Part shown: positions 1 through 64,000 of the stretch, piece by piece
Layout of the letters: each line of letters begins with the position of its first letter
Position numbering within the stretch: position 1 is the first letter of the stretch
Origin: Larkinella soli
GTDB lineage: Bacteria > Bacteroidota > Bacteroidia > Cytophagales > Spirosomataceae
Direction of reading: 5' to 3'
Assembly (NCBI RefSeq): GCF_003703975.1
Contig: NZ_QTJY01000009.1
Coordinates: forward strand, 186,001-250,000
Length of the DNA: 64,000 bases
Notes under the pieces: model-generated
Seen by the model: only the letters and a program-made list of their open reading frames with translations
Told to the model about the DNA's origin: nothing
The model's database searches: none
Translations under genes and position numbers: made by a program

Positions 1-2
1 TT

Positions 3-1454
3 TATGTGGAAGCGCAGGACGGGGGCGACCCGAAACGCAAGGCCGACATCCGGGATAAGGTGTTTGCCGTGGATGCGCCCTTCGACGGCCGGCCGAAGGA
101 AATTTATGCGGCCGCCTACCGGTTCGACGGGTTTACCTGGGGCAATGAAATCCTGGCCCTGGCGACGGAACGCTGGTGGCAGACCCGCAAATCCATCACC
201 CGCACGGTGAATCCGTCCACCTGGCAGACGGCCGTTCTGTTCGACCGCTCGTCGGAAGACCGGTATTCGCATCCGGGCGTGCCCGACACCCGCCGGAACG
301 CCTTCGGTCTGGACGTGCTGAACCTGCTGCCGGGCAACGAGATTCTGATGCTCGGGACCGGAGCTTCGTCCGAGGGCGACCGCCCGTTTGTGGACGTGCT
401 GAACCTGACGAACCGCCGGACGCGCCGGCTCTGGCAGTCGGAAGCGCCGGTGTACGAGCGGGCGGTGGCCGTGCTGGATGCAGCGAAACAGCTCATTCTG
501 ACCACCCGTGAAACGCCTTCCGACAATCCCAACTACTACGTCCGGAACCTGAACGCCCGCAAAAAGGAGCCGGCTCTGTCGCAGGTAACGTTTTTTTCGC
601 ATCCCTATCCGCAGCTGAAGGGCATTCAGAAACAGGTGCTTCGCTATAAACGCCCGGACGGCGTGGATCTGACGGCGACGCTGTATCTCCCGGCCGGCTA
701 TAAAAAGGAAAACGGGCCGCTGCCGACTTTCCTCTGGGCCTATCCCGCCGAGTTCAAAAGCCGGGATGCAGCCGGGCAGGTGTCCGGTTCGCCCTATCAG
801 TTCAACCGCATCAGCTACTGGGGAGCCGCGGCCTTCGTGACGATGGGCTACGCCATTCTCGATAACGCATCCATTCCGATCGTCGGTGAAGGCGACAGGG
901 AGCCGAATGACACCTACGTCGAACAGCTCGTCGCCAGCGCCAAGGCCGCCATCGACGAGGGCGTCCGGCTGGGCGTCGTGGACGCGACGCGGGTCGGCGT
1001 CGGCGGGCACTCGTACGGAGCCTTCATGACGGCCAACCTGCTGACCCACAGCAATCTGTTCCGGGGCGGAATTGCCCGGAGCGGGGCCTACAACCGGACG
1101 CTGACCCCGTTCGGATTCCAGAACGAACAGCGCACCTATTGGCAGTCGCCCGAGGTATACAACCGCATGTCGCCGTTTATGAATGCCGATAAGATGAAAA
1201 CGCCCCTGCTGCTGGTCCACGGGGAGGCCGACAACAACACCGGTACGTTCCCGATCCAGTCGGAGCGGTATTACAACGCCCTGAAAGGCATGGGTGCCAC
1301 GACCCGGCTGGTCATGCTGCCTTACGAAAGCCACGGGTACGTGGCCCGGGAATCGTTGCTGCATATGCTCTGGGAAATGAACGCCTGGCTGGAGAAATAC
1401 GTCCGGAACCACCCCGCCGGTCAGCCGGCCGCGAAGATGTCGGGCGGAAAATAA
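3..1454 (+). CDS. S9-family prolyl oligopeptidase, 5' end outside window
   Basis: The reading frame is open to the first base of the window, so the N-terminus is missing; the GTG at 6 is not a convincing start. The visible 480 or so residues are the end of a beta-propeller and a complete alpha/beta-hydrolase domain of the S9 peptidase family. The serine nucleophile sits in GGHSYG (serine codon 1011-1013), the acid is probably the Asp in HGEADNNTG, and the His is in YESHGY. It most resembles the glutamyl-endopeptidase-like S9 branch, which cleaves peptides, usually in the periplasm of Bacteroidota. A signal peptide cannot be judged because the start is missing. It is followed directly by the aspS promoter. 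Confidence 0.85.
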   Translation, partial: YVEAQDGGDPKRKADIRDKVFAVDAPFDGRPKEIYAAAYRFDGFTWGNEILALATERWWQTRKSITRTVNPSTWQTAVLFDRSSEDRYSHPGVPDTRRNAFGLDVLNLLPGNEILMLGTGASSEGDRPFVDVLNLTNRRTRRLWQSEAPVYERAVAVLDAAKQLILTTRETPSDNPNYYVRNLNARKKEPALSQVTFFSHPYPQLKGIQKQVLRYKRPDGVDLTATLYLPAGYKKENGPLPTFLWAYPAEFKSRDAAGQVSGSPYQFNRISYWGAAAFVTMGYAILDNASIPIVGEGDREPNDTYVEQLVASAKAAIDEGVRLGVVDATRVGVGGHSYGAFMTANLLTHSNLFRGGIARSGAYNRTLTPFGFQNEQRTYWQSPEVYNRMSPFMNADKMKTPLLLVHGEADNNTGTFPIQSERYYNALKGMGATTRLVMLPYESHGYVARESLLHMLWEMNAWLEKYVRNHPAGQPAAKMSGGK

Positions 1455-1461
1455 TTCGGGT

Positions 1462-1492
1462 TTGTTAGCCGGGTTTACTTTGGCTACCTTTG
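1462..1492 (+). promoter_or_regulatory. Predicted Bacteroidota-type promoter of aspS
   Basis: TTG at 1462-1464, 20 bases of spacer, then TACCTTTG at 1485-1492. This matches the phylum's TTG-N19/20-TAnnTTTG promoter pattern. The aspS start codon lies 26 bases after it. Confidence 0.6.
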
Positions 1493-1518
1493 CGGCTTAT
1501 TGAACCATTTGAGAAGTT

Positions 1519-3288
1519 ATGCTCCGTACCCATACCTGCGGTGAACTCCGCATGGAACACGTCGGCACCCCGGTTTCGCTCTGCGGCTGGGTGCAGCGCG
1601 TTCGTGACAAAGGCGGTTTGATCTGGATCGACCTCCGCGACCGCTACGGCATTACCCAACTGCTGCTGGAGGAAGGTAAAACCGCCCCGGCGGCCATCGA
1701 GCTGGCCCGCTCGGCCGGCCGTGAATTCGTCGTGAAGGCGGTCGGGGAAGTCATCGAACGGAAATCCAAAAACCCCAATCTGCCGACCGGCGAGGTCGAA
1801 ATCCGGATCGACGGTCTGGAGGTGCTTAACCCGGCCAAACTGCCGCCCTTCCTGATCGAGGACGATACCGACGGCGGGGACGACCTGCGGATGAGATTCC
1901 GTTACCTGGACCTTCGCCGGAATACCGTGCGGAAAAACCTCGAACTGCGGCACAAAATGGCGCAGCAGACGCGGCTGTACATGGACGGACAGAGCTTCAT
2001 CGAAGTCGAAACGCCGGTGCTGATCAAGTCGACGCCCGAAGGAGCGCGGGACTTCGTGGTGCCGAGCCGCATGAACCCCGGCGAATTTTACGCTCTGCCG
2101 CAGTCACCTCAGACGTTCAAGCAATTGCTGATGGTGTCGGGCTTCGACCGGTATTACCAGATTGTCAAGTGTTTCCGTGACGAAGACCTGCGCGCCGACC
2201 GTCAGCCTGAGTTTACGCAGATCGACTGCGAAATGTCGTTTGTCACGCAGGAAGATATTCTCCAGATGTTTGAGGGGCTGATCCGCCACCTGTTCAAACA
2301 GGTGATCGGCGTCGAACTGGCCGAGGTGCCCCGGATGTCGTATGCCGACGCCATGAAGCTCTACGGCTCCGACAAACCCGATACACGCTTCGGGATGCCC
2401 TTCGTCGAACTGAAAGGTACCTTCGACACCGTCGACCTGACGTCCGGCCGGAATTTCGGCCTGTTCGACGCGGCCGGGATCGTGGTGGGCATCAACGCCA
2501 AAGGCTGCGCCGATTACACCCGCAAGCAGATCGACGAACTGACGGAGTGGATCAAACGGCCGCAGGTAGGCGCCAAAGGGCTGATCTATGTCCGCTATAA
2601 TACCGACGGAACCATCAAGTCCTCGGTCGATAAGTTTTACTCGGAAGAAGACCTGAAGCACTGGGTGGTCCGGTTCCAGGCCGAGCCGGGCGACCTCCTG
2701 CTGATCCTGGCCGGCGACACCGCCAAAACCCGCAAGCAGCTGAACGAGCTGCGGCTGGAAATGGGCAGCCGCCTGGGTCTGCGCGATCCGGGCCGGTTCA
2801 GTTCGCTCTGGGTGCTGGACTTCCCGCTGCTCGAATGGAGCGAGGAAGAAAACCGCTGGTTTGCCATGCACCACCCGTTCACCTCCCCGAAACCCGAGGA
2901 TATTCCGCTGCTCGAAACCGACCCCGGTTCGGTGCGGGCCAACGCCTATGACCTGGTGATCAACGGAACGGAAGTAGGCGGGGGGTCCATCCGGATTTTC
3001 CAGAAAGAGCTTCAGTCGAAGATGTTCGACATCCTCGGTTTTTCGCCGGAAGAGGCCAGGGCCCAGTTCGGCTTTCTGCTGGACGCTTTCGAATACGGCG
3101 CACCGCCCCACGGCGGGATTGCGTTCGGTTTCGACCGGTTATGCTCGATCTTCGGCGGGGCCGATTCCATCCGGGATTATATCGCCTTCCCGAAAAACAA
3201 TTCCGGCCGCGACGTCATGATCGATTCGCCCGCCGGCATCTCGCCGGCGCAGCTGAACGAGCTGCAGATTGCGGTGGTGAAGAAATAA
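1519..3288 (+). CDS. aspS: Aspartate--tRNA ligase
   Basis: Charges tRNA-Asp with aspartate in the cytoplasm; a class II synthetase. At 589 residues it has the normal bacterial length. The N-terminal OB-fold anticodon-binding domain covers about residues 1-105. Class II motif 2 ([16 protein letters not shown]) is at 219-234, the bacterial GAD insertion lies roughly at 285-420, and motif 3 ([10 protein letters not shown]) is near 532-541. The ATG at 1519 fits the family N-terminus ([10 protein letters not shown]). Discriminating versus non-discriminating enzyme cannot be told from the sequence alone. The gene is monocistronic: a promoter lies just upstream and a strong terminator just downstream. 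Confidence 0.97.
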
Positions 3289-3293
3289 CAACG

Positions 3294-3321
3294 AAAAAGG
3301 GGCCTTTCGGGCCCCTTTTTT
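3294..3321. terminator. Bidirectional intrinsic terminator between aspS and the DinB gene
   Basis: An 11-bp perfect stem (AAAAAGGGGCC / GGCCCCTTTTT) with a 5-base loop, with a T-run on one strand and an A-run on the other. It lies between two convergent genes, so it can stop transcription from both sides. Confidence 0.85.
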
Positions 3322-3325
3322 ACGA

Positions 3326-3868
3326 TCAGAACAATTTCTCGTTGGGTGGTTTGATGCCTTTCATCCGAATGTAGATGGTGGCCTGCCCGCGGTGGTGCGT
3401 CTGGTGCTCGAAGGCTTTGGCGAAAATCATTTCCTTCTGCATTTCCCGGCCGAACACGTTCCCCTTTTCGGCCAATTGGCTGTCGTTCATGCCTTTCAGA
3501 GCCTCGATGACAAAATCGTAGCTGTCCATCACCGCTTTGGTCAGGTTCGCCTTCGATTTCATGTCGTCCATTTTTTCCAGGTTCTTGCCCTGGTTGGGAT
3601 TGGCTTTGCCGCTGGCGGCCGAGGCAAAGGCATAATTCGCGTTGGCCAGGTGAAGCATCTGTTCGGCGAAGCTGCGGATCTCGGGGTTGGGTTTGTAGCC
3701 CATCCCGTCTTCGGGCATCACGTCGAGGTATTCCTTCGTGTAGGCTTTGGCCCGTTCCCATTCGGTCACCATCTGGCTCACGGTTTTGGGGGTCAGTCCG
3801 GTACTAAAACTGCTGAGGGTCAGCCAGCACATGAGCGCAAGCGCCACAAACAGGGAGTTTTTTTTCAT
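3326..3868 (-). CDS. DinB-family putative metal-dependent protein, exported
   Basis: A four-helix DinB-like protein of 180 residues. The likely metal ligands are one His in the middle of the chain (QMLHLAN) and the C-terminal HQTHH cluster, as in the DinB/YfiT superfamily of metal-binding proteins (some are thiol transferases). The N-terminus from the ATG at 3868 (MKKNSLFVALALMCWLTL) is a signal peptide or membrane anchor, so I chose this start rather than 3937. The cellular substrate is unknown. A promoter of the phylum type lies 27-56 bases upstream. Confidence 0.8.
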   Translation of the reverse strand: MKKNSLFVALALMCWLTLSSFSTGLTPKTVSQMVTEWERAKAYTKEYLDVMPEDGMGYKPNPEIRSFAEQMLHLANANYAFASAASGKANPNQGKNLEKMDDMKSKANLTKAVMDSYDFVIEALKGMNDSQLAEKGNVFGREMQKEMIFAKAFEHQTHHRGQATIYIRMKGIKPPNEKLF

Positions 3869-3894
3869 GAGGGACAAGGTTTGTGTTCCGGCGT

Positions 3895-3924
3895 CAAAGT
3901 TATAAGGGTACGGCAGGTTTGCAA
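3895..3924 (-). promoter_or_regulatory. Predicted promoter of the DinB-family gene
   Basis: On the minus strand: TTG (3924-3922), 19 bases, TAACTTTG (3902-3895). It matches the TTG-N19-TAnnTTTG pattern and also favours the shorter start at 3868, which lies downstream of it. Confidence 0.6.
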
Positions 3925-4038
3925 GAGTCCCGTTCATTTTTATCCCGGCCGGGATGTCATTAAATAAAAAGCCGATCGGGAATGTATTTTGAATTGCTTT
4001 TTCGTTTAAACTGTACAGTTATATAGAACCCATGTACT

Positions 4039-5172
4039 ATGCTCTTACCTGCCGAATACGCCCGTTATGAAAAACACCTGAATCTGCCGGAGATAGGGGT
4101 GGAAGGGCAACTGAAGCTGAAAAAGGCCCGTGTTCTGGTGGTGGGTGCGGGGGGGCTGGGCTGTCCCGTTCTTCTTTACCTGACGGCGGCCGGCGTCGGA
4201 ACGATCGGCGTAATCGACCCCGATACGGTCAGTATCAGTAACCTGCAGCGGCAGGTACTCTACACGACCGAACAGGTGGGCAAACCCAAGGCAACCGTTG
4301 CCGTCAATTCCCTCAAAAAGATCAATCCGGAAATCCGGTTCAACGCCTACGCCTATGCGCTCGACCGTGCCAATGCCCGCACCATCCTCGAGGAATACGA
4401 CCTGGTGGTCGACTGTACGGACAACTTCACCGTGCGGTATCTGGTCAACGACGTCTGCGTGATGCAGGAAAAACCGTTCATTTACGGAGCCATTCACCGT
4501 TTCGAAGGGCAGGTGGCGGTTCTGAACGCCGTCCTTTCGACCGACGACGGGGTGCGTCGCGGACCGACCTACCGCTGCCTGTTCCCGGAGTTTCCGAACC
4601 AGATGGAGATTCCGAACTGCGCCGAAACCGGCGTGCTGGGCGTGCTGCCGGGCGTCATCGGCACCTATCAGGCCAGCGAAACCATCAAGATGATTACCGG
4701 CATCGGACGGCCGCTGAACGAGGAGCTACTCATGGTGGACCTGCTGGCGATGTCGTTTCAGAAGATCAAAGTCCGTCGGCGGCTGGATGCCGAAGCGGCC
4801 GCGCAGCGGGGATGGGAAGAAGGAAACCGGGTGCCGGCCCCGCAGGAGACGCCCAAAAGCCTCACGGCCGTCGAACTGGCCGAGCGACTGGACCAGGGGG
4901 AGGAAATCTTCCTGCTCGACGTTCGGGAGCGGCCCGAATATAATATCTGCCACCTCGAAAACGCGGTGCTGATCCCGGTGAACATCATCGCCAACAACGT
5001 CAAACGCATTCCGACCGACCGGCCCGTGGTTGTCTACTGTCACCACGGCATCCGCAGCCAGTATGTCGTCGATTACCTTCAGAAAGAATTCGGCTTCAGC
5101 AACATCACCAATCTCCAGGGCGGCATTCATGCCTGGGCGCGCGATGTCCAGCCGGAGATGGAAGTATACTGA
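4039..5172 (+). CDS. MoeB/ThiF-family adenylyltransferase with C-terminal rhodanese domain
   Basis: Activates the C-terminal glycine of a ubiquitin-like sulfur carrier (MoaD/ThiS type) as an acyl adenylate. The fused rhodanese domain would then deliver sulfur. Nucleotide-binding loop GAGGLG is at residues 36-41, the arginine-rich SNLQRQ at 67-72, the conserved Asp in CTDN at 128, and a crossover-loop Cys in NCAETG at 194. The rhodanese domain covers about 275-377 with active-site Cys334 in VVYCHHGIRS. Unlike E. coli MoeB, the structural zinc cysteines are incomplete: Thr178 stands where the first Cys of CxxC would be (only Cys180 remains), and no second CxxC pair is present. MoaD or ThiS as partner cannot be decided here. 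Confidence 0.88.
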   Translation: MLLPAEYARYEKHLNLPEIGVEGQLKLKKARVLVVGAGGLGCPVLLYLTAAGVGTIGVIDPDTVSISNLQRQVLYTTEQVGKPKATVAVNSLKKINPEIRFNAYAYALDRANARTILEEYDLVVDCTDNFTVRYLVNDVCVMQEKPFIYGAIHRFEGQVAVLNAVLSTDDGVRRGPTYRCLFPEFPNQMEIPNCAETGVLGVLPGVIGTYQASETIKMITGIGRPLNEELLMVDLLAMSFQKIKVRRRLDAEAAAQRGWEEGNRVPAPQETPKSLTAVELAERLDQGEEIFLLDVRERPEYNICHLENAVLIPVNIIANNVKRIPTDRPVVVYCHHGIRSQYVVDYLQKEFGFSNITNLQGGIHAWARDVQPEMEVY

Positions 5173-5173
5173 T

Positions 5174-5265
5174 AAAAGTGTAGGGGTTGGGGAGTTTAGA
5201 GGTTTAGGAGTCGGCTTCGCACTGCAAAGCAACTCTCTAACGCCTAAACTCCTCAGCCCCTACAC
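5174..5265. repeat. Large imperfect inverted repeat between convergent genes
   Basis: Arms of 22 bp (5178-5199 and 5244-5265) pair with two mismatches, both compatible with G-U pairing, across a 44-base spacer. It fills the gap between the MoeB-rhodanese gene and the convergent PAS gene and is flanked by AAAA/TTTT, so it could serve as a two-way terminator. The words AACTCCCCAAC and CCTCCTAAAC recur at 9557-9590, suggesting a dispersed repeat. Confidence 0.6.
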
Positions 5266-5275
5266 GTTTTGACCC

Positions 5276-5797
5276 CTACACTTCCTTCTCGACGGCAATG
5301 AAGTGCGTCAATTCTCCCTGCTGGCTCCAGATAGGGTCGATTTCGATGTTGCAAAGGTAGGGTTCGCCGTCTTTGCGGTAGTTGATGAGCTGCTCCCGGA
5401 TCGGGCGGATGCGGTGTTTGTAGGCGGCTTCCTGCAACTCCTTCGATAGCCGGCGGATTGCTTCGGGGTTCGTATTCGGTCCCTGCAGAAAATAGGGGGT
5501 CTGCCCGATGGCCTCTTCCGGCCTGTAGCCGGTCATGGACAGAAAGCGGTGGCTGACCCAGAGAATGGATTTCTGGGTGTCCGTCACGATCAGCGTGTAG
5601 CCTTCTCCCAGCGCCTTGTCATAATCCCGGTGCAGACGCCAGTCAAAAATATGCGCCAGTTGGTGAAACAGGTCGACTTCCCGGCGGTGGTGACGAAACT
5701 GGGCCTGTTCCAGAAGCGTAATCTCCATCGAAGCCGTCGGGAACGGGCGGGCCGAAGAAAAAATATTCTTCAGATATTCCGCATAAGATTGAGTCAT
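5276..5797 (-). CDS. Single-domain PAS protein resembling a cysteine-less LOV domain
   Basis: A 173-residue protein with one PAS domain at about residues 65-173 and an N-terminal helical cap. The helix-E region reads GQTPYFLQGPNT (98-109). This is close to the LOV signature GRNCRFLQGP, but the flavin-adduct cysteine is replaced by Pro, and the Asn before it by Thr. The segment NYRKDGEPYLCNIEIDPI also follows the LOV/PAS beta-sheet pattern. There is no output domain, so it would act by protein contact or is a signalling fragment. Start chosen at the ATG 5797, since upstream residues are Arg-rich and unlike coding sequence. Ligand unknown. Confidence 0.75.
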   Translation of the reverse strand: MTQSYAEYLKNIFSSARPFPTASMEITLLEQAQFRHHRREVDLFHQLAHIFDWRLHRDYDKALGEGYTLIVTDTQKSILWVSHRFLSMTGYRPEEAIGQTPYFLQGPNTNPEAIRRLSKELQEAAYKHRIRPIREQLINYRKDGEPYLCNIEIDPIWSQQGELTHFIAVEKEV

Positions 5798-5898
5798 TTC
5801 CAAAGTGCCGCCCCTCCTCGGGCGCCACGCGTAAAAAGAGATCCGCAAAATATGAAAAATACGCCGAAAGTCGGCGTCTTCACTAAAAACGGGCGACT

Positions 5899-6774
5899 TT
5901 ATTTTCCTTCGAGAACGACGCCCATCGTCCATCGAAAATCATTGTTTTTCCGGCCCGGCACCACCACGCTCTCGTAAGAGTTCTGGAGAGTGGTTCGTAA
6001 GCTGACGGTCGCCGTCATCTTAACCTGAAACGTCAGGTTTCCGTTCCAGCGAAGGTTACGCCGGTTCAGGGCCGGCTGCATGAAAACCGTGTGCGTCAGG
6101 CTGTAACGGCCCTGACTCCACTGATATTCGCCCAAAATCCGGGTCGAGTTACGAAGCACGTCAACATCAGCCACCTCCGCCGAATTGGTGATGAAATCCG
6201 TGTATTCATAGAGCAGCACGTTTGTCACCGACAGGTACACGTCCTTGCGGCTCAGCAGTTTGTAACCGACTCCGGCTCCGCCCGTAAACCGGTTCCGGAT
6301 CTTCCGCAGGTTGCTTTTCTCGATCGACCCGAAGCCGAGGTAATAAAACCGGTTTTCGTGAAAGAGCGTCGTCCGGAAGTCGGTCAGGAATTCGCGTTCG
6401 TTGAGCTGCCGGTTCTGCCGGCCGTAGGCGAAGGTGGGGGTGCTGGCAAACCGGAAGAGCCGGCTGACGGCCCAGTCGAGGGATGCGCTCGTCTGAATCA
6501 GGGTCCGGTCGACGTTGCCGGCTGCGAAGGTGCCGTCGGCGGTCAGCTTGTAATGAAAGCCGGTCGGGTCGCTGGCGGCCACCGTATCCTCCGAGGCTTT
6601 CTTCTGATTCGTGCTGATCTTGTCGGCCCTGCCGGTATCGGCCGCGACCGTGTCGGCGGGTACGGCCCGCAGCAGACGATCGGGCGCCGGCAGGGGCGGG
6701 GCGGGTGGGTTCTGCGCGGCAGCGATCAGGGAAAAAATCAGACAAAGAAGAGGTCCGAACAGAAATTTCATCAT
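5899..6774 (-). CDS. DUF481-family outer-membrane beta-barrel protein
   Basis: A 291-residue protein with a clear signal peptide (MMKFLFGPLLCLIFSLIAAAQ) and a Pro-rich, then Asp/Thr-rich linker to about residue 80. The remainder has the alternating aromatic strands of the DUF481 (YdiY-like) salt-induced outer-membrane family. The tandem ATG at 6774/6771 begins the signal peptide; the longer frame from 6825 adds an implausible leader. Function in the family is unknown. It diverges from the Kelch gene. Confidence 0.75.
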   Translation of the reverse strand: MMKFLFGPLLCLIFSLIAAAQNPPAPPLPAPDRLLRAVPADTVAADTGRADKISTNQKKASEDTVAASDPTGFHYKLTADGTFAAGNVDRTLIQTSASLDWAVSRLFRFASTPTFAYGRQNRQLNEREFLTDFRTTLFHENRFYYLGFGSIEKSNLRKIRNRFTGGAGVGYKLLSRKDVYLSVTNVLLYEYTDFITNSAEVADVDVLRNSTRILGEYQWSQGRYSLTHTVFMQPALNRRNLRWNGNLTFQVKMTATVSLRTTLQNSYESVVVPGRKNNDFRWTMGVVLEGK

Positions 6775-6888
6775 AGAGAACAGCAGGTGGTCTGTCAACA
6801 ATAACGGGTATTCGGCCCATTTCACATGATTTACTTATTAAAGCAACGGAATCGGGCGGTAGCATGGGGCAGAACCGGAATCCATCCT

Positions 6889-6896
6889 TATTTTTG
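6889..6896 (+). promoter_or_regulatory. Predicted -7 element upstream of the Kelch gene
   Basis: TATTTTTG matches TAnnTTTG and lies about 40 bases before the probable start codon. No clear TTG is found at the -33 position. Confidence 0.4.
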
Positions 6897-6937
6897 GGGG
6901 GCGGCCGAACCGCCTGATTTTCCTAAACCAACAGTTG

Positions 6938-7912
6938 ATGATCATGAACAAGAGATGTCTGAGCCTCTTGGCTGCGGCTTTATGCAGCCAGACCCTTGCC
7001 TTTGCCCAGTCGTGGCAGCCCGTCACGACGCAGAATGAATGCGAAAAACGGCACGAAAACGCGGCCGCGCTCATCGGCGACAGCCTTTACGCCATCGGCG
7101 GACGCGGCATCAAGCCTACCGAAGCGCTGAACCTGAAGACCCTGATGTGGCGTAAAATGCCGGCCCCCCCGGTGGAAATGAACCACTTCCAGGCCATCAA
7201 CTACAATGACGAGATTTACGTAATGGGCGCCTTCGAGGGCAAATATCCCCACGAAACGCCGATTCCCAACATTTACATCTACAGCCCCCGGAAAGGCGAG
7301 TGGCGCAAAGGGCCGGAAATCCCGCAGGAAAAACGACGCGGCTCGGCCGGGGTGGTCGTCTACAACAACAGGATTTACATGGTCTGCGGCATCATCGACG
7401 GCCATTACGACGGCCACGTGGCCTGGCTTGATGAATACGACCCGAAAGCCGATACCTGGAAACGGCTGGCCGACGCGCCCCGCGTCCGCGACCACATCAG
7501 CGCGGCCGTCGTAGGCAATAAACTGTATCTGGCCGGCGGTCGGCGGTCGTCCGCGAAAACGAACCAGGTGCTGGAAACGACCATCGCCGAGGTCGACGTC
7601 TACGATTTCAAAACCGGCCGCTGGGAGACGCTGCCTTCCGAGAGCAACATCCCGACGAAGCGGGCGGGCGGAACGGCCGTGACCCTCGACAACAAGGTCT
7701 GGATCATCGGCGGAGAAAGCCCGCAGCTTCAGGCCCACAGCGAAGCCGAGATCCTCGACCCGAAAACCAACCGCTGGACCTCCGGCCCCAAAATGCAGCA
7801 GGGCCGTCACGGAACGCAGGCCGTAGTGTATAAAAAGAACATTTACATCGTAGCCGGATCGGCCAACCACGGCGGTGGTCCGGAGCTGAATACGGTGGAG
7901 GTGCTGAAATAA
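6938..7912 (+). CDS. Secreted Kelch-repeat beta-propeller protein
   Basis: 324 residues, beginning with a signal peptide (MIMNKRCLSLLAAALCSQTLAFA, cleavage near residue 23). It then has about six Kelch blades with the usual pattern of hydrophobic strand, double Gly and spaced Tyr/Trp (YAIGGRG, YVMGAFEG, YMVCGIID, YLAGGRRS, WIIGGESP, YIVAGSAN). Kelch propellers bind ligands or carry catalysis in galactose-oxidase-like enzymes; no catalytic copper ligands are evident, so a binding role is more likely. Start may be the ATG at 6938 or 6944. It stands alone, upstream of purM. Confidence 0.85.
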   Translation: MIMNKRCLSLLAAALCSQTLAFAQSWQPVTTQNECEKRHENAAALIGDSLYAIGGRGIKPTEALNLKTLMWRKMPAPPVEMNHFQAINYNDEIYVMGAFEGKYPHETPIPNIYIYSPRKGEWRKGPEIPQEKRRGSAGVVVYNNRIYMVCGIIDGHYDGHVAWLDEYDPKADTWKRLADAPRVRDHISAAVVGNKLYLAGGRRSSAKTNQVLETTIAEVDVYDFKTGRWETLPSESNIPTKRAGGTAVTLDNKVWIIGGESPQLQAHSEAEILDPKTNRWTSGPKMQQGRHGTQAVVYKKNIYIVAGSANHGGGPELNTVEVLK

Positions 7913-7947
7913 GTCGGCGTGATTCGGCGGGCAGTAATCAGAACCTG

Positions 7948-7955
7948 TATCTTTG
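7948..7955 (+). promoter_or_regulatory. Predicted -7 element of purM
   Basis: TATCTTTG matches TAnnTTTG exactly, 21 bases before the purM start codon. The -33 TTG is not obvious. Confidence 0.5.
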
Positions 7956-7976
7956 CGGTCTGATTACTGCCTACTG

Positions 7977-9158
7977 ATGAATTCATCCACGGATCGTTAT
8001 GCCCAGCGGGGCGTGTCGGCGTCGAAAGAGGACGTCCACAACGCCATCGCCCACCTCGACAAGGGCCTTTTTCCGAAAGCCTTCTGCAAGATCGTCCCCG
8101 ATACGCTGGCGGGCGACCCGGACTACTGCACCATCATGCACGCCGACGGCGCCGGCACCAAGTCGTCGCTGGCCTACCTGTACTGGAAGGAGACCGGCGA
8201 CCTGTCGGTCTGGCGGGGCATCGCCCAGGACGCCGTCGTGATGAATACCGACGACCTGATCTGCGTCGGTGCCACCGGCCCGATGCTGCTTTCCTCCACC
8301 ATCGGCCGCAATAAGAACCTGATCCCCGGCGAGGTCATCGCCGAAATCATCAACGGCACCGAAGAGGTGCTGGCGATGCTCCGCAGCCACGGCATCGAAA
8401 TCTACAGCACCGGGGGCGAAACCGCCGACGTCGGCGATCTGGTCCGGACGGTCATCGTCGACAGTACGGTCATCGCCCGCATGCGCCGGGACCAGGTCAT
8501 CAGCAACGACCGCATCCGGGCCGGCGACGTGGTGGTCGGGCTGGCTTCTTATGGCCGGGCGACTTACGAAAGCAGCTACAACGGCGGTATGGGCAGCAAC
8601 GGCCTGACCTCGGCCCGGCATGACGTGCTGACGCACGGGCTGGCCGACACCTATCCCGAAAGCTTCGACCCGCAGGTGGACCGGAGTCTGATCTACAGCG
8701 GCTCCAGAAAGCTTACCGACCGGATCGACGTGGGGCCGGAAGAGCAGGTGACGGTCGGAGAACTGATCCTGTCGCCGACGCGCACCTACGCGCCCGTCGC
8801 CAAAGCGCTGCTGGACGAACTGCGGCCGCAGATTCACGGTATGGTGCATTGCAGCGGGGGAGCGCAGACGAAGGTGCTGCATTTCATCGAGAATCTGCAC
8901 GTCGTGAAAAATAACCTGTTTCCGGTGCCGCCCCTCTTCCGGCTCATTCAGCAGGAAAGCGGGACCGGCTGGCAGGAGATGTACAAGGTCTTCAATATGG
9001 GCCACCGGCTGGAGGTCTACCTGCCTGAAGCGCAGGCCCAGCGGGTGATCGGGGTAGCGGCTTCGTTCGGGATCGAAGCGCAGGTGATCGGCCATGTCGA
9101 AGCTTTTGAGGGCAAGCGGGTTACCGTCGAAAGCGAAGCCGGAACGTTCGTCTATTGA
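7977..9158 (+). CDS. purM: Phosphoribosylformylglycinamidine cyclo-ligase (AIR synthase)
   Basis: Closes the imidazole ring of aminoimidazole ribonucleotide in de novo purine synthesis, using ATP. The 393-residue length and the N-terminus RYAQRGVSASKEDVHNAI fit the long PurM form of Bacteroidota. Recognisable family segments are HADGAGTKSSLAY, the metal/nucleotide-binding AQDAVVMNTDDLICVGA, STIGRNKNLIPG, and the C-terminal HCSGGAQTKVLHF and VFNMGHRLEVY. The ATG at 7977 starts the conserved sequence; eight extra residues upstream in frame overlap the promoter. The DUF167 gene follows 34 bases later and may be cotranscribed. Confidence 0.93.
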   Translation: MNSSTDRYAQRGVSASKEDVHNAIAHLDKGLFPKAFCKIVPDTLAGDPDYCTIMHADGAGTKSSLAYLYWKETGDLSVWRGIAQDAVVMNTDDLICVGATGPMLLSSTIGRNKNLIPGEVIAEIINGTEEVLAMLRSHGIEIYSTGGETADVGDLVRTVIVDSTVIARMRRDQVISNDRIRAGDVVVGLASYGRATYESSYNGGMGSNGLTSARHDVLTHGLADTYPESFDPQVDRSLIYSGSRKLTDRIDVGPEEQVTVGELILSPTRTYAPVAKALLDELRPQIHGMVHCSGGAQTKVLHFIENLHVVKNNLFPVPPLFRLIQQESGTGWQEMYKVFNMGHRLEVYLPEAQAQRVIGVAASFGIEAQVIGHVEAFEGKRVTVESEAGTFVY

Positions 9159-9192
9159 CCCCCGGTTTAAAAACCGGCGCTATTTCCGCCAT

Positions 9193-9450
9193 ATGGTATT
9201 GCACATCAGGGTAAAACCGGGCAGCAAAATCGACAAGCTGCTGGTCGACGCGGCCGGGCAGCTGAACGCCAAAATCAAAGCCCCCGCGCAGGAGGGGAAA
9301 GCCAATGCCTACCTCGTCGAGTTTCTGGCGCGGCAGTTCGGCCTGCCCAAATCCGCCGTCAAGCTCGTAGCCGGTTTCACGAATCCGCAGAAACGGCTGG
9401 AAATCGACGCGGACGAAGAAGAGATTTGCAAGGTGCTGCAAAACCTGTAG
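9193..9450 (+). CDS. DUF167/YggU-family small protein
   Basis: 85 residues with the compact DUF167 fold: VLHIRVKPGSKID, the AGQLNAKIKAPAQEGKANA core, then LVEFLARQFGLPKSAVKLVAGF and a KRLEID strand. Members are widespread and structurally known, but no biochemical role is established. The ATG at 9193 gives the standard N-terminus; the longer frame into the end of purM is rejected. The stop codon abuts a copy of the palindromic repeat family. Confidence 0.85.
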   Translation: MVLHIRVKPGSKIDKLLVDAAGQLNAKIKAPAQEGKANAYLVEFLARQFGLPKSAVKLVAGFTNPQKRLEIDADEEEICKVLQNL

Positions 9451-9552
9451 ACCACCCCCCGGCCCCCTCCTTGGTAAGGAGGGGGAGTACTCCGCCATTT
9501 CCAGGCACTGCGGAGCAAAGCCCCTCCTTACCAAGGAGGGGTTGGGGGTGGT
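9451..9552. repeat. Palindromic dispersed repeat, copy A (102 bp)
   Basis: Begins ACCACCCCCCGGCCCCCTCC and ends with the complementary GGGGTTGGGGGTGGT. Each half contains an inner hairpin (CCTCCTTGGTAAGGAGG). It starts at the base after the stop codon of the DUF167 gene. Related copies lie at 17560, 28828 and 34317. The structure looks like a small non-autonomous mobile repeat (MITE or REP-like); no transposase is present in the window. Confidence 0.85.
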
Positions 9553-9587
9553 CAAACCCTTAACTCCCCAACTCTTTACCTCCTAAA

Positions 9588-10166
9588 CTAAAGGTTCGGC
9601 CATCGTTTGGGCAGGCCGAGGTTGCGGGCGTAGGCACCGGGACCGCCGGAGTGGATGAAACCCAGCGCCCGGTTGACGTCGGTTTCAAATTCGATGAAAT
9701 AGTCCGGGTCGAGCTTCGTCAGTTTCTTCAGAACGGCGTCGGCTTTTTTGGCGACAAAGGCACAGACGTGCTCGTTATGCCGGTTCAGTACGCGGAACAG
9801 GCTGGGCTGGGCGTCGAAAAAGGCGTTGAGCAGATAAAGGTTCAGTTCGATGTCGCCGTATTTATCCTTCGTGATCTTGACGTGATGCGTAACGGCCGTG
9901 CTGAGCGAGCGCATGGCCTTCAGCAGCCAGCCGTCCGGGTGCGAATAATGCCCGATGGCCGTTCCGGCAATCCGCTCTTTCACTTCCTTCCGCCGTTCCT
10001 CCGTCGTGGCTTCGTTCTCGATCAGGACGAACTGCAGCCGCTCGACGAGGTCGCGGTCTTTGGCCACCAGCCGCAGCAGCAATTTGTCTTTTTCGCCCGC
10101 AGGCAGTTTCAGTATTTCCTTTTTAAGCTCTTTGTCGATCGCCACGGGTTTCCTGATATTTCCCAA
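9588..10166 (-). CDS. Conserved hypothetical protein
   Basis: 192 residues, soluble, no signal peptide or membrane segment. The N-terminal third is charged and helical (DKELKKEILKLPAGEKDKLLLRL). The rest carries conserved-looking segments (TKDKYGDIELNLYLLNAFF, SGGPGAYARNLGLPKRWP). I do not recognise the family. The only in-frame start at 10166 is TTG; a GTG at residue 8 is an alternative and lies directly after a strong inverted repeat shared with the fabF 3' end. It follows fabF by 21 bases on the same strand, so it is probably cotranscribed. Confidence 0.7.
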   Translation of the reverse strand: MGNIRKPVAIDKELKKEILKLPAGEKDKLLLRLVAKDRDLVERLQFVLIENEATTEERRKEVKERIAGTAIGHYSHPDGWLLKAMRSLSTAVTHHVKITKDKYGDIELNLYLLNAFFDAQPSLFRVLNRHNEHVCAFVAKKADAVLKKLTKLDPDYFIEFETDVNRALGFIHSGGPGAYARNLGLPKRWPNL

Positions 10167-10198
10167 TTTTTGGCAAATTAGGAAATATTAGGAAACCC
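10146..10198 (-). repeat. Intercistronic inverted repeat between fabF and the hypothetical gene
   Basis: Two 18-base arms (10146-10163 and 10181-10198) pair with a single G-A difference (a G-U pair in one RNA) across a 17-base loop. The upstream arm contains the fabF TAA stop; the downstream arm overlaps the start of the next gene. It may act as a partial terminator, an RNA stabiliser or a translational control hairpin. Confidence 0.7.
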
Positions 10199-11438
10199 GC
10201 CGAAAGGCGACGATGGCGTTGTGGCCGCCGAAGCCGAACGTGTTGCTCATCACCACGTCGACGGGCTTCTGCACGGCCACGTTCGGCGTCAGATTCAGGC
10301 CGGGCGATACGCGCTCGTCGCGCTGGTGGAAGTTGATGGTCGGCGGAATGGTGTTGTGCTGAATGGCCAGAATCCCGGCGACGGCCTCGATGGCGCCGGC
10401 CGCGCCGAGCAGGTGGCCCGTCATCGACTTGGTGGCGCTGATGTGCAGCCGTTCCGGGTTTTCACCGAATACCCTCTGAATGGCCTGGGCTTCGCTCAGG
10501 TCACCGATACCGGTCGAGGTGGCATGAACGTTCAGGTAGTCGACCTCTTCCGGTTTCAGGCCGGCTTCGCGCAGAACTTCCGTCATGGCCAGCCGGGCGC
10601 CCAGCCCTTCCGGGTGGGTGGCGGTCATGTGGTAGGCGTCGGCCGTGGCACCGGTGCCGACCAGTTCGGCGTAGATTTTAGCGCCCCGGGCTCTGGCGTG
10701 CTCGTATTCTTCCAGCACCAGGGCCGCAGCCCCCTCGCCCAGCACGAAACCGTCGCGGTCGGCGTCGAACGGGCGCGAAGCCGTGGCCGGGTCGTCGTTG
10801 CGTTCCGAGAGGGCCTTCATGGAACTGAAACCGCCCACGGCTACCTCCGTCACGACGGCTTCCGAGCCGCCGGCGACGATGGCCTCCGCCTTCCCCAGAC
10901 GGATGTAATTGAAGGCGTCGATGAGGGCGTGGGTGGCCGATGCGCAGGCCGAAACCGGAGCGAAATTGACCCCCCGGAAGCCATACCGCATGGAGATGAG
11001 ACCGGAGGCCATATTGGCGATCATCTTCGTGATAAAGAACGGGTTGAAGCGTGGATTACGGCCGCCGTTCGCGTAGGCGACTACTTCCTCCTGAAAACTG
11101 TACATCCCGCCGATGCCCGACGCCCAGATGACGCCGACCCGGTTCTGATCCACCTTGTCGACGGTCAGGCCGGCGTCGCGGACGGCTTCGTCGGCCACGA
11201 CCAGCGCATACTGGCTGTATTCATCCATTTTGCGGGCCTCCTTTTTGTCGAGAAACTGAAGCGGGTCGAAGTTTTTGACCTCGCAGGCGAATTTGGTCTT
11301 GAAAAGGGTGGTATCGAATTTGGTGATCGGGGCGGCCCCGCTGCGGCCGGCCACCAGACCGTTCCAGTATTCTTCTACGGTATTTCCGATGGGCGTCAGT
11401 GCTCCCATGCCGGTAACGACGACTCGTTTCAGTTGCAT
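10188..11438 (-). CDS. fabF: Beta-ketoacyl-ACP synthase II
   Basis: Condenses malonyl-ACP with acyl-ACP in fatty-acid elongation (cytoplasm). 416 residues, the usual length. The catalytic Cys165 is in VSACASATHA, His305 in NVHATSTG and His342 in SMTGHLLGAAGA, the Cys-His-His triad of KAS II. The oxyanion and gatekeeper region GEGAAALVLEEYEHARARG is intact. The active-site NVHATST replaces the commoner NAHGTST, which is tolerated in related KAS enzymes. A TetR-type regulator lies 57 bases upstream on the same strand and could control this gene. acpP is not adjacent, so it may be a second or dedicated fabF. Confidence 0.92.
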   Translation of the reverse strand: MQLKRVVVTGMGALTPIGNTVEEYWNGLVAGRSGAAPITKFDTTLFKTKFACEVKNFDPLQFLDKKEARKMDEYSQYALVVADEAVRDAGLTVDKVDQNRVGVIWASGIGGMYSFQEEVVAYANGGRNPRFNPFFITKMIANMASGLISMRYGFRGVNFAPVSACASATHALIDAFNYIRLGKAEAIVAGGSEAVVTEVAVGGFSSMKALSERNDDPATASRPFDADRDGFVLGEGAAALVLEEYEHARARGAKIYAELVGTGATADAYHMTATHPEGLGARLAMTEVLREAGLKPEEVDYLNVHATSTGIGDLSEAQAIQRVFGENPERLHISATKSMTGHLLGAAGAIEAVAGILAIQHNTIPPTINFHQRDERVSPGLNLTPNVAVQKPVDVVMSNTFGFGGHNAIVAFRRVS

Positions 11439-11495
11439 ACGTCTGGACGGAAGGGTGATCCGCCGTTTAAAGGGATTGTGGTTGGTAAATTCAAA

Positions 11496-12083
11496 TCAGG
11501 ACCCGGACGGCCCGGGTTCCCGCCCGTTCCGGAGCCGTTCCAGCGCGCGGTCACGGCAATCCTGCATCAGGTATTCGTGGCCGCCGAGCCGGACCAGCAT
11601 GATGGAACCTTCAATTTCGATCGCCAGATGCTCGGCCAGCCGGAAGGCCTTTTCCGCCGGAAAAACACTTTCATAGATATGCCCGACCGCCCGCGTAAAA
11701 TTGGTAAAGTGCTGTTGCAAAGGCTCTTTGAATTCGGTCGTAACCAGAGAGGTTTCCAGAACCGTGTTGCCCATCAGACAGCCTCCCTCCGACGTCATGA
11801 CCCCCCGGAAAAGCCGGTCGAGCAGTTGCCCGAGACGCTCCTCCGGAGAAAGCGATTCCTCGTAGGCGACGGCGAAAACGTGTTTTTCGTTGAAGTCGTT
11901 GACATACCGCAGCACCTCCTTCATCAGCACCTCCTTGCTGCTGAAATAGTGATAGAAGCTGCCTTTGAGCAAGCCGCAGGCCCGCGCCAGATCATCCATC
12001 GTGGTCCGATGATAGCCCTGGCGTTTGAAGACCCGCATGGCTTTCTGCAGGATTTCCTCCCGGGTTACTTTCTGTACGGGCAT
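11496..12083 (-). CDS. TetR/AcrR-family transcriptional regulator
   Basis: 195 residues. The N-terminal helix-turn-helix covers about residues 8-54 (EEILQKAMRVFKRQGYHRTTMDDLARACGLLKGSFYHYFSSK). The C-terminal ligand domain has the TetR_C pattern with GGCLMGNTVLE, typical of AcrR-like repressors that sense small hydrophobic or electrophilic molecules. It heads a probable operon with fabF. A canonical Shine-Dalgarno sequence precedes the ATG, unusual for this phylum, and a palindrome upstream is a candidate autoregulatory operator. The ligand is not predictable. Confidence 0.9.
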   Translation of the reverse strand: MPVQKVTREEILQKAMRVFKRQGYHRTTMDDLARACGLLKGSFYHYFSSKEVLMKEVLRYVNDFNEKHVFAVAYEESLSPEERLGQLLDRLFRGVMTSEGGCLMGNTVLETSLVTTEFKEPLQQHFTNFTRAVGHIYESVFPAEKAFRLAEHLAIEIEGSIMLVRLGGHEYLMQDCRDRALERLRNGREPGPSGS

Positions 12084-12086
12084 CGC

Positions 12087-12097
12087 TCACCTCCTTT
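12087..12097 (-). promoter_or_regulatory. Strong Shine-Dalgarno sequence of the tetR-type gene
   Basis: AAAGGAGGTGA on the minus strand, with AGGAGG six bases before the ATG at 12083. It is a near-perfect match to the 16S rRNA tail, rare in Bacteroidota, and it fixes the start codon. Confidence 0.75.
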
Positions 12098-12111
12098 CGC
12101 AGCAAGTTTAC

Positions 12112-12121
12112 CAAACGTTTG
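12112..12121. promoter_or_regulatory. Candidate TetR operator palindrome
   Basis: CAAACGTTTG is a perfect 10-bp palindrome inside a longer imperfect one (TTACCAAACGTTTGTTTGAT). It lies 28 bases upstream of the TetR start and 68 bases upstream of hemE, where a TetR dimer could repress the regulator and perhaps hemE. Confidence 0.5.
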
Positions 12122-12177
12122 TTTGATAACCAAATTCTTCTTTTCCAACGGTCGGAATTTAATGAAGGCAACTGCAT

Positions 12178-12185
12178 TATCTTTG
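12178..12185 (+). promoter_or_regulatory. Predicted -7 element of hemE, almost abutting the start codon
   Basis: TATCTTTG matches TAnnTTTG and ends 4 bases before the hemE ATG. Transcription would therefore begin at or within a base or two of the start codon, giving a leaderless mRNA. No good -33 TTG is visible. Confidence 0.5.
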
Positions 12186-12189
12186 CGCC

Positions 12190-13215
12190 ATGACTTTGCA
12201 AAATGACCTTCTGCTGCGGACGGCCCGTGGCGAAATTGTAGAGCGGGTTCCGGTCTGGCTCATGCGGCAGGCCGGCCGTATTCTTCCCGAGTACCGCGCC
12301 GTTCGTGAAAAGGCCGGCAGTTTCATCAGGCTGGCGACCACTCCCGAGTGGGCCGCCGAAGTAACCATCCAGCCTGTCGATCTTCTGGGTGTCGATGCCG
12401 CCATCATCTTTTCGGATATTCTGGTCGTCCCGGAAGCGATGGGCCTGCCCTACGAGATGATCGAGCAGCGGGGCCCGGTTTTCCCGAACACCGTCCGGAC
12501 GAAGGAAGACATCGACCGGCTGAAGGTGTCGGATGCCGAGAGTGACCTGGCCTATGTGCTGGAAGCGATAAAAATCGTGAAACGGGAGCTGAACGGGCGG
12601 GTGCCGCTGCTCGGTTTTGCGGGGGCGCCGTTCACCATCTTCTGTTACATGACCGAGGGCCGGGGTTCCAAGACCTTTTCCGTCGCCAAGAAACTGCTGT
12701 ACACCGACCCGCAATTTTCGCACGCGCTGCTTCAGAAAATCACCGACAGCACCATCGGCTACCTGAAGGCCCAGATCCGGGCGGGGGCCGACCTCGTGCA
12801 GATTTTCGATTCCTGGGCCGGTATTCTCTCCCCCGAACAATACCAGACTTTCTCGCTGCCCTATATCCGCCAGATCTGCGACGCCGTCACGGAGGCTCCG
12901 GTGACGGTTTTTGCCAAGGGCGCCTTCTTTGCCCGTCAGGAGATCGGGAAACTCAACTGCCAGGTGGTGGGGCTGGACTGGAACATGGATGCCGCCGAAT
13001 CCCGGCACCTGATTCCGGACAAAACGCTCCAGGGCAACCTCGACCCCTGCGTCCTGTACGCGGATTTCGATCAGATTCGGGCGGAGGTGAAGAAAATGAT
13101 TCGGGGGTTCGGTACCCAGCGGTACATCGCCAACCTGGGGCACGGGGTTTATCCGGATACCGATCCGGAAAAAGTGAAATGCTTTATTGAAACGGTAAAG
13201 GAGTATTCATCCTAA
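12190..13215 (+). CDS. hemE: Uroporphyrinogen decarboxylase
   Basis: Removes the four acetate carboxyls of uroporphyrinogen III to give coproporphyrinogen III in haem synthesis (cytoplasm). 341 residues, standard length. The diagnostic N-terminal signature [17 protein letters not shown] is at about residues 18-34. Conserved [16 protein letters not shown] and the C-terminal [16 protein letters not shown] are present. The start is fixed because no other Met lies nearby. A lipoprotein gene follows after 12 bases. Confidence 0.96.
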
Positions 13216-13227
13216 CCATCGGCCGGT

Positions 13228-14046
13228 TTGAACGCGTTCCGGAATGCTCAGTTGCTGTGGCTTGGCTGCCTTTCCCTGCTGACCCTGTTCGGCAGCGGCT
13301 GTACGCGTTTCTACAGCCGCCGGAGCATTCAGGAACTGGACCACGTCTTCACGGTCAACGGCCGTCAGTCTCTGTATTATTCCCATCGCACCAAACCGGC
13401 GGGCGTCCTGACCAAACGGTTGGGGAAGCCGGCAAGCGGGGTGTTGTACGTCCAGAACGATACGCTTTTCGTCGAGTTCGTCAAAACCTCGCTGCCCCCG
13501 TCGGACGGCAATCCGGCCACCATCGACGTGTCGGATTCTTCGCTGGTCTTTTTTGCCAACCCCAAGGTCAAACCCGTTCAGGTCGATGAGAAAAGCCCCT
13601 GGTTTCAGTACCACTTCACCTCCTTCGACACCGACATCATCACGGTTCCCTTCAAATACCGCTTCGGGCAGATGGGGCAGTCGGGTGAGCTGATCACCAG
13701 CGCCAATGCGGCCGTTTATCTGGGGTTTCGCTACGACCAGGGTTTTCAGCGGAACGTCTTCTATCACCGCCGGCAGCGGTCGGAGGTGCGGTCGTTCAGC
13801 ATCGGCACGGGCGGTTTTCTCGGCGTGACGGCCTCCCAGGTCCGGCCTTTCACCACCGCCGGCCGGTACCTGGACGAATACGAGGGAGCCTGCCTCAGCT
13901 ATGGTGTGGCGGCCATCTTCGGTTACCGGGCCATCACGGTGGGTCTGGCCCTGGGTTATGATTATCTGATGGATAAAAACCGGGCGGTCTGGATTTATCA
14001 GAACAAACCCTGGCTGGGCATCACCGTCGGGCTGAACCTGAACTAA
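13228..14046 (+). CDS. Hypothetical outer-membrane-associated lipoprotein
   Basis: 272 residues with a lipoprotein signal (LTLFGSGC, acylated Cys25). The body is rich in aromatic and beta-strand segments; its last third (ACLSYGVAAIFGYRAITVGLALGYDY...ITVGLNL) resembles beta-barrel strands. I do not recognise the family. The only usable start is TTG at 13228, 12 bases after hemE, with which it is probably cotranscribed. It ends two bases before the convergent GNAT gene. Confidence 0.65.
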   Translation: MNAFRNAQLLWLGCLSLLTLFGSGCTRFYSRRSIQELDHVFTVNGRQSLYYSHRTKPAGVLTKRLGKPASGVLYVQNDTLFVEFVKTSLPPSDGNPATIDVSDSSLVFFANPKVKPVQVDEKSPWFQYHFTSFDTDIITVPFKYRFGQMGQSGELITSANAAVYLGFRYDQGFQRNVFYHRRQRSEVRSFSIGTGGFLGVTASQVRPFTTAGRYLDEYEGACLSYGVAAIFGYRAITVGLALGYDYLMDKNRAVWIYQNKPWLGITVGLNLN

Positions 14047-14048
14047 AA

Positions 14049-14489
14049 CTACCGCCGGATGGCATTGTCGTCGTACTTTTCCATGATCGTCTCCGGTTTC
14101 GTCAGCTCCGTAAAGCCGAACTGGCGGTAGAGGCCGTGGGCGTCGCGGGTGGCCAGGAGCCAGCGCCGGATGGTTTGCAGCTCCGGGTGTTCCATGATGG
14201 TCGCCATGAGCCACTTGGACAGCCCTTTCCCGCGGTATTCTTCCAGCACGAACACGTTGCCGAGGTAGGCGAAGGAGGTGTAGTTGGTCAGCACCTGCGC
14301 GTAGCCGATCTGGGCGTCGCCGTGATACAGCCCGAAGTGGAGGGTCGAGTGCTCCATCTGTTTCCGGAGCGTTTCCCGGCTGATGCCGTTGGCCCAGTAG
14401 GAGCGGTTCGCCAGAAAATCATACACCACCTCGAACTGGATGCGGGCCGGATCGGTCGAGATCAGGTAATCGTCTTGTCGGAATTCCAT
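14049..14489 (-). CDS. GNAT-family N-acetyltransferase
   Basis: 146 residues, single GNAT domain. The acetyl-CoA-binding motif A is seen in YLGNVFVLEEYRGKGLSKWLM (Q/RxxGxG/A form RGKGLS), followed by the TIRRWLLATRDAHGLYRQFGFTEL segment typical of the family's C-terminal half. The substrate cannot be told. It is the last gene of a minus-strand run murF-SGNH-hldE1-GNAT with gaps of 38, 9 and 10 bases. Confidence 0.88.
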   Translation of the reverse strand: MEFRQDDYLISTDPARIQFEVVYDFLANRSYWANGISRETLRKQMEHSTLHFGLYHGDAQIGYAQVLTNYTSFAYLGNVFVLEEYRGKGLSKWLMATIMEHPELQTIRRWLLATRDAHGLYRQFGFTELTKPETIMEKYDDNAIRR

Positions 14490-14499
14490 GGCGGTAAAG

Positions 14500-15519
14500 C
14501 TACGTCAGGTGTTCTTTTTCCGCTTCGGCCCGCAGTCGCTTTTTATCGATCGGAACCACGCCCACCGACTCGCAGACCAGGCCCCCGCCGAGGTTGGAAA
14601 GGCCGGCGATGAGCCGGGGCGGCAGGTTCAGCGCCACGCAGCAGGCCGCAATGCTGATGACCGTATCGCCCGCGCCCGAGACGTCGGCGATCTGCCGGAT
14701 ATGGGCCGGAAGCCGGTGTTTCTCAGCCCGGTAGTCGATATATACTCCCCGCTCCGAGAGGGTGATCAGGGCACCGCCGATGCTCAGGTGGTTTTTCAGC
14801 TGCTCGACGGCGGCTTCGAACTCGGCCCGGTTATCGACGTTGAAATCGAGTTTCAGCCCTTCCCGCAGTTCCTTCAGGTTCGGCTTGAAGAGCGTTGTGC
14901 GGTGGTAGGCCAGGAAGTTGCGTTTTTTCGGGTCGACCACCGTCGGCACGTTCCGTTCGTTGGCGAAGACCGTCAGTTCGGCGATGGTTTCGGGGCTGAG
15001 AACCCCCTTGTCGTAATCCTGAAAAATAATCACCTGACAGGTGGGAATCAGCTCTTTGGCTTTTTCGATCAGACGGTTTCGTTCTTCTTCATTGATGAGC
15101 CGGTCGGTTTCCGTATCGACCCGGACCACCTGCTGCGAACCGGCGATGATCCGTTCCTTGATGGTGGTGATGCGGGTGTCGCTCCGGATCAGCCCCTCGC
15201 AGTTGAGGCCCCGGTCGCAGAGCTGGTTCTCCAGCCGGTCGCCGGGCTCGTCGGTGCCGATGACCGAACAGAGGATTGCTTCCGCCCCGAGAGACTGCAC
15301 GTTGAGCAGCACGTTGCCGGCCCCGCCCAGCCGCAGTTCCCGTTTCTGAACGGAGACGACCGGCACGGGCGCTTCGGGCGAAATCCGCTCGACCCGGCCC
15401 CAGACGTAGGAGTCGAGCATGACGTCGCCCACGATCAGCACCCGGAGGGAGTCGAACGCTTCAAAAATTTCATCCAGGGTCATCTTCCGGACGGGCGTGG
15501 TGGAATTCGGGGTACTCAT
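14500..15519 (-). CDS. D-glycero-beta-D-manno-heptose-7-phosphate kinase (RfaE1-type, PfkB family)
   Basis: Would phosphorylate heptose 7-phosphate at C1 for LPS core heptose. 339 residues, the length of a stand-alone RfaE kinase domain, with no fused nucleotidyltransferase. PfkB features: GGAGNVLLNV near 65-73 and the anion-hole/catalytic GAGD at 282-285. The N-terminal LIVGDVMLDSYVWGRVERISPEAPVPVV is highly typical of RfaE1/HldE-N. Its position with murF supports an envelope role. The HldC-type transferase is not in the window. Confidence 0.88.
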   Translation of the reverse strand: MSTPNSTTPVRKMTLDEIFEAFDSLRVLIVGDVMLDSYVWGRVERISPEAPVPVVSVQKRELRLGGAGNVLLNVQSLGAEAILCSVIGTDEPGDRLENQLCDRGLNCEGLIRSDTRITTIKERIIAGSQQVVRVDTETDRLINEEERNRLIEKAKELIPTCQVIIFQDYDKGVLSPETIAELTVFANERNVPTVVDPKKRNFLAYHRTTLFKPNLKELREGLKLDFNVDNRAEFEAAVEQLKNHLSIGGALITLSERGVYIDYRAEKHRLPAHIRQIADVSGAGDTVISIAACCVALNLPPRLIAGLSNLGGGLVCESVGVVPIDKKRLRAEAEKEHLT

Positions 15520-15528
15520 ACCGATGGT

Positions 15529-16185
15529 TTATTTCAGAACGGGCCGGACTTGTTCGGCCCAGATGGCATACCCTTTCGGGGTCATGTGCAGGCTGTCGGC
15601 CCGGAACAGATCGCCCATGGGTTGACCGTTCGCTCCGAGCATGGGCTTGTAAATATCCACATACGTCGTGTTGGGCTGCCCGGCCAGAAACTCTTTGATC
15701 AGTCGGTTGCCTTCCTGAACGATGGGCTGGTATTTCCGTCGCGACGGGCTGGGTTTCATCGAGATAAAAACAATCGAGGTCTGCGGAAGCGGTTTCCGGA
15801 TGAGGTTGAACAGCGTCACGAAACGGTCATAGACGTCTTTGGCCGTTACGGTGCCCGTCGCTATGTCGTTTTCACCCGCATAGAGCACGACCTGCGACGG
15901 CTGGTAGGGCAGGATGATCCGGTCGGCGAAGCGGATGACGTCGTTCAGTCCCGAGCCGCCGAAACCCCGCTGGACGATGGTTTTCCCCGGAAAATACGAT
16001 TCGATGTTCTCCCAGAGCCGGATCGACGAACTGCCGGTAAACACCACCGCGCCCTTCGGCGGGGGCGACGTCCGGTCTTTTTCCTCAAAGGCCCGGATTT
16101 CGTTCTCGAACGGAACGGCCTGCTGGGCCAGGGAAGCCAGTCGGAATACAAACGTCAGAAAAAGAAGCAGGGAAAACCGTTTCAT
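15529..16185 (-). CDS. SGNH/GDSL-family hydrolase, exported
   Basis: 218 residues with a signal peptide (MKRFSLLLFLTFVFRLASLAQQ). SGNH blocks are clear: nucleophile serine in FTGSSSIRLW (about Ser53), Gly in GFGGSGLND, Asn in YAGENDIA, and the terminal Asp/His pair in ADSLHMTPKGY. Such enzymes are extracytoplasmic esterases acting on acetylated glycans or lipids. The gene sits between murF and the heptose kinase, suggesting cell-envelope glycan deacetylation, an inference from context. Confidence 0.87.
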   Translation of the reverse strand: MKRFSLLLFLTFVFRLASLAQQAVPFENEIRAFEEKDRTSPPPKGAVVFTGSSSIRLWENIESYFPGKTIVQRGFGGSGLNDVIRFADRIILPYQPSQVVLYAGENDIATGTVTAKDVYDRFVTLFNLIRKPLPQTSIVFISMKPSPSRRKYQPIVQEGNRLIKEFLAGQPNTTYVDIYKPMLGANGQPMGDLFRADSLHMTPKGYAIWAEQVRPVLK

Positions 16186-16223
16186 GCTGATTCAGGAGTT
16201 AGGGTTAATACGGAAAATAAGGG

Positions 16224-17510
16224 TTACAGAAACTGCACGACGGACTCCAGGCCCATGCCGCGGGAGCCTTTGATCAGGATGGCGGTGTCCTGGAAGGGAT
16301 GGTCCATGATCCAGTTGTGCAGCGAAAACTTGTCGGGGAAATAGTACGCCTTCGGCAGCGCGGTCAGGGCGTATTTCATGTCCTGGCCGGCCAGAATCAC
16401 GGTGTCGAAGTCGCCCTCTGCGACCAGTGCGCCCAGAGCCGCGTGTTCGGCCGGGCTTTCCTCGCCCAGTTCGTACATATCCCCCAGAATGACCACCTTC
16501 TTCGGCGCTTCCAGCCTCATGAAGTTCCGGACGGCCGCGGCCATCGAACTGGGATTGGCATTGTAGGCGTCCATCAGAATGGTGTTGCTGCCCTTCCGGA
16601 TCACCTGCGAGCGGTTGTTGGTCGGGTTGTAGGCGGCCACGGCCTCGTTGGCGTCCCCGGCCGGAACCCCGAAATACTTGCCGATGCAGAGGGCCGTCGC
16701 GATGTTGTCGAAGTTATACCGCCCGGAGAGGTGCGTGGTTACTTCGTTGCCGGCCTCATCCCGGTAGGCGATAACCGGACTTTCGCCCAGGATTTCGTAC
16801 TGATCCTTAATCTGATAGAAGATGGCTTCCCGGAAAAGCCGTTCGCCGTACATCTCCATCAGGGCGGTCTCCTGGGCATTGACGAACACCGTTCCGCCGG
16901 TCCGGGCCAGAAAGTCGTACAGTTCGCCCTTGCCCTTCCGGACGCCCTCGATCCCGCCGAAGCCTTCCAGATGCGCCTTGCCGATGTTGGTGATGAGCCC
17001 GTGGGTGGGTTGAGCGATGGAACTGAGCAGTCGGATCTCGCCCTGGTGGTTGGCTCCCATCTCCACCACCGCCACCTCGTAGCGGTCGTCGAGGGCCAGC
17101 AGCGTCAGCGGCACGCCGATGTGATTGTTGAGGTTACCCTGGGTAGCATAGGTCCGGAATTTTCGGGACAGCACGGCCGCGATCAGCTCCTTCGTGGTGG
17201 TTTTTCCGTTCGAGCCCGTCAGCCCGATGACCGGGATGGTCAGCGTCTGCCGGTGGTGCCGGGCCAGTTCCTGCAGGGCGGTCAGGCCGTCGTCGACGAG
17301 CAGAAAGCGGCTGTCGGTCGCCAGCTCCGGATCGTCGACCACGGCATACCGGGCACCGGCGGCCAGCGCGTCCCGGGCAAATAAATTTCCGTCAAACTTA
17401 TCTCCCTTCAGTGCAACAAACAGACAACCTTCGGTAATTTTACGGGTATCCGTCGAAACGCCCGCGCATTCGCGGTACCGGTCATATAATTCAGGGATGG
17501 AAATAACCAT
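16224..17510 (-). CDS. murF: UDP-N-acetylmuramoyl-tripeptide--D-alanyl-D-alanine ligase
   Basis: Adds D-Ala-D-Ala to the peptidoglycan precursor in the cytoplasm. 428 residues. The Mur-ligase ATP loop GSNGKTTT is at 99-106. The N-terminal substrate domain has GVSTDTRKITEGCLFVALKG. Other Mur motifs are EMGANHQGEI, ITNIGKAHLEGFG, GRYNFDNIATA and the MurF-specific DAYNANPSSM. It heads a four-gene minus-strand run. A palindromic repeat lies 49 bases upstream. Confidence 0.95.
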   Translation of the reverse strand: MVISIPELYDRYRECAGVSTDTRKITEGCLFVALKGDKFDGNLFARDALAAGARYAVVDDPELATDSRFLLVDDGLTALQELARHHRQTLTIPVIGLTGSNGKTTTKELIAAVLSRKFRTYATQGNLNNHIGVPLTLLALDDRYEVAVVEMGANHQGEIRLLSSIAQPTHGLITNIGKAHLEGFGGIEGVRKGKGELYDFLARTGGTVFVNAQETALMEMYGERLFREAIFYQIKDQYEILGESPVIAYRDEAGNEVTTHLSGRYNFDNIATALCIGKYFGVPAGDANEAVAAYNPTNNRSQVIRKGSNTILMDAYNANPSSMAAAVRNFMRLEAPKKVVILGDMYELGEESPAEHAALGALVAEGDFDTVILAGQDMKYALTALPKAYYFPDKFSLHNWIMDHPFQDTAILIKGSRGMGLESVVQFL

Positions 17511-17559
17511 TTTCCGGGAGCGGGTAAACCAACGTTAAGATTCTGTTCGTTATCAGTCT

Positions 17560-17662
17560 ACCACCCCCCGGCCCCCTCCTTGGCAAGGAGGGGGAGTGCG
17601 CTGCCAGATTCAAACCCTGCGAAGCCACCCCCTCCTTAGTAAGGAGGGGGCCGGGGGGTGGT
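17560..17662. repeat. Palindromic dispersed repeat, copy B (103 bp)
   Basis: ACCACCCCCCGGCCCCCTCC at the left and the inverted GGAGGGGGCCGGGGGGTGGT at the right. Inner hairpins are CCTCCTTGGCAAGGAGG and CCTCCTTAGTAAGGAGG. It lies between the divergent murF and FG-GAP genes, 17 bases before the start of the latter. Confidence 0.85.
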
Positions 17663-17679
17663 TAGCCGGTCAAAGTTAC

Positions 17680-19941
17680 ATGAAAAAGCTGTTTACCGTA
17701 GTTTGTTTTCTGATTCTTCACAAGCTCCAGGCGCAGTCCGGGGGCGGTGCGTTCTCGTTCCGCTACGATACCGGGCCGGTGGTCCGGGTCAACGGCAGGG
17801 TGCTGAACAACCCCTGGGCCGGCGGCATCAACGGCGCGCAGTATTCCACGATTCATCTCAATACCGATCCGGTCGAGGACCTGGTTATCTACGACCGGCA
17901 GACCAGCCGCATCCTGACGTTTCTGGCTGAGAAGCAGGCCGACGGAACCTTTCTCTGGCGGTACACCCCCCAGTATGAAGAACAGTTTCCGCCCATTACG
18001 CTGGGTACCTGGATGCTGCTGGTGGACTACGACCACGATGGTAAAAAAGATCTGTTCTCGCACACCAACGGCGGCCTCCGGATCATGCAGAACACCTCGT
18101 CCAACGGTCGGCTTTCCTGGAAAACCATCGCCGACCCGGTTTATCACGAAGGGCTGTCCGGCACGCTGAACCTCTACATCAGTTCGACCGACGTGCCGGC
18201 CATTCTGGATGTCGACGACGACGGCGACATCGACATCCTTTCCTACGACATCAACGGCAGCACCGCCAACCTGTTCCAGAACATGAGCGTGGAACGGAAG
18301 AAAGACCCGAATGGGCTGGACTTCAAGCGCATCGGCTTCTGCTGGGGGAATTTTAAAAGCAACGACGACTGCAACGACTTCACCTTCGGTCTCGACTGCG
18401 TCTACGTCGGGAACGGCGCAGAGGGCGATCCGTCCGGCGCCCGCGTGATGCACAACGGCAACTCCATGCTGCTGATCGACCTCGACGGTGACGGCAAGCG
18501 CGACCTGCTGACGGCCCACGTCACCTGCCCGAACGTCTCCCAGCTCAACAATGTGGGCGAGAACGGCGCGGGCGCCCGGTTCGCGGGGGTGCTGACCCGG
18601 TTTCCAGCCGGCAATGCCATTCAGTTTGAAATTTTCCCCGCCCTGTATTCCGAAGACCTGGATTTCGACGGGGTAAAAGATCTGGTGGCCTCGGTCAATA
18701 CCTACGCCAACGACGGCAACCTGATCGACTTCAAGGCGTCCAACTGGTTCTATAAGAACAAAGGGACGAACAAACGGCCCGACTTTCAATATGTTACCAA
18801 AAGCTTTCTGCAGGAAGACATGATCGACTTCGGCGAGGCTGCGGCTCCCGTGCTGGCCGATCTCGACGGCGACGGCGACCTGGACCTGCTGGTCGGCAAC
18901 GCCGGCACCCGCGACGGCCGCGGCTTCCGGGCGCGGCTGGCCCAGTTCGAAAACGTCGGCAGCCGGACGAAAGCGGAGTTCGAACTGAAAACCGACGACT
19001 ACCTGAATCTGGAGCGTCTGCAACTAATTAACCTGAAGCCCGCCGTCGCCGACATCGACGGCAACGGCAGCCCCGACCTGGTGTTTACCGGCGTCTCGAC
19101 CAGCCGGACCGCCGAAATCCGTTACCTGCTCAATACCGCCCCGCGCGGCACCGCCTTTCAGCTCGACGGCAACAACATCCGGCAGCTGCCGACCCCGGAC
19201 CGGTTCGGGATCACCGACGTGCCGACCTGGTACGATGTGGACCGCGACGGCCGCAGCGATCTGCTGATCGGCAAGCAGAACGGATCGATCGAATACCACC
19301 GGAATACCGGCACGGCGGCCGCTCCCAAATACGAGCTGCAGGAGCAGAACTACGGCCGTCTTTACGTCCAGCCCGGCGCCAACAGCCCGTCGCTGGCCGT
19401 GGTGGACTTCAACGGCGATCTGCAGCCTGAACTGCTGACCGGCACCCGCGACGGGTTTCTCAAACTCTACCAGTTGCCCGAGCAGCCCGGGAGTCCGATG
19501 CAGTTGCTCGATTCCACGCTGGTGATCAACGAGCTGACCCAAACCTCCGACCGGGCAACTCCGGGCGGAAACCTGCTGCTGACGGCCGGCGACCTGAACG
19601 GCGACGGCCTGGCCGAACTGTTGGCCGGAACCACCGCCGGGGGCGTCCGTTTCCTGCGCAATACCTCCACCAAAGTAGTCGTCACGGGCATCGACGACGA
19701 GGTTCGGAACCCCTGGGCCTATCCGAATCCGACGGACCGTTTCCTGCGGATTTATGCCCCGGAAAACGGCGTGGTGGATGTGCTGAATGGAAAAGGCCAG
19801 CCAGTGACGCCCCGGCTCTCGGTGAAAGCCTACACCGAAGCGACGCTCGACCTGGGAACCCTGCCGCAAGGGATCTATCTGGTCCGGCTGATGCGGGACG
19901 GGCGCGCCGTCATGACCCGGAAGGTGGTGCTGACGAAATGA
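17680..19941 (+). CDS. FG-GAP/VCBS repeat protein with T9SS sorting tail
   Basis: 753 residues, secreted. Signal peptide MKKLFTVVCFLILHKLQAQ. It has about nine calcium-binding FG-GAP/VCBS motifs of DxDxDGxxD type (DYDHDGKKD, DVDDDGDID, DLDGDGKRD, DLDFDGVKD, DLDGDGDLD, DIDGNGSPD, DVDRDGRSD, DFNGDLQPE, DLNGDGLAE), forming an integrin-like propeller. The final 75 residues (AYPNPTDRFLRIY ... LPQGIYLVRLMRDG ... KVVLTK) are a type A T9SS C-terminal domain, so it is exported to the cell surface. Start is the ATG at 17680; the longer frame runs through the repeat. Ligand unknown. Confidence 0.88.
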   Translation: MKKLFTVVCFLILHKLQAQSGGGAFSFRYDTGPVVRVNGRVLNNPWAGGINGAQYSTIHLNTDPVEDLVIYDRQTSRILTFLAEKQADGTFLWRYTPQYEEQFPPITLGTWMLLVDYDHDGKKDLFSHTNGGLRIMQNTSSNGRLSWKTIADPVYHEGLSGTLNLYISSTDVPAILDVDDDGDIDILSYDINGSTANLFQNMSVERKKDPNGLDFKRIGFCWGNFKSNDDCNDFTFGLDCVYVGNGAEGDPSGARVMHNGNSMLLIDLDGDGKRDLLTAHVTCPNVSQLNNVGENGAGARFAGVLTRFPAGNAIQFEIFPALYSEDLDFDGVKDLVASVNTYANDGNLIDFKASNWFYKNKGTNKRPDFQYVTKSFLQEDMIDFGEAAAPVLADLDGDGDLDLLVGNAGTRDGRGFRARLAQFENVGSRTKAEFELKTDDYLNLERLQLINLKPAVADIDGNGSPDLVFTGVSTSRTAEIRYLLNTAPRGTAFQLDGNNIRQLPTPDRFGITDVPTWYDVDRDGRSDLLIGKQNGSIEYHRNTGTAAAPKYELQEQNYGRLYVQPGANSPSLAVVDFNGDLQPELLTGTRDGFLKLYQLPEQPGSPMQLLDSTLVINELTQTSDRATPGGNLLLTAGDLNGDGLAELLAGTTAGGVRFLRNTSTKVVVTGIDDEVRNPWAYPNPTDRFLRIYAPENGVVDVLNGKGQPVTPRLSVKAYTEATLDLGTLPQGIYLVRLMRDGRAVMTRKVVLTK

Positions 19942-20023
19942 AAAGCCGCCGATAAAGCGGCTCTACCGTTGCCTTAATTCCTCTGAGGGGAACTTGCGCT
20001 TGCCGTTTTATTGATTAATTTCG

Positions 20024-20043
20024 GGAAATAATTAATTATTTCC
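20024..20043. promoter_or_regulatory. 20-bp perfect AT-rich palindrome upstream of the ECF sigma gene
   Basis: The arms GGAAATAATT and AATTATTTCC are exact complements with no spacer. It lies 46 bases upstream of the sigma factor start in the only intergenic space before the polysaccharide locus. It could be an operator or part of the promoter. Confidence 0.5.
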
Positions 20044-20089
20044 GGGAGAATCGCTGAGTGAGCGGTACCGGAAGGAAGCGAGGTCCACG

Positions 20090-20674
20090 GTGAAGAGCGA
20101 TACCCAACTGTCTGATTTTGAAATGTGGGAAGACTTCCGGCAGGGAGACAGGGGAGCGTTTTCCACCATGTATGAAAAGTACGCCGGGGTGCTGTACAAC
20201 TACGGCTACAAGATCGCCCAGGACCGCCAGCTGACTGAAGACTGCATCCAGGACGTTTTCGTGACGCTCCTCGAATACCGCCAACGCCTGGCCCCGACCG
20301 ATTCCATTAAATTTTACCTCTTCAAGGCCCTCCGGCGCGAGATCCTCCGGAAACTCCGCCAGCAGAACCGCTTTGCCTCCGAAGATGAAATCGATTTCCG
20401 GGCCACCTTCGTGTATGAAGACTCCTGGCTCGACGGCCAGCTTTCCCGCGAACGGGTCGGGGAACTCCTGCAGGCCCTCAATCAGCTGCCCGCCCGCCAG
20501 AAGGAAGCTATTTTCCTTAAGTATTTCGACGGGCTGAGCTACGCCGAGGTGGCCGGCGTCATGGGCATCGAGCCGTCTTCCGCATACAAGATCATCTACA
20601 AAGCCCTCGACAAACTCCAGAAGCTGCTGACCTTCCAGCTGGTGCTCCTGCTCCTTTCCGGGCGTATCGGGTAA
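20090..20674 (+). CDS. ECF-type RNA polymerase sigma factor
   Basis: 194 residues. Region 2 is at about 25-90 (YEKYAGVLYNYGYKIAQDRQLTEDCIQDVFVTLLEYR) and region 4 at about 125-180 (LPARQKEAIFLKYFDGLSYAEVAGVMGIEPSSAYKIIYKALDKL). This is the Bacteroidota group paired with FecR anti-sigma factors. The start is GTG 20090, preceded by the purine-rich GGAAGGAAGCGAGG. With the FecR and STN-SusC genes following, it should transcribe the SusCD/GH43 locus when the cognate glycan is bound. Confidence 0.93.
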   Translation: MKSDTQLSDFEMWEDFRQGDRGAFSTMYEKYAGVLYNYGYKIAQDRQLTEDCIQDVFVTLLEYRQRLAPTDSIKFYLFKALRREILRKLRQQNRFASEDEIDFRATFVYEDSWLDGQLSRERVGELLQALNQLPARQKEAIFLKYFDGLSYAEVAGVMGIEPSSAYKIIYKALDKLQKLLTFQLVLLLLSGRIG

Positions 20675-20750
20675 AAAATTTTCATTTCGAAGGGATAATT
20701 TCGTAACCGTTTTCCATTTGGTGTAAAGTTCCAAGAGAAAATTGCACTGT

Positions 20751-21794
20751 ATGGGTTCTTCAGTTCCTGACTACAGCCGGTATACGCCCGAACATTTTCT
20801 GTTCGACGAGGCCTTCCGCCGATGGGTGCTGAACCCCGATCCGGAGGCTAACGCTTTCTGGACCGGTATTCTCCGGCAGCACCCTCACCTGTCGCCGGTC
20901 ATGGAAGAAGCGCGCCGGCTGGTTCCGGGCCTGCGGGTCCGGACCGACGAGCTCGCCGAAGCAAGCCGGAAGCGCATCTGGGATCAGCTCGATCAACGGT
21001 TCGACCAGCTGGCGGAGCCGCTCCCGCTGCGCCGGTTCGGCTGGTGGAATCCCCGTTTTGCCGCAGCGGCTGCGGTCCTGGCTCTCCTGATCACCGTCGG
21101 CTGGTGGTATCTGCGCCCGCCGGCCCGCCAGGAAGTCCGGACCGGTTTCGGCCGGACGCTGACCGTCCGTCTGCCCGACGGCTCCGAGGTGAAACTGAAC
21201 GGCAACTCGGCCCTGACCTACGAAGCCGACTGGTCCGAAGGCCGGCCCCGGGAGGTCTGGCTGTCGGGCGAAGGCTTTTTCCGGGTCACGAAACAGCAGA
21301 ACCCGGCCGGGAAGATCAAATTCATTACCCATACGCCGGGAATGGACATCACCGTGCTGGGAACGCAGTTCAACGTCAACACCCGGCGCGGCACTACCGC
21401 CGTAACGTTGATCGAGGGGAAGATTCAGCTCACCGACCGCCGGAGCCGGCAGACCCGCGTCTTCGAACTGCATCCCGGTCAGCGGGCCATGCGCCGGACC
21501 GAAACCGCCCCGCTGGACGTGCAGACCGTTCGAACCGAGATCCACGACGCCTGGACCCGCGACCAGTTCGTATTTGAGAACACGCCCCTTCGCGACATTG
21601 CGGACATGCTCTTCGACACCTACGGTCTGGAGATTACGTTCCCCGACGACCTGCCGGCCGACAAACGATTTACGGCCAACCTTTCGCGACAGAACGTCGA
21701 AACCCTGCTGACGGTCATTGCCGAAACCTACCAGCTCGACACCGAGCGGACGGGGAACCGGGTGGTTTTCCGCCGGCGGCATCTGCCTGATTAA
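20751..21794 (+). CDS. FecR-family anti-sigma factor
   Basis: 347 residues, inner membrane. A cytoplasmic N-terminal sigma-binding segment is at 1-100, a transmembrane helix at about 103-121, the FecR domain at about 130-225 (RTLTVRLPDGSEVKLNGNSALTYEADW) and DUF4974-like C-terminal strands to the end. It receives the signal from the STN domain of the adjacent SusC receptor and controls the upstream ECF sigma factor. Start is ATG 20751; a TTG three codons earlier is less likely. Confidence 0.93.
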   Translation: MGSSVPDYSRYTPEHFLFDEAFRRWVLNPDPEANAFWTGILRQHPHLSPVMEEARRLVPGLRVRTDELAEASRKRIWDQLDQRFDQLAEPLPLRRFGWWNPRFAAAAAVLALLITVGWWYLRPPARQEVRTGFGRTLTVRLPDGSEVKLNGNSALTYEADWSEGRPREVWLSGEGFFRVTKQQNPAGKIKFITHTPGMDITVLGTQFNVNTRRGTTAVTLIEGKIQLTDRRSRQTRVFELHPGQRAMRRTETAPLDVQTVRTEIHDAWTRDQFVFENTPLRDIADMLFDTYGLEITFPDDLPADKRFTANLSRQNVETLLTVIAETYQLDTERTGNRVVFRRRHLPD

Positions 21795-21821
21795 TTCTAC
21801 ATCATTCTTAACGTTAAAATC

Positions 21822-24800
21822 ATGAACAAACGAGTACTCCGTATCACCTGCCTGAGTCTGGTTGTGGTAATGTCCGGTCTGGAGCAGAAAATTTTTGCTC
21901 AGGTTCTGGCGAGCACCCACGCTCAGGACGTCTACCAGCCCGTCGAGGTCCAGAAGACCGGCCGGGCGGTATCTCTGAAGAAAATTCTGTCCGATCTGGA
22001 AGGCCGCTTCCATGTAACCTTCGCGTTCGACGAGAACCTGATCCGGGACCGCCGGGCGGTCGTGGTCGGCGGCAGTTCGGTGGAGTCGATTCTGGACCAG
22101 ATCCTGACCCCGCAGGGCCTGCGTTACCGCAAGGTGAAAGATACGATTTATGTGATTCTGGAAGCGTCGGAGAAGTCGGCGCTGGCCCCGGTTCTGCTTC
22201 CGGCGAGCGTCGACCCAAAAGTCGAAAGCGCCCGGGTGGCGGCCCGTCGCATTACCGGCACGGTAACCGATGAGCAGGGGGGCGGCATCCCGGGTGCGAC
22301 CGTTCTGGAACAGAATACCACCAACGGGACGACGACCGACGCGAACGGGCGGTTTACGCTCAACGTGTCGGACAACGCGACGGCCGTGGTGATTTCGAGC
22401 ATCGGGTTTCAGACCCAGACCATTCCCGTCACCACCCAGACCGAGGTGAACGTCACGCTGACCGCCGACGTCCGCTCGCTCAACGAGGTGGTCGTGGTCG
22501 GTTATGGTACCCAGCGCCGGGGTGACCTGACGGGCGCCATCGGCATCGTGGATACGAAGGAACTCCGCAAAATCCAGACCGCCCAGGTCGGCGAGCAGCT
22601 GCAGGGCCGGGTGGCCGGGGTCAACGTCATCTCGACGGGGCAGCCGGGTGCCAGCCCGATCATCAAGATCCGCGGTACCGGGACCTTCGGCGGCAACTCG
22701 GCGCCCCTCTGGGTCATCGACGGCCTCCAGGTCAGCGACCCGGGCCGGGAGTTCAACCCGAACGACGTCGAGTCCATTCAGGTGCTGAAGGATGCCTCGG
22801 CCACGGCGCTCTACGGTTCCCGCGGCATGAACGGGGTCATCATCGTGACGACTAAACGGGGCAAGAACGGCGCTCCCCGCGTCGATTTCAGCACTTACGC
22901 CGGGGTGCAGAGCATTCCGCGCCGGCTGCCCCTGACCAATGCCGCCGAGTTTACGCGCATCAACAACCTGGCCTACAGCAACGCCGGGCTTCAGCCGCTG
23001 AAACTCCGTCAGGGCGTCGATACCGACTGGCAGGACGAGTTCTTCAAACAGGGTGCCATGACCGACAACACCCTGACGGTATCGGGCGGAACGCAGAACA
23101 GCAACTATCTGATTTCAGCCAACTATTTCTTTCAGGACGGTACCGTCGTCGGACCTTCGTTCCGGCGGTATCAGATCCGGGCCAATACCGAGATGAAGAA
23201 AGGCCGGTTTACCATCGGGCAGACGCTGAGCCTGGGCCGCACCAACACCCGCCTGCTGAACGGCAACCCCTTCATCGACCTGATGCGGATGCTGCCGACC
23301 ATCCCGGTCTATGACCCGACCGTGCCGGGCGGCTACGGCATCGGTGACCCGAGCAACAACACCTTCGGAACCAACCCGATCGGGGCGCAGAAGCTGAACA
23401 TCAACACCCAGCTCGGCAATCGGATTCAGGGAACCATCTACACCGACATCCGGATTTTCGACTACCTGACCTACCGGCTCCAGGGAAGCCTCGAATACCA
23501 GTCGTATTTCGATCAGGGCAAATTCCAGTCGGGCCGGATCAGCCAGAACCAGGTCATCAACCCGCCGACGCTGAGCGAAACCCGGGGCGAGCGCTTCAAC
23601 CCGCAGATCGAGCAGACACTGACCTTCAACAAGGATTTCGGCGTCCACCACGTCGACGCCCTCGTCGGCTACACCCGGTATTCGACCAACCTGCGGTTTA
23701 CGAGCGGCACCGTGCAGGGGACGCCCGCCAACATCTGGGTGCTGCGGGCCGGAACCATCTCGCCGGTCGTCGGCGGGGAGGAGTTTGCCAGTTCGCTGAT
23801 CTCCTATCTGGCGCGGGTCAACTACTCCTACCAGAACAAATATTTGTTGCAGGCCAACTTCCGGCGCGACGGCTCCTCGAAGTTCAGCAGGAACGACCTG
23901 TACGGCAACTTCCCCTCGGCCTCGGTCGGCTGGCGGATTTCGGAAGAAGCCTTCCTGAAGGATAACGTCGACTGGATCAACGACCTGAAAATCCGGGCCA
24001 GCTACGGCACCGTCGGGAACCAGAACATTCCGGAGTACGAAATCCAGCAGTTCATCAATCCCAACGTCACCTACGTGCTCGGCAACAGCCAGTCCATCGT
24101 TCCGGGGGCCATCAACACCCGCCTGACCAACCCGAACCTGCGCTGGGAGAGCAAGACCCAGCTCGACGTCGGTTTCGACGCCAACCTGTTCAACAACCGG
24201 ATCACCGTCGGCTTTGACTATTATCACGCCAAATCGAAAGACCTGCTGACCCGCGTTCCCATTCCGTTAACGGCGGGCAGCTCGGGCGAAAATCCCTACG
24301 AGAACATTGCTTCCATGCAGAATAAAGGCGTCGAACTTTCGTTGGGATATAACGGGGCGTCCGGTAAACCGCTTCAGTATTCGCTGTTCGGAACGTTCAC
24401 GACCGTCCGCAACAAGGTGCTGGGGCTGGTGCCGGCCAACAACAACCAGCCCATCTTCGGCTGGGGCGGGGTGACCCGCACGGCCATCGGCCACCCGGTC
24501 GGGGAGTTTTACCTGCTGCGGATGGACGGCATCTTCCAGACCCAGGAGGAAATCGACAACTCGGCCCAGAAAGGCTCGGCCACCCCGGGCGACATTCGCT
24601 GGAAGGACGTCAACGGCGACGGCAAGATCGACCTCGACAACGACCGTGAATATGCCGGAAGCCCTTTCCCGAAATTCGAGTACAGCCTGAACGCGACGGC
24701 CAGCTTCAAGGGATTCGACGCGACGGCCTACTTCTACGGCGTTTACGGCAATTCCATCTTCAGCCCGATGCGGTACTGGACCGGTCGTTACGACGACCCC

Positions 24801-25169
24801 GGCAGCTACCGGACCGACGAACAGCCCTGGACCGGGCCGGGTACGTCGAATACTGTTCCGAAGCCGGTGATCGGCGACCCGACACTCAATGCCACCTTCC
24901 TGTCCGACCGCTGGCTGGAATCCGGCTCGTATCTGCGGATGCGGTCGCTGCAGATCGGCTACAGCCTGCCGGCCAAAACCGTCAGCCGGTGGAAGGTCGT
25001 TAGCAGCCTGCGGGTGTACGTCTCGGCCCAGAACCTGTTCACGATCACGAAGTACAAAGGCTACAACCCCGAGGTGCCCGGTCCGGACCCGATTCTGGGC
25101 CGCAGCGTCGACGACGGCAGCTATCCCGGCTCGCGGATTCTGACGGGCGGTCTTCAGGTTAGTTTTTAA
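21822..25169 (+). CDS. SusC/RagA-type TonB-linked outer-membrane receptor with STN domain
   Basis: 1115 residues. Signal peptide at 1-27, STN (secretin/TonB N-terminal) domain at about 45-115 and a carboxypeptidase-regulatory-like domain at about 140-215 (GTVTDEQGGGIPGATV). The SusC signature LNEVVVVGYGTQRRGDLTGA starts the plug at about 222, and a 22-strand barrel runs to the terminal aromatic residue (GGLQVSF). It imports oligosaccharides across the outer membrane with SusD. The STN domain signals to FecR, so this receptor both imports and reports substrate. Confidence 0.95.
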   Translation: MNKRVLRITCLSLVVVMSGLEQKIFAQVLASTHAQDVYQPVEVQKTGRAVSLKKILSDLEGRFHVTFAFDENLIRDRRAVVVGGSSVESILDQILTPQGLRYRKVKDTIYVILEASEKSALAPVLLPASVDPKVESARVAARRITGTVTDEQGGGIPGATVLEQNTTNGTTTDANGRFTLNVSDNATAVVISSIGFQTQTIPVTTQTEVNVTLTADVRSLNEVVVVGYGTQRRGDLTGAIGIVDTKELRKIQTAQVGEQLQGRVAGVNVISTGQPGASPIIKIRGTGTFGGNSAPLWVIDGLQVSDPGREFNPNDVESIQVLKDASATALYGSRGMNGVIIVTTKRGKNGAPRVDFSTYAGVQSIPRRLPLTNAAEFTRINNLAYSNAGLQPLKLRQGVDTDWQDEFFKQGAMTDNTLTVSGGTQNSNYLISANYFFQDGTVVGPSFRRYQIRANTEMKKGRFTIGQTLSLGRTNTRLLNGNPFIDLMRMLPTIPVYDPTVPGGYGIGDPSNNTFGTNPIGAQKLNINTQLGNRIQGTIYTDIRIFDYLTYRLQGSLEYQSYFDQGKFQSGRISQNQVINPPTLSETRGERFNPQIEQTLTFNKDFGVHHVDALVGYTRYSTNLRFTSGTVQGTPANIWVLRAGTISPVVGGEEFASSLISYLARVNYSYQNKYLLQANFRRDGSSKFSRNDLYGNFPSASVGWRISEEAFLKDNVDWINDLKIRASYGTVGNQNIPEYEIQQFINPNVTYVLGNSQSIVPGAINTRLTNPNLRWESKTQLDVGFDANLFNNRITVGFDYYHAKSKDLLTRVPIPLTAGSSGENPYENIASMQNKGVELSLGYNGASGKPLQYSLFGTFTTVRNKVLGLVPANNNQPIFGWGGVTRTAIGHPVGEFYLLRMDGIFQTQEEIDNSAQKGSATPGDIRWKDVNGDGKIDLDNDREYAGSPFPKFEYSLNATASFKGFDATAYFYGVYGNSIFSPMRYWTGRYDDPGSYRTDEQPWTGPGTSNTVPKPVIGDPTLNATFLSDRWLESGSYLRMRSLQIGYSLPAKTVSRWKVVSSLRVYVSAQNLFTITKYKGYNPEVPGPDPILGRSVDDGSYPGSRILTGGLQVSF

Positions 25170-25193
25170 TGAATCGATTAAATCAGAAAACCC

Positions 25194-26744
25194 ATGAAAC
25201 TTCATAAATATCCGGTCTCGCTCCTTCTGACGCTGGCCCTGCTGGCCGGCTGCTCGGACGATACCCTGAATAAGGTCAGCCCGAATGCGCTGACCGTCGA
25301 GACCTTTTGGAAAACGTCCGACGACGCGGTGCAGGGCGTCAATGCCACCTACAGCGGGCTTCAGCAGATCGGGGTGCAGCGCTGGCCGCTGTTCCTGTTC
25401 GACCTGCGCTCCGACGAAGGCTACAGCCAGAGCCCCTGGACCGAATTGGCGAACATGACCAAGTTCATCACCCCGAACTCCAACTTCGAGCCGATGTATG
25501 TCCAGTGGACGGACCTCTACCGCGCCATCGGCCGGGCCAACCAGGTGATTGCCTACGTGCCCGACATCGAGATGGACGCCACGCTCAAAACCCGGGTGCT
25601 GTCCGAAGCAAAATTCCTGCGGGCCATCTTCTATTATTACCTCGTGATGAATTGGGGCAATGTGCCGATGGTGCTGACGCCCCAGACGCCCAACGACCGG
25701 CCCGATCAGGCCACCGAAGCGCAGGTCTGGGCGCAGATCGAAAAGGACCTGACCGAAGCGAAAGCCGGGCTGCCGGTGAGTTATGATGCCGCCAACGTGG
25801 GTCGGGCCACCAAGGGGGCTGCCACGGCCCTGCTCGGCAAGGTGCTGCTTCAGCAGCGCAAATGGGCCGATGCGGCCGTTCAGCTGAAGGAGGTGGTGGA
25901 CCAGTCGCCGACGGTGTATGACCTCGTGCCCAATTACCAGGACAACTTTACCGCGACCAACGAGAACAACAAGGAGTCGGTGTTCGAGGTGCAGTATGCC
26001 TCGGCCAACCGCGGACCGTTCGACGAGCTGGGCGGTAGCGAGGGCAGCGAACGGGCGCAGTTCTTCGGCGCCCCCGGCATCGGCTGGACGGACGGCCAGC
26101 CGACCCGATGGCTGTTCAACGAGTTCATGAAGGAAAAGACGAAGGACAACAAGGTCGACCCCCGGCTCGACGTCACGATGTGGTATTACCGGCCCAACGA
26201 TCCGAATTACCTGATTTACGGCAAAACCATCGAGGAACGGCAGAAACTGTCGAACGGCCGGTATACCGAAAACGACCGGTTCTGGCGGAAATACCAGAAC
26301 GATTATCCGAACCAGACCGAGAACTACTTCTCGCCGATCAACTACCGGATGATCCGTTTCGCGGATGTGCTGCTGATGTACGCCGAAGCCCTGAACGAAA
26401 CCGGCAAAACCGCCGAGGCCATCCCGCTGGCGAACCGGGTGCGGGCGCGGGTCAACATGCCGAACCTGCCCGCAGGCATGAGCCAGGCGGCTTTCCGCGA
26501 ACAGCTGCGTCACGACCGGGTGGTTGAGCTGGCGGGCGAGAGCGTGCGGTTTGCCGACCTGAAGCGCTACGGGTTGTTAGGCCCGGAACTCGCCGGACCC
26601 GCCAGCCAGCAGAACCAGCCGCCCTCGGAGGCCAACTTCGACACCGATTTTAAAAATTTCGTGAAGGGCAAGTCTGAACTCCTGCCTATCCCGCAGCGGG
26701 AACTGGACGCCAATCCGAAGCTGAAACAGAATCCGGGCTGGTAA
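25194..26744 (+). CDS. SusD/RagB-family glycan-binding lipoprotein
   Basis: 516 residues, lipoprotein signal ending LALLAGC (acylated Cys20), surface-exposed in the family. N-terminal SusD-like TPR segment (TVETFWKTSDDAVQGVNATYSGL) and the RagB/SusD C-terminal domain with FSPINYRMIRFADVLLMYAEALNE and the RELDANPKLKQNPGW ending are present. It caps the SusC barrel and captures oligosaccharides. 24 bases after susC; same operon. Confidence 0.95.
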   Translation: MKLHKYPVSLLLTLALLAGCSDDTLNKVSPNALTVETFWKTSDDAVQGVNATYSGLQQIGVQRWPLFLFDLRSDEGYSQSPWTELANMTKFITPNSNFEPMYVQWTDLYRAIGRANQVIAYVPDIEMDATLKTRVLSEAKFLRAIFYYYLVMNWGNVPMVLTPQTPNDRPDQATEAQVWAQIEKDLTEAKAGLPVSYDAANVGRATKGAATALLGKVLLQQRKWADAAVQLKEVVDQSPTVYDLVPNYQDNFTATNENNKESVFEVQYASANRGPFDELGGSEGSERAQFFGAPGIGWTDGQPTRWLFNEFMKEKTKDNKVDPRLDVTMWYYRPNDPNYLIYGKTIEERQKLSNGRYTENDRFWRKYQNDYPNQTENYFSPINYRMIRFADVLLMYAEALNETGKTAEAIPLANRVRARVNMPNLPAGMSQAAFREQLRHDRVVELAGESVRFADLKRYGLLGPELAGPASQQNQPPSEANFDTDFKNFVKGKSELLPIPQRELDANPKLKQNPGW

Positions 26745-26763
26745 TGCATCCAACTGATAATCA

Positions 26764-27807
26764 ATGAAATTTGCTTTCAAGCTCCTGTGGCTCGGGCTGG
26801 TCCTGATCACCTGCCGGCAGACGGAATCCACCGTCGATCCGGTGCCGGTCAGCCCGGCGGGGACCTTTACCAACCCCCTGCTGAACTCCGGCCCGGACCC
26901 CTGGGTAGTGCGGCAGGGGGACTGGTATTACTACTGCCATACCGTGGGCGACCGCGTGCAGCTCTGGAAGGTTAAAAACCTCACCGACCTGAGTGAAACC
27001 GAACCCAAAACCGTCTGGAAACCCGCCGACGGCCTGCCCTACAGCCGGAATGTCTGGGCACCTGAACTGCATCTTCTGGACGGGAAGTGGTACCTCTACG
27101 TGACGGCCGGGGCCGGCGACGTGTCGACGCAGCGGCTCTGGGTGCTCGAAAATGCCTCGGCCGACCCTACGGAGGGTGAGTGGACGTTCAAAGGGCAGCT
27201 GACCACGGCCGACAACCGCTACGCCATCGACGCGAACGTGTTCGAGTTCGGCGGGAAGCGATATGCGGTCTGGTCGGGCTGGGAGGGCAGTGAGAACGTG
27301 GCGCAGAACCTGTACATCGCCCGGATGAGCAACCCCTGGACGCTCGAAGGGCCGCGCGTGCTGATCGCGAAACCGGAGTACGACTGGGAACGGCAGGGCG
27401 CACCGCCGGCCGTCGACGAGGGACCGGAAGCGCTCCAGCATGCCGGGAGACTGTTTATGGTCTTCTCGGCCTCGGGATGCTGGAGCGACGACTACGCGCT
27501 CGGCCTGCTGACCCTGACCGATAACGGCGACCCGCTCAACCCGAACGCCTGGAAGAAAACCCCGCAGCCGGTATTCACGAAGGCGCCCGACGCCCGGGCT
27601 TTCGGGCCGGGGCACTGTAGTTTTTTCCGGTCGCCGGACGGGAAGGAAGACTGGATTCTGTACCACGCCAACCCGCTGTCGGGACAGGGCTGCGGCAACA
27701 ACCGTTCGCCCCGGATGCAGAAATTCACCTGGGGGCCGGACGGGACTCCGCAGTTCGGGCGTCCGGTAAAGACCGGTGAGCCGCTGCCGTTGCCGTCGGG
27801 TTCGTAA
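26764..27807 (+). CDS. GH43-family glycoside hydrolase, lipoprotein (first of two)
   Basis: 347 residues. A lipoprotein-like leader (LLWLGLVLITC) is followed by a five-bladed propeller typical of GH43. Predicted catalytic residues: general base Asp45 (SGPDPW), pKa modulator Asp156 (YAIDANVF) and general acid Glu219 (DEGPEAL). Other conserved pieces are WAPELH and LVWSGWEG-like AVWSGWEG. GH43 members cleave alpha-L-arabinofuranosides or beta-xylosides; exact specificity is not readable. 19 bases after susD. About half of it aligns by eye with the second GH43 at 29006, suggesting duplication. Confidence 0.92.
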   Translation: MKFAFKLLWLGLVLITCRQTESTVDPVPVSPAGTFTNPLLNSGPDPWVVRQGDWYYYCHTVGDRVQLWKVKNLTDLSETEPKTVWKPADGLPYSRNVWAPELHLLDGKWYLYVTAGAGDVSTQRLWVLENASADPTEGEWTFKGQLTTADNRYAIDANVFEFGGKRYAVWSGWEGSENVAQNLYIARMSNPWTLEGPRVLIAKPEYDWERQGAPPAVDEGPEALQHAGRLFMVFSASGCWSDDYALGLLTLTDNGDPLNPNAWKKTPQPVFTKAPDARAFGPGHCSFFRSPDGKEDWILYHANPLSGQGCGNNRSPRMQKFTWGPDGTPQFGRPVKTGEPLPLPSGS

Positions 27808-27821
27808 AAAGAGGAAACGGA

Positions 27822-27852
27822 TTGTTTGGGAAGGGCAGGAACGGTACTTTAG
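27822..27852 (+). promoter_or_regulatory. Predicted promoter of the D-2-hydroxyacid dehydrogenase gene
   Basis: TTG at 27822-27824, 20 bases, TACTTTAG at 27845-27852 (one mismatch to TAnnTTTG). The start ATTGTTTGGGAA is also found in the promoter at 31877. It suggests the dehydrogenase is transcribed independently of the SusCD operon. Confidence 0.45.
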
Positions 27853-27882
27853 CGGCCGTAACCATCTTCCTTGCCGTCCGCC

Positions 27883-28812
27883 ATGACTATTTTCGTGTAT
27901 ACCCCGCTGTCGGAAGACAACCGGAATTACCTGATTCAGCACCTGCCCGACGGCCTGACCGTCCTGTTCCGGAAAGAGCTTTCGGAGGAGGAGCAGAAAG
28001 CCGCCTTCCGTGACGCCGACATCCTCATGGGCAACCCGCCCGTGGCCTGGTTCGCCGAAACCGGCAGGCTGAAGTGGTGGCAGCTCGATTCGGCCGGTTT
28101 CGACGGCTACCGGAACGTGAAACTGCAGGCGAAGGTAACCAACATGGGGGATTATTTTGCCTGGCCCTGCGCCGAAACCATCGTCGCCGGCATCATGGCC
28201 TTTTACCGCAACATCCACGAACTGGCGGTATTGCAGACGCAGAAAAAATGGGTCGGCGTACCGATCCGGTTCAAACTGAATCTGCTGAAAAATAAAAAAG
28301 TGGTCATATTAGGCGCCGGCACGATCGGGCAGGCGGTTCATCAGATGCTGAGCGGCTTTCAGTGCGAGGTGAAGTTTCTGGCCCGGACCAATCCGCAGGC
28401 CGAACTGCATACACCCGAAGAACTGAAGGCGGTTCTGCCCCGGACCGACCTGGTCGTCAACTGCCTGCCCGGCATGGCCCGCGAATTTTTCTCGGCCGAG
28501 ATGATTGCCGCCATGAAGCCGGGGAGCCTGTATGCCAACATCGGCCGGGGCAGCACCACCGACGAGGACGCCCTGATCGACGCTCTGCAGGAAGGCCACC
28601 TGGCCGGGGCGGTGCTGGACGTGACGGAGGTGGAACCACTCCCGGCCGACAGCCCGCTCTGGACGATGCCGAACGTCATCCTGACCCAGCACACCGGTGG
28701 GGGCGTCGCGACGGAGGACGAAGGCAAGGTCGACTGGTTCATAAAAAACCTGAAGCGGTTCGTGGCCGGTGAGACGCTGGAAAACCAGGTCGATCTGTCG
28801 AAAGGGTATTAA
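27883..28812 (+). CDS. D-isomer-specific 2-hydroxyacid dehydrogenase
   Basis: 309 residues, cytoplasmic. The NAD(P)-binding Rossmann loop reads VVILGAGTIGQAV (about 140-152). The catalytic set typical of the family is present in part: Arg in NIGRGSTTDEDAL, Glu in DVTEVEPLP and His in LTQHTGGG. It reduces 2-keto acids or oxidises D-2-hydroxyacids; the substrate is not predictable. It sits between two GH43 genes of a polysaccharide locus, has its own promoter, and may be an unrelated insertion or handle a sugar-acid product. Confidence 0.88.
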   Translation: MTIFVYTPLSEDNRNYLIQHLPDGLTVLFRKELSEEEQKAAFRDADILMGNPPVAWFAETGRLKWWQLDSAGFDGYRNVKLQAKVTNMGDYFAWPCAETIVAGIMAFYRNIHELAVLQTQKKWVGVPIRFKLNLLKNKKVVILGAGTIGQAVHQMLSGFQCEVKFLARTNPQAELHTPEELKAVLPRTDLVVNCLPGMAREFFSAEMIAAMKPGSLYANIGRGSTTDEDALIDALQEGHLAGAVLDVTEVEPLPADSPLWTMPNVILTQHTGGGVATEDEGKVDWFIKNLKRFVAGETLENQVDLSKGY

Positions 28813-28827
28813 ACCACCCCCGGCCGG

Positions 28828-28967
28828 ACCACCCCCCGGCCCCCTCCTTGGTAAGGAGGGGGAGTGCGCTGCCTAATCAGATCCCTTTTGGGGTACGAAC
28901 TTGAAAAAAGGAGAAGCCAGGCTTGCGGAGCTAAGCCCCTCCTTACCAAGGAGGGGTTGGGGGTGGT
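28828..28967. repeat. Palindromic dispersed repeat, copy C (140 bp)
   Basis: Same ends as copies A, B and D. It is preceded by a partial second left end (ACCACCCCCGGCCGG at 28813), which looks like a nested or duplicated terminus. The centre differs from the other copies. It lies between the dehydrogenase and the second GH43 gene. Confidence 0.85.
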
Positions 28968-29005
28968 CTGGGGCTAAAAGTTACCAAGTTGAGCATTGCC
29001 ACAGT

Positions 29006-30067
29006 ATGAAAAAAATACTTCTTTACCTCCTGCTGCTGCCCGGCTTCTGCCTGGGTCAGAGCTTTCGGAACCCGCTGCTGCCTTCGGGTGCCGACCCCTG
29101 GAGCATCTATCATGACGGCTTCTACTATTACACCCATACGACCGGACGCAACCTGACGCTCTGGAAAACCCGCTCCCTGGCCGACCTCGCGACCTCGGAG
29201 AGGAAAGTGGTCTGGACCCCGCCGGCCACCGGCCCGTATTCGAAGGAAATCTGGGCGCCCGAACTGCACCGCCTGAGGGATAAAAAAGGAAAGGAACGCT
29301 GGTACCTGCTGTTTGCGGCCGACGACGGTCACAACCGCAACCACCGGCTCTGGGTGCTCGAAAACGAGTCTGCCGACCCGCTGCAGGGCAACTGGGTCAT
29401 GAAGGGCCAGGTGAAAACGCCCGAAGACAAGTGGGCCATAGACGGCTCCCTCTTCGAACACCGCGGCCGGATGTACCTCGTCTGGTCGGGCTGGGAGGGC
29501 GACGAAAACGGCCGGCAGGACATCTACATCTGCCGCATGAAAAACCCCTGGACGGCCAAAGGCAAGCGCACGAAGATTTCCTCCCCGACCTATGCCTGGG
29601 AAGTGGACGGCAAGATCCCGAATCCGGGGCCGGACGACAAACCGGTGGTGCTGGTCAACGAAGGCCCGCAGCCGATCAAGTACGGCAAACGCCTGTTTGT
29701 CATCTACTCCGCCAGCGGCTGCTGGACCGAAAGCTACGCCCTCGGTATGCTCTACACCGACGCCCGGAAAAATCTGATGAAGGCCCGTCACTGGACCAAA
29801 CACCCGCACACGGTATTCAAGGCCGAAAGCGTGGCCGGAACCCATGCCGCCGGACATAACTCCTTCTTCAAATCGCCCGACGGTACGGAAGACTGGATTC
29901 TGTACCACGCCAACCCGGAAGCCGGTCAGGGCTGCGGTGGACACCGGAATCCGAGGGCCCAGAAGTTCAGCTGGACGGCCGACGGCATGCCTCAGTTCGG
30001 GCAGCCGGTAGCGACCGGGGTGGCGCTGCCGGTCCCGGCGGAACGGACTGGTGCTGGAAGTCGTTGA
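29006..30067 (+). CDS. GH43-family glycoside hydrolase, secreted (second of two)
   Basis: 353 residues. Signal peptide MKKILLYLLLLPGFCLGQ; mature protein begins SFRNPLLPSGADPW. Catalytic residues predicted at Asp30, Asp146 (WAIDGSLF) and Glu219 (VNEGPQPI). It shares WAPELH, RLWVLENxSADP, VWSGWEG, LFxVxSASGCW and DWILYHANP with the GH43 at 26764, so the two are close paralogues with probably related specificity. The longer frame upstream only translates the repeat. It closes the polysaccharide locus. Confidence 0.92.
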   Translation: MKKILLYLLLLPGFCLGQSFRNPLLPSGADPWSIYHDGFYYYTHTTGRNLTLWKTRSLADLATSERKVVWTPPATGPYSKEIWAPELHRLRDKKGKERWYLLFAADDGHNRNHRLWVLENESADPLQGNWVMKGQVKTPEDKWAIDGSLFEHRGRMYLVWSGWEGDENGRQDIYICRMKNPWTAKGKRTKISSPTYAWEVDGKIPNPGPDDKPVVLVNEGPQPIKYGKRLFVIYSASGCWTESYALGMLYTDARKNLMKARHWTKHPHTVFKAESVAGTHAAGHNSFFKSPDGTEDWILYHANPEAGQGCGGHRNPRAQKFSWTADGMPQFGQPVATGVALPVPAERTGAGSR

Positions 30068-30106
30068 AACGACTGCGCTGCGGACGTCAGGATGCGGTGC
30101 ATTTAA

Positions 30107-30126
30107 CCCCCGGCTGAAGCCGGGGG
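30107..30126. repeat. GC-rich hairpin after the second GH43 gene
   Basis: CCCCCGGC and GCCGGGGG (8-bp stem) around a TGAA loop. A related C/G-rich word (CCCCCGGTTTAAAAACCGG) lies after purM near 9157. Probably a short dispersed repeat or RNA-stabilising hairpin. Confidence 0.5.
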
Positions 30127-30187
30127 CTGTCGACAAACACGCGAAGAAAGCCGGGGGATGTCCTATCCGTTGCCGCCCTCCATCCGG

Positions 30188-30210
30188 AACGGTTTTAACC
30201 GTTTTATTTT
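30188..30210 (+). terminator. Probable intrinsic terminator ending the polysaccharide locus
   Basis: AACGGTT-TT-AACCGTT forms a 7-bp stem followed by TTATTTT. It is the first terminator-like structure downstream of the GH43 gene. Confidence 0.5.
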
Positions 30211-30221
30211 GGTCTGAAAAT

Positions 30222-30237
30222 TAGTCCTATAGGACTA
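30222..30237. promoter_or_regulatory. 16-bp perfect palindrome upstream of a lipoprotein gene
   Basis: TAGTCCTATAGGACTA is an exact palindrome 67 bases before the start at 30305, a plausible binding site for a dimeric regulator; no regulator is assigned. Confidence 0.45.
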
Positions 30238-30304
30238 TGGTACGGCAGCGGCCGGTGCCGGAACTTTGCAACAGTTTTTCAGGATTACAAACCACACTAT
30301 TCAA

Positions 30305-31096
30305 ATGAAAACTGTTTCAAGCTGGGCCGTTGCACTGGCCCTGACGGCGCTGGTTTCGGCCTGCAGCCAGGATGATGAGGAAGAAAAGAATGACCCGACG
30401 CCGGCCGTGAAGGCCACCGTGGTCAGCGCCGGCGGCAACATCAACGCCAAACTCGACGAATTCCGCGCTTTGCTGGGAACCCCGGTCAACACCACCCCCA
30501 ACCAGACCGCCGGTCGGCGGGAAGTCAACTGGGACGGGGTTCCGGCCAACCTGACCAACGTCAACACCTTCCCGGGTGATTTCTTCAATAATACCGACCC
30601 CAACGGCCCGGCCGGGCGCAAACGCGGGCTGGTCACGACCATTTCGGGCGGAGGAGCCGGAGCCGGTTTCCGCATCAGCGACAATGATTTCGCCGATCTG
30701 GCGGCTTCCAACGGCGATCAGTTCAACGCCTTCAGCCCGGCCCGCACGTTTGCCACCGTAGGCGTCAATCACCACGATGTGACCTTCCAGGTACCCGGTA
30801 CCACCACGGCCGCGACCGTGAAAGGCTTCGGCGTGGTTTTCTCGGACGTCGACGACGCCAATGCCACGACGATGGAGTTTTTCGAGGGCGACAAGAGCCT
30901 CGGCAAGTTTAAGGCGCCGGTGCGCAGCGATGCCGCAGGCATTTCGTTCCTCGGCGTTTTCTTCCCGGAAAACAAGGTGTCGAGAGTTCGGGTAACGACC
31001 GGCAATACCGCCCTGGGAGCGAACGTAACCGACGGCGGTTCGTATGATCTGGTCGTGGTCGACGACTTCCTGTATGATGAGCCGAAAGCCAACTGA
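30305..31096 (+). CDS. Hypothetical lipoprotein
   Basis: 263 residues. Lipoprotein signal ending LTALVSAC (Cys20), then an acidic DDEEEKND linker. The body has the pattern LDEFRALLG...GRREVNWDGVPANLT...FPGDFFN...GFRISDNDFADL, then a beta-rich C-terminal half (HHDVTFQVPGT...GFGVVFSDVDD...FFPENKVSRVRVTTG). This resembles unnamed bacterial proteins with the REVNWDGVP motif, a possible beta-sandwich; no function is known to me. Monocistronic, with a strong terminator after it. Confidence 0.75.
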   Translation: MKTVSSWAVALALTALVSACSQDDEEEKNDPTPAVKATVVSAGGNINAKLDEFRALLGTPVNTTPNQTAGRREVNWDGVPANLTNVNTFPGDFFNNTDPNGPAGRKRGLVTTISGGGAGAGFRISDNDFADLAASNGDQFNAFSPARTFATVGVNHHDVTFQVPGTTTAATVKGFGVVFSDVDDANATTMEFFEGDKSLGKFKAPVRSDAAGISFLGVFFPENKVSRVRVTTGNTALGANVTDGGSYDLVVVDDFLYDEPKAN

Positions 31097-31110
31097 TCCG
31101 GTTTCAGATG

Positions 31111-31148
31111 ATCCCGCAGCCTCCGGCCGGAGGCTGCGGGATTTTCAT
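31111..31148 (+). terminator. Strong intrinsic terminator
   Basis: A 16-bp perfect stem (31111-31126 with 31127-31142; in practice a 4-base loop CGGC-type centre) followed by TTTCATTTT. It ends the lipoprotein transcript. Confidence 0.8.
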
Positions 31149-31266
31149 TTTCCCGGCTTCTCAAATCGCCCGATGCGTTTCATGTCTGCCGAACAATCCG
31201 TATCATTGGAGATTACTTCGCCGATGCCGGTGAAGCAGTAGCTGAACGGCCGAACTTCAGGCTCCG

Positions 31267-31746
31267 ATGAAAGACGAGAAGCAATACCACCGCATTGATG
31301 ACGAAATAAAGCAGTCTGCCTGGCGGAACGAGTTGGATAAGGCAGGCATCAATCTGATTTTCACCGGTAACTGGGTCAAATCCGTTCACAGTGATTTCTT
31401 CAAGAGGTTCGGCATTACCTGGCATCAGCACAACATCCTCCGCATCCTGCGCGGCCAGAAGCAGCGCCCCATCAACATCAACAGCATCCGGGAACGCATG
31501 GTCGACAAGTCGTCGAACGTTTCCCGCATCACTGAAAAACTGCTCCGTAAGAAGCTCATCGAATCCCGCCCTTCCGAAACCGACAAACGCGCCGTCGAGA
31601 TCGTCATCACCCAGAAGGGCCTCGACCTGCTCAGTCAGATCGAACAGCAGGTCCACGAAATCAATAACCTGCTGGACCACCTCGAACCCAGCGAGCTGAT
31701 CGTCCTGAATATGCTCCTCGACAAAATCCGGAACGTCAGCCGGTGA
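31267..31746 (+). CDS. MarR-family transcriptional regulator
   Basis: 159 residues. The winged helix-turn-helix covers about 55-115: RFGITWHQHNILRILRGQ, NINSIRERMVDKSSNVSRITEKLLRKKLIESRPSETDKRAVEIVITQKG. This is the classical MarR recognition helix and DxRxxxxxxT wing. Helices at both ends form the dimer interface. Ligand unknown. Its neighbours are a lipoprotein upstream and a PAS-LuxR gene downstream; the palindromes in the following intergenic region are candidate binding sites. Confidence 0.92.
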   Translation: MKDEKQYHRIDDEIKQSAWRNELDKAGINLIFTGNWVKSVHSDFFKRFGITWHQHNILRILRGQKQRPININSIRERMVDKSSNVSRITEKLLRKKLIESRPSETDKRAVEIVITQKGLDLLSQIEQQVHEINNLLDHLEPSELIVLNMLLDKIRNVSR

Positions 31747-31790
31747 GTTCCTCCGGCCGGGGCGGCCTTCCCTTTTGAATTAAAATATAT

Positions 31791-31800
31791 GTACGTACGT
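31791..31800. promoter_or_regulatory. Palindromic site GTACGTACGT, upstream copy
   Basis: First of two identical GTACGTACGT sequences (inside ATGTACGTACGTAT) separated by 131 bases start to start. It lies about 80 bases upstream of the predicted -33 element of the PAS-LuxR gene. Confidence 0.5.
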
Positions 31801-31820
31801 ATTTACGAGTTAGCGGAAGA

Positions 31821-31849
31821 TTACCTACCGATAAATAAATGGTAGGTAA
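31821..31849. promoter_or_regulatory. Inverted repeat TTACCTACC-N11-GGTAGGTAA
   Basis: Perfect 9-bp arms with an 11-base AT-rich spacer. It lies 29 bases upstream of the -33 TTG of the PAS-LuxR promoter, a typical activator position. The centre-to-centre spacing (20 bases) puts both half sites on one DNA face. Confidence 0.55.
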
Positions 31850-31877
31850 CTAAATGGAATTAAGGCCTTTGATAGCA

Positions 31878-31908
31878 TTGTTTGGGAAAAAGAAAGCCGG
31901 TACTTTCG
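31878..31908 (+). promoter_or_regulatory. Predicted promoter of the PAS-LuxR gene
   Basis: TTG 31878-31880, 20 bases, TACTTTCG 31901-31908 (one mismatch). The start point would fall near 31912-31915, just ahead of the second GTACGTACGT. Confidence 0.5.
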
Positions 31909-31921
31909 TACAGATTTATGT

Positions 31922-31931
31922 GTACGTACGT
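31922..31931. promoter_or_regulatory. Palindromic site GTACGTACGT, downstream copy
   Basis: Identical to 31791-31800. It lies 8 bases before the ATG of the PAS-LuxR gene, downstream of the predicted start point, a position where a bound repressor would block transcription. No Shine-Dalgarno sequence is present. Confidence 0.5.
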
Positions 31932-31939
31932 ATAAATTT

Positions 31940-32644
31940 ATGAATTACTCCATCCACACCATGTTTACCGGTTTCCATCCCATGAACCTGCATCTGCTGG
32001 AAATGCTGTTTCCGGGCTGGGTCATCACCAGCGCCGATTCCCGAAACGGCCACCGGATCATCGGAGGCAACGGCAATGAATTTTTCGGTCGGCCGGGTCA
32101 CGGCACGATCAGTGACCTGCCGGCGCTGATTCACCCCGACGATGTCGAAGCTTACCGCCGAAGCCTGCAGAAAATCGAAGCGTTTCTGAAAGAAACCGCC
32201 CCGGCCGACGTGAGCCGGTACCGGTTTGGTCTGCAATACCGGTTGCAGCGGGGCCGTGGGCGGTATTTTACCGCTCTGGAGGAGAAGCTGTTTTTCGTCA
32301 ACGAACAGGGCAGGACCGAGAATTTCTCCCTCTTCCGCGACGTCTCCACCGAGCGGCCCTTCACACGGGTGCAGCTCGACCTGTACAGGGTGCATTCCCT
32401 CGGCTACCGCCGGATCGGCTCCTATACGCCGGCCACCCCCGACCAGGGCTTTACGGCCCGGGAGGGTGAAATCCTGCAACTCATCAAAGACGGTCTCAGC
32501 AGCAAGGAGATCGCCGACCGGCTGTCGATCAGCATCAATACCGTCCGTAACCACCGGAGCAGCCTGTTCCGGAAAACACAGTCGCGCAATATGGTCGAAC
32601 TGCTCAACCACTCGCAGTCCGGGCTACCGGTCGGGGCCTTCTGA
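31940..32644 (+). CDS. PAS-like/LuxR-type DNA-binding regulator
   Basis: 234 residues. A PAS-like sensor segment is at about 20-150 (HRIIGGNGNEFFGRPGHGTISDLPALIHPDDVEAYRRSL, with beta strands YRFGLQYRLQ and KLFFVNEQGR). The LuxR helix-turn-helix at about 165-222 reads FTAREGEILQLIKDGLSSKEIADRLSISINTVRNHRSSLFRK. The PAS-LuxR layout without a receiver domain is common in Bacteroidota. The signal is unknown. Its 3' end overlaps the convergent egtD by 21 bases. Its upstream region carries three palindromic elements. Confidence 0.88.
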   Translation: MNYSIHTMFTGFHPMNLHLLEMLFPGWVITSADSRNGHRIIGGNGNEFFGRPGHGTISDLPALIHPDDVEAYRRSLQKIEAFLKETAPADVSRYRFGLQYRLQRGRGRYFTALEEKLFFVNEQGRTENFSLFRDVSTERPFTRVQLDLYRVHSLGYRRIGSYTPATPDQGFTAREGEILQLIKDGLSSKEIADRLSISINTVRNHRSSLFRKTQSRNMVELLNHSQSGLPVGAF

Positions 32645-33721
32645 ATCGTCGCCGGGCCGACGCTCGCCGGGCCGACGCTCGCCGGGCCGACGCTCGGCGT
32701 CGCGTTCGAACACCACGTCGACAAAGTATTCCCTGCAGTCGGTAAACCAGGCCGTGGGCGTAAACCCGGTGGCCTCGGCGAGCCGCCGGATTTCCGTCCG
32801 GTTGTATTTCCGTGAAATCTCCGTGTGGATGACCTCCCCATAGGCAAACGACACGGTCAGGCCGAGCCTCCCGATGCGGACGTCCTGCTTTTTCTCACTG
32901 ACCAGATAACTGCGGGCCTCTCCGGTTTCCGGGTTGTAGATTTCGTAGTGACTGAATGCCGACAGGTCGAATTCGCCCTCCAGCTCACGGTTGATGCGCC
33001 GGAGCAGGTTCAGGTTGAAGGCCCGCGTCAGGCCCTGCCGGTCGTTGTAGGCCGCCTGGATGACGGCGGGGTGTTTCCGGAGATCGATGCCCGTCAGCAC
33101 CAGATCACCGGGCCGCAGTTTGGCGTAAAGCCGTCGGTAGAAATCGATGGCTTCCTTCTCGGAAAAGTTACCGATGTTCGAACCCAGAAACAGGACCACC
33201 TTGCGGGCCTCGGAGCGGGAGGAGAGCGTCTCCAGCGCCCGGAAATAATCGTCGTGCAGCGGTTCGACGGCCAGATCCGGCCAGCGACCCCGCAGGTCCC
33301 GGGTGAGCTGGTCGAGGGCGTCGGCCGAAATGTCGATGGGAACGTAAGTGAACCGGGCCTGCCGCTGCCGGAAATGCTCCAGCAATACCTTGGTTTTCAG
33401 GCCGTCGCCCGCACCGAGTTCGATCAGCTCGAAGGCTTCGCCGGGGCGTTCGAACAGCCGGAGCATCTCCTCTTTCTGCTGGCTGATGATCTCATATTCG
33501 CTGCGGGTAAGGTAATATTCCGGCAGGTGCATGATTTCCTGAAAAATCCGGCTGCCTTCAGCATCGTAGAAGAACCGGGACGACAGCCGTTTGGGCGTTC
33601 GGGCCAGCCCGGTACGCACTTCGTCGGCTAAGGCCGAAAGGGACGGGTTTTCGGGGTCGTTGCCGTTGAAGGTATGCCGATCGTTTATTTCTTCACTAAA
33701 CGGATTCCCGTGAACTGCCAT
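32624..33721 (-). CDS. egtD: L-histidine N-alpha-methyltransferase (EgtD-type)
   Basis: Trimethylates histidine to hercynine with S-adenosylmethionine, the first step of ergothioneine synthesis. 365 residues. Family segments: SSRFFYDAEGSRIFQEIMHLPEYYLTR (48-73), SAM loop ELGAGDGLKTKVLL (about 101-114), LGSNIGNFSEKEA, the histidine-binding GIDLRKHPAVIQAAYND, and FSHYEIYNP. The C-terminal 20 or so residues are three copies of ERRPG encoded by a 15-bp tandem repeat, an addition beyond the normal end. The start overlaps the egtB stop region by 37 bases. Last gene of the five-gene operon. Confidence 0.93.
   Translation of the reverse strand: MAVHGNPFSEEINDRHTFNGNDPENPSLSALADEVRTGLARTPKRLSSRFFYDAEGSRIFQEIMHLPEYYLTRSEYEIISQQKEEMLRLFERPGEAFELIELGAGDGLKTKVLLEHFRQRQARFTYVPIDISADALDQLTRDLRGRWPDLAVEPLHDDYFRALETLSSRSEARKVVLFLGSNIGNFSEKEAIDFYRRLYAKLRPGDLVLTGIDLRKHPAVIQAAYNDRQGLTRAFNLNLLRRINRELEGEFDLSAFSHYEIYNPETGEARSYLVSEKKQDVRIGRLGLTVSFAYGEVIHTEISRKYNRTEIRRLAEATGFTPTAWFTDCREYFVDVVFERDAERRPGERRPGERRPGDDSEGPDR
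32650..32694. repeat. 15-bp tandem repeat, three exact copies, in the egtD 3' end
   Basis: The unit CGCCGGGCCGACGCT is repeated three times without change and encodes ERRPG on the minus strand. It starts a few bases after the stop codon of the convergent LuxR-type gene and extends the EgtD C-terminus; unit number could vary between strains. Confidence 0.9.
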
Positions 33722-34965
33722 CGTTTGTCAGGTTGGAAAAAGTTGCGGTAAGTCGGCCGGGAATGCCCGGCGGGCGTCGCCACCGAGCCGCCCCGCAGCA
33801 CCATCTGGTTGATCATGAACTTACCGTTGTATTCGCCGACGGCCCCTTCGGCGGTCTGAAAGCCGGGATAAGGGAGATAGGCCGAATTCGTCCACTCCCA
33901 AAGCCGGCCCCAGTCGAAACCGCCGGTGGTGGCGGCCGCTTCCCACTCGAACTCGGTGGGCAGCCGCCGGCCCCGCCGGCGGGCGAAGGCATCGGCCTCG
34001 TAGAAGCTGACGTGACAGACCGGCTCGTCGGGGTCGACCGGCTTAAGTCCGTCGAAGGTGTAGTGCCACCACTGCCCGTCGATCCGGTGCCAGTAGAGGG
34101 GTGCTTCGATGCGGTTTTCGTTGACCCAGGCCCAGCCGTCGGCCAGCCAGTACCGGAACTGCCGGTAGCCGCCCGATTCGACGAATTCGAGGTATTCGCC
34201 GTTGGTGACCAGTGACCGCTCCAGATCGAAAGCCTGCAGGTAAACCTTATGAACGCCCTTCTCGTTGTCGAAATGGAACCCGTCGCCCCGGTAGCCGATG
34301 GTGTAAATTCCCTCGGACCACCCCCCGGCCCCCTCCTTGCTGGGGAGAGGGTGATTTGCTCCCGGCCCCTGAAAGGGAGCCGATCCGGCGGAACCAAGCC
34401 CCCCAAAGGAGGCTGGGTGGGGATCACTCCCCCTCCTTAGCAAGGAGGGGGTTGGGGGGTGGTACCCCGGAAACAGCGGGTTATGTCCCAGAATGTATTT
34501 GATGTCGGTCAGCAGGAGTTCCTGGTGCTGCTGTTCGTGATTCAGGCCCAGTTCGACGAGAGAGTGGAGTTCGGGGGTCAGGTCGGCGGATTCCAGGAAG
34601 GCGTGCATCTGCTCGTCGACGTAGGCCCGGTACCGGTACACCTCCTCCACGGTGGGGCGAGTCAGATTGCCGCGGTCGGCCCGCAGCACCCGTTTGCCCA
34701 CGGCCTCGTAATAGCTGTTGAAGACGAAGCTGAAATCGTCGTGAAAGATGCGGTAGCCGGGCCGGTGCGGAACCAGTACGAAGGTTTCCCAGAACCAGGT
34801 CGTATGACCGAGGTGCCACTTCGGCGGGCTGACGTCGATGACCGGCTGAACGACGTAATCCTCCGTCGTCAGGGGCCGGCAGAGGGCTTCACTGTATTGA
34901 CGGACTTCCTGATACCGTTCACTCAGGCCGGCGGGGGTCGTGGCGGAAATCGGATCGGCGATCAT
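33685..34965 (-). CDS. egtB: Hercynine oxygenase-type sulfoxide synthase (EgtB), with in-frame repeat insertion
   Basis: Non-haem iron enzyme that joins a thiol (gamma-glutamylcysteine or cysteine) to hercynine using oxygen. 426 residues. The N-terminal DinB_2 domain (about 12-165) carries the iron ligands in WHLGH (His54 region) and HEQQHQE (His143, His147). The C-terminal FGE-sulfatase domain (about 225-426) has LPTEFEWEAAA, LWEWTNSAYLPYPGF and MVLRGGSVATP. Residues 168-217 are translated from a palindromic repeat (49 codons) lying in the linker between the domains. Without it, the protein has the usual length of about 377. It overlaps the zinc-finger gene by 4 bases upstream and egtD by 37 downstream. 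Confidence 0.93.
   Translation of the reverse strand: MIADPISATTPAGLSERYQEVRQYSEALCRPLTTEDYVVQPVIDVSPPKWHLGHTTWFWETFVLVPHRPGYRIFHDDFSFVFNSYYEAVGKRVLRADRGNLTRPTVEEVYRYRAYVDEQMHAFLESADLTPELHSLVELGLNHEQQHQELLLTDIKYILGHNPLFPGYHPPTPSLLRRGSDPHPASFGGLGSAGSAPFQGPGANHPLPSKEGAGGWSEGIYTIGYRGDGFHFDNEKGVHKVYLQAFDLERSLVTNGEYLEFVESGGYRQFRYWLADGWAWVNENRIEAPLYWHRIDGQWWHYTFDGLKPVDPDEPVCHVSFYEADAFARRRGRRLPTEFEWEAAATTGGFDWGRLWEWTNSAYLPYPGFQTAEGAVGEYNGKFMINQMVLRGGSVATPAGHSRPTYRNFFQPDKRWQFTGIRLVKK
34317..34463. repeat. Palindromic dispersed repeat, copy D (147 bp), inside egtB
   Basis: Ends ACCACCCCCCGGCCCCCTCC and CCCCCTCCTTAGCAAGGAGG...GGTGGT match copies A-C. The centre is different and contains no stop codon on the egtB strand. 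The length of 147 bases is exactly 49 codons, so egtB stays in frame. Confidence 0.9.
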
Positions 34966-35243
34966 ATCGTATACGGGGTAATCTGCTCATCCACAAAGCA
35001 CCAGAGCCAGAACTCGCCCGGCTCGGCCGACGCAATGACCGGGTGCCCGGTTTCGTGGAAGTGGCGCGTGGCGTGTTTCTCGGGCGACGAATCGCAGCAA
35101 TAGGTATGCCCGCAGGTCTGGCAGGTCCGCAGATGCACCCACGAACTGCCGTTCTTCACACATTCTTCGCAGACGGCGGGTTCACGGGGCAGAGTAACGT
35201 TCCCGATTTCGTTCAGGTGAGCACAGGTTCTTCTTTTCAGCAT
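34962..35243 (-). CDS. Small UBP-type zinc-finger protein
   Basis: 93 residues, almost entirely one ZnF-UBP domain. Candidate zinc ligands: Cys7, His9, Cys25, Cys28, Cys41, Cys44, Cys49, His56, His61, His63 and His67, in the order expected for a UBP finger (CxH, CxxC, CxxCGHxYCC, H-rich). The family's eukaryotic members bind the ubiquitin C-terminus; bacterial stand-alone versions have no established role. It begins 18 bases after the receiver-flavoprotein gene ends and its stop overlaps the egtB start (ATGA), so all are cotranslated. A zinc/redox adaptor is conceivable, but that is inference. Confidence 0.88.
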   Translation of the reverse strand: MLKRRTCAHLNEIGNVTLPREPAVCEECVKNGSSWVHLRTCQTCGHTYCCDSSPEKHATRHFHETGHPVIASAEPGEFWLWCFVDEQITPYTI

Positions 35244-35261
35244 AGGAGGTCGGAGCCGGGT

Positions 35262-36923
35262 TTAGGTTTCGGCTAAATATTTGTGAACGAAACTGACGGC
35301 CATGGCGCCCTCGCCCACGGCGGAGGCCACGCGGTTCATCGCACCCGCCCGCACGTCGCCGGCGGCAAAGATGCCAGGGCTGCACGTTTCCAGCAGGTAC
35401 GGCTCGCGGGTGAGCTTCCAGGCTCGTTTAAAATCGTCGTACTGCGTCAGGCTCCGACCGGTCTCGATAAAGCCCTTGTCGTTTTTGATGATGTTCATCT
35501 CGATCCAGTCCGTAAACGGCTTGGCTCCGATAAAGATGAACAGGGCGCCGGCCGACACCTTCCGCTCCTCGCCGGTGTTGAGGTCTTTCAGCACGATGCA
35601 TTCGAGGTGGTCGTGGCCCAGGGCCTCGATCACCTCCGTACAGGGAATCAGCCGGATGTTCGGCGTCTTTTCGATCTGGTCGATCAGGTACTGCGACATG
35701 GTGGCCGTCAGGTCGGGCCGCCGGATCACCACATGCACCTCAGAGGCCGTCCGCGAGAGGTACATGGCCGCCTGACCGGCCGAGTTGCCCCCGCCCACGA
35801 CATACACGGGCTGCCCCCGGAAAGCGAAAGCCTCGGTGGTGGCCGCCCCGTAGTAGACGCCGGCTCCCGTGAACTTGTCGAAGCTCTCGTTATCGAGTTT
35901 GTGGTAGGCGACGCCGGTGCTGAGCAGGATGCTGCGGGCCACCACCTCGGTGCCGTCGTTGAGCTGAATGTGCTTGTACTGGCCCTGCGATTTAATGGAA
36001 ACGACTTCCTGCGGAGCCAGAAACTCCACACCGAAGCGGGTGGCCTGGGTGATGGCCCGCCGGGCCAGCTCGGCCCCGCTGAGGCCATTCGGAAAGCCGA
36101 GGTAGTTTTCGATCCGGGAGCTGGTGCCGGCCTGTCCGCCCGGCGCCCGCTTGTCGATCAGGATGGTCCGGAGGCCCTCCGAACCGCCGTACACCGCAGC
36201 CGCCAGACCGGCCGGTCCCGCGCCGATGATGGCCAGGTCATACAGCGCCTGGGCCGGGCGGGGCTTCAGGCCGACGGATTCGCCCAGTTCGGCGAGGGTC
36301 GGCTGGGTCAGGTGCCGGCCGTCTTCGAGCACCACGGCCGGAAGTTCTTTCCGGTCGATGCCGTAGAGGTCGAGCAGACGCTGCGCTTCCCGGTTGCTCT
36401 CGATGTCGAGCCACTGATACGGAAAGAGGTTTCCGGCCAGGAAGTCCTTCAGTTCGTGAGTCCGGGGCGAAAACTGGTAACCGATCAGCCGCAGACCCTC
36501 GAAGGCCGGGCGGTGGTTCGACTGCCAGTCGCTGAGCAGTTCCTCCAGCACCGGGTACAGCTTTTCCTCGGGCGGGTCCCAGGGCTTGTTCAGGTAGTAA
36601 TCCAGCTGAACGTCGTTGATCGCCCGAATAGCGGCTTCGATGTCGGAATAGGCCGTCAGCAGGACGGTTTTCGCGGCCGGATAAATTTTCCGGGCCTGAA
36701 GCAGGAAGTCGACGCCGAGCATATCGGGCATCCGCTGGTCGGACAGGAACAGGGCGACGTCCTCATTTTTCTTCTTCAGCTCGACCAGCGTCGCCAGGGC
36801 TTCGTCGGCCGAGGTCGTCGCCAGAATCTTGTACTGCTTTCGGTACTGCTGCCGCAGGTCGCGCTGGATGGCCTGCAGCACCTGCTGGTCGTCGTCGACG
36901 GCAAGGATGATGGGTGGTTTCAT
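35262..36923 (-). CDS. Response-regulator receiver fused to a thioredoxin-reductase-like flavoprotein lacking redox cysteines
   Basis: 553 residues from the ATG at 36923. Receiver domain 1-130: acidic pocket Asp10-Asp12, phosphoacceptor Asp62 (LSDQRMPDM), Thr90 and Lys113. Residues 142-222 look like a glutaredoxin/thioredoxin fold (LRLIGYQFSPRTHELKDFLAG...LPAVVLEDG...PTLAELGE), with Ser-x-x-Thr where CxxC would be. Residues 228-553 are a TrxR-like FAD/NAD(P)H module: GAGPAG at 234-239, APGGQAGTSSRIENYLGF, GGGNSAGQAAMYL, IFAAGDVR. The CATC motif is GAAT (359-362). Thus no dithiol relay is possible by the usual route. The start overlaps the kinase stop (ATGA), a typical kinase/regulator pair. 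Confidence 0.9.
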   Translation of the reverse strand: MKPPIILAVDDDQQVLQAIQRDLRQQYRKQYKILATTSADEALATLVELKKKNEDVALFLSDQRMPDMLGVDFLLQARKIYPAAKTVLLTAYSDIEAAIRAINDVQLDYYLNKPWDPPEEKLYPVLEELLSDWQSNHRPAFEGLRLIGYQFSPRTHELKDFLAGNLFPYQWLDIESNREAQRLLDLYGIDRKELPAVVLEDGRHLTQPTLAELGESVGLKPRPAQALYDLAIIGAGPAGLAAAVYGGSEGLRTILIDKRAPGGQAGTSSRIENYLGFPNGLSGAELARRAITQATRFGVEFLAPQEVVSIKSQGQYKHIQLNDGTEVVARSILLSTGVAYHKLDNESFDKFTGAGVYYGAATTEAFAFRGQPVYVVGGGNSAGQAAMYLSRTASEVHVVIRRPDLTATMSQYLIDQIEKTPNIRLIPCTEVIEALGHDHLECIVLKDLNTGEERKVSAGALFIFIGAKPFTDWIEMNIIKNDKGFIETGRSLTQYDDFKRAWKLTREPYLLETCSPGIFAAGDVRAGAMNRVASAVGEGAMAVSFVHKYLAET

Positions 36924-38308
36924 TGGATGGGTAGGCAAACCTTAAACTCTGTTCTTCCCGGTTCCGAGTCGACGTAAATTTTTCCGTTATGGTGGCGGAT
37001 GATGCCCTGAACGATGTCCAGCCCCAGCCCGGTGCCTTTTCCGACCGGTTTGGTGGTAAAGAACGGGTCGAAGATCTGGTCGATGATCGTTTTGGGGATG
37101 CCCGCACCGTTGTCGGTGAAACGGGTCAGCACGAACTCATGATCGACCTCGGCCGTGATCTTCAGCCGGCCGCCGTCGCTCATGGCGTCGACGGCATTGT
37201 CGATAAGGTTCGTCCAGACCTGATTCAGTTCGCTCGGATAGGCTTCCACCTGCGGCAGACCCTCCGGCATGTCGATCTCGACCTCGATGTGTTTATCCTT
37301 CAGTTTATGTTTCAGTAACCGCAGCGTGCTGTCGATGCCGTCCCGCAGCCGGATGCATTCGCGCCCGGAGCCCCGGTCCATGTGCGTATACGCCTTGATG
37401 GCCTCCACCAGCGAGGCAATGCGTTTGGATGCGCTTTCGATATCGATAACCAGCTTTTCGGTCACTAAGTTATTGACCATCCAGTTTAAGACGGCCGGAA
37501 TAGGTTTCGGTCCGACCTGGCCCAGAATCATATCCAGATCGTCGGGCGTAAAGCGGAAGTCGACCAGCGCTTCGGTCAGGTCCGAGCCATTGGAAACCCC
37601 GTTGTCGTCGAGCCAGTCCATCAGGTCGTCTTCGAGATTGCTGCGCTCCATCAGCGAGAGCGGGGCGAGCGTCGTGTGTTCCTTCATCTTCCGGAACAGC
37701 AGTTCACTCATGGTGTCCACCTGCTCGTTTTGTAACTGGATGGCCATCACCGCCTTGAACTGTTCGGGCGTCGCCTGGAGGTGCGATTTCAGCGTGGTGG
37801 CGCTGCGGACCACCGCCGACACCGGGTTGTTCAGCTCGTGGGCCAGCCCGGCCGACATTCGTCCCAGCGACATCATCTTCTCGTTCTGCTGCATCTGCCG
37901 GGTCGATTCCCGCACCCGCGACGTCAGCTGGTGAACGAGCGTCTCGGTCAGTTCGTACTTCGAACGGATCATTTCCCGGAAATAATCGCGGTGCAGCGAC
38001 AGGAGGGTGGTGGGGTCCATCGTTTTCCAGTAACTTGTCGACTCTTTCATCCGCGAGAACGGCAGCACCCCCGCCAGGGAGCCTTCCTCCCAGGTGACCA
38101 GCTCCTGCTGCTGCCCCTGCTGGATCAGGTAAACCTGCAGGCGGCCGGCCATTACGATGAGAAAATGATCGGTTGCGTCGCCCGGACGGACCAGAATCGT
38201 TTCGGCGGGATAATCGCGGCATTCCGAATGGTCGACCAGCCACTGGAGCTGGTCTTCAGGCACGTTCCTGAACGTGGGGTTCTGTTGCAGGGAAAGCAGG
38301 CAGTTCAT
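36920..38308 (-). CDS. Histidine kinase with N-terminal cyclic-nucleotide-binding-type domain
   Basis: 462 residues, no membrane segment, so cytoplasmic. A CRP-like cNMP-binding domain is at about 1-125 ([36 protein letters not shown]). The canonical cNMP pocket motif RxA is not evident, so the ligand may differ. Dimerisation helix with phospho-His157 in [15 protein letters not shown]. HATPase C-terminal half: [39 protein letters not shown]. Start ATG 38308; the 23-residue upstream extension would run into the divergent gene. Its partner is surely the receiver-flavoprotein next to it. First gene of the five-gene operon. Confidence 0.92.
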
Positions 38309-38359
38309 AGGGATGGAGTCGTAAGTCGGGCGGTATAGATACGGATTATTTGGCAGAAA

Positions 38360-40219
38360 ATGTATTCCTCCATGCAAACAACGAGTCTTCTGTTTTTCGT
38401 TTCACTGTGGCTGATTTCAGCTCTGAAGGCCCAGCCGGTCCGTTTCGCGTTCGTCACCGACACCCACATCGGCGCCCCGGTCACCGCCGTCGAGGACCTC
38501 CGGCGAACCGTCTCCGACCTCAACGCCCTGACCGACATCGACTTCGTGGTCTTCACCGGCGACGTCACCGATTTCGGCTCCGACGAGGAGCTGCGGACGG
38601 CCAAAGGCGTGCTCGACGGGCTGAACAAAAAATGGTACATCTTTCCGGGAAATCACGATACCAAGTGGTCGGAAAACGGCTGCAACAGCTTCCGGAAGGT
38701 GTTCGGAGCCGAGCGGTTTTCGTTCACCTTCGGCAACTACCGGTTCATCGGCTGCGGCAGCGGCCCCAACATGCGGATGTCGCCGGGGCTGGTGGCGCGG
38801 GAGGACGTGCTCTGGCTCCGGAGCGAGGTCGAAAAGCTCAAAGGCTCCGACCAGCCGGTTATATTCATGAACCACTATCCGCTCGACGAGTCGCTGGCAA
38901 ACTGGTACCTGCTCATCGACGAAATCAAGAAAACCAACGTCCAGGCCGCCCTCTGCGGTCACGGCCACGCCAACCGGGCGCTGGATTTCGAAGGCATACC
39001 GGGAACGATGGGCCGCTCGAACCTGCGGGCTAAAGACGCCGTCGGCGGTTATAACCTCGTCACGATGCGGAACGATACCATGACCTTCGCCGAGCGGACG
39101 CCGGGCCGGCAAACCGGCCCCGTCTGGCGAACCGTTCTCCTGAAAAACCATCACTTCGGCCAGGAAACCGCCCGGAGCTATCCCCGCCCTTCCTATGACA
39201 TGAACCGGCAGTATCCCGGCGTGGAGGTCGTCTGGGCGAAACAGGACAGCAGCGACGTGGGCGCGGGTCTGGTCGAGAGCGACGGTTTCTGCATCTATCC
39301 CAACACCAACGGGCAGATCGTGGCCCTCGCGACGGCCGACGGGCAGGTACGCTGGCGGTTTTCGACGGGCGGAAAAGTCTATTCGACCCCGGCCGTGCGG
39401 AAAAACCGGGTCGTGGTGGCTTCTACCGACGGCACCATCTACTGCCTCGACAAGCGCAGCGGGCGGCTGCTCTGGAAGCAGGAGACCGGGCGGCCCATCG
39501 TGGCCTCTCCGCTCATCGACGGAAACCGGGTGTATATCGGCAGTTCGGAAGGGAAGTTCCGGGCGCTCTCGCTGACCGACGGTCGGGTTCGCTGGACGTT
39601 CGGCGGGGTGAAGGGCTTCGTGGAATCGGTGCCGGTGACCGACCGGCGGAAGGTCTATTTCGGATCGTGGGGATCGAACCTGTACGCGCTCGACAAAAAA
39701 ACCGGCGATACGGCCTGGACCTGGACCAACGGCAAATCCCGCAACTTCTCACCGGCCGCCTGCGTGCCCGTTCTGTCCGGTAACCGCATCTTCATCCAGA
39801 CCCCCGACCGCACCGTGACGGCCATCGATGCCGGAACCGGCCGTGAATTCTGGAAAACCAGCCGCCATAAAGGCTTCGAGTCGATGGGCGTTTCGGCAGA
39901 CCGTTCGCTGATTTACGTCAAGTGCATGCAGGACTCGCTCTGGGCCATCCCGACGGCTTCGGCCGACGGCGAGGGGGCGTGGTACGTCAACTGCGGGTTC
40001 GGCTACGAGATCAGCCCCGGCCCGGTGACCGAACAGGACGACCGGATCTATATCCCGACCGACGAGGGCGTGCTCTACGTCGTCGACCGCCGGACCCGCC
40101 GGACGGCCTGGTCGCACAAGCTCTCGAACGCGATGGTCAACCGGGTCTGGCCGCTGGGCAACGGCCGGGTTCTGGCCGCCACCATGGACGGAAAAATAGC
40201 CCTGATAAAAGGTATTTAA
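38360..40219 (+). CDS. Metallophosphoesterase fused to a PQQ-type beta-propeller, exported
   Basis: 619 residues. Signal peptide to about residue 24 (start ATG 38360 or 38372). The calcineurin-like phosphoesterase domain at 27-285 has all metal motifs: DTH (34-36), GD (67-68), GNHD (97-100), NH (171-172) and GHGH (200-203). It is followed from about 290 to 619 by an eight-bladed PQQ/BamB-like propeller with repeats such as GxVRWRFSTGGKVYSTPAV and GRLLWKQETGRPIVASPLI. This is a periplasmic or surface phosphodiesterase with a binding scaffold; substrate unknown. It is divergent from the histidine kinase, with only 51 bases between start codons. Confidence 0.9.
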   Translation: MYSSMQTTSLLFFVSLWLISALKAQPVRFAFVTDTHIGAPVTAVEDLRRTVSDLNALTDIDFVVFTGDVTDFGSDEELRTAKGVLDGLNKKWYIFPGNHDTKWSENGCNSFRKVFGAERFSFTFGNYRFIGCGSGPNMRMSPGLVAREDVLWLRSEVEKLKGSDQPVIFMNHYPLDESLANWYLLIDEIKKTNVQAALCGHGHANRALDFEGIPGTMGRSNLRAKDAVGGYNLVTMRNDTMTFAERTPGRQTGPVWRTVLLKNHHFGQETARSYPRPSYDMNRQYPGVEVVWAKQDSSDVGAGLVESDGFCIYPNTNGQIVALATADGQVRWRFSTGGKVYSTPAVRKNRVVVASTDGTIYCLDKRSGRLLWKQETGRPIVASPLIDGNRVYIGSSEGKFRALSLTDGRVRWTFGGVKGFVESVPVTDRRKVYFGSWGSNLYALDKKTGDTAWTWTNGKSRNFSPAACVPVLSGNRIFIQTPDRTVTAIDAGTGREFWKTSRHKGFESMGVSADRSLIYVKCMQDSLWAIPTASADGEGAWYVNCGFGYEISPGPVTEQDDRIYIPTDEGVLYVVDRRTRRTAWSHKLSNAMVNRVWPLGNGRVLAATMDGKIALIKGI

Positions 40220-40250
40220 CAGACAAATAATATAATAATTTGACCACAAA

Positions 40251-40295
40251 AAAGCCACCGTAAAACCGCTTGGAATGGTTTTACGGTGGCTTTTA
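40251..40295. terminator. Long bidirectional terminator
   Basis: An 18-bp perfect stem (40251-40268 with 40278-40295) with a 9-base loop, with A-run and T-run at the ends. It separates the phosphoesterase gene from the convergent small gene. Confidence 0.9.
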
Positions 40296-40324
40296 TACAT
40301 TAGCTGTCTGTCTAATTGTCGGTC

Positions 40325-40636
40325 TCAGGCAAGCCCTCTCCGGGTAGCGAATTTTTTATACAGATTGGTAAAAATATTCTGCGAAGCTCCGGCCCGGACG
40401 GCTTCGGCAAGAAGCACCCAGCGGTTTCTTCCCAGTACACTGTCGACGGTATTGTTCCGCCGGCGGTAATACACCATGTAATCGTCAGGGATGCGGACGA
40501 TGGATAAAGTGTCCTCTTTATCAACCTGTTTCGTGGTAATCAGGGCGGCCAGGTAAGCCCGGGCATCCTCGATGGTATCCGTGTAGGTGATGTGAGTATC
40601 TTTTCCGTCGTAGTGTACTGTCATGTAAGTAGTCAT
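40325..40636 (-). CDS. Small conserved-looking hypothetical protein
   Basis: 103 residues, soluble. The sequence is balanced and plausible (TVHYDGKDTHITYTDTIEDARAYLAALITTKQVDKEDTLSIVRIPDDYMVYYRR). The first half may form a beta-alpha-beta unit with a regularly spaced helix; the C-terminus is basic. No family recognised. It ends just before the strong terminator that closes its transcript, which supports its being expressed. Confidence 0.6.
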   Translation of the reverse strand: MTTYMTVHYDGKDTHITYTDTIEDARAYLAALITTKQVDKEDTLSIVRIPDDYMVYYRRRNNTVDSVLGRNRWVLLAEAVRAGASQNIFTNLYKKFATRRGLA

Positions 40637-40736
40637 AAGACAAAACCGGTTCAGGTGAAACGCGATACAATGTTACTGATTTTGAGTATATATACCCATT
40701 AAGTACCGATGAAAATTTTTATGCGGATCGGAATTG

Positions 40737-41657
40737 TTATTTTAAGGTAACTTTCATCGTTGTCTGGTTATACCCGGCGAAGCAGCCCAGCCCGCCTTCG
40801 ATGTTGGTCGGCAGCAATACCGGCTCGGCAAACGGGTTGTTGTCGGCCTGTTTCTGCAGGGCCAGCGCCCGGTGGTACTGGTAGTAGGCTTCTTCCACAT
40901 TCAGCAGAACGGCCCGCACCTGCGCCTTTTCATACAGGCCGGAAAAACCGGTGAGGGGCGCCGTAGAAGTGTTGCTGCCCTGGAGGTAGCCGCGGTAGGA
41001 GGCCAGCTGCCGGCCCTGTCCGTTCCGGTCGGTGAGCAGCGACGTGAGCGGGTCCGACGACTCGAACACGACGGAGGCCGTCTGCGACCGCGCCCCGGCA
41101 TCGGTTTTACAGCCGGCGCAGGCCGCCGTGTAGCTGAAGGCGCCCTGCGTCTGGTAAAAGTTGGCCGTGGCGCCGGGGTCCTGCCAGAAATAGCGCACGA
41201 AATACTTAGAGGCCCCGCTTTCCCGCACGGAATCGAGCTGGACCCGCTGCAGGGCCACCGACGGCGGGATCGTACACCGGCCCGAGGCCCGCAGGCCGTC
41301 CGGTGTCTGGGCCACGATCTGGTAGGTTTCTCCCTCCCGGATCGGGAAGTTTTTGGCCGGGGCCATATAGGCCTGCTGCTTGCCGTTGTAGGTCAGTTTG
41401 ATGGACCGGCTGCCGCTGCTCAGGGTGACGACGGCTTTGGAAACGACGCCGTAGTTGGTGGTGTAGTTGGCATCGCCCACCGGCCGGGTGGAGTTGACCT
41501 TGACCACCAGCAGCGAATCCTGGGGCGACAGAAAGCCGACCAGGACGAGCCGGGTGGCGGGTTGGTCGAAGGTGCCGGGAGCGACTTCCTCCCTCATGTT
41601 CTGGCAGCCGGCCGCCAGGAGCGTGACGACGAGGCCAAGGATGCATGTAAGTTTCAT
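40737..41657 (-). CDS. DUF4249-family lipoprotein
   Basis: 306 residues. Lipoprotein signal ending LLAAGC (Cys18). The family pattern is clear: LVLVGFLSPQDSLLVVKVNSTRPVGD, the beta-sandwich strand VVTLSSGSRSIKLTYNGKQQAY, then GETYQIVAQTPDGLRASGRCTIP and the ending NIEGGLGCFAGYNQTT. DUF4249 genes almost always accompany a TonB-dependent receptor, as here, so it is a likely surface-exposed cargo-binding partner. Substrate unknown. 59 bases after the receptor gene on the same strand. Confidence 0.88.
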   Translation of the reverse strand: MKLTCILGLVVTLLAAGCQNMREEVAPGTFDQPATRLVLVGFLSPQDSLLVVKVNSTRPVGDANYTTNYGVVSKAVVTLSSGSRSIKLTYNGKQQAYMAPAKNFPIREGETYQIVAQTPDGLRASGRCTIPPSVALQRVQLDSVRESGASKYFVRYFWQDPGATANFYQTQGAFSYTAACAGCKTDAGARSQTASVVFESSDPLTSLLTDRNGQGRQLASYRGYLQGSNTSTAPLTGFSGLYEKAQVRAVLLNVEEAYYQYHRALALQKQADNNPFAEPVLLPTNIEGGLGCFAGYNQTTMKVTLK

Positions 41658-41716
41658 GGAGACAGAGTTTATAAGACGGAGTGACAGACTATTTTATAAA
41701 AAAAGACAGAGAAGAC

Positions 41717-44092
41717 TCAAAACGAAAAACTATAACTCAGCGTCGGCACGACCGGGAACAGCGAATACCGGTACAGGACCGTCCGCGAGGGCTTGTCGGC
41801 CTGTTCGACCTTGCTTTCCAGCGAATAATAGAACGGGTTGCGCCGGTTGTAGGCGTTGTAAACGCTCAGCTCCCAGGTCCGTTCGTGCGACCGCTTCCGG
41901 GTATGGTATTGCAGGCTCAGGTCCATTCGGTGGAAGGCTTCCCCGCGGAAGCTGTTCTTCTCCCCGTAGTCCTTCACGATCTGGTTGTTGCCCAGCCCGC
42001 CGGTCTGCGGCTGGTTGGGGTTGAGGGCGTAGCGGGCCAGCGGCAGCGTCAGCGCCTGCCCCGTGCCGTATACCCAGGTTCCCGACAGCCGAACCTTTGA
42101 ACTCAATTCATAAATGCCGACCAGCGAGAAGTCGTGCCGGCGGTCGTAGCGCGGGAAGAAGGGGCGGCCGCCGTTCAGCTCGGCAAACTGCCACTGCGTC
42201 CAGGAGAGCGTATAGCCGATCCAGCCCGACAGCTGGCCCTTCTTCTTCTGGAGCAGTACCTCAGCCCCGTACGACCAGCCTTTCCCGGCCGTCACGTTAT
42301 CCTCCCAGCGGGGCTTTTCCCCCGTCGGGCTGTTCTGCGGCAGCAGAAAGCTCGCCCCCTCGCGGTAGCTCAGGTTGTTGGTCATGGTTTTGTGGTACGC
42401 TTCGACCGTCAGCGCCATGCCCGGTGAAAAGTCTTTGGCCAGCCCGAACGAGAACTGCTCCGACTGCTGCGGCCGCACGCGGTCGGTGGTCGGCACCCAG
42501 AGGTCGGTCGGCAGGCCGACGCCGGTGTTCGACAGCATGTGGACGTACTGGTTCATCCGGGCATAGGCCGCCTTCACCGACCAGGCGGCCGGCAGTTCCC
42601 AGGCGACGGACAGCCGCGGTTCAGGCCGGGCATACCGGGTGGTTTCGTATTGAAAATAACTCAGCCGGATGCCTCCGTTGATCCGGAGATGGCGGGTCGG
42701 CTGCCAGAGGTCTTCGGCGTAGATTCCGGTTTCGAGCACGTCGGTCCGCTCGTAGGAGTCGGGCTGGTATTTCCGGTTCTCGCTCGACACGACGGCGCTG
42801 GGGGTAAAGCGGTGGGTGGTGGCCAGCAGCCCGAACTTCAGCTGGTGGCTCGTACCGGCCTGGAAATCGAGGTCATGCTTGATCGAAAAATCCCGGATCC
42901 CCGATACGTAGGCCAGCCGGTACACCTGGTCGGAGCCGGGAGCGGTTTCCTGGTTGGACACCGTCAGCTGATACCGGCTGAACAGGAGGGAGGTGGCCGA
43001 CGACAGGCGGTCGGAGAAGCGGTGACTCCACCGGAGAGAACCCGTCGCGTTCGACCAGTCGAGGCCGGCGCGCAGGTTATGGTCGTTGTATTCGCGACGG
43101 CCCTGGAAGGCGTCCGTTCCCATAAAACCGCTGACGGTCAGGCGGTCGCGGGGGCCGAGGTCGAAGGCCAGTTTGGCGTTGTAATCCGAGAACGCAGACT
43201 GAGTGGGCAGGCTGCCGCTCCCGTCGGAAGCGAACATCCGGGTGAGCAGGCCGAGATAGCACTGGCGGGCGGACACCAGAAAGGAAGCCCGGCCCTTTTG
43301 CAGGGGACCTTCGAGCGTAAAGCGGGAAGCAATCAGACCGGCGCTGCCCGTTCCGTGGAGCTTCTGGTTGTCGCCCTCTTTCATGTCCATTTCAATGACC
43401 GAGGAAAGCCGGCCGCCGTAGCGGGCCGGAAAACCGCCCTTCGTCAGCGAGACGTTCCGGAGGGCGTCGCCGTTGAAGACCGAGAAGAAACCCAGCAGGT
43501 GGTTCGGGTTGTAGACGACGGCTTCGTCAAGCGTGATCAGGTTCTGGTCGGGACCGCCCCCGCGGACGTAGATGCCGGTGGTGCCTTCGGCCGCTTTCTG
43601 AACACCCGGCAGCAGTTGCAGCACTTTCAGCACGTCTTTCTCACCCAGCAGGGCCGGCAACTGGCGAATCTGGGTGATCGGAACGCTCAGCCGGCTTAGC
43701 TGCGGGGTTTGCGTCTCTCCGCTCCGGTTCAGCCGGACGGCGACTTCGTTCAGGTCCTGACCGGGCGTCAGGAAAACATCCTGGGAGGCCGACCGATGGA
43801 AGGAAAGCGTCCGGTAAATGGTTTGGAATCCGACAAAAGAGTAGGCCACTTTCAGCGTATCCGAAACCGGGGCCGTCAGTGTGTAATAACCGGACGCGTC
43901 GGTGGTGGTGCCGATTCGATAATCGGGTAAGTAAATGTTGACGCCATGGAGGGGACGCCGGGAGTCGTTTTCCCGGACAAAACCGGAAAGGGAAGTAACC
44001 GGTTGAGCGAGCCCGTTAAATGCGCAAAAAATGAGGATTGCGCCTATATAGGTAGAAGGTTGCTTCACGTTATCAGACAGAAACTTTAACAT
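41717..44092 (-). CDS. TonB-dependent receptor with carboxypeptidase-like N-terminal domain
   Basis: 791 residues. Signal/anchor to about 29, carboxypeptidase-regulatory-like domain at about 33-110 (LSGFVRENDSRRPLHGVNIYLP, TTDASGYYTL) and plug at about 135-245 (LLPGVQKAAEGTTGIYVRGGGPDQNLITLDEAVVYNP). The barrel ends YSFSF with the terminal aromatic. No STN domain, so it probably does not signal to a FecR. It transports an unknown substrate with the DUF4249 lipoprotein encoded next. An inverted repeat lies at its start codon. Confidence 0.92.
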   Translation of the reverse strand: MLKFLSDNVKQPSTYIGAILIFCAFNGLAQPVTSLSGFVRENDSRRPLHGVNIYLPDYRIGTTTDASGYYTLTAPVSDTLKVAYSFVGFQTIYRTLSFHRSASQDVFLTPGQDLNEVAVRLNRSGETQTPQLSRLSVPITQIRQLPALLGEKDVLKVLQLLPGVQKAAEGTTGIYVRGGGPDQNLITLDEAVVYNPNHLLGFFSVFNGDALRNVSLTKGGFPARYGGRLSSVIEMDMKEGDNQKLHGTGSAGLIASRFTLEGPLQKGRASFLVSARQCYLGLLTRMFASDGSGSLPTQSAFSDYNAKLAFDLGPRDRLTVSGFMGTDAFQGRREYNDHNLRAGLDWSNATGSLRWSHRFSDRLSSATSLLFSRYQLTVSNQETAPGSDQVYRLAYVSGIRDFSIKHDLDFQAGTSHQLKFGLLATTHRFTPSAVVSSENRKYQPDSYERTDVLETGIYAEDLWQPTRHLRINGGIRLSYFQYETTRYARPEPRLSVAWELPAAWSVKAAYARMNQYVHMLSNTGVGLPTDLWVPTTDRVRPQQSEQFSFGLAKDFSPGMALTVEAYHKTMTNNLSYREGASFLLPQNSPTGEKPRWEDNVTAGKGWSYGAEVLLQKKKGQLSGWIGYTLSWTQWQFAELNGGRPFFPRYDRRHDFSLVGIYELSSKVRLSGTWVYGTGQALTLPLARYALNPNQPQTGGLGNNQIVKDYGEKNSFRGEAFHRMDLSLQYHTRKRSHERTWELSVYNAYNRRNPFYYSLESKVEQADKPSRTVLYRYSLFPVVPTLSYSFSF

Positions 44093-44998
44093 AAATAAGT
44101 ATTTTTACTTATTTTTTACTATTTATTTCCCTGTTAACGTTGAGTAATCGTGTAACAAATTTATACACTTTTAAATAACATGGAAATAAGGCTGACAAAT
44201 AAATCGAGTGACAAAATGGTCGTTTTTAATGAAATAGCTGAAATTCTGATAAATGAAAGGGATTCAGCGGGCCGAAAAGTTATTATGCGGCAGGCTAATA
44301 TTTTCGTAAAACGGCATAAATATTTATCACTTTTAGAAAACCGAAGAACCGGCCCCCGGAATCCCGAATGCCGGAGGCAGTCCCTTCCGGAGCTGGTCCG
44401 GATGAAAGGATACGCTGAATAAGAACCGGATCGTGCCGCTTTTGGCACTGGAAGGAAGTGTTTCGGCTTAGGTCGCGAACCAGCCGTATCGGTCGTTGCC
44501 TGCGTGGCCCGGCCCCTGACGGTCACCTTTTTTTCTCCGGGTCGGGCAGACGGAACAGGCAGATTAAAGGGGCCGGTGTTTTTCGTTTATTTCTGTTTGA
44601 TAAAAGCGGATCGGGCCGTGTCCGGATTCGTATACCGAATAATCACTTTTGATTCTGATAATTCGTCTTCTTTCGAGCCTCCTCCCAAATTGTCGGCCTT
44701 TCGTTTCCCGGATCACAGGTGCTTCCGTCACCGTAGAAATCCACCCTGGTTCTCCGGACGATTCTCCGGGTAGATTGGGCTTACTGGTATATCGGTCTCA
44801 CGGACAGGGATTTAAGTCAGTATCTTGCTGGCTTGGAGGGAGCGTGCGGGGCCGGGGCCGATAGCGAATTCACCGGATACTACAAAACGTAATCCGTGAA
44901 CAAATATTTAATTAACAGACAAAAGAAATTCGTGGTGGCATAGAGTTTGCTCACCTTGACTGAAAGTAGAGGAGGTTGTGAACTCAACGTTAAAGTCC
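44093..44998. other. 906-base gap, largely without recognisable genes
   Basis: The first 330 bases are clearly richer in A+T than the flanks. It begins with an inverted repeat (AAATAAGT-N6-ACTTATTT, 44093-44114) abutting the TonB receptor start codon. It contains one weak small frame (44180-44422). The remainder to 44977 shows no convincing gene or RNA on either strand; the frames at 44458 and 44504 have no protein-like features. Confidence 0.6.
44180..44422 (+). CDS. Possible small protein, doubtful
   Basis: 80 residues, beginning MEIRLTNKSSDKMVVFNEIAEILINERDS. The first half is protein-like and AT-rich in codons; the second half is Arg/Pro-rich and less convincing. No family recognised and no clear ribosome-binding site. 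It could equally be a chance frame in the AT-rich gap. Confidence 0.25.
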   Translation: MEIRLTNKSSDKMVVFNEIAEILINERDSAGRKVIMRQANIFVKRHKYLSLLENRRTGPRNPECRRQSLPELVRMKGYAE

Positions 44999-45355
44999 AT
45001 GAATACAGCACGTACCAGTATCAAAGTAAGAGATCGCCGGGGAAGGGCCGTCACCATTGCTGCCAAGCAAATCCTTTTTTTTGAAGGCTGGAGCAATTAT
45101 AGCCGAATCCATCTGAATAACCAGAGCGGATTCGTTTCAAGTTACACATTAAAGGAGCAGCAGGAGTACCATCCCACGTTCTGGCGCATTTCAAGATCGC
45201 ATCTGGTCAACCCGGAACACATCGTACGGCTGGACCTGAATGATATGCACAACAGCTGGGTCGAATTGTCGGACGAAACCCGATTGTCCGTCAGCCGCCG
45301 GAGGGTGAAGTCCATCGTCATGCTGTCAAAGTATTTTAGCCTGCCGCTTCCCTGA
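44978..45355 (+). CDS. LytTR-type DNA-binding protein
   Basis: 125 residues from GTG 44978 or 118 from ATG 44999. The whole protein is a LytTR domain: SIKVRDRRGRAVTIAAKQILFFEGWSNYSRIHL, TLKEQQEYHPTFWRISRSHLVNPEHI, then LSDETRLSVSRRRVKSIV. There is no receiver domain, so it is a stand-alone regulator. The sequence TAGAGGAGG lies 2 bases before the GTG (too close) and 23 before the ATG, so the start is unresolved. It is followed by an outer-membrane protein and a lipoprotein gene, possible targets. Confidence 0.85.
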   Translation: MNSTLKSMNTARTSIKVRDRRGRAVTIAAKQILFFEGWSNYSRIHLNNQSGFVSSYTLKEQQEYHPTFWRISRSHLVNPEHIVRLDLNDMHNSWVELSDETRLSVSRRRVKSIVMLSKYFSLPLP

Positions 45356-45468
45356 CCCGTTATTCCGGATCGGAGTTTCCTTCCCGCCCGGCAGGGTTCA
45401 AACCTGAAAAAAGGCCCTGCCGGGGTTAATCGCCCGGTTTGTACGAAGCATACCGGCTACTCGACGTT

Positions 45469-46227
45469 ATGAAAAACATTTCCGGAATTACGGGCCTCTG
45501 GCTCGCTTTCGTCCTGCTGACGGTCGGCCCGGCCGCCAACGGCCGGGCCGTGGCCGGGCCGGGCTACGATGGGCCGGGCCGCGATGGGTCGGGCCGGGAT
45601 TCGCTCACGGTCCAGCCCCGTTTCGGGCTGAATGCGTCGGCGGGCCTGCCCGGCTTCGGCCTTCAGTTGGCCTATCGTCTGCCGACCCGGCCGCAGCTGG
45701 CCGTTCGGGCCGGTTTCACGTATTTTGCCCGTCGTCGGCCCTTCCGGTTATCGGTGGGCGACGATTCCCGCCTGTCGGTCGATCCCGACCTGGTCATCAG
45801 CATGGCGCAGGCGTCCCTGAAATGGCATCCTTTTCCGAAGAGTTCGTTTTTTGCGTCCCTCGGGGGCGGCTATGCCTGGCATCCGGGCCTGGGAGCCATG
45901 CTTCAGGCCGAAGACAAACTGAATCTCGGCGGCATCGAAATGACCCCGGATAACGTTGGTGTCATCCGTACCTCGCTGGTCTGGAGCCGCCTGCGCGGCT
46001 ATGCCGGGCTGGGCTTCGGCCGGTCGGTTCCGCGCCGGCGCTTCGGCTTCGGGGCCGAGCTGGGCGTTTATTACCAGGGAGCGCCCCGGGTCGATCTGCA
46101 ATATGAAGGATTTCTGGAAACCACTACGCTGAAGGAACAGGTGCCGACCATCGAGCACAACCTGCGCGGTTACCGCTGGCTGCCCGTTCTCCAGTTTGTT
46201 TTCACCTACGCCATTCGTCCGCACTGA
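45469..46227 (+). CDS. Hypothetical outer-membrane beta-barrel protein
   Basis: 252 residues. N-terminal signal (MKNISGITGLWLAFVLLTVGPAANG), then a Gly/Pro/Asp spacer built of near-repeats (GPGYDGPGRDGSGRD). The mature part has alternating hydrophobic strands (LAVRAGFTYFARRRPFRL, LRGYAGLGFGRSV, FGFGAELGVYYQGAPRVDLQY, LPVLQFVFTYAIRPH) typical of small barrels. No family assignment. It precedes the lipoprotein gene by 5 bases and is in one operon with it. Confidence 0.7.
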   Translation: MKNISGITGLWLAFVLLTVGPAANGRAVAGPGYDGPGRDGSGRDSLTVQPRFGLNASAGLPGFGLQLAYRLPTRPQLAVRAGFTYFARRRPFRLSVGDDSRLSVDPDLVISMAQASLKWHPFPKSSFFASLGGGYAWHPGLGAMLQAEDKLNLGGIEMTPDNVGVIRTSLVWSRLRGYAGLGFGRSVPRRRFGFGAELGVYYQGAPRVDLQYEGFLETTTLKEQVPTIEHNLRGYRWLPVLQFVFTYAIRPH

Positions 46228-46232
46228 CCGTT

Positions 46233-47780
46233 ATGAAAAAAGCTTTCCTTCTTTTCCTGATCCTGACCGGCTGGTTTGCCGGCTGCCGGAATCCGCTGGA
46301 GAACGTCGAACTGACGTTTCGTAAACCACTGACGACCTCCGTTCAGCTCGACTTCCGGACGCAGGGCGGCCGGGTAGCCGAAAACGTCAGCGTGAAGATC
46401 AAAGGCCGGGACGCCGACCAGATCGTGACCCTCCTGAATACCACCAACTTCAGAATTTCCAAAGACGGCAGCCTGCCGCTGGCGACTTTGGTGGCCCCCA
46501 GCCCGGAAAAACCGCTCTATTTTACGATCGTAGCCACGGCCGAAAACGCGCTGGAAACCGTGGTACCCATCGCCCTGATCGGCTCGGGCGTTCGCCGGCA
46601 AACGGTTGTCCTGACCGAGAAGGAGTCGAACGAAGCTAAAAAGCTGGTGGCGACCACCACCGGGCAGAGCGCCGGAGACGGGGCAGTGAATGGTCCGCTG
46701 GTGATCCGGACGCCCCCGACCGAAGCCGGAACCTCGGTGATTTCCATTCCGGCCGGAACCCGGGTGGTCGATGCCCAGAACCAGCCCGTCGACGGCCCGT
46801 TGACGGCCACCGTGCAGGTGATCCCGACCAGCCTCGTCTGGCAGCTGCCCAACGGCGGCAGCTTGTCGCGCACCAAAAAGATTACGGTTGTGGCCAGCGC
46901 CTTTCAGGCCGAAATCTACAATGAGGAATACCGGCTGGTGAAATCGTTCTCGCAGCCGGTCGGGGTTACGTTCGGGCTGAATGCGGGCGCCCGCAATCCT
47001 GCCACCGGCCTGCCGGTCCGGGCGGGCGACGTGCTGCCGCTGTACAGCTACGACGGGGCCACCAACCAGTGGAAGGAGGAAGCGCCCGGTAAAGTGGTTC
47101 TCGATAAGGAGAACCGCCCGGTCATTGAAACCCGCATCTCGCACTTTTCCACCTGGGTGGTCGGGTATGTGACGGAGCTTTGCCCCAACGACGGCGTTCG
47201 GTTCTCGTTCCAGAGCCAACTGCCCAACGACTACGACTACAGCTATCGGGTAGAAGCCTTTTACGTCGACGGCGACAAGGCCGAGTCGGCGGGTAGTTCC
47301 TACTACCGGCTTCAGAACGGCTTCACATTTTCACTTCAGCACCAGTTATTTAAAGACCGTAAGGTGAAACTGAAGGTCTATGACCGGAACTCGTCGCTGG
47401 TCGTCGAGTCGCCGGTGGTCGGTTCCTGTGATAACGTGACGGTTCCGCTGGATGTCCGGGCGTTCCGGCCGGCGGCCGGCGAAGCGCCGGTGAAAGCCAG
47501 CGTTCAGTTTCCGTGTAAGAACATTCAGCTCGACAAGCTGCCCGATCAGGTCACGACCTATTACCGGGAGTCCGGTTCGGCCCACTGGGAGCCGTTCCTG
47601 ACCTTCAACAAGAGCCAGCTTGTCAACGGCGTGATGAGCCAGACCACCTACCGGGTGAAGAAAAACCGCAAATACGACTTCAGCGTATCGGTGCTGAGTT
47701 ATGATTTCGAACAGCCCAACACGCTGATCGATCAGAACGAATGGGTCATTAAGATCAAGACCAAAGAATTCTGCCAGTAA
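46233..47780 (+). CDS. Large hypothetical lipoprotein
   Basis: 515 residues. Lipoprotein signal ending GWFAGC (Cys18). It contains several beta-sandwich-like segments: TTSVQLDFRTQGGRVAENVSVKIKG, a ZU5-like stretch with VISIPAGTRVVDAQNQPVDGPLTATVQVIP, and HFSTWVVGY, which is often seen at the end of such extracellular domains. Four Cys in the second half may form disulfides. I do not recognise the overall family. It probably acts with the barrel protein just upstream. Confidence 0.75.
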   Translation: MKKAFLLFLILTGWFAGCRNPLENVELTFRKPLTTSVQLDFRTQGGRVAENVSVKIKGRDADQIVTLLNTTNFRISKDGSLPLATLVAPSPEKPLYFTIVATAENALETVVPIALIGSGVRRQTVVLTEKESNEAKKLVATTTGQSAGDGAVNGPLVIRTPPTEAGTSVISIPAGTRVVDAQNQPVDGPLTATVQVIPTSLVWQLPNGGSLSRTKKITVVASAFQAEIYNEEYRLVKSFSQPVGVTFGLNAGARNPATGLPVRAGDVLPLYSYDGATNQWKEEAPGKVVLDKENRPVIETRISHFSTWVVGYVTELCPNDGVRFSFQSQLPNDYDYSYRVEAFYVDGDKAESAGSSYYRLQNGFTFSLQHQLFKDRKVKLKVYDRNSSLVVESPVVGSCDNVTVPLDVRAFRPAAGEAPVKASVQFPCKNIQLDKLPDQVTTYYRESGSAHWEPFLTFNKSQLVNGVMSQTTYRVKKNRKYDFSVSVLSYDFEQPNTLIDQNEWVIKIKTKEFCQ

Positions 47781-47827
47781 GACCGGCCCTGGGTGAAGGC
47801 GGCTTACCGGCTTAGGGCATACTCAAC

Positions 47828-49789
47828 GTGCAAAGGACAAAAATTATAAGTCATTATTACTGGTTTTTCAACCGGTTTCGGGAGCTGACCAACACCGAGG
47901 TTCTCCTGCGATTCCGGCATTATGTTCGGAAACAGGCCGATCGGAAGCAGGCCGGGCGGACGCCTTCGGTCAGCCTGCTTTCCTGGCCGGATTCGATCCT
48001 GACGATCAACCCCGCCGGCTTTCCGGCCATTTCATTCCGGACCGAACAGGCGATGTTCGGGCATACGCTCGACTACCGGTATCCGGTCGACTGGCACCTC
48101 GACATCAGTACCGGAAAACGGTTCCCGACGGAATTTGCCCCGAACATCGACGTCGGCCATCCCAAAGCCGGCAACGTATATTACGTCCGTCAGGTCAACC
48201 GCCAGTTTTTTCTGCAAATGATCGCCCTGCGCTTCCGGCTGACGGACGACTCGCGGCACCTGAACCGCTTCACGACGCTGCTGACCTCCTGGGTGAAGGC
48301 CAACCCTTATCTGCGGGGCGTCAACTGGACCAGCAATACGGAGGTCAGCCTCCGGCTGATCAACTGGTTCCTCTGCTGGAACATTCTGGACGTTTCGGGG
48401 CTGGTGCAGACCGACCCGGCTTTCCGGCGGTTTGTGGAGACGGTCTGGCTGCCGTCCATTCATCAGCATTGCGCCTACCTCTACGCCAACACGCCCCAGC
48501 AGGCATCGACCGGGAGTGAGTCGGCCGTCGGGTTCGCCGGCCTGTTCATGGCCGGCTCGTTCTGGCCGTTTCCGGATTCGGTCGGCTGGAACATCTACGC
48601 CATGACCGGTATAGAGCGGGCGATGCAGCGATACGGCTTCGGCGAGATGGGCGGGGAGCAGGCCGACTGCCCCATGCCCCTGCTGACCGATTTTTTCGTG
48701 CTGGCCTGGGTGACGGGTCTGCGAACCGGCTACCGGCTCTCGGCAGACTATCTCCGGGGCCTCCGAAACCGGTTCGACCGGATCGCCCAGCTGCTGGATA
48801 CGGAAGGCAATCATCCGCTCTGCCGCCCGGATGATGCCGGGCGGCTTCTGGACCTCGATGACCCCTGGTCGTTCAACGACTTCTGCTCTCTGCTGACCTC
48901 CGGAGCCATTCTGTTTCAGGACCCTCTCTTCAAACGGCGGAGCCGGGGTTTCGACCTCAGGAATCTGCTGCTGTTCGGTGAGGAAGGGCTGCGGGGGTTC
49001 GAGGCCGTTCCGGTGGAGGAGGCAGAGCCGAAAAGCCGTTATTTCTCCCGCGAAGGGCATTTCGTGTTACGGAAAAAAGAGCGTGAAAACGGCGAGATCT
49101 ACGTGTATTTCGACGCCGGGAAGCCCGTGGTTCCCCGCCCCGATCAGCACGCCGATGCGCTTTCCTTCGTGATGCACATCGACGGAAAGCCGTTTTTTGT
49201 CGATTCGGGCCGGTATTTCAGTCCGGCGGAGCCGGGCTGGAGCGGCTATTTCGCCGGCACCCGGGCCCACAATACGGTCTGTATCGATTATCAGGATCAG
49301 GCGGAGCCTGCCCCGGATGCGGGCCACCGGTTCCCGGCGGCCACCACGGTTCTGCGGGCGCAGGGAAATGACTATGCCGACGAAATTATTGCCGCTCACA
49401 ACGGTTATGACCGCATGGGATGTGCCCACGAGCGAAGACTGGAGTTCGACCGCATCCGGAACCGGCTGCTGATCGGCGACCGGATCGACAACCGGGAGAG
49501 CACCGGTCATACCGTCGAAGTCCTGTTTCATCTTCATCCGGCGGTTCGGTTCCGGGCGCGGGGCCGGAATCACTTCGTACTTTCGCACCCCGGAACGAAG
49601 CGGCTCGTTACCCTGCTGATCGACCCGAAGCTACAGGTGGAGGTGATCAGCGGCCAGGTCCGCCCTACGCCCCTGGGATGGTATTCGGAGGGATTCGACC
49701 AGAAACAGCCTGCCTCGGTCTTCCGGGCTTACCTGTCGCTCGGCGGAGAAGACCGGGTCAGCCTGAACCACCAGATTTCGGTTGAATAA
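47828..49789 (+). CDS. Heparinase II/III-family polysaccharide lyase-like protein
   Basis: 653 residues. The N-terminal alpha/alpha-toroid covers about 85-380, with NWTSNTEVSLRLINWFLCW, a common helical segment. The C-terminal beta-sandwich Hepar_II_III domain (about 410-640) has YFSREGHFVLRKKE, ADALSFVMHIDGKPFFVDSGRYF and GTRAHNTVCID. No signal peptide, as in many members linked to capsule or exopolysaccharide clusters. The start is GTG 47828. It would eliminate acidic polysaccharides or modify them; the substrate is unknown. Confidence 0.88.
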   Translation: MQRTKIISHYYWFFNRFRELTNTEVLLRFRHYVRKQADRKQAGRTPSVSLLSWPDSILTINPAGFPAISFRTEQAMFGHTLDYRYPVDWHLDISTGKRFPTEFAPNIDVGHPKAGNVYYVRQVNRQFFLQMIALRFRLTDDSRHLNRFTTLLTSWVKANPYLRGVNWTSNTEVSLRLINWFLCWNILDVSGLVQTDPAFRRFVETVWLPSIHQHCAYLYANTPQQASTGSESAVGFAGLFMAGSFWPFPDSVGWNIYAMTGIERAMQRYGFGEMGGEQADCPMPLLTDFFVLAWVTGLRTGYRLSADYLRGLRNRFDRIAQLLDTEGNHPLCRPDDAGRLLDLDDPWSFNDFCSLLTSGAILFQDPLFKRRSRGFDLRNLLLFGEEGLRGFEAVPVEEAEPKSRYFSREGHFVLRKKERENGEIYVYFDAGKPVVPRPDQHADALSFVMHIDGKPFFVDSGRYFSPAEPGWSGYFAGTRAHNTVCIDYQDQAEPAPDAGHRFPAATTVLRAQGNDYADEIIAAHNGYDRMGCAHERRLEFDRIRNRLLIGDRIDNRESTGHTVEVLFHLHPAVRFRARGRNHFVLSHPGTKRLVTLLIDPKLQVEVISGQVRPTPLGWYSEGFDQKQPASVFRAYLSLGGEDRVSLNHQISVE

Positions 49790-49826
49790 ATGATACCCGG
49801 TGAGTAGTAACATGGATAGTTGAACA

Positions 49827-49854
49827 AAAAAACCAGTCAGACGACTGGTTTTTT
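49827..49854. terminator. Intrinsic terminator
   Basis: AAAAAACCAGTC / GACTGGTTTTTT, a 12-bp stem with loop AGAC and a T-tail on the plus strand; A-run makes it effective for the minus strand too. It ends the heparinase-like gene and faces the small minus-strand gene. Confidence 0.88.
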
Positions 49855-49911
49855 CTTTTGAATTCTCAAGAAAGAGTACGGGTGGGTACGGTGCAAAAGG
49901 AACGCTTTGGT

Positions 49912-50133
49912 TCAGTTACCGTACAAAAGTTTATAACCCTCCGCAACCAGCTGGCTGGCATCCGAGTCCTGAACCACCCAGTAACGGTTGTTACCCCGGG
50001 TGACGATCTGGACATTGATCCCCTCCATGAAAAACCGGTCGGCGCATTTTACTGCCTGAGAGATACTCCGGAAGTGATGGGACGAAGTTTCGTTGATCAA
50101 TAAACTGGTTTTCCCCAGGGCCGTTCCTCGCAT
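49912..50133 (-). CDS. Small hypothetical protein with its own promoter
   Basis: 73 residues: TSLLINETSSHHFRSISQAVKCADRFFMEGINVQIVTRGNNRYWVVQDSDASQLVAEGYKLLYGN. Likely a small alpha/beta protein: helix (SISQAVKCADRFF), strand (VQIVTRG), strand (YWVVQD), helix. No family recognised. A good promoter (TTG-N19-TACCTTTA) ends 5 bases before its ATG, and a terminator lies downstream, supporting a real gene that may be translated from a leaderless mRNA. Confidence 0.6.
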   Translation of the reverse strand: MRGTALGKTSLLINETSSHHFRSISQAVKCADRFFMEGINVQIVTRGNNRYWVVQDSDASQLVAEGYKLLYGN

Positions 50134-50138
50134 GGCTT

Positions 50139-50168
50139 TAAAGGTAGAACAGAGAAAAATGTTTACAA
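50139..50168 (-). promoter_or_regulatory. Predicted promoter of the small gene at 49912
   Basis: Minus strand: TTG (50168-50166), 19 bases, TACCTTTA (50146-50139), one mismatch to TAnnTTTG. The start codon is 5 bases downstream. Confidence 0.5.
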
Positions 50169-50403
50169 TATTAACGAAATAGTAACCAATTAAGTACTAC
50201 TACTTATGAAATTTATTCTGCGGTAGCATAAAGAAGGCTGGTGGCGGCTGAATTGCCGGACAAAATCTTTTTTGTTATAAAGCCTGCAAAAATAATTACA
50301 TATTTTTTGCGTATAGCCCCTTTTCTACAATTCTCCCCGGATTCTGCCTTCGGAACCGGCCGAAATGCAGCACCCGGGGAGGTGGAACGGGAGGGAGAAA
50401 CCG

Positions 50404-53400
50404 TTAATTTTTCAGCACTTTAATCGTTCGCAGCCGGTGGTTTCCCCGGCCTATCTGAAGCAGATAGAGACCCGACGGAAGCCGGAGGGAGCGGAGATCG
50501 AGGGTGGCTTTCCGGTCTTCCACCAGGACGGCTTCATCTCCGACGGGCCATTCCTGGCCGGACGTCGAGAAGATCGAGAACCGGTAGGGGGCCGCCGGTC
50601 CTTCCGTGTCCGGGCCGGCCGACGGAAGGGTGACTTCCACGCGATCCGCAAACGGGTTCGGGTACACCTTCCAGACATCCGGTTCGGCATCCCGGAGGCC
50701 TTCCGGGACCGCCTGCTCGGCGGCCATCCGCCCGCCGGGGGCCGTAATCGTAAACCGGATCGTCCGGCTGATCAGGGGCGTACTGCTGCCGTTGGGGCCT
50801 TTGAAGCCGGTCACTTTCAGCGTATAGGTGCCGACCAGGGGCGTAATGCCGCCGTTATCCCCACAGAGGCCGTAGGGCGCAAAGTTCTCCGCAAAGGTGA
50901 CGGTCCGGGGGCCGGTCAGTTCGAACTTCACACTCTCCACTTTGGTGGCAACCGCGCTGAAGATGTTGATCGATGAGGGCAGCGTGTTGATCGGAATGCG
51001 GGTGCCTTCGTTCAGATCGGTGATAAACTGACGGGCGGTGGCGGTCGTACCGGCTTTGAAAAGCTGGATGGTGATGTTTTCCACCACCTTCAGCGTGAAA
51101 CCGGCCGTTACGGAAGCGCCCTGGTTGTCGGTAGCTTTGGCGGTCAGGGAGTACGAGCCGGCCACGGTAGCGGTTCCGCTGAGGAGGCCCGTCGTCTTGT
51201 TGTAGGTCAGGCCGGCCGGCAGTCCCGTCACATCAACCGATGCGATGGTGCCGTCCGAATCGGAGAACTGCGCTTTCCCGAGCGTGTAGCTGAACGGAAG
51301 CCCTACGGTGGCCGACTGGCTCACCGGAGCCTGAACCACCACCGGCGGCTGGTTGACCGGCGGGGCAGGGGCCTGAACCGTGAGCGTAAAGGTGGTCGAG
51401 ACGCCCGCGCCCTGATCGTCGGTGGCCGTAGCCGTCAGCGTGAAGGTGCCCGCGGCCGTGGGCATACCGCTGAGAGTGCGGGTTTCGGAATTGTAGGTCA
51501 GCCCCGCCGGCTGCCCGCTCAGGTCCACTTTGGTGATTGATCCGTCGGCGTCGGTAAAGGTGGCGGCCGGAATCGTCAGGCTGAAGGTCTGCCCTACGGT
51601 AGCCGTCTGGCTTGGCACCGTTTGTGCCACGGTCGGGGCCTTGTTGGCCGCCGGCTGCACACTCAGCGTAAAGGTGGTCGAGACGCCCGCGCCCTGATCG
51701 TCGATGGCCGTGGCCGTCAGCGTGTAGCTGCCCGCGGCCGTGGGCGTACCGCTGAGGGTGCGGGTTTCGGGATTGTAGGTCAACCCCGCCGGCTGACCGC
51801 TCAGGTCGATCCGGGCAATCAAACCGTCCTCGTCCCGGAAGGTTTCTTTCAGAATCGTCAGGCTAAAGGCCTGTCCTACGGTGGCCGACTGGCTCACCGG
51901 AGCCTGAACCACCACCGGCGGCTGGTTGACCGGCGGGGCAGGGGCCTGAACCGTGATCGTGAAGGTGGTCGAGACGCCCGCGCCCTGATCGTCGGTGGCC
52001 GTGGCCGTCAGCGTGTAGCTGCCCGCGGCCGTCGGTGTACCGTTAAGAGTGCGCGTATTCTGGGTGTAAGTCAGTCCGGCCGGCTGACCGCTCAGGTCCA
52101 CTTTGGTGATTGATCCGTCATCATCCCGGAAGGTTTCTTTAGGAATGATCCAGTTGAAGTCCTGGCCCACGGTGGCCGTCTGACTTGCTATGGCCTGACT
52201 GACTACCGGAGCCTGATTCGGCTTCTCGCTGATCGTGATGACAAAGCTGACGGTGGCCGCTGCGGTCGGTGCTGCCAGCGCTTGGGTGGTCTGGCTGCCT
52301 TTTGCCGCCGTCGACGGACCGGAGGCCCTGACCGTCACGGTCGTGGAGGTCGGACTCGTCGGAACCCCGCTGATTTTGCCGGTAGCAGGGTCGTGGCTGA
52401 GGCCGTCCGGTAGCCCGATCACCTCGATGCTGGAGACGGGGCCGGTAAAAATGTCACCCGGAATGACCAGGTTGAACGGCTGGCCCACCGTGGCGGTCTG
52501 GTCCGGGATGCTTCCGGCCACCTGCGGTTCTTCGGTCGGTGCCGGGCCGACCGTGAGCGTAAAGGTGGTCGAGACGCCCGCGCCCTGATCGTCGGTGGCC
52601 GTGGCCGTCAGCGTGTAGCTGCCCGCGGCCGTGGGAATGCCGCTCAGGGTGCGGGTTTCTTCGGCCCAGGTCAGCCCTTCCGGACTGCCGTTCAGGTCCA
52701 CTTTGGTGATTGACCCGTCGGCGTCGGTGAAGGTGGCGGCCGGGAGCGTGAAACTGAAGGATTTGCCTGCGATGGCGGTCTGGTTCTCAATGGCCTGGGC
52801 CACCACGGGCGGCTGGTTGGCCGGAGCCTCCGTCACCACCACCGTCACGAGGGATGGGGTATAGCCGCCCACGCCGTCGGATACGATCAGGCTGACCGTG
52901 AACGTCCCGGTATTCGAGGGTGTGCCGCTGAAGGTACGGGTCGTTTTATCGTAGGCTATTCCGGGAATACTGCCGCTCACCGAATACAGGAGGGGCTGAC
53001 CCTCGGGATCGGAGAAAGCCGGCAGGGTGTACGAAAGGGTCTGGTTCAGGAAGGCCGTCCGTACGGAAAGGGTCGGAGCCACCGGCGGCTGGTTGCCCGG
53101 TACGGCCGGCTGGGCCGTCGAGGCCGGGCAGTTGAGCGTTAGCGGAGAGCCGTTCAGGTAATACGCCGAATGCTGCACCCGGAGGCTGATCGTGTGCGGA
53201 TTACCGTCTTTGAGAGCCGCAGGAATAACGAACTGAAAACCGTGGGCGCCGTTGCCTTTTCCGGCCGCTTTCAGGTCCGGGCGGGTTACGTCGGCCATGA
53301 GGGTCCCGATGACGGTGGAGCCGTCGAGAATTTCGACAGGCAGGGTGGAATCGGGCAGGTTTCGGTCCCAGAGCCAGCCCCAGATGTCGCCCTCGCACTG

Positions 53401-55233
53401 ATAATCATCGACAAAGCCTTCAAAGTCTCCCGTCCGCACCGGGGGCCTGGGGGGCTCGCTCACGACGGTGTCGGGTTCGTTGACCGTCAGCCGGAAACTG
53501 CCCCCGGCCGTGGCTCCGACCTGATCCCGCGCCGTCAGGGTCACGGTGGCGACGGCGGTCTGGCTGGGGGTGCCGGTGATGACACCGGTGGAATCCACCC
53601 AGCGCAACCCGGCGGGCAGGCCGTTCACCTCCACCGCGAGCGGGCCGCCTTCCGGGTCGGTGAAGGCCTGGCCGATACTGTAGCTGAAGGGGCGGCCTGC
53701 CACGGCTTCCTGATCCGTCAGCGTGGCCGTCAGCTTCGGAGCCTGGTTGATCACCGGCGGTTCGTCGCGCAGCAGGTCTTCGTCCAGTTCGATCCGGACG
53801 GGCTTTTTGCCGTTGGCGTTGTAGCGGGTCGTCCATTTTTCCTGCGGGGTGTAGTAATCCAGGAGAACGGCTGAAAGCTTGTAACCTGTGGCCGTTCCGG
53901 CGGTCTGTACCTGAGTGACCGGTTTTTTCAGCAGGCTGTCGGCGAGGACCCGGGCCACGATGCTGGCCAGCTTGGGCTGGGCATCTTTTCCGCCGAAGTT
54001 TGCCAGGGTAATCATGGTGGCGCCGTGTTCGAAGCATTGCGCCACCTGCTGGTAGTAGGTATCGATGCTGACCGAATTATGGAACATCCCGTCGACGGCG
54101 TTGATCAGGAAGGCCCCCGGGCGGAAGTTGCTCCGGACGAGGTCCATCGAAAAGCGGTGGTTGTAGTCCGGGCCGTCGTTAAATTTCAGGCCGTCGGCGG
54201 TCTGGCCGAGGCTTTTAAAGGCGAAGGTGCCGCGCAGACCCGAAATCCGGTCCCAGACGCAGCCGTGCTGGTTGACGACGCGGATGGTCGGATCGACCGA
54301 CTTGACGGAGTTATTGATGCCCTGCAGGAAGTTCTGGAGAATCCGGTGCCGGAACACGTACCAGTCCTGCCCCCGACGGCCTTTCGTCACGGCCGAGTAG
54401 GGGTCGCTCGACTGGTAGGCCGGCGGCATGACCTGGCCCCACTGGCTGAAGCTGGTGCCCCAGCGGAGGTTCAGCCCGGCGAGGGTAAAGCGGGCCTGAA
54501 GATACTGACGGAAGGCCGACAGCATGGGAGCGCTGTAATCGAACGGCACCACGTATTTCGACTTGCCGGTCGGGTGCTGAACGGGTGAATATTCCGATTC
54601 GAGGGCGGGCGAAGTCACCACCGACATGAACAGCAGCCTGCCCTGTTCGTGGAGGTAGTAATACCGCCGGGTGCATTCTTCCACGAAGGCGTTGACCAGA
54701 TTCAGGCTGGGCTGATGGGCGAAGCTGAACTGCGTCATGCCCTGGCCGTTGAGCCGCGAACTGTCGGCCGCCTGCATGGTTTCCTTCTCGGTCCAGAAAC
54801 CGTCGGTCAGGTTCGCCATGCGGCCCACCTGGATGCGGAGAGCGACCTTCAGCCCCATCCGGAGCGCGGTCTGGACGTGTGAGTCCACCACCGACCACTC
54901 CGGCGGGCTGTTTCTCGTCGGATAAACCTTATCCCAGTGAATGGAGATTTCCACGGCGTTGCAGCCGACGGAGGCCGAGTGCTCGATCCGCTGGTCGTCG
55001 ATGCGGGGGTCGGTTTCGAAGTGGAAGATGGTGACGCCGATGTAGCGCTGCGTCTCGACCGGGACGCCCGGCGGGTTGGCCCCGGACCGGGGAGAAGCGG
55101 TCGGGTGCGTACCGGCCATCGACTGAAAAGCAAGAATGAATAAAGCAAAAACCGGGGGAGAGAGTCTGCGGAAGAGAAGTAAAAGTAATCCTGTCGTCAT
55201 AACGGTTGAACAAACGGTTGTGTGTACACTCAA
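50404..55233 (-). CDS. Giant T9SS-secreted protein: glycosidase-like barrel plus Ig-like repeats
   Basis: 1609 residues. Membrane-spanning leader in the first 45 residues (start 55233, or ATG 55200). Residues about 60-440 resemble a glycoside-hydrolase TIM barrel of the GH42/GH-A type (NAVEISIHWDKVYP, KVALRIQVGRMA, SVVTSPALESEYSP, RVVNQHG). The first putative Ig domain is at about 495-590. A ~100-residue domain at 605-705 has DIWGWLWDRNLP...GNGAHGF...LKDGNPHTISLRV. Six or seven He_PIG/cadherin-like repeats run over about 720-1395, then a further ~100-residue domain. The type A T9SS tail is at about 1525-1609 (VYPNPFADRVEVTL...LPSGLYLLQI...IKVLKN). It is likely a surface glycan-acting enzyme, substrate unknown. 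Confidence 0.85.
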   Translation of the reverse strand: MSVHTTVCSTVMTTGLLLLLFRRLSPPVFALFILAFQSMAGTHPTASPRSGANPPGVPVETQRYIGVTIFHFETDPRIDDQRIEHSASVGCNAVEISIHWDKVYPTRNSPPEWSVVDSHVQTALRMGLKVALRIQVGRMANLTDGFWTEKETMQAADSSRLNGQGMTQFSFAHQPSLNLVNAFVEECTRRYYYLHEQGRLLFMSVVTSPALESEYSPVQHPTGKSKYVVPFDYSAPMLSAFRQYLQARFTLAGLNLRWGTSFSQWGQVMPPAYQSSDPYSAVTKGRRGQDWYVFRHRILQNFLQGINNSVKSVDPTIRVVNQHGCVWDRISGLRGTFAFKSLGQTADGLKFNDGPDYNHRFSMDLVRSNFRPGAFLINAVDGMFHNSVSIDTYYQQVAQCFEHGATMITLANFGGKDAQPKLASIVARVLADSLLKKPVTQVQTAGTATGYKLSAVLLDYYTPQEKWTTRYNANGKKPVRIELDEDLLRDEPPVINQAPKLTATLTDQEAVAGRPFSYSIGQAFTDPEGGPLAVEVNGLPAGLRWVDSTGVITGTPSQTAVATVTLTARDQVGATAGGSFRLTVNEPDTVVSEPPRPPVRTGDFEGFVDDYQCEGDIWGWLWDRNLPDSTLPVEILDGSTVIGTLMADVTRPDLKAAGKGNGAHGFQFVIPAALKDGNPHTISLRVQHSAYYLNGSPLTLNCPASTAQPAVPGNQPPVAPTLSVRTAFLNQTLSYTLPAFSDPEGQPLLYSVSGSIPGIAYDKTTRTFSGTPSNTGTFTVSLIVSDGVGGYTPSLVTVVVTEAPANQPPVVAQAIENQTAIAGKSFSFTLPAATFTDADGSITKVDLNGSPEGLTWAEETRTLSGIPTAAGSYTLTATATDDQGAGVSTTFTLTVGPAPTEEPQVAGSIPDQTATVGQPFNLVIPGDIFTGPVSSIEVIGLPDGLSHDPATGKISGVPTSPTSTTVTVRASGPSTAAKGSQTTQALAAPTAAATVSFVITISEKPNQAPVVSQAIASQTATVGQDFNWIIPKETFRDDDGSITKVDLSGQPAGLTYTQNTRTLNGTPTAAGSYTLTATATDDQGAGVSTTFTITVQAPAPPVNQPPVVVQAPVSQSATVGQAFSLTILKETFRDEDGLIARIDLSGQPAGLTYNPETRTLSGTPTAAGSYTLTATAIDDQGAGVSTTFTLSVQPAANKAPTVAQTVPSQTATVGQTFSLTIPAATFTDADGSITKVDLSGQPAGLTYNSETRTLSGMPTAAGTFTLTATATDDQGAGVSTTFTLTVQAPAPPVNQPPVVVQAPVSQSATVGLPFSYTLGKAQFSDSDGTIASVDVTGLPAGLTYNKTTGLLSGTATVAGSYSLTAKATDNQGASVTAGFTLKVVENITIQLFKAGTTATARQFITDLNEGTRIPINTLPSSINIFSAVATKVESVKFELTGPRTVTFAENFAPYGLCGDNGGITPLVGTYTLKVTGFKGPNGSSTPLISRTIRFTITAPGGRMAAEQAVPEGLRDAEPDVWKVYPNPFADRVEVTLPSAGPDTEGPAAPYRFSIFSTSGQEWPVGDEAVLVEDRKATLDLRSLRLPSGLYLLQIGRGNHRLRTIKVLKN
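51301..52010. repeat. Near-identical internal DNA repeats within the giant gene
   Basis: About 135 bases at 51301-51436 recur almost unchanged at 51875-52010. A shorter core (AGGTGGTCGAGACGCCCGCG and following bases) also occurs at about 51668 and 52559. Period is 282-291 bases, one Ig-like domain. The identity at DNA level points to recent duplication or gene conversion. Confidence 0.85.
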
Positions 55234-55482
55234 TACGGCATTGGGTTGGGTAAAAGAGTCCGGGCCGATGCGGAGTCCGCAGCCGGAACAGTTTCATATC
55301 GATAGGATTAGGGGGATGCTGGAATCGCTGGAAATATGTCCGATAACTGATAGCAACTCCGACAGTAGCTATCAATAGCAAAATGAATGCCAACGCATTT
55401 ATTCTTTTTCGAATAAATACTTGTCTGATAAAAGGCTACACGGCCGGTAGGGAATCGGGAAGAAAAAAAGGGAGGGGAGGGG

Positions 55483-57708
55483 TCAGCCGTGAACCGGCAG
55501 CCGGATGGTCATTTCCGTGAACTGGCCGGGCTGCGTCTCGGCCAGGATTTCTCCACCGTGGCCTTTGGTGATGATATCGTAACTGAGCGAGAGGCCCAGA
55601 CCGGTGCCCTGGCCGGTGGGTTTGGTAGTAAAAAAGGGCTGGAAGATTTTCTGTTTTACCGGTTCGGGCATACCGGTGCCGTTGTCGCGAACCCGGATTT
55701 CCACGGTGCCGTTCTGCCGGTGCGTCAGCACGGAGACCGTCGGCTGGTAGCCGTCCTGCGCCTTTTTCTGCTTCTCCTTTACGGCATAGAAAGCGTTGGT
55801 ATACAGGTTCAGCAGGACGCGGCCCAGGTCCTGCGGCACCACCTCGACGGCCCCCAGCTTCGGGTCGAAATCGGTAACCAGCACGGCACTGAAATCTTTT
55901 TCCTTCGCCCGCAGCCCGTGGTAGGCCAGCCGCAGGTATTCGTCGGCGAGGGCGTTGAGGTCGGTCGCCTGCCGCCGGCCGGCCGAGCTTCGGCTGTGTT
56001 CGAGCATGCCCTTGACGATGCTGTCGGCCCGGCGCCCGTGGGAGTGAATTTTCTGCAGGTTCCGGGCCAGATCGTCGGCGATGGCCAGGACATCCTCCGT
56101 CCGGCCGGCGACGGCCTCTTCCTTCAGCTCCTGCACGAGTTCTTCGCTGACGTCCGAGAAGTTGTTGACGAAGTTGAGCGGATTCTGGATTTCGTGGGCG
56201 ATGCCGGCCGTCAGTTCCCCCAGCGAAGCCATCTTTTCCTTATGGATCAACTGCTCCTGCGTGGTTCTCAGTTCGGTCAGGGTCTTTTCGATCTCCGTTT
56301 TCTGGGCGTGCAGCAGGGCGTTGGCCTTCCGTTTCGAAAAATAGGCGTAAAAGGCCAGCCCCGCGATCACCACGGAAAGACCCAGACCGACCGAGAGGGC
56401 GAGCTGCCGGGCGCGGGCCTCCGCCCGCCGGCGTTCCTGCCGGGCATTGAGCGTCTGCTGTTTTTTTTCGAACTCGTAGTTCATCGTCAGCTCGGTCGAT
56501 TTCTGGATGTTATCGCGGCTGCGGACGGAATCGGAGATGGCGGCCGAGGTCCGGAAGGAAGCCAGCGCCTTCCGGTAGTCGCCGACCCGGCTGTAACATT
56601 CCGAAACGTGGCGGTAGGCCTCGCCGACCGATTCCTCATAATAATCGCTGCCCCGGATGGCCCCGAACCCTTTTTCGTAGTTTTCAATAGCCTCCCCGAA
56701 CCGGTTCTTCATTTTCAGGGCCAGCCCCAGGGCCGAATAAGCCTGGTAGAGGTTATAAGGCTGGCGGGAAGCGGTCGCAATCGGCACGGCCCTGCGGGCC
56801 ATGGATTCAGCCCGGTCCAGGTCATTCAGAAAGGCCGAGGAGATGGCGGCTTTGGAAAGGCTGGCCGCTTCGATGCCGGGGTCGCCGATCTTCCGGGCCA
56901 GCCCGGCGGCTTTCATCGCGTAATCGTACGAGGGCCCGAACCGCTTATCCTTCTCATATAGGGTGGACAGATTGGAATAGGTATACAGTTCCACGATGGG
57001 AGCGGATGCGGCTCTGGAAAGCCGAATCGCCCGGAAGAGCGACTGTTCGGCCCGTTTGACGTCTCCCATAGCGCTGTAAATCAGGCCCAGATTCAACTGG
57101 ATGTAGGATTGGGAACCCACATCTCCGGTTTCCTCGAAGTGCTTCAGTGCCTTCTGGTTATACAGGATGGCATGGGGGAAGTCCGAGTTCATCTGATAGG
57201 AGATCGCGATGTTCTGATAGGAAGCGTTCAGCATCCGCCGGTCGTTGATCTGCCCGGCATACTGAATGGCTTTTTGAAAACTGGCGATGGCGCTGTCGGT
57301 CTTCCCCTGCATCCCGTACATGTTCCCGTAGCTGAGAAAGGTATTCCCCAGTCCTTTGGGGTCCTTCAGGGAGGTGAAGATCTGTGCCGCGTTTTTCAGA
57401 TAGGCGGCACTGTGTCCGTAATCGCCCTTGAAATAGTTGCCGGCCGCCAGCTTGATGAGGGCATAGGCTTCCCCTTTCCGGTAGCCGATCCGCCGGGCAT
57501 CGGCCACGGTCTTCCGGGCCAGGGCGATGGCCGAATCCAGGTTGGACTGGTTGAGCAGATAGATCTTCTCGATGACGAGGTTAATCCGGGCGGTATCGGT
57601 GGCGGCCTTGCGGATCAGGCGGTCCAGACTGTCGATTTTAGGGTTGCTCTGTCCGAAGGCCGGCGTCAGCAAAAAGAACGACAGACAGCAGGTAACCAGC
57701 TTTTTCAT
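55483..57708 (-). CDS. TPR-containing sensor histidine kinase
   Basis: 741 residues. Signal peptide at 1-19, then about 370 residues of tetratricopeptide repeats in the periplasm ([48 protein letters not shown]). A coiled coil and one membrane helix ([22 protein letters not shown], about 437-458) follow. Cytoplasmic kinase: phospho-His in [19 protein letters not shown], then [48 protein letters not shown]. No receiver is fused or adjacent; the cognate regulator lies elsewhere. Common Bacteroidota architecture. Confidence 0.93.
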
Positions 57709-57915
57709 GGGGTCAGGATTTACGATCGGGCCGAAGGCATTTTCCCGGCGACGGCAGTACGGCTGGTTCCGGTTTCCGGTCGGAACGGTTTCGTTTCAGA
57801 AGGACCCGGAGGAGGCAGGTCGAATTAGAAGGACAGAAGAATTAATGGATCAATCATTAATACTACGAAAATAGCCGATACGATGCCTTCGTTTTCCGAT
57901 ATTAAATTTCTCCCG

Positions 57916-58416
57916 TCACCCGCCGGTATACGGCCCGCCGGGTTCGCCCCATCCCCAGACCGGCATCGGGGCGTCGGACTGGATCGGGTTTTCGACCGCG
58001 TTGGAGTTCAGCACGGCGATGCGGCTGCCCCATTCGAGGTATCCCAGCAACGCCGACCGGAACTCGGGGTCGTCGGGCAGGCCGATCTCGTCGGCGCTTT
58101 CGAGCAGCAGGCTCATCCACCGGCGTCGTTTCGTCTCGTCGAGGTGTTTGTCGAGGTGGTGCGCCACCATGCCGGCATGGCTGCCGCCGTCGGTGCCGGT
58201 ATAGAGCTTCGGGCCTCCGAAGACCTCGCCGATGAAGTGGGCCACGTGCCGGGCGTGTTCGGGCGCCATGTGCCGGAACACCGGTTCGAGGAGGGGATCG
58301 GACAGCACCTTTTTGTAAAAAAGCGTGGTGAGCTGCTCCAGGCGTTCCGTGCCGCCGAGCCATTCGTGTAAGGAGGGAACCATAAAGTTGATGGAAAATA
58401 GGTCAGGTGATTCCAT
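57916..58416 (-). CDS. Group II truncated haemoglobin
   Basis: 166 residues from 58416, or 155 from the ATG 58383. It has the 2-over-2 globin pattern: LHEWLGGTERLEQLTTLFYKKVLSDPLLEPVF, GEVFGGPKLYTGTDGGSHAGMVAHHL (proximal His probably in the HH pair), and RRRWMSLLL with the Trp at G8 characteristic of groups II/III. Binds oxygen or NO through haem; detoxification or sensing role. It diverges from the GAF-protein gene, with start codons 43 bases apart, so the two share a control region. Confidence 0.82.
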   Translation of the reverse strand: MESPDLFSINFMVPSLHEWLGGTERLEQLTTLFYKKVLSDPLLEPVFRHMAPEHARHVAHFIGEVFGGPKLYTGTDGGSHAGMVAHHLDKHLDETKRRRWMSLLLESADEIGLPDDPEFRSALLGYLEWGSRIAVLNSNAVENPIQSDAPMPVWGWGEPGGPYTGG

Positions 58417-58459
58417 TAAATGTATAATTTGCCGATCAATTATTCAACCTGTTTTTCTT

Positions 58460-59191
58460 ATGACCACCGGATCGCGCCCTTCCGTCCCCGTGCCTTCCAA
58501 CGAGGAAGAGCGGCTGAAAGCCCTCGCCGGCTATTACCTCCAGGAGGCCATTCCTGAAGAGGTCTTCGAAGACATCATTCGCCTGGCCGCCCAGATCTGC
58601 CGGACGCCCATCTCTCACATCGGCATCATGGAACGGGACCGCCAGTGGCTGCTGGCCAAACAGGGCCTGACCGTTCAGGAAGCCCCCCGCGAGGAAACCT
58701 TCTGTTCGTACACCATCATGAACCCCGAGACCCTGACCGTGGTGGAAGATGCCCGGAAGGACGAACGCTTCCGTGAGAATCCCTACACCAGTGGCCCGAC
58801 GCCCATCGTATTCTATGCGGGCGTGCCGCTGCTCAATCCGCAGGGCTTCCCGCTGGCGACGCTCTGCGTCATCGACCACCGTCCGCGGCAGCTGACCGAC
58901 AACCAGCTCCTGTCGCTCCAGGCCCTGGGCAAGTGGGTCTCCACCCAGTTCGAGCTACACAAGGTGAAACGGGAACTGGCCCGCGCCGAGCAATACCTGA
59001 AAATCACCCGCCATGAGACGACGAGGGCAAAGTATTCGCTGCAAACCCAGATCCGGCCCCTGGTGAAAGACCTCCTGGCCCGCCAGGAATCGTCCGGTGA
59101 AAACCCCGGAACGCCCTCGGCCGTTCAGGACCTGCGGGTACTGAACGGTTACCTCGATGAATTGCTGAACCCGGCTCCAACCGGGCTGTGA
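58460..59191 (+). CDS. Single GAF-domain protein
   Basis: 243 residues, cytoplasmic. The GAF domain covers about residues 25-165: EEVFEDIIRLAAQICRTPISHIGIMERDRQWLLAKQGL, EETFCSYTIMNPETLTVVEDARKDERF, FYAGVPLLNPQGFPLATLCVIDHRPRQLTDNQLLSLQALGKWV. It is followed by a helical C-terminal extension without an enzymatic domain. GAF domains of this type sense redox state or small ligands. Start is the ATG 58460; the frame upstream overlaps the haemoglobin gene. Confidence 0.85.
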   Translation: MTTGSRPSVPVPSNEEERLKALAGYYLQEAIPEEVFEDIIRLAAQICRTPISHIGIMERDRQWLLAKQGLTVQEAPREETFCSYTIMNPETLTVVEDARKDERFRENPYTSGPTPIVFYAGVPLLNPQGFPLATLCVIDHRPRQLTDNQLLSLQALGKWVSTQFELHKVKRELARAEQYLKITRHETTRAKYSLQTQIRPLVKDLLARQESSGENPGTPSAVQDLRVLNGYLDELLNPAPTGL

Positions 59192-59342
59192 TCTCTTCAG
59201 GGCCGGACCCCGCAGCGGCACCCCCTGTCGGGGAAGTCGGAACCGGGGCGAAAATATTGCAGCGAGACCGTTCCCGCTAAAAATAAAAGCGGTTCGGGCC
59301 GCCAGTTGTCTTCCGGCCGGGCTGTCCGCTCCGGGACGGAAG

Positions 59343-59360
59343 CTGTCCATTTGCGGACAG
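59343..59360. promoter_or_regulatory. Inverted repeat CTGTCC-N6-GGACAG upstream of the padR-type gene
   Basis: Perfect 6-bp arms. A third CTGTCC lies about 25 bases upstream. It is 109 bases before the PadR start codon and is a candidate regulator site; alternatively a chance hairpin in GC-rich DNA. Confidence 0.35.
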
Positions 59361-59468
59361 CGGGAGGAGCCGTACTGCCCGGAAAACCCGCTTGTTCATG
59401 CTGAAAAGAGTATTTGAGAAATCTGGCCGGAGATTTGTACGAGATAATAGAAACAAATCCCGTCTTTC

Positions 59469-59807
59469 ATGCGACGTACTTATCTGGGGGAGTTTGAGGA
59501 AATCGTCCTGCTGATGGTCGCCATTCTGGACGGCGATGCCTACGGCGTCACGATCAGCCAGGAGATCGAGCAGCACGTCGGGCGCGTGGTGGCCTTCGGA
59601 ACCGTTCACAACACGCTGATCCGGCTGGAGGAGAAAGGGTTCGTCCGGTCGGAACTGGGCGGAGCCACCGCCGAACGCGGAGGGCGCCGGAAGCGCCTGT
59701 TCCGGGTGACCGCCCTCGGCTCCCGCGCGCTGGTCGATATTCAGGAGGTCCGGAGCCGGCTCTGGCAGATGGTGCCGCCCGGCGCCCTGAACGTCAGCGG
59801 CCTATGA
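59469..59807 (+). CDS. PadR-family transcriptional regulator
   Basis: 112 residues. Winged helix of PadR type: LGEFEEIVLLMVAILDGDAYGVTISQEIEQHVGRVVAFGTVHNTLIRLEEKGFVRSEL, then a wing with GGRRKRLFRVTALGSRAL. It overlaps the following permease gene by 4 bases (ATGA). PadR plus FtsX permease is a recurrent Bacteroidota pair; PadR would repress its own operon until a ligand, perhaps a toxic compound, is present. Confidence 0.93.
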   Translation: MRRTYLGEFEEIVLLMVAILDGDAYGVTISQEIEQHVGRVVAFGTVHNTLIRLEEKGFVRSELGGATAERGGRRKRLFRVTALGSRALVDIQEVRSRLWQMVPPGALNVSGL

Positions 59808-62461
59808 AAAATCCGAACGCTGCTCCGCCCCGCTGGGTCCGTCGGCTGCTGGCCTGGTTCCATCCCGCCGAAACGCTGGAGGAAGTCGAGGGAGATCTGG
59901 AAGAACTATATAGCTTTTGGTATAATCGCGACGGAGAGACCCGCGCCACCCTGTATTACCTCCGCAGCGTTCTGTCGGTGCTGCCGCCCTTCGTTCGCCG
60001 GCGGCCCGAACGATCCGAATCCCGTCCACCCTTTCCTTTTGCTACCGATATGCTGCGCAACTACCTGAAAATTGCCTTCCGGAACCTGCTGAAGCAGCCG
60101 GTTTTCAGCCTGATCAACATCACCGGCCTGAGCCTGGGGCTGGCGACGGTCCTGTTTATTCTGCTGTTCGTGCAGGACGAAGTCTCTTTCGACCGCTTCC
60201 AGGAGCGGGGCGACCGCCTGTACCGGCTGGTCTATCACTACACCAGCGCCGACCGGCCCGACGGCCGGAGCAGCCTGTCCGGTTATCCGCAGGGACCTGC
60301 CTTCACCCGGGAGGTTCCGGAGGTCGAGGCCTTCTGCCGGATGCACGGCTGGGAGATGCTGGTCCGAAAGGGCACCGAGGGCATATACCAGCGGGTGATG
60401 TATGTCGATTCGACGTTTTTTCGGCTGTTCAGTTTCGGGCTGCTGGCGGGCGACCCCGCTACGGCGCTCCGCGACCCCGGCTCGGTGGTGCTGACCGACG
60501 AAACCGCCCGGAAATACTTCGGAACGGTCGACGTGGTCGGAAAAACGCTTTCCATCGATGCCGGCGGCCGGTTTGAACCGAATCGGATTACCGCCGTGGT
60601 CAAGGCGCCCCCCATGAACTCAAGCCTTCGGTTCGACGCCCTGCGCCCTTTCGTGGCCGCCCTGCCGCCCGACCGCAAGGCCTGGGGAGAGGACCAGTGG
60701 TTCAACTTCTTCACCAACACTTTCCTGCTGCTGCGCCCCGACGCCGACCCCGCGCGGGCCGAACAAAACATGGAGCGGGTGTTCCGGAAATACGGCGGAA
60801 AACAGTATGCCGACCTCCGGAAGCAGGAGCAGGACTACCGCATTCAATACCGCCTTCAGCCTTTTCTTCAGATGCATCTCCAGGCCGGCTACGGCATGAA
60901 CAATGGGCTGGCGACCGGCTCGAACGCCCTCTATTCCTACATCCTGGGCGGCATTGCCGGTCTGATCCTGCTGATTGCCTGCATCAATTTCATCAACCTG
61001 ACCCTGGCTCGGTCCCTGCGCCGGGGCAAGGAGATCGGTGTGCGAAAGGTGACGGGCAGCACCCGCGGGCAGCTCGTCATGCAGTTTCTGGGCGAATCGC
61101 TGATTCTAACCGGTCTGGCCTTCCTCCCGGCCCTTCTGCTGGTCGTCTCCCTGTTGCCGGTCTTCTCCGATCTGGCCAACAAGTCGCTCGAAATCGGCTT
61201 TCTGCTGGCTCCGCAGACCATTGGGCTGTTTCTGGGGCTGCTGCTGCTGGTCGGGCTGCTGGCCGGTTCCTACCCGGCCCTCGTCCTGTCGGGTTTCAGC
61301 CCCATCCAGACGCTGTACGGGCGGTTTCGGTTCAATGGCGGCAACTGGCTGGGCAAATCGCTGGTGGTGCTGCAATTTGCCATAGCGGTCTTTCTGCTGA
61401 TCGGCACCGTCGTCCTGCACGGCCAGTTTCATTTCATCCGAACGGCCGACGTCGGCTACGAAACCGCCAACCGGGTGCGGGTCTACATTCCCTGGGGCCG
61501 GGAGCAGAAAGGCGAACTGCTTCAGGCGGCCCTGCGCGGCCGGCCGGGCATCCGGATCGCCACCCGGAAACAGGGCGGTTATTACGGCGACGCCTTTCTG
61601 GTGAACGGCCGGCCCACCCGGCAGGTCGCCGTCGAACGCATGGATGACCAGTACCTGCGTTTCCTGAACGTTCCGGTCGTGCAGGGCCGGGAACTGAGCT
61701 ATGCCAACCCCGCCGACACGGTGTCCAACATCCTGGTGAACCAGACGTTCGTGCGGATGTACCTCGACGCGAAAAAACCGGCAGTGGGTCAGGTGGTTCA
61801 GAAAGAAGGAGAGAACGGCCGCCGGGAGACGTTCACGATCGCGGGCGTCGTGAGGGATTATCAGGTCGGCTCGCTGCGCAGCGAACTGGAACCCATGCTG
61901 CTGTGGCTGGGCAAACCGCATCAGATGAATCAGTTGTATGTCAAACTCGACCCGGCCTACACTCCGGCCGCGCTCCGCCGGATCGAAACCACCTACAAGG
62001 CGCTGATTCCCTTTCAGCCTTTCTCCTACGAGTTTACCGAAGACGACCGGATGGAGGCCTATGCCGACGATGCGCGGTGGAAGAGCCTGATTTCAGCGGC
62101 CGCGGCCATTGCCATCCTGATCTCGGCGCTCGGGCTGTTCGGGCTGGTGTCGCTCTCGGTCGAGCAGCGGACGAAGGAGATCGGCATCCGGAAGGTGCTG
62201 GGGGCGGGGCTGCCGGAGATCGTGGGGCAGTTGTCGGGGAACTTCCTCAAACTGGTGCTGCTGGCGATCGGGATCGGGATGCCGGTGGGCTGGTATGTGG
62301 GCCGCCGGTGGCTCGACGGGTTCGTCTACCGGATCGAGTTCGGCTGGTGGATCTTCGCCTTCGTGGGCCTGCTGACGGTCGGCATCGCCCTGCTGACGGT
62401 GAGTGTGCAGGCCGTCCGGGCGGCTTTGACGAACCCGGCCCGGACGCTGCGGTCCGACTGA
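59804..62461 (+). CDS. FtsX/MacB-type ABC transporter permease with N-terminal prefix domain
   Basis: 885 residues. Cytoplasmic prefix domain at 1-90 (PPRWVRRLLAWFHPAETLEEVEGDLEELYSFWY), found in permeases that follow PadR genes. Then two MacB-like halves: a TM at about 103-125 with periplasmic MacB_PCD domain, an FtsX core at about 375-500 (ARSLRRGKEIGVRKVTGSTRGQLVMQFLGES), a second TM/periplasmic domain from about 520, and a final FtsX core (LSVEQRTKEIGIRKVLGAGLPEIVGQLS). No ATPase is encoded adjacent. Role: probably efflux or envelope stress. Confidence 0.92.
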   Translation: MKNPNAAPPRWVRRLLAWFHPAETLEEVEGDLEELYSFWYNRDGETRATLYYLRSVLSVLPPFVRRRPERSESRPPFPFATDMLRNYLKIAFRNLLKQPVFSLINITGLSLGLATVLFILLFVQDEVSFDRFQERGDRLYRLVYHYTSADRPDGRSSLSGYPQGPAFTREVPEVEAFCRMHGWEMLVRKGTEGIYQRVMYVDSTFFRLFSFGLLAGDPATALRDPGSVVLTDETARKYFGTVDVVGKTLSIDAGGRFEPNRITAVVKAPPMNSSLRFDALRPFVAALPPDRKAWGEDQWFNFFTNTFLLLRPDADPARAEQNMERVFRKYGGKQYADLRKQEQDYRIQYRLQPFLQMHLQAGYGMNNGLATGSNALYSYILGGIAGLILLIACINFINLTLARSLRRGKEIGVRKVTGSTRGQLVMQFLGESLILTGLAFLPALLLVVSLLPVFSDLANKSLEIGFLLAPQTIGLFLGLLLLVGLLAGSYPALVLSGFSPIQTLYGRFRFNGGNWLGKSLVVLQFAIAVFLLIGTVVLHGQFHFIRTADVGYETANRVRVYIPWGREQKGELLQAALRGRPGIRIATRKQGGYYGDAFLVNGRPTRQVAVERMDDQYLRFLNVPVVQGRELSYANPADTVSNILVNQTFVRMYLDAKKPAVGQVVQKEGENGRRETFTIAGVVRDYQVGSLRSELEPMLLWLGKPHQMNQLYVKLDPAYTPAALRRIETTYKALIPFQPFSYEFTEDDRMEAYADDARWKSLISAAAAIAILISALGLFGLVSLSVEQRTKEIGIRKVLGAGLPEIVGQLSGNFLKLVLLAIGIGMPVGWYVGRRWLDGFVYRIEFGWWIFAFVGLLTVGIALLTVSVQAVRAALTNPARTLRSD

Positions 62462-62471
62462 AAAGCCGGTG

Positions 62472-63194
62472 TCAGAACAGCACGTTGTCGTTATGAAGGG
62501 CCCTCAGCGCCTGGAGTTTATAGTTTCGGCCCAGCGGCAGCACCTTGTCGCCGATGCTGACCGAAACCGGCGTGAAGGCCGTGACGCGGTCGATGGCGAC
62601 CAGAAACGAGCGGTGAATCCGGATGAATTTGGTTTCGGGCAACTTCTGTTCCAGGTAGCTGATCTTCTGGTAGGTGATGATCTGGCGGTCCTGGGTTCTG
62701 ACCCGGACGTAATCCCGCAGGCTTTCGATGTACAGAATGTCTTTCAGAAACACTTTCACCATTTCCCGGTCTTCCCGCAGGAAGATGTAGGCCCGGTCGA
62801 AGTCGTTGGTCAGGGGGCCGGCCGTGACCTCCGGCGCCACCAGCTGCTTGACCTGATACACTTTGCTGATCGACCGCAGAAACCGCTCGAAGGTCACCGG
62901 CTTGAGCAGGTAATCGACCACGTCGAGGTCGTAGGCATCGACGGCATAGTCGCGGTAGGCCGTGGTCATGATCACCGGCGGGCGGTTTTTGAGCGACTTC
63001 AGCAGGTCCAGGCCCGTAATCTGCGGCAGCCGGATGTCCAGAAACAGCAGATCGACCGTCCGCGACTGGAGGAACGTGAACGCTTCGACGGCGTTCGTGT
63101 AGCTTTTCAGCAGCGTCAGGCCCTCCACCCGCCGGACGTAGGATTCCAGCAGGTTCAGCGCCAGCGGCTCGTCTTCGATGATGAGGCATTTCAT
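62472..63194 (-). CDS. LytTR-family response regulator
   Basis: 241 residues. Receiver domain at 1-120 with Asp53 phosphoacceptor (LLFLDIRLP), acidic Glu7-Asp8 and Lys in YLLKPVTF. LytTR DNA-binding domain at about 140-241 (YIFLREDREMVKVFLKDILYIESLRDYVRV, FIRIHRSFLVAIDRVTAF, LPLGRNYK). It overlaps the kinase gene upstream by 4 bases (ATGA), a standard LytS/LytR-type pair. Start ATG 63194; the long upstream frame is out of context. It is convergent with the permease. Confidence 0.94.
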   Translation of the reverse strand: MKCLIIEDEPLALNLLESYVRRVEGLTLLKSYTNAVEAFTFLQSRTVDLLFLDIRLPQITGLDLLKSLKNRPPVIMTTAYRDYAVDAYDLDVVDYLLKPVTFERFLRSISKVYQVKQLVAPEVTAGPLTNDFDRAYIFLREDREMVKVFLKDILYIESLRDYVRVRTQDRQIITYQKISYLEQKLPETKFIRIHRSFLVAIDRVTAFTPVSVSIGDKVLPLGRNYKLQALRALHNDNVLF

Positions 63195-64000
63195 AACACT
63201 TGCTCGTTTTCCCGGAACGCCGGCAAATCGGCGGTATCCGGACGACCCGCCTGCCCCGGCATGGCAATCTTCAGCACGGCCAGGTAAGTCTCCTCTTCGT
63301 TGAAAAGCTGGAGCGAATACCGGTTGCCGTAGATGATGTTCAGCCGCTTCCGGACGTTGGTCAGCCCGATGCCGGAGGGCGTGTCCGAAACCGGCAGGGG
63401 AGGCAGGGACGTCTTGCTGTTCTCGATTTTGAAAATCAGCGTGTTGTCTCTCGTCAGCACGTCGATCCGCACCCATACCCGGTCGAGCTGGTGGCTGACG
63501 CCGTGTTTGAAGCTGTTCTCCACGAAGGGCAGCAGAATCAGGGGCGCGATCAGGATGCCGTCGGTGGCGGTATAGATGTTCATCGAAACGTCCAGCCGGT
63601 CGCCGTACCGGATCTTCTCCAGCGTAATATAGTTTTCCAGATATTGAATCTCCTTCCGCAGCGGCACCTGGGCCTGGTTGCTGTCGTAAAGCATATAGCT
63701 CATCAGTTCCGACAGCTTGTAGACGATCTCCGGCGCCCGGTCCGAGTGGTTCACCGTCAGTGCATAGAGGTTGTTGAGCGTATTGAACAGGAAATGCGGG
63801 TTGATCTGCGACTTGAGCAGCTTCAGTTCGGCCTCCAGTTTTTCCTTTTCCAGCTGCTGGGCCGTCTGCCGGAACTGCTGCCCGGCCTGCTGGTCGGCAT
63901 ACCAGTGCTTGGCAAGGTGAAACGTGGCCGGAATCGCTACCATCGAATACAGGGCGAAGTTGCTGATCAGAATCTTGGCCGGAAAAAAGAACGGGATGGA
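63191..64000 (-). CDS. LytS/YehU-type sensor histidine kinase, 5' end outside window
   Basis: The frame is open to the window end, so the N-terminus is missing. The visible 269 residues begin in a hydrophobic membrane segment (PFFFPAKILISNFALYSMVAIPATFHLA), then a coiled region. The His_kinase domain of PF06580 type has phospho-His in NPHFLFNTLNNLYAL, then a HATPase part with LLPFVENSFKHGV and PSGIGLTNVRKRL. It phosphorylates the LytTR regulator encoded next, with which it overlaps by 4 bases. Signal unknown. Confidence 0.93.
   Translation of the reverse strand, partial: SIPFFFPAKILISNFALYSMVAIPATFHLAKHWYADQQAGQQFRQTAQQLEKEKLEAELKLLKSQINPHFLFNTLNNLYALTVNHSDRAPEIVYKLSELMSYMLYDSNQAQVPLRKEIQYLENYITLEKIRYGDRLDVSMNIYTATDGILIAPLILLPFVENSFKHGVSHQLDRVWVRIDVLTRDNTLIFKIENSKTSLPPLPVSDTPSGIGLTNVRKRLNIIYGNRYSLQLFNEEETYLAVLKIAMPGQAGRPDTADLPAFRENEQVL

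Follow-up and report, generated by a model that had tools for sequence, protein, structure and literature searches.

Five genes on the minus strand of a Larkinella soli contig (NZ_QTJY01000009.1) were found to form one putative operon, in which a cysteine-dependent ergothioneine core appears to be joined to a signalling redox module. The genes encode, in order, a sensor histidine kinase, a receiver-flavoprotein, a UBP-type zinc finger, EgtB and EgtD, and are located in the window, i.e. the whole 64,000-nucleotide stretch that was analysed (contig positions 186,001 to 250,000). The link between the module and egtBD is real in the window's family, yet not obligatory. The module, on which nothing was found in the titles and abstract beginnings searched for the kinase-flavoprotein-UBP trio, UBP-antiporter fusions and egt clusters in Bacteroidetes, appears unstudied; since the pairing with egtBD recurs among relatives more often than chance would allow, the module probably has to do with the antioxidant ergothioneine or with the stress that ergothioneine guards against.

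The cNMP-like-domain sensor histidine kinase (36920-38308, minus strand, 462 aa) carries H-box, N, G1 and G2 motifs, and cNMP_binding, HisKA and HATPase_c domains were detected by domain search. Its start was placed at the ATG at 38308; a longer mechanical ORF begins with TTG at 38377. Following a 4-base overlap, the second gene (35262-36923, minus strand, 553 aa; Response_reg and Pyr_redox_2 domains) encodes a receiver, a Cys-less glutaredoxin-like segment and a Cys-less thioredoxin-reductase-like NAD(P)H-FAD flavoprotein. An 18-base gap (35244-35261) separates it from the gene for the free-standing UBP finger (34962-35243, minus strand, 93 aa), which overlaps egtB (33685-34965, minus strand) by 4 bases; egtB and egtD (32624-33721, minus strand) overlap by 37 bases. 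As read from the ORF list, all four junctions are exactly those given in the sequence-only reading, which had described five same-strand genes joined by tiny gaps or overlaps. That reading also had the kinase phosphorylate the receiver. The HELNNP phospho-His box is present in 52 of 52 aligned kinase rows, and receiver residues D11, D12, D62, T90 and K113 are kept in 56 of 57 rows, the exception being a cNMP fusion (locus L059); because the motif residues of both partners are conserved, a phosphorelay from kinase to flavoprotein is plausible.

The flavoprotein has the thioredoxin-reductase fold with FAD/NAD(P)H motifs. CxxC was missing from all 57 aligned rows and from all 23 rows of a second set partly overlapping the first, and GAAT in the window protein aligns to CAIC of thioredoxin reductase. 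Retained in the alignment were the motifs for both cofactors (FAD and NAD(P)H), those of the phospho-receiver and a YYGAA...EA stretch. An ordinary thioredoxin reductase was ruled out by the missing CxxC together with a score of 234.6 against the thioredoxin-reductase equivalog TIGR01292 (cut-off 343.45). The glutaredoxin-like segment was located between the receiver and the TrxR-like part by eye and from predicted secondary structure. Two AlphaFold models were made (mean pLDDT 83.2 and 75.0) and folds were obtained. ATII-TrxR, a protein of cNMP-TrxR architecture, is reported in the relevant text of PMC6544261 to reduce DTNB and thioredoxin via other cysteines, those at 206/223 and 376/467 being proposed as redox centres. 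Given this activity, CxxC-less members may still act on disulfides, the likeness to ATII-TrxR considered here being one of architecture.

The UBP finger matched zf-UBP at 46 bits (cut-off 22.7), and both the UBP fold and the conserved Cys/His residues are present. The HDAC6 residues GRY align to DSS in the window finger, so that no Arg occupies the position of HDAC6 R1155, the Arg contacting the ubiquitin tail; likewise, no conserved Arg was found at this site in the UBP alignment. Aromatic residues of the pocket are retained and Asp51 is almost invariant. The closest solved structure is 2IDA, matched at 107 bits and, by Foldseek, with 56% identity.

EgtB (TIGR03440: 529.7, cut-off 360) and EgtD, the L-histidine N-alpha-methyltransferase (TIGR03438: 321.5, cut-off 290.9), both pass their curated cut-offs, which confirms the earlier naming of the last two genes. 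A SenA/selenoneine identity was ruled out by a SenA score of 355.4, under the cut-off of 420. The sulfoxide synthase scored 423 bits against Chloracidobacterium-type structures (6QKI, 6O6L, 8QF6) versus 112.7 against mycobacterial 4X8B, and its Tyr pair (residues 85-86) aligns to residues 93-94 of 8qf6. As judged from this similarity and the Tyr pair, it is of the cysteine-using (Cth) type, for which the text of PMC10903977 gives cysteine as the preferred substrate. Because EgtB is of this type, EgtA and EgtC would be dispensable; their absence had been taken as a hint of another product or of a sulfur-donor problem, a suggestion that is not supported. Ergothioneine is the likely product of EgtB and EgtD here. 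Repeats were found in both egt genes: egtB contains an in-frame insert (34308-34472, no strand assigned) between the DinB and FGE domains, consisting of a dispersed, paired palindromic repeat that is REPIN-like, and 15-bp tandem repeats make up a C-terminal tail of EgtD, which is absent from the relatives shown in the comparison.

Co-occurrence was assessed in 121 genomes of the window's family, window included. At E 1e-30, egtD was called in 53 genomes, 38 of them above the curated cut-off. The flavoprotein occurs in 45 of the 121 genomes, and egtD accompanies it in 42 of these, compared with 11 of 76 genomes without it (Fisher 1e-18 by genome); counted by genus, egtD is present in 14/14 flavoprotein genera versus 21/36 overall (p 3e-5), with shared ancestry and an aerobic lifestyle as confounders of all these co-occurrence figures. 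In 14 of the 42 genomes holding both, representing five genera, the flavoprotein gene and egtD are within 10 kb of each other. About 0.2 such pairs would be expected, taking a 20-kb target and genomes of at least 5 Mb and with the caveat that related genomes are not independent. Gene order was read in all 14. Besides the window type (kinase-flavoprotein-UBP-egtB-egtD), kinase-flavoprotein-egtB-egtD without UBP was found at L194-L196 (at L194 the flavoprotein and egtB matches are 8 bases apart, with UBP absent between them), egtB-egtD-kinase-flavoprotein-UBP at L030, egtB-egtD-UBP-kinase-flavoprotein at L012, L040 and L060, and a convergent arrangement at L020, L054, L148 and L149. Family co-occurrence and repeated adjacency rule out pure chance neighbourhood as the sole explanation.

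The pairing is far from universal. No egtBD was in view within 8-kb flanks at 29 of 44 named loci with a full receiver-flavoprotein, nor at any of the seven named Larkinella loci carrying the trio. Three of eight other Larkinella genomes have the flavoprotein without egtD, and these keep both flavoprotein and UBP. UBP and egtD were within 10 kb of each other in one of the 26 genomes of the phylum sample with both, namely the window itself, and no significant UBP-egtD link was found in Pseudomonadota (egtD in 4/10 UBP genomes versus 67/299, p 0.16). The proposed tie of the module to ergothioneine extends beyond one genome. Conservation of the first three genes without egtBD in nearly all genomes, which together with a transcription stop before egtB would make the tie accidental, is borne out only in part, by those 29 receiver-flavoprotein loci and by the phylum sample, whereas co-occurrence and repeated adjacency in the family are far above chance. 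In the kinase-flavoprotein tree the window is sister to other Larkinella, followed by genus g147, while the egtB-egtD tree places the window and g147 outside a group holding Spirosoma and other Larkinella. Because the two trees disagree on the window's place, the joint kinase-flavoprotein-egtBD locus probably arose early, and other Larkinella would have lost or replaced it.

UBP and the Cys-less flavoprotein constitute a wider module, with either a kinase-receiver pair or a fused cNMP domain as the driver. UBP adjoins a TrxR-like flavoprotein at 10/10 Pseudomonadota and 3/3 Verrucomicrobiota UBP loci (centre genomes included; the Verrucomicrobiota sample is poor in UBP, with 3 of 194 genomes), and at L059 a cNMP-TrxR fusion lies beside UBP. 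No flavoprotein was in view at 33 of 80 named UBP loci, and eight of 30 checked genomes with such loci had no flavoprotein match at E 1e-60. In four genomes, UBP forms the tail of a Na_H_Exchanger/TrkA_N Kef-like antiporter (frames of ~700 aa), and three of these fusions adjoin kinase and flavoprotein. Two of the four antiporters scored 311 and 292 for KefC, below the cut-off of 752, and were also under the KefB cut-off.

Tentatively, and at not quite even confidence, we propose a redox-stress module of NAD(P)H-flavoprotein and UBP, switched by phosphorylation, that would be co-expressed with ergothioneine synthesis. EgtD would make hercynine, to which the Cth-type EgtB would add the cysteine sulfur, with the final lyase step provided from elsewhere. 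The kinase would read a cytosolic stress cue via its cNMP-like domain and phosphorylate Asp62 of the flavoprotein, which could switch electron transfer from NAD(P)H via FAD to an acceptor other than a dithiol; candidates are quinones and other electrophiles, partner proteins and oxidised thiones. The UBP finger may be a docking adaptor bringing the flavoprotein to its target, as suggested by its fusion to Kef-like antiporter tails beside the same kinase and flavoprotein. Ergothioneine synthesis would be co-expressed because it answers the same oxidative or electrophile stress.

A substantial minority of our confidence goes to a general redox or electrophile system that does a separate job. In that case egtBD would be no more than a common neighbour, since module and egtBD alike are stress genes in aerobes and gene order in the family changes slowly. 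The receiver-flavoprotein loci lacking egtBD in view, the three egtD-less Larkinella genomes, the Pseudomonadota UBP-flavoprotein pairs and the single UBP-egtD pair in the phylum sample all fit such a system, whereas adjacency in 14/42 genomes of five genera and in several orders, down to the 8-base spacing at L194, and the presence of egtD in 42/45 flavoprotein genomes do not. That the flavoprotein is instead a dedicated, kinase-gated reductase recycling oxidised ergothioneine is unlikely: the direct kinase-flavoprotein-egtB-egtD order at L194-L196, the intact cofactor motifs and the presence of egtD in nearly all flavoprotein genomes of the family speak for it, but the redox CxxC is missing, the protein persists without egtD in three Larkinella genomes, the same type is found with Kef-like antiporters, and its Pseudomonadota TrxR-like relatives occur without egtD.

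It is quite improbable that the flavoprotein is a non-catalytic sensor scaffold, whose NAD(P)H/FAD state is monitored and relayed via UBP. Loss of CxxC with retention of the cofactor motifs and the YYGAA...EA stretch would agree with this, but receiver domains are commoner on outputs than on inputs. The activity reported for ATII-TrxR in the relevant text of PMC6544261 also argues against a scaffold. We give equally little credence to an ergothioneine-responsive redox switch, in which UBP would bind a trimethylammonium betaine (hercynine or ergothioneine) rather than a protein tail and the Cys-less, kinase-gated flavoprotein would reduce oxidised ergothioneine from FADH2; the betaine pocket is suggested by the alignment only, where aromatics are kept and the ubiquitin-gripping Arg is replaced around the near-invariant Asp51.

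To our knowledge, the sensing of ergothioneine need and the recycling of ergothioneine are little understood in bacteria, and a betaine-binding UBP with an ergothioneine reductase would, if true, be the first such receptor/reductase system in bacteria that we know of. By travelling with egtBD, the kinase, the flavoenzyme under receiver control and the prokaryotic UBP finger offer concrete genes for the study of both processes. They also provide a first functional context for Cys-less TrxR-like flavoproteins, which homology would label thioredoxin reductases, and for bacterial UBP fingers, whose nearest solved structure is a function-less structural-genomics entry.

Among known systems, Kef potassium efflux has a flavoprotein partner and resembles the three loci with a Kef-like antiporter, kinase and flavoprotein; however, the relatives' antiporters that were tested fall below the KefB/KefC cut-offs and carry an added UBP tail, and the window's gene run contains no antiporter. 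TrxB, the low-molecular-weight thioredoxin reductase, shares its fold and FAD/NAD(P)H motifs with the window flavoprotein, which differs in lacking CxxC, in its sub-cut-off score and in having receiver and glutaredoxin-like segments upfront. RPA1320 (NMR structure 2IDA) is likewise a bacterial free-standing UBP finger, a structural-genomics entry labelled hypothetical protein. A cyanobacterial TrxB-type response regulator with a pyridine nucleotide-disulphide oxidoreductase output belongs to the same class as the flavoprotein, and the census entry in PMC9953108 assigns it no function. ATII-TrxR, the relevant text on which (PMC6544261) contains no UBP or egt connection, has a cNMP domain ahead of a TrxR-like flavoprotein, as at the UBP-neighbouring L059; its sensor is fused, whereas the window has a separate kinase and receiver. 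Finally, the Chloracidobacterium-type ergothioneine pathway shares the EgtB type with its Tyr pair and the EgtD equivalog, but the window EgtB has a repeat insert, and here the egt genes lie in one run with a signalling flavoprotein module.

Open reading frames were called on the window, and the five minus-strand genes and their four junctions matched the description in the sequence-only reading. Pfam and NCBIfam models identified the products as a cNMP-domain histidine kinase, a receiver-pyridine nucleotide oxidoreductase (receiver-flavoprotein), a zf-UBP protein, EgtB and EgtD; the Larkinella soli genome contained one zf-UBP match and one egtD match. A G-x-LP-x-SR stretch in the cNMP-like domain of the kinase was largely conserved among aligned relatives. 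Divergent from the kinase lies a metallophosphatase/beta-propeller gene (38360-40219, plus strand), and in six Larkinella loci a gene of comparable size was found upstream of the kinase.

The same reading had placed the kinase, flavoprotein and UBP (the trio) in one process with egtB and egtD (egtBD). Co-occurrence was counted in sampled genomes, with the window included in both the phylum and the family samples. Among 247 Bacteroidota genomes (phylum sample), egtD was found in 77 at E 1e-30 (64 above cut-off) and UBP above cut-off in 27, both being present in 26 (p 5e-14, kinship ignored). Among 121 Spirosomataceae genomes (family sample), egtD was found in 53 (38 above cut-off), UBP in 39 and the flavoprotein in 45. 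Here, egtD was present in 35 of the 39 UBP genomes, and in 42/45 genomes with the flavoprotein versus 11/76 without. At genus level, all 14 flavoprotein genera contained egtD versus 21/36 overall (p 3e-5, kinship ignored). From the 64 UBP loci without egtBD in view, 50 were taken, and egtD was detected elsewhere in 43 of these 50 genomes (27 above cut-off). In 299 Pseudomonadota genomes, UBP was found in 10, egtD in 67 and both in 4 (p 0.16, kinship ignored), and the UBP-egtD link is therefore not general. The proposed association was supported for the flavoprotein and egtD within the family and was not significant for UBP and egtD in Pseudomonadota.

Flavoprotein and egtD were less than 10 kb apart in 14 of the 42 family genomes holding both: eight from genus g126, two each from g147 and g152, one from g150, and the window, which is the sole such case among nine genomes of its genus (six of which have egtD). 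A binomial estimate for this adjacency assumes independent genomes and is not to be taken at face value. Gene order was read in all 14. UBP was missing at three of these loci (L194-L196), so that kinase-flavoprotein is the part adjoining egtBD there; at L194, 8 bases separate the flavoprotein and egtB matches. Other orders were seen at the best UBP loci of relatives, some of whose genomes recur among the sampled ones: egtB-egtD ahead of the trio (L030), a convergent arrangement (L020, L054), egtB-egtD-UBP-kinase-flavoprotein (L012, L040, L060) and UBP-egtB-egtD with kinase and flavoprotein not in view (L027). By contrast, just 1 of the 26 phylum-sample genomes holding both UBP and egtD, the window itself, had them within 10 kb. 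Two g126 loci, L153 (4875-10012) and L154 (3514-9658), carry about 5-6 kb of other genes between flavoprotein and UBP-egtB-egtD; those of L153 include what looks by eye like a kinase/regulator pair. UBP and egtD share a contig in G065, G139, G143 and G191, four members of a single family within the phylum sample, at a distance of about 115-150 kb, a spacing looser than adjacency, yet alike in each.

In the kinase-flavoprotein tree, other Larkinella were sister to the window, followed by g147 (starred supports). The egtB-egtD tree (24 rows) had a starred group of Spirosoma, g139, g130 and other Larkinella, with g147 and the window outside it and the window placed at an open fork. The simplest reading would be an old joint locus, kept in the window, g147 and many Spirosoma, with egtBD lost or replaced in other Larkinella. 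Within the window's genus, the egtB-egtD pair of G345 (L145) is strongly diverged (58% and 45% identity) and sits on a long branch, which suggests replacement.

Beyond the window, the best 80 of 519 related UBP loci were inspected, with flanks of at most 8 kb, several ending at contig ends. A full receiver-flavoprotein was found at 44, a shorter or partial form at 3, the kinase at 42 and egtB plus egtD at 16; egtBD was in view at 15 of the 44 loci with full flavoprotein. A flavoprotein match (E 1e-60) occurred elsewhere in 22 of 30 genomes whose UBP locus is without the full form (24 of 34 named genomes plus 6 further). In the phylum sample without the window, kinase or flavoprotein lay within about 1.5 kb at 19 of 29 UBP loci, two of the 29 scoring below the family cut-off. 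A TrxR-like flavoprotein adjoined UBP in 10/10 Pseudomonadota loci (by weak partial match only in L173, centre genome) and in 3/3 Verrucomicrobiota loci, centre genome included. In four genomes (L174, L175, L176, L177), a Na_H_Exchanger/TrkA_N protein (Kef-like cation/proton antiporter) carries UBP as its C-terminal domain, with kinase and receiver-flavoprotein adjoining in 3/4; both fusions tested scored below the KefB/KefC cut-offs.

The UBP model (mean pLDDT 75) best matched the structure of RPA1320 (2IDA), followed by HDAC6, and 27 positions were invariant among 38 aligned proteins. DSS stands in the family profile where HDAC6 has GRY, which holds the Arg that contacts ubiquitin; this residue is therefore missing from UBP.

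The flavoprotein alignment comprised 57 rows including the window (identity >38%, length >380; L078 and L080 dropped out). The phosphorelay residues D11, D12, D62, T90 and K113 of the receiver were intact in 56/57 rows, the exception being L059, in which the flavoprotein is fused to a cNMP domain. The C-terminal part has a TrxR fold with intact GxGxxG, GGGNSAG and GD motifs. Cys at the CxxC position was found in none of the 57 rows (GAAT in the window), and CxxC was also missing from 23/23 rows of a second set of cNMP-fused and short forms, in which L059 and L163 come from a single genome and some families are shared with the 57-row set. The segment between the receiver and the TrxR part appeared glutaredoxin-like by eye and predicted secondary structure; it matched no Pfam model, with CxxC in 0/57 rows and a single Cys in 2/57. 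The only cysteines of the window protein are 428, 442 and 514. Phosphorylation would control the passage of electrons from NAD(P)H through the flavin to an acceptor other than a dithiol, UBP may act as a docking domain, and a common stress might tie the trio to egtBD. Counter-evidence to reading CxxC loss as loss of disulfide activity comes from PMC6544261, in which a metagenomic protein of cNMP-TrxR architecture was reported to reduce DTNB and thioredoxin, other cysteine pairs being proposed. A search of openly licensed papers for the kinase-flavoprotein-UBP-egtBD module found none among those listed; PMC9953108 has a TrxB-type response regulator in one table row.

EgtD and EgtB both surpassed their equivalog cut-offs. 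The C-terminal tail of EgtD is encoded by a 15-bp unit repeated in tandem (32649-32696; 3.2 exact copies) and is not present in the seven relatives shown. In egtB, an in-frame paired palindromic repeat (34308-34472), absent from the relatives shown, lengthens the stretch joining the DinB and FGE domains by about 30 residues; other window copies lie at 9464-9541, 17576-17649 and 28841-28956. Its core 18-mer had 73 genome hits at up to 2 mismatches versus 0 for the reversed control, many paired about 56-100 bp apart. EgtB scored 423 bits against Chloracidobacterium-type structures (8qf6, 6qki, 6o6l) versus 112.7 against mycobacterial 4x8b, and its SYYEAVG motif aligns to the Tyr93-Tyr94 pair, named for the cysteine-preferring CthEgtB in a review (PMC10903977). 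The earlier concern over absent EgtA and EgtC was not borne out, that absence being expected because EgtB matches this cysteine-preferring type by bits and Tyr pair: EgtA and EgtC belong to the gamma-glutamylcysteine route.
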